From Ruminiclostridium sp. (GTDB lineage: Bacteria; Bacillota_A; Clostridia; Oscillospirales; Ruminococcaceae): a DNA stretch of 7,743 bases. Within the stretch, counting starts at the first letter, position 1; every line of letters begins with the position of its first letter. The stretch covers positions 1 to 7,743 of the forward strand of contig JAFZOA010000611.1 of assembly GCA_017550775.1 (NCBI GenBank). Reading direction: 5' to 3'. The position numbers were made by a program, and so were the translations under genes. Of the stretch, positions 1 through 7,743 are shown piece after piece. A model generated the notes under the pieces. That model worked only from the letters and a program-made list of their open reading frames with translations. It had not been told where the DNA came from and ran no database searches.

Positions 1-1881
1 AACAACTATGAGGACTATATGCTCGCGTCCGTGCTCAACGACCTTGTCGCGGAGATAAGACCGTTCAAGCCAAAAAACATCGAGCTCATCATAGATATCG
101 ACCCCGCTATCCCTTCGGTCATGAACACCGATATCAGCAAGCTTCGCAAAATACTCCGCCACCTCATCATCAACGGCCTCAAATACACGCATGAAGGCGG
201 CGTTTATGTGAGGATCTCCTCGGAGAAGGAGCCCTACGGCGTGAACCTTTTCATCGAGGTCACCGATACCGGTATCGGCATGACGGAGGAGGAGACCGAA
301 CGTATCTCAGAGCGCTTCTATCAGGCAGACTCCGGGCGTTCGCGCAAGGGCGGCGGTCTCGGACTCGGTATGTCCATAGTATCGGGATTTGTAGCCTCGC
401 TCGGCGGATTTATCACCATAAAGAGCCGCCCGGGAGCCGGCACTACGGTCACTGTAAGCTTACCGCAGGACGTTATCGACCCCGCAGGCTGTATGTCGGT
501 CGTTGACCCGAACAAGCTTTGCCTCGGCGCGTTTCTCCACTTCGACAAGTTCCATGACCCCAATGTGCGTGAATACTACAACAACATGGTGCGCAACATA
601 GTCAACGGACTTGGCGTGCAGATGCACAGAGTTGACAATATCGGAAACCTTGAAAAGCTGCTCGATTCCGTAAAGCTTACCCACCTCTTCGTGGGCGAGG
701 ACGAGTATTTAGCGTCCTCCGAACAGCTCGAAAAGCTCACCTCCGAGATGACAGTGGTCGTAGTCGCAAACGAAGACATCGTGCTCCCGCCGGGCGCAAG
801 GGCAAAGATCATGAGCAAGCCCTTCTACTGCTTCCCTGTTACAACTGTTCTCAACGCGGGCTTTGAACAGCCCTCCGAAGCGGAGCGCGGCAATATGTAC
901 TGCCGCGGCGTAACGGCGCTCGTGGTAGATGACGAACCCATGAACCTCACAGTTGCCAAGAACATCTTCAAGCGCTACGGCATGATTGTTTCCACGGCCA
1001 TGTCCGGTCAGGAATCCATTGATATGTGCCGGGAGAGAGACTTCGACATAGTGTTCATGGATCACATGATGCCCGGTATGGACGGCGTTACGGCAATGAA
1101 GCATCTCCGTGCCGACAAAGCAAAGGAGCACAGGGGCATAACCATAGTCGCCCTTACAGCAAATGCGGTAAGCACGGCGAAGGAGATGTTCCTTTCCGAG
1201 GGCTTCGACGGCTTTGTGAGCAAGCCGATCGAGCTGGTAGAGCTCGAAAGAGTCATGAAGCGTGTTCTGCCTTCATCGGTAATAACCTACGGCGATGACG
1301 AAAACGAGAAAAAGGCTGCGGCTCCGGAAGCCGCTCCGCAGAACATAACACCTTCCGCAGAACATCCCTCTGCCACGGTCGCATCCAATGATGACACTTC
1401 GGATAAGACCGAGAAGAAGCCGGTCGATGTGGTATTTGACATTCCCGCCGGAGAAGGGCTTGCCAGCGGCAGTACAGCCGAAAATCCGGACGACGTTTAC
1501 GGAGCTCTTAAGGCGCTCGGCATCGACACGGATATGGGACTTGACTACTGCCTGTCCGACGGCGAGTTTTACAAGTCTCTGCTTATGCAGTTCGCGGACG
1601 AATCCGACGAGAAGCGCGGGAAGATGATAAAATGCTTTGAGGAGAAGGATTATGAGAACTACAAGATCCTTGTCCACGCGCTTAAAAGCACCTCAAAGAT
1701 GATCGGCGACATCGAGTTATCCGAGAAAGCGAAAGCCCTCGAATACGCCGCGAAGGAGAACCGTCCGGAATATATCATCGAGAATCACGAAAGTGTAATG
1801 AACGAATACAGGATGCTTACCGACGGCATTTACCGCGCATACGGCATAACACACGGCAGCGGATCAGGGGAGGTGATGTGA
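1..1881 (+). CDS. Hybrid sensor histidine kinase with pseudo-receiver, receiver and HPt domains (5' end outside window)
   Basis: The reading frame is open from base 1, and the ATG at 19 lies inside kinase-domain sequence with no well-spaced ribosome binding site, so the true start lies upstream. Counting that Met as residue 1, the HATPase domain spans about 1-150: N-box Asn52 (NGLKYT), G1 DTGIGM at 83-88 and G2 GGGLGLG at 111-117. Residues about 155-288 look like a second Rossmann-type receiver with no acidic phosphoacceptor (LFVGEDEY where LxxMDxxMP is expected). A canonical receiver follows at 299-418, with acidic pair Asp304-Asp305, phosphoacceptor Asp348 (MDHMMPGMDG), ALTANA and the SKP lysine. 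An Ala/Pro/Glu-rich linker (about 425-485) leads to a C-terminal HPt domain with His553 in the HALKSTSKMIGD motif. The HisKA part is not in the window. By family knowledge this layout supports a His-Asp-His phosphorelay; the target is not visible. The stop is one base before the next gene, so the two are co-translated. Confidence 0.93.
   Translation, partial: NNYEDYMLASVLNDLVAEIRPFKPKNIELIIDIDPAIPSVMNTDISKLRKILRHLIINGLKYTHEGGVYVRISSEKEPYGVNLFIEVTDTGIGMTEEETERISERFYQADSGRSRKGGGLGLGMSIVSGFVASLGGFITIKSRPGAGTTVTVSLPQDVIDPAGCMSVVDPNKLCLGAFLHFDKFHDPNVREYYNNMVRNIVNGLGVQMHRVDNIGNLEKLLDSVKLTHLFVGEDEYLASSEQLEKLTSEMTVVVVANEDIVLPPGARAKIMSKPFYCFPVTTVLNAGFEQPSEAERGNMYCRGVTALVVDDEPMNLTVAKNIFKRYGMIVSTAMSGQESIDMCRERDFDIVFMDHMMPGMDGVTAMKHLRADKAKEHRGITIVALTANAVSTAKEMFLSEGFDGFVSKPIELVELERVMKRVLPSSVITYGDDENEKKAAAPEAAPQNITPSAEHPSATVASNDDTSDKTEKKPVDVVFDIPAGEGLASGSTAENPDDVYGALKALGIDTDMGLDYCLSDGEFYKSLLMQFADESDEKRGKMIKCFEEKDYENYKILVHALKSTSKMIGDIELSEKAKALEYAAKENRPEYIIENHESVMNEYRMLTDGIYRAYGITHGSGSGEVM
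1866..1875 (+). promoter_or_regulatory. Ribosome binding site of the six-TM kinase gene, inside the end of the upstream gene
   Basis: AGGGGAGGTG sits inside the last codons of the upstream gene, 7 bases before the ATG at 1883, and fixes that start. The TGA of the upstream gene (1879-1881) lies between this site and the ATG, an arrangement typical of translational coupling. Confidence 0.85.
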
Positions 1882-1882
1882 A

Positions 1883-4570
1883 ATGACCCCCAAAAAACTC
1901 AGGGATTTCATATTTGACAACGATCGTGACCTTCACGAGCGTCTGTTCGTCCTGCTTATGCTGGTAACTATCATAGCATGGTGCATAACCCTTGTTGAGC
2001 TGATATTCACCGGCGCTACGATCGGAGACATGATCGCACTTATTGTCGGAATAATTATGTTCTCCGCCGCGACGATGCTGTCCGTGCGGTTCAACCGTGT
2101 ATCCGCCGGCGCTGTCGTCATATCCGCCGGTATGAGCTTCCTTTACCTGCCGATGACGTTTTTCTTCGGCGGCGGCATCTTCGGCGACGCGCCCCTGTGG
2201 TATCTCTTCGGCATCTTCTTCATCAATATGTGTCTTACCGGAAAGCCGAAGATCGTTTTCCTGATAGCAAACGGCGTTCTCGCGGCGGGCTTCTGGTACA
2301 TATCCTACGCATTCCCGGAAATGATAGTCCAGAACAACAATGCCATGGCTCACATCTTCTCGTTCATAGCACTTGTGCTGATAAGCATTTCCGTAAGCAT
2401 AACGCTCACCTTCCGCACCTACCTCTACAACCGCGAGGTCAAGCGCTCGGAGGATCAGAAGCGTGAGATAGAGAAGCTCAACGAGGCGCAGAACCGTTTC
2501 TTCTCCAGCATGAGCCACGAGATCAGGACCCCGATAAACACAATTATCGGACTGAACGAGATGATACTTCGCGAGAACATCTCCGACGAAGTAGCCGAGG
2601 ACGCGGCGAATATCCAGGCGGCGAGCAATATGCTGCTCCACCTCATCAACGACATACTCGATATGTCCAAGCTCGCTTCGGGACAGATGGAGCTCACCCC
2701 GGTGACATATCACCCCGGCGATATGCTGTCGGAGATCGTGGGTATGCTCTGGATAAGAGCCAAATCCAAGAACCTTGAGTTTCACGTCAGCATCGCGCCC
2801 GACATTCCGGCTGAGCTTGTCGGGGACGAGATGAGAATAAAGCAGATACTTATAAACGTCCTGAACAACGCGATAAAGTACACAAAGGAGGGTTCGGTCT
2901 CTCTTTCCATTCAGAGCGGCGGTATAAAGGACGGCGCCATGAATGTCATCTATACCGTGAGCGATACCGGCATAGGCATAAAAAAGGAGAACATACCGTT
3001 CCTGTTCACGGCGTTCAGACGTGTTGACGAGGAGAAGAACCGCCACATCGAGGGTACCGGTCTCGGACTCTCGATAGTAAAGCAGTTCGTTGACCTCATG
3101 AACGGACGTATCACCGTAAACAGCGTATATACCAAGGGCTCGACATTCGTTATCGAGATCCCCCAGAAGATCTCCGGCAATCAGCTTATCGGCGAGGTCG
3201 ATCTCAGCAGCAAGACTACCGTGAACAGACAAAGGTCGCGCGGCGCAAGATTCACCGCTCCCGAAGCAAGGATACTTGTTGTTGACGACAACGCCTCCAA
3301 CCTGCTTGTGGTATCCAAGCTTCTTCGTGAGACCGGTATAAAGACCGACACGGTCACAAGCGGCTCGGAAGCTCTGAAGAAAACTCTCAACAATTACTAC
3401 CACATCATACTTATGGATCATCTCATGCCCGAAATGGACGGCATAGAATGTTTCAGAGCTATACGGACCCAGACCGGCGGCCAGTGCAAGGAATCAAAGA
3501 TAGTAGCGCTTACCGCGAACGCCGGAGCCGAAAGCCGGCTGCTGTATGAGAAGGTTGGCTTCGACGGCTATCTTATCAAGCCCGTCACCGGCATTGAGCT
3601 TGAAAGAGAGATATACAGGCTGCTCCCGAGCAATCTCACCTACGTCTCCGGCGAGAGCGATGATATCCTGCGTGAGACGATCTCGTGGATGAATACAAAA
3701 CAGCGCAAGAAAGCGGTAGCTATCACTACCGAGAGCGTCGCCGATCTCCCACAGGAGCTTATCGACAAGTACGGCATAGCTGTGCTCCCGCACCTCGTCT
3801 GCACCGCTGAGGGCAACTTCAAGGACGGCATCGAGATCGAGACAAAGGGTCTTCTGAACTATATGCAGGACATCTCGCGCAAGGTAACGACCCGTGCTCC
3901 CGATGTAAGGACAGTGGAGAACTTCTTCGCAAAGCAGCTTTCCGGCGCAAACAACATTATCCATATATCAATTTCCGGCAAGCTCACGAACAGCGGCTGT
4001 CTGGTAGCAAATGAAGCAGCGAGAGCGTTCGACAACGTTACGGTCATAGATACTGGTCATCTTTCGAGCGGTCAGGGTCTCGTCGTGCTTGAAGCCTGCC
4101 GTCTTGCGGCGGAGGGCAGAAGTCCGGAGGAGATAGTTTCGCGCATCGAAGCCTACAAGACGAAGGTACATACAAGCTTCATAGTGGATAATCTCGACTT
4201 TCTCGCAAGAGCGGAGCAGGTAAGCGACCGCCTCGCGAACATTACGAAATCGGTAATGGCAAGACCCGTACTTATGCTGAAAAAGGGTAAAATGGGTGTC
4301 AGGAAGATATACTTCGGCGCAAGAGAAAATGCGTGGAAGAACTATATCCGCTCAGTCCTCAACAACCCGTCCGGCGTTGACAACAGGATCCTGTTCGTAA
4401 CCTACGTCGGGCTCACGCAGAGAGAGAAAGAATGGATACGCGAGCAGATCGTGAGCATCGCGGACTTCGACGAGATATACTTCCAGAAGGCTTCACCGGT
4501 AATCGCGGTGAACTGCGGCGTCGGGACATTCGGTCTTCTTATCTGCGACAAAACCGGCTCTAAAACATAA
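1883..4570 (+). CDS. Six-TM hybrid histidine kinase fused to a C-terminal DegV (EDD-fold lipid-binding) domain
   Basis: The 895-residue protein has six predicted membrane helices (about 22-43, 46-68, 74-96, 104-119, 124-144, 156-178) with very short loops, so no large extracytoplasmic sensor. A short charged, coiled-coil-like segment leads to HisKA with His212 (MSHEIRTPINTIIG). The HATPase has N-box Asn329, G1 DTGIGI at 361-366 and G2 GTGLGL at 391-396. The receiver spans 463-583, with Asp468-Asp469, phosphoacceptor Asp512 (MDHLMPEMDG) and LIKP. After a roughly 25-residue linker, residues about 609-890 form a full-length DegV domain: TTESVADLP near 615-623, TTRAP 669-673, ISGKLTNSG 697-705, VIDTGHLSSGQG, and the C-terminal VIAVNCGVGTFG motif. 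DegV/FakB proteins bind fatty acids for the kinase FakA. Here the GGRIS Arg position is Gln779 and the THTGPG His is Asn877. An in-frame Met603 precedes DegV, but no ribosome binding site supports a separate start. No HPt is present; the upstream gene supplies one. Domain calls are firm; lipid sensing is inference. Confidence 0.93.
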   Translation: MTPKKLRDFIFDNDRDLHERLFVLLMLVTIIAWCITLVELIFTGATIGDMIALIVGIIMFSAATMLSVRFNRVSAGAVVISAGMSFLYLPMTFFFGGGIFGDAPLWYLFGIFFINMCLTGKPKIVFLIANGVLAAGFWYISYAFPEMIVQNNNAMAHIFSFIALVLISISVSITLTFRTYLYNREVKRSEDQKREIEKLNEAQNRFFSSMSHEIRTPINTIIGLNEMILRENISDEVAEDAANIQAASNMLLHLINDILDMSKLASGQMELTPVTYHPGDMLSEIVGMLWIRAKSKNLEFHVSIAPDIPAELVGDEMRIKQILINVLNNAIKYTKEGSVSLSIQSGGIKDGAMNVIYTVSDTGIGIKKENIPFLFTAFRRVDEEKNRHIEGTGLGLSIVKQFVDLMNGRITVNSVYTKGSTFVIEIPQKISGNQLIGEVDLSSKTTVNRQRSRGARFTAPEARILVVDDNASNLLVVSKLLRETGIKTDTVTSGSEALKKTLNNYYHIILMDHLMPEMDGIECFRAIRTQTGGQCKESKIVALTANAGAESRLLYEKVGFDGYLIKPVTGIELEREIYRLLPSNLTYVSGESDDILRETISWMNTKQRKKAVAITTESVADLPQELIDKYGIAVLPHLVCTAEGNFKDGIEIETKGLLNYMQDISRKVTTRAPDVRTVENFFAKQLSGANNIIHISISGKLTNSGCLVANEAARAFDNVTVIDTGHLSSGQGLVVLEACRLAAEGRSPEEIVSRIEAYKTKVHTSFIVDNLDFLARAEQVSDRLANITKSVMARPVLMLKKGKMGVRKIYFGARENAWKNYIRSVLNNPSGVDNRILFVTYVGLTQREKEWIREQIVSIADFDEIYFQKASPVIAVNCGVGTFGLLICDKTGSKT

Positions 4571-4603
4571 GACACTTTCACAACATCCGGCTGGCTTCTT
4601 TCA

Positions 4604-4722
4604 TAGTTTACAGGTTACAGGTTACAGTTTACAGGTTTGGTGCGCGCTGCGCGCGGATCTGAACATATCGGCGCAGTCGATGCAAAAACTATGCACTGTT
4701 AACTGTAAACTAAAAAACTGTA
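4604..4722. repeat. TTTACAG/GTTACAG tandem repeat with a distant inverted copy
   Basis: Four consecutive 7-8 base units (GTTTACAG, GTTACAG, GTTACAG, TTTACAG) run from 4606 to 4634. The segment at 4696-4712 is the inverted complement of 4604-4620 with 15 of 17 positions matching, and a further ACTGTAG follows at 4717-4722. Between them lies a GCGCGC-T-GCGCGC block (4642-4654). The arrangement suggests a degenerate dispersed intergenic repeat or a small palindromic element. No open transposase is present. Confidence 0.55.
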
Positions 4723-4739
4723 GTGACACAGCTAAATGC

Positions 4740-4774
4740 AAAAAGGACTGCGCACCCAAAGAGGTGCGCAGTCC
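4740..4774 (-). terminator. Rho-independent terminator of the acidic-protein gene
   Basis: A perfect 12-bp stem (GGACTGCGCACC at 4745-4756 paired with 4763-4774) closes a 6-base loop. Read on the minus strand it is followed at once by five Ts (complement of 4740-4744). It lies 22 bases after the stop codon of the minus-strand gene. On the plus strand the hairpin has no T-run, so it is at best a weak barrier for transcription from the kinase operon. Confidence 0.88.
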
Positions 4775-4796
4775 GTTCCAAAAAGCTTACAGGGCA

Positions 4797-5246
4797 TTAT
4801 ATAGCGTCTTCGAGCTCCGAGAGCATAAGCATATCGTCGTCCTCGGGGATAAAGTCCTCGGAGAAAATACCCGGGTCAAGGAAAAGCCCGTTGTCCGACG
4901 GTACATTGTTCTGAGCCGCCGCGATATCGGTCATCTCGTCAAGCTCCGCTATCTCGTCAAAGCTTATGGCGGAGTCGAGATCCTCCATTTCACCGAACTC
5001 ATCGAAGACCGATGCTTCTTTTATCTGCGACATTGTTCCGAGCATTTCGGCAGCAGAACCTGCGGAAAACCCGCTTACAGCGAACACGCCGTTATCTGCG
5101 CCTGCCGGCTCACCATTCTCTTCCGACGCTGTACCGCGAAGCACTTCGCCGAAGTTGAGCGGATCCTTTGCTCTCCCGGTCTGTGTGCCATACACAGCGG
5201 TGTTAAGGTCGAATGCCGCGCCGACATCTCTCATTGAATATCCCAT
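4797..5246 (-). CDS. Very acidic 149-residue protein of unknown function
   Basis: I do not recognise the family. The start is supported by AAAGGAG (complement of 5253-5259) six bases before the ATG, a near-consensus promoter upstream and a strong terminator downstream. The protein has 33 Asp/Glu against only 5 Arg/Lys, and contains no Cys, Trp or His. The N-terminal third (1-75) is small-residue rich and only mildly acidic. The rest alternates acidic and hydrophobic residues in loosely repeated blocks (FDEFGEMEDLD at 81-91, FDEIAELDEMTD at 96-107, FSEDFIPEDDD at 128-138) and ends LSELEDAI. There is no signal peptide or membrane segment. It could be a disordered cytoplasmic partner protein, an anti-repressor-like mimic of nucleic acid, or a regulator of the neighbouring genes; none of these is shown. 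An overlapping plus-strand frame is judged to be a shadow. Confidence 0.82.
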   Translation of the reverse strand: MGYSMRDVGAAFDLNTAVYGTQTGRAKDPLNFGEVLRGTASEENGEPAGADNGVFAVSGFSAGSAAEMLGTMSQIKEASVFDEFGEMEDLDSAISFDEIAELDEMTDIAAAQNNVPSDNGLFLDPGIFSEDFIPEDDDMLMLSELEDAI

Positions 5247-5272
5247 AATGTACTCCTTTGTTCCTTCTCCGG

Positions 5273-5301
5273 ACAGCCGCTGTGCGTTTCCTCACGGCTG
5301 T
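5273..5301 (-). promoter_or_regulatory. Hairpin in the 5' leader of the acidic-protein gene
   Basis: ACAGCCG at 5273-5279 pairs with CGGCTGT at 5295-5301 around a 15-base loop. It lies in the roughly 100-base untranslated leader between the predicted promoter and the ribosome binding site of the minus-strand gene, ending about 13 bases upstream of that site. A role in mRNA stability or translation is possible but not shown. Confidence 0.4.
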
Positions 5302-5345
5302 ACTGCTTTTGTTACACGATCTGATTGTGAAATATCACTATATTT

Positions 5346-5388
5346 GTATTGTTGACATTATAACACATTGTTATACAAATATCAATAC
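5346..5388. promoter_or_regulatory. Two-tier palindromic operator candidate over the promoter
   Basis: An inner dyad TATAACA-CAT-TGTTATA (5359-5375) and an outer dyad GTATTG (5346-5351) / CAATAC (5383-5388) share exactly the same centre at 5367, with seven unpaired bases between tiers on each side. The element covers the -10, the spacer and the -35 of the minus-strand promoter, the placement expected for a repressor site. The binding protein is unknown; the divergent helix-turn-helix gene at 5595 is the nearest candidate. Confidence 0.55.
5357..5385 (-). promoter_or_regulatory. Sigma-A-type promoter of the acidic-protein gene
   Basis: On the minus strand, TTGATA (complement of 5380-5385) is followed after exactly 17 bases by a perfect TATAAT (complement of 5357-5362). 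Transcription should start near 5350, giving a leader of about 100 bases before the ATG at 5246. A face-to-face plus-strand match also exists (TTGACA at 5352-5357 and a weaker TACAAA at 5374-5379, spacing 16), which could serve the gene at 5595 with a leader of about 200 bases. Confidence 0.8.
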
Positions 5389-5422
5389 TAAATTTTAACA
5401 TACATATCAAATTCTTAACCTT

Positions 5423-5443
5423 TTTTGTATTTTTTATACAAAA
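5423..5443. promoter_or_regulatory. AT-rich perfect palindrome in the divergent intergenic region
   Basis: TTTTGTAT (5423-5430) and ATACAAAA (5436-5443) are perfect inverted repeats around five Ts. The half-site TATACAAA recurs at 5373-5380 beside the operator candidate. TAAAAT at 5450-5455 could be a -10 for the plus-strand gene, with TTGTAT at 5425-5430 as a poorly spaced (19 bases) -35, so this palindrome may overlie its promoter. A regulatory role is inference. Confidence 0.4.
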
Positions 5444-5479
5444 TCTTTGTAAAATTCTTGTGCAACTGACTGTTCCGGA

Positions 5480-5557
5480 TTACAGAACCGAAACAATTGC
5501 CCAAATATCCGCCCGCCGGCGATGTTACAGAACGGTTTCATACTGCTGTTCGGGCGG
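5480..5557. repeat. Short direct and inverted repeats upstream of the duplicated-HTH gene
   Basis: TTACAGAAC occurs at 5480-5488 and again at 5525-5533. CCGCCCG at 5509-5515 can pair with CGGGCGG at 5551-5557 around a 35-base loop, ending 26 bases before the AGGAG ribosome binding site. These could be leader RNA structure or binding half-sites. Nothing else is seen between 5456 and 5580. Confidence 0.35.
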
Positions 5558-5594
5558 CAGTGCGTGATAAAAAATATACGGACAGGAGAAAAAA

Positions 5595-7028
5595 ATGCTC
5601 AAAGAAAAGATAAAGACCGTATTCAAGGCTGTGGGCGGAACAAACCGCTCGGTCGCCGCTTACGCGGAAATGGCGGCGGCTAATATCGGAAAGCTAACCA
5701 ATGGCAGCCGTATCCCCTCAATTAAAAGCTCAACTGCCCGGAAGCTCGTAAACGGTATCTACGCATTCTCGGAAGCCAACAACAAGCTTACCGAACTGTG
5801 CGAGACTGTCGGCTGCGGCAGCAGCGAGAGCGAAGAAAGCATCAGATCCGCTCTTCTTGCATTCCTGTACGAGAACGTACCGCAGACCGAGGATAACGCC
5901 GTACAGTTTGCAGAGCGCCTTCAGAGCGTCATGGGTATCTGCGGGGTGAACTGCACCGAGCTAAGTCGCGAGGCGGGCGTTGATTCCGCGCTCATCGACA
6001 ACCTGTACAACGGGGTTAGGGTTCCGTCAAGGCGGGCAAAGCTTCTGAACACGATATGCGAGATCCTCGCCGACCTTGCCGTGAAGCACGGAAGAATGGG
6101 CGAGATCGCCGAGCTCGTCGGGTTCAGCGAGTATGACCTGTCTGAGGTGAATGCCGGACTTATGATCCTCGACTGGCTCAAAGGACGTACACCCGCCGCG
6201 GATACTGTCGCCGCCGCACAGTTCATAAACAGAATGACCGATATTCCGTCGCCGACATTAAGGCTTCCCGTATTTGAGTCCGTGGCAACGAAAGAGATAC
6301 TGAGCGAGAACAGGACGAGCTACGTCGGTATCGGCGGGCTCCAGAGAGCGGTCACCCGCTTCCTCGGGAACGCGGCTAATAATCCCGGCTGCGAGCTTCT
6401 GCTGTATTCCGACCAGAGTATGGAGTGGATGCAGACCTCGTTCACGCCCCGGTGGCTCTCACTCATGCGTGCCTGCCTTGAAAACGGAGTCAGAATGAAG
6501 ATCATTCACAACATCGACCGCGATCCTTCCGAGATGTTGTTTGCATTGCAAAGCTGGATACCGCTCTATATGTCCGGGCTCATAGAGCCGTACTACCGCT
6601 TCGACAAGTGCGGCAACCGCTTCCGCCACACTGTATTTATAAGCGATACCGATTGTATCGACGGGTTCTGTACAATAGGTACCGAACGCGAATGCGTATA
6701 CCGTTACAGCACAGGAGCGGACGAGATCCGACATATCAGGAATTCATTCTCAAAGCTCGGTGTAAGTGTAAAACCCCTGATAAAACACGAGACCGGGGAG
6801 TTCATACCGCTCAAGAAGTTCCGGGAATACGATCATGGTGATATCCGTATGTACATCGCTCAGAACGAGGCAGTTATAGCTAAGCTCAGCGAACCGAGGT
6901 ACTATTTCAGTTTCAAGCACCCGTACATGATAAGAATGTTCTCCATATACGCACAGACCTCGGGAAGATACAGCAGACCGGGCTCTGACGATCAGCTTTT
7001 GTCCGATACGAAAGAAAATCTCACATAA
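5595..7028 (+). CDS. Putative transcriptional regulator with two Cro/C1-like modules and a PLD-like C-terminal region
   Basis: AGGAG at 5584-5588, six bases before the ATG, supports the start of this 477-residue protein. The N-terminal 200 residues are two related modules about 103 residues apart: NIGKLTNGSRIPS (30-42) matches LIDNLYNGVRVPS (133-145), the recognition-helix end typical of XRE/Cro-C1 domains, and each module continues into a helical segment (TELCETVG, GEIAELVG). The first helix-turn-helix is degenerate; the second (TELSREAGVDSALIDNLYNG) is closer to consensus. Residues about 225-460 hold LLLYSDQSMEWM, GVRMKIIHNIDRD, IPLYMSGLIEPYYR and HTVFISDTDCIDGFCTIGTE. The last resembles the layout of a degenerate phospholipase-D-like strand-loop-strand (H...D...G.IG) lacking a full HKD motif; this likeness is weak. 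No signal peptide or membrane helix is seen. The next gene follows after 24 bases, so they likely form an operon. DNA binding is likely; the ligand and targets are unknown. Confidence 0.85.
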   Translation: MLKEKIKTVFKAVGGTNRSVAAYAEMAAANIGKLTNGSRIPSIKSSTARKLVNGIYAFSEANNKLTELCETVGCGSSESEESIRSALLAFLYENVPQTEDNAVQFAERLQSVMGICGVNCTELSREAGVDSALIDNLYNGVRVPSRRAKLLNTICEILADLAVKHGRMGEIAELVGFSEYDLSEVNAGLMILDWLKGRTPAADTVAAAQFINRMTDIPSPTLRLPVFESVATKEILSENRTSYVGIGGLQRAVTRFLGNAANNPGCELLLYSDQSMEWMQTSFTPRWLSLMRACLENGVRMKIIHNIDRDPSEMLFALQSWIPLYMSGLIEPYYRFDKCGNRFRHTVFISDTDCIDGFCTIGTERECVYRYSTGADEIRHIRNSFSKLGVSVKPLIKHETGEFIPLKKFREYDHGDIRMYIAQNEAVIAKLSEPRYYFSFKHPYMIRMFSIYAQTSGRYSRPGSDDQLLSDTKENLT

Positions 7029-7052
7029 ACAGGAAGCAGCGGGAGAGATCGC

Positions 7053-7445
7053 ATGGATAAGATAATGACCATAAACGTAAGAACACTTCCGCCGGACACG
7101 GTAGAGGGACACACCGGGAAAGTCCTTATGATACCGTTCACGGCATCTGCGCAAGGAGAGTTCTTCTGCGGCGAAACGAAAGGCTGTTGTGTTGACACCC
7201 AGTACATCACACCCGACGGACAGTTTTCGCTCTCGGCACGTTACATTCTCGAAGGAACGGACAAAGACGGAAATAAGTGCCGCATATTCATAGAGAACAA
7301 CGGCACATCGCTCGAAAACTGTAAACCGAGAATAATCACCGACTCCCCCGCTCTCGCGTTTCTGGAGAAGTGCGAGCTCAGCGCGAAAGTCGAAAGTACC
7401 GGAGGAACAGTAAAGATCATAGTATACGCGGAACAGACACGATAA
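7053..7445 (+). CDS. DUF3237-like (UPF0311) small beta-barrel protein
   Basis: The start is supported by GGGAGA at 7041-7046. The 130-residue length and pattern fit the DUF3237 family: an N-terminal strand (IMTINVRTLPP), a segment on the family's GGTFxGPxLxGEVLPGGADW theme (here IPFTASAQGEFFCGETKGCCVDTQYI), then TPDGQFSLSARYILEGTDKDG matching the family's RPDGxxxLDARYxLxTDDG, and IFIENNGTSL matching its YVRNRG. It ends in two strands (CELSAKVES, VKIIVYAEQ). Four of its cysteines (C39, C45 and C46 early, C75 mid-protein by eye) are notable for a small cytosolic protein. The family has no settled function. It lies 24 bases after the duplicated-HTH gene and before a strong terminator, so it is probably the last gene of that operon. 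Assignment is from motif memory and could be a related barrel family. Confidence 0.75.
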   Translation: MDKIMTINVRTLPPDTVEGHTGKVLMIPFTASAQGEFFCGETKGCCVDTQYITPDGQFSLSARYILEGTDKDGNKCRIFIENNGTSLENCKPRIITDSPALAFLEKCELSAKVESTGGTVKIIVYAEQTR

Positions 7446-7449
7446 GGGT

Positions 7450-7506
7450 GGGGCTCTGTCCCAAACCCCGGAGGGGGGTTGGAGCAGAGCCCCAAGTCTC
7501 ATTTTT
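7450..7506 (+). terminator. GC-rich hairpin terminator between convergent genes
   Basis: GGGGCTCTG (7450-7458) pairs perfectly with CAGAGCCCC (7485-7493). The interior continues with CCAA/TTGG and CCCC/GGGG pairing, interrupted by mismatches, around a GGAG loop. Five Ts follow at 7502-7506, eight bases after the stem. It begins four bases after the stop of the DUF3237-like gene. Read the other way there is no T-run, but the stem may still limit read-through from the minus-strand gene. Hairpins with this GGGGCTCTG-type stem are, from memory, common between genes in Clostridia. Confidence 0.8.
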
Positions 7507-7524
7507 GACAGCCTTACGCTTTTA

Positions 7525-7743
7525 TTAATAATCTTCTATCATCCGGATCTCTCCGTCCTCGTCAATGGTGATAATAACCCCATTTGAATACGCCATGTCT
7601 CCGTAAACATCCTCTATCGCAAATATATAGAAGTAATACCCTTCCGGAAGATATGTGTATACTAAGTTGTCGTTCTCATGCCATTCATACGGTTCTTCAA
7701 AACTGATCTCCGTCAGATCTTCGTCCGAGAGGTAATAGATCGG
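7525..7743 (-). CDS. C-terminal fragment of an unidentified protein (start beyond the right edge)
   Basis: The minus strand is open from the right edge for 72 codons and ends at TAA (complement of 7525-7527). The fragment is acidic and aromatic-rich with alternating strand-like stretches: LVYTYLPEGYYFYIFAIEDVYG, here split as LVYTYLPEG and YYFYIFAIEDVYG, then AYSNGVIITIDEDGEIRMIEDY at the end. The pattern suggests a final beta-sandwich strand pair, as in the last domain of a cell-surface or secreted protein, but this is only impression; no family is recognised. Codon use and periodicity look genuine and the convergent terminator fits. It is convergent with the DUF3237-like gene. Confidence 0.7.
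   Translation of the reverse strand, partial: PIYYLSDEDLTEISFEEPYEWHENDNLVYTYLPEGYYFYIFAIEDVYGDMAYSNGVIITIDEDGEIRMIEDY

Follow-up and report, generated by a model that had tools for sequence, protein, structure and literature searches.

What is a DegV domain, known as a free-standing fatty-acid carrier in FakB proteins, doing behind the receiver of a membrane-bound histidine kinase? The question is raised by a stretch of DNA of 7,743 nucleotides from Ruminiclostridium sp. (contig JAFZOA010000611.1; the whole stretch is called the window below), in which a single open reading frame encodes, without interruption, a protein of 895 amino acids that joins the two. Extra C-terminal domains are nothing new in hybrid kinases, whose receivers usually precede HPt or output domains. 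The features of the fusion gene are as follows.

Positions 1883 to 4570, plus strand: fusion protein of 895 residues, a membrane hybrid histidine kinase with a DegV domain behind it (open reading frame and Pfam).
Positions 1931 to 2428, plus strand: N-terminal membrane part, residues 17 to about 182, with some six helices (AlphaFold2 helices).
Positions 2486 to 2683, plus strand: HisKA, residues 202-267, with His212 (Pfam PF00512, 7.3e-17).
Positions 2822 to 3169, plus strand: HATPase_c, residues 314-429 (Pfam PF02518, 1.4e-27).
Positions 3272 to 3607, plus strand: receiver, residues 464-575, with Asp512 (Pfam PF00072, 7.8e-20).
Positions 3608 to 3715, plus strand: linker, residues 576-611, with T599 and W602, part helical and of low confidence at 590-600 (AlphaFold2).
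Positions 3716 to 4546, plus strand: DegV (EDD fold) domain, residues 612-888, with FakB-equivalent positions T670, N703, Q779, F811 and N877 (Pfam PF02645, 4.5e-42).

The four Pfam domains occur in the order HisKA, HATPase_c, Response_reg and DegV, every one well above its cut-off, and the DegV match covers positions 2-278 of the 280-position PF02645 model; the protein also scores 162.8 bits against the NCBIfam model TIGR00762, for which the cut-off is 99.7. With HisKA, HATPase_c and a receiver present, all with their catalytic residues, the N-terminal portion is a hybrid kinase, and these residues are intact in 81 of 81 fusions compared (HisKA histidine 81/81, Asp512 81/81). A full-length AlphaFold2 model contains six N-terminal helices, the last of which continues into HisKA, and consists of confident domains with weak linkers between them (mean pLDDT 78, pTM 0.50); the arrangement of the domains in this model is not interpretable. 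Modelled alone, the DegV domain is confidently predicted (pLDDT 93, pTM 0.91), and its two-lobed DegV/EDD fold is complete over about 280 residues as judged by Pfam and by Foldseek and VIA-align comparison of the predicted structure. An earlier, sequence-only reading of this locus had proposed an in-frame fusion of a hybrid kinase with intact catalytic residues, a six-helix membrane N-terminus and a complete DegV domain, and had recommended searches for the domains and for the same architecture in other genomes; all of these proposals are borne out, by the four Pfam domains with DegV at 612-888, the about six helices of the model, and the conservation described below.

The probable membrane character of residues 17-182 was judged from the sequence, and this part of the fusion protein has no Pfam match; among 48 scanned fusions, seven match DUF6057, one MASE11 and one 6TM_PilS, presumably on the membrane part. 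In the linker, T599 and W602 are invariant among 32 close relatives, and W602 is present in 54 of the 81 fusions. Directly 3' of the fusion gene, short direct repeats of the type tttacaggttacaggttacag lie at window positions 4605-4640. Searches of Rfam gave no match, and those against plasmids gave none at E 1e-100.

The same fusion is found in many other genomes. A protein search, in which 7784 of 7999 scored proteins passed E 0.001, listed 120 homologues including the window's own, and all 119 others share the four domains at 56-71% identity over at least 98% of the length, with Ruminococcus sp. records among the closest named relatives. From a scan of genome contigs, the best 80 of 582 confirmed loci were fetched, and the fusion lies in one frame in all 80, three of which (L051, L060 and L068) are cut by contig ends; each of the 48 fusions scanned with Pfam (42 of the 81 and six paralogues) has the four domains. 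By record title, the carriers are mostly Lachnospiraceae, Oscillospiraceae, Ruminococcus and relatives of rumen and gut origin. 'DegV family EDD domain-containing protein' is a label that such proteins already bear in public records, and one paper states in general terms that DegV is sometimes one domain within a multidomain protein (PMC12288450). No description of a DegV-kinase fusion was found in the literature searched, which excluded bioRxiv preprints and most subscription papers.

The distribution was sampled at two taxonomic levels, with the centre genomes included in each count. In the family to which G004 (the V9D3004 genome) belongs, matches occur in 33 of 200 sampled genomes when the four best candidates per genome are scored, and 48 of 49 matching rows extend to the end of the DegV domain. 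Within the family of G001, 9 of 197 match, one of them with an in-frame stop. In a phylum sample, scored with three candidates per genome, 3 of 299 genomes have a match extending as far as the DegV domain, and one of these matches begins only at residue 193. Two copies, G314:C15:12191-14848 and G617:C88:41882-44521, carry one in-frame stop each, by decay or sequence error. Some contigs hold two kinase-DegV genes (L010:10961-19804 and L014:5952-14991), and several copies are present in individual host genomes, G002, G003 and G004 among them.

Fused DegV domains are not rare where they occur: of the 63 DegV matches in 12 host genomes, 26 belong to reading frames of at least 890 amino acids. In a tree built from a short search without bootstrap, a branch with SH-aLRT 100 separates all fused DegVs (40, comprising 28 of the 81 and 12 paralogues) from 30 stand-alone DegVs, of which 28 come from the 12 host genomes (28 of 37 stand-alone matches) and two from the fetched loci. 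A search with a divergent fused DegV returned 31 proteins with the same kinase set, except for one partial protein without HisKA; no other DegV architecture was seen among those 31, the search being blind to far shorter or longer proteins. One kinase-receiver relative, of 598 amino acids (L124:5642-7438), is 46% identical to the window protein over residues 4-594 and ends before DegV; neither DegV nor HPt was found in the other open reading frames of the fetched stretch.

A second kinase adjoins the fusion gene on its 5' side.

Positions 1 to 1881, plus strand: hybrid histidine kinase, the partner of the fusion, truncated at its 5' end where the contig begins, with HATPase_c, a receiver (Asp354 of the fragment) and HPt (His559 of the fragment) (Pfam).
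Positions 1675 to 1677, plus strand: codon of the HPt histidine of the partner, in a HALKST motif (sequence).

In this fragment Pfam finds HATPase_c at 1.3e-25, Response_reg at 4.6e-24 and Hpt at 4.6e-4, the last scoring 20.8 bits, under the cut-off of 24.6, yet with the HALKST motif present. Its full-length relatives have the order HisKA-HATPase-REC-Hpt. The ATG of the fusion gene begins one base after the partner's stop codon, and such close spacing is general: among 76 upstream genes (same strand, more than 250 amino acids, the window's included), 72 overlap the fusion or lie at most 35 nt away from it. The overlap is 4 or 1 nt in 41 of the 72; 10 longer overlaps reflect the choice of start in the longest open reading frame. 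When partners were scanned from 75 candidates (Pfam, E 0.01), HPt and receiver were found in 49 of 49, and HisKA with HATPase in 48 of 49.

The placement of the HPt domain is either-or. Across 93 loci, it is on the neighbour only in 83 (78 of these neighbours are recognised as kinases by motif, five are not), on the fusion only in 5, on both in none and on neither in 4, with one locus having no upstream sequence. Of the four loci with neither, L060 is at a contig edge, L066 has an HPt gene downstream, and L062 and L078 have a short open reading frame between fusion and kinase. The switched arrangement is that of six longer paralogues (L111-L116, 1140-1165 amino acids) with the order HisKA-HATPase-REC-DegV-HPt, three of whose six HPt matches are just below the Pfam cut-off; HPt is missing from the neighbouring kinase (677-699 amino acids) in all five for which upstream sequence is available. 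L127, which has a GGDEF gene at +2, is a sixth switched case. The six long HPt-bearing forms make up one clade in the DegV tree, so the switch represents about one evolutionary event. Either-or placement is the expected outcome if both kinases share one relay, and the occurrence of HPt on one adjacent kinase, never on both, is what a predicted two-protein phosphorelay would have. The fusion protein shares the HisKA-HATPase-REC order with hybrid kinases of the BarA/ArcB/TorS type, and BarA gives its best NCBIfam score (297.2 bits, far under the cut-off of 890). The BarA type carries HPt in the same chain, whereas the fusion protein has DegV after its receiver and HPt on its partner.

The likely output of such a relay is suggested by the next gene upstream. 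A GGDEF or HD-GYP gene stands at position -2 in 44 of 64 loci (genes of at least 200 amino acids); elsewhere between -8 and +8 the share per position is 0-11%. The GGDEF/HD-GYP pattern is matched by 56 same-strand neighbours up to three genes away from the fusion: 53 have a receiver, 42 have HD_5 and 28 GGDEF, and one, which carries nuclease domains, is a false match. The pattern is found within three genes in 50 of 80 loci; of the 30 without it, 10 have no -2 gene on the contig and 20 do, one of the 20 (L058) having a gene of the REC-HD-GYP cluster that the pattern missed. Among 12 paralogue loci, four (L111, L117, L119 and L122) have a regulator gene within three genes, L111 being the only one of the six HPt-bearing paralogues to do so. 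In these neighbours the domains are those of known REC-GGDEF and REC-HD-GYP phosphorelays; the difference is that two hybrid kinases are present here, one with DegV, and that such a neighbour is present in 50 of 80 loci, not in all. In the window itself no output regulator gene was seen, and none lies downstream of the fusion, where three open reading frames are found.

Positions 4797 to 5246, minus strand: open reading frame of 149 amino acids.
Positions 5595 to 7028: open reading frame of 477 amino acids.
Positions 7053 to 7445: open reading frame of 130 amino acids.

None of the three has a Pfam or defence-family match, and the last has a weak NCBIfam match only (25.2 bits against a cut-off of 286). 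A perfect 12-bp hairpin at window positions 4745-4774 (-25.9 kcal/mol, z -5.9) is followed by TTTTT on the minus strand and thus looks like the terminator of the minus-strand frame at 4797-5246. In 12 other loci a gene of one cluster lies directly 3' of the fusion (e.g. L043:13813-14616); the member scanned is an SBP_bac_3 solute-binding lipoprotein, which could possibly provide an extracellular input to the membrane part.

Whether the DegV domain could still act as a FakB can be judged from the residues that FakB uses. According to a study of Staphylococcus aureus FakB1 (PMC8892158), the carboxylate network consists of Thr62, Ser95, Ser171 and His270, Arg173 is required for catalysis and is a proposed latch, and Arg205 is a key residue for FakA binding; the same study calls Arg173 and Arg205 completely conserved in FakB. 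In the window protein, Arg173, Arg205 and His270 correspond to Q779, F811 and N877. By alignment mapping, the complete R-R-H triad is present in 23 of 30 stand-alone DegVs (seven likewise lack it) and in none of the 81 fusions or the 12 further paralogues. The Arg205 position holds arginine in 27 of 30 stand-alone DegVs and in one of the 12 paralogues, but in none of the 81 fusions; a profile alignment shifts it one residue, onto the invariant Gly812, and there is no arginine either way. At the His270 position, histidine is found in 23 of 30 stand-alone DegVs and in no fusion (77 asparagine, 3 other, 1 gap). All 30 stand-alone DegVs have arginine at the Arg173 position, as do 24 of the 81 fusions, and the other 57, including the window protein, lack it; that glutamine is invariant here, as it appeared among 32 close homologues, was dropped in view of the arginine in those 24. 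The equivalent of Thr62 is kept as Thr670, and the Ser95 column, which adjoins a one-residue gap, is Asn703, with serine in 24 of 81 fusions. The replacement of Arg173, Arg205 and His270 argues that, by its sequence, the domain is not a canonical FakB, with the fold nevertheless kept. Two histidines set the fused clade apart, H694 (79/81 fusions against 9/30 stand-alone DegVs) and H726 (71/81 against 0/30), and suggest a changed pocket or surface. All 12 host genomes searched for FakA have it, and 11 of 12 have stand-alone DegVs, so other proteins can fill the Fak role.

The model that we favour, giving it about even chances, is that two membrane hybrid kinases act in one phosphorelay with a cyclic-dinucleotide output, and that DegV is a repurposed regulatory domain. 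Its starting points, read from sequence, are the fusion and its conservation, the single branch of the DegV tree, the residue losses, the gene pair and the either-or HPt. Phosphate, we infer, would pass from His212 to Asp512 within the fusion protein and on to an HPt histidine, either that of the upstream-encoded kinase or, in the longer paralogues, the one in the same chain. The next acceptor would be a regulator of the REC-GGDEF or REC-HD-GYP type, phosphorylated on its receiver and controlling the amount of a cyclic dinucleotide, presumably c-di-GMP. DegV would descend from FakB-like carriers, without the residues for FakA docking and fatty-acid phosphorylation, and would most likely serve as a non-catalytic regulatory domain behind the receiver that alters phosphotransfer; its old pocket would bind a small, probably amphipathic ligand. 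It is taken as repurposed because the FakA-facing residues are lost and because FakA and stand-alone DegVs are encoded elsewhere in the host genomes; reuse for regulation is probable given the loss of key carrier residues together with the adjoining second kinase and the frequent cyclic-dinucleotide genes nearby. Against this model stand the 20 loci with a -2 gene but no regulator pattern, the near-absence of regulator genes beside the HPt-bearing paralogues, the HPt matches that lie near the cut-off, the single origin of the HPt switch, and, for the loss of carrier function, the arginine retained at the Arg173 position in 24 fusions and the stand-alone DegVs that also lack the full triad. DegV fold matches include, by structure title, the DhaQ co-activator and the DhaK-DhaR complex, which by analogy may be a precedent for proteins of related fold serving as regulators; these dihydroxyacetone kinase regulators have another ligand and another partner, and no kinase fusion. 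A more specific version, which we put forward only tentatively, is that this rumen and gut family turned a FakB carrier into a post-receiver ligand sensor, in which a cytoplasmic acyl-type metabolite gates the two-kinase relay that sets c-di-GMP.

Alternatively, the DegV domain could still bind a free fatty acid as FakB does and report membrane state or fatty-acid supply to the kinase, much as the sequence-only reading had suggested. The domain and fold of that proposal hold up; its fatty-acid carrier or sensor step is weak, given phenylalanine, glutamine and asparagine at the positions of Arg205, Arg173 and His270. With the carboxylate network altered, Ser95 variable and the clade-specific histidines pointing to a different pocket or surface, we regard a FakB-like fatty-acid sensor as unlikely, although lipid binding of some other kind by the fused DegV may occur. 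That reading is therefore only partly supported as a whole, and it left out the HPt partner upstream and the cyclic-dinucleotide regulators of the relatives.

A somewhat less probable possibility is that DegV is a ligand-free docking or dimerisation module that places the receiver by the partner's HPt or by the regulator. It would fit the position of DegV between receiver and HPt in the longer paralogues, the conserved linker tryptophan, and the docking of FakB itself to FakA (7w7h, by structure title); but both lobes of the fold persist in full, over 277 residues, seemingly beyond the needs of a scaffold, and the relative at L124 lacks DegV. An active FakB, a membrane-tethered carrier that passes fatty acids to FakA under control of the kinase, would be in keeping with the fold and with the FakA of every host genome searched; it is very improbable in the face of the complete absence of the FakA-binding arginine from the 81 fusions and the loss of Arg173, required for catalysis according to PMC8892158, here and in most of them. 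Finally, an assembly or gene-call artefact that fused two genes, which the sequence-only reading had allowed for should relatives lack the fusion, is refuted, even with the window protein known from a single contig of 7743 bases, by the 80 fused loci, the 119 other listed homologues and the occurrence of the fusion in records not labelled MAG (e.g. V9D3004, NE2001 and AB4001).

In this widespread family a large ligand-binding fold from lipid metabolism occupies the position behind a receiver. The stand-alone DegVs of the same genomes offer a natural control, and relatives with non-MAG records make testing feasible. If the DegV domain binds a metabolite, metabolism would be tied directly to cyclic-dinucleotide control in gut bacteria.
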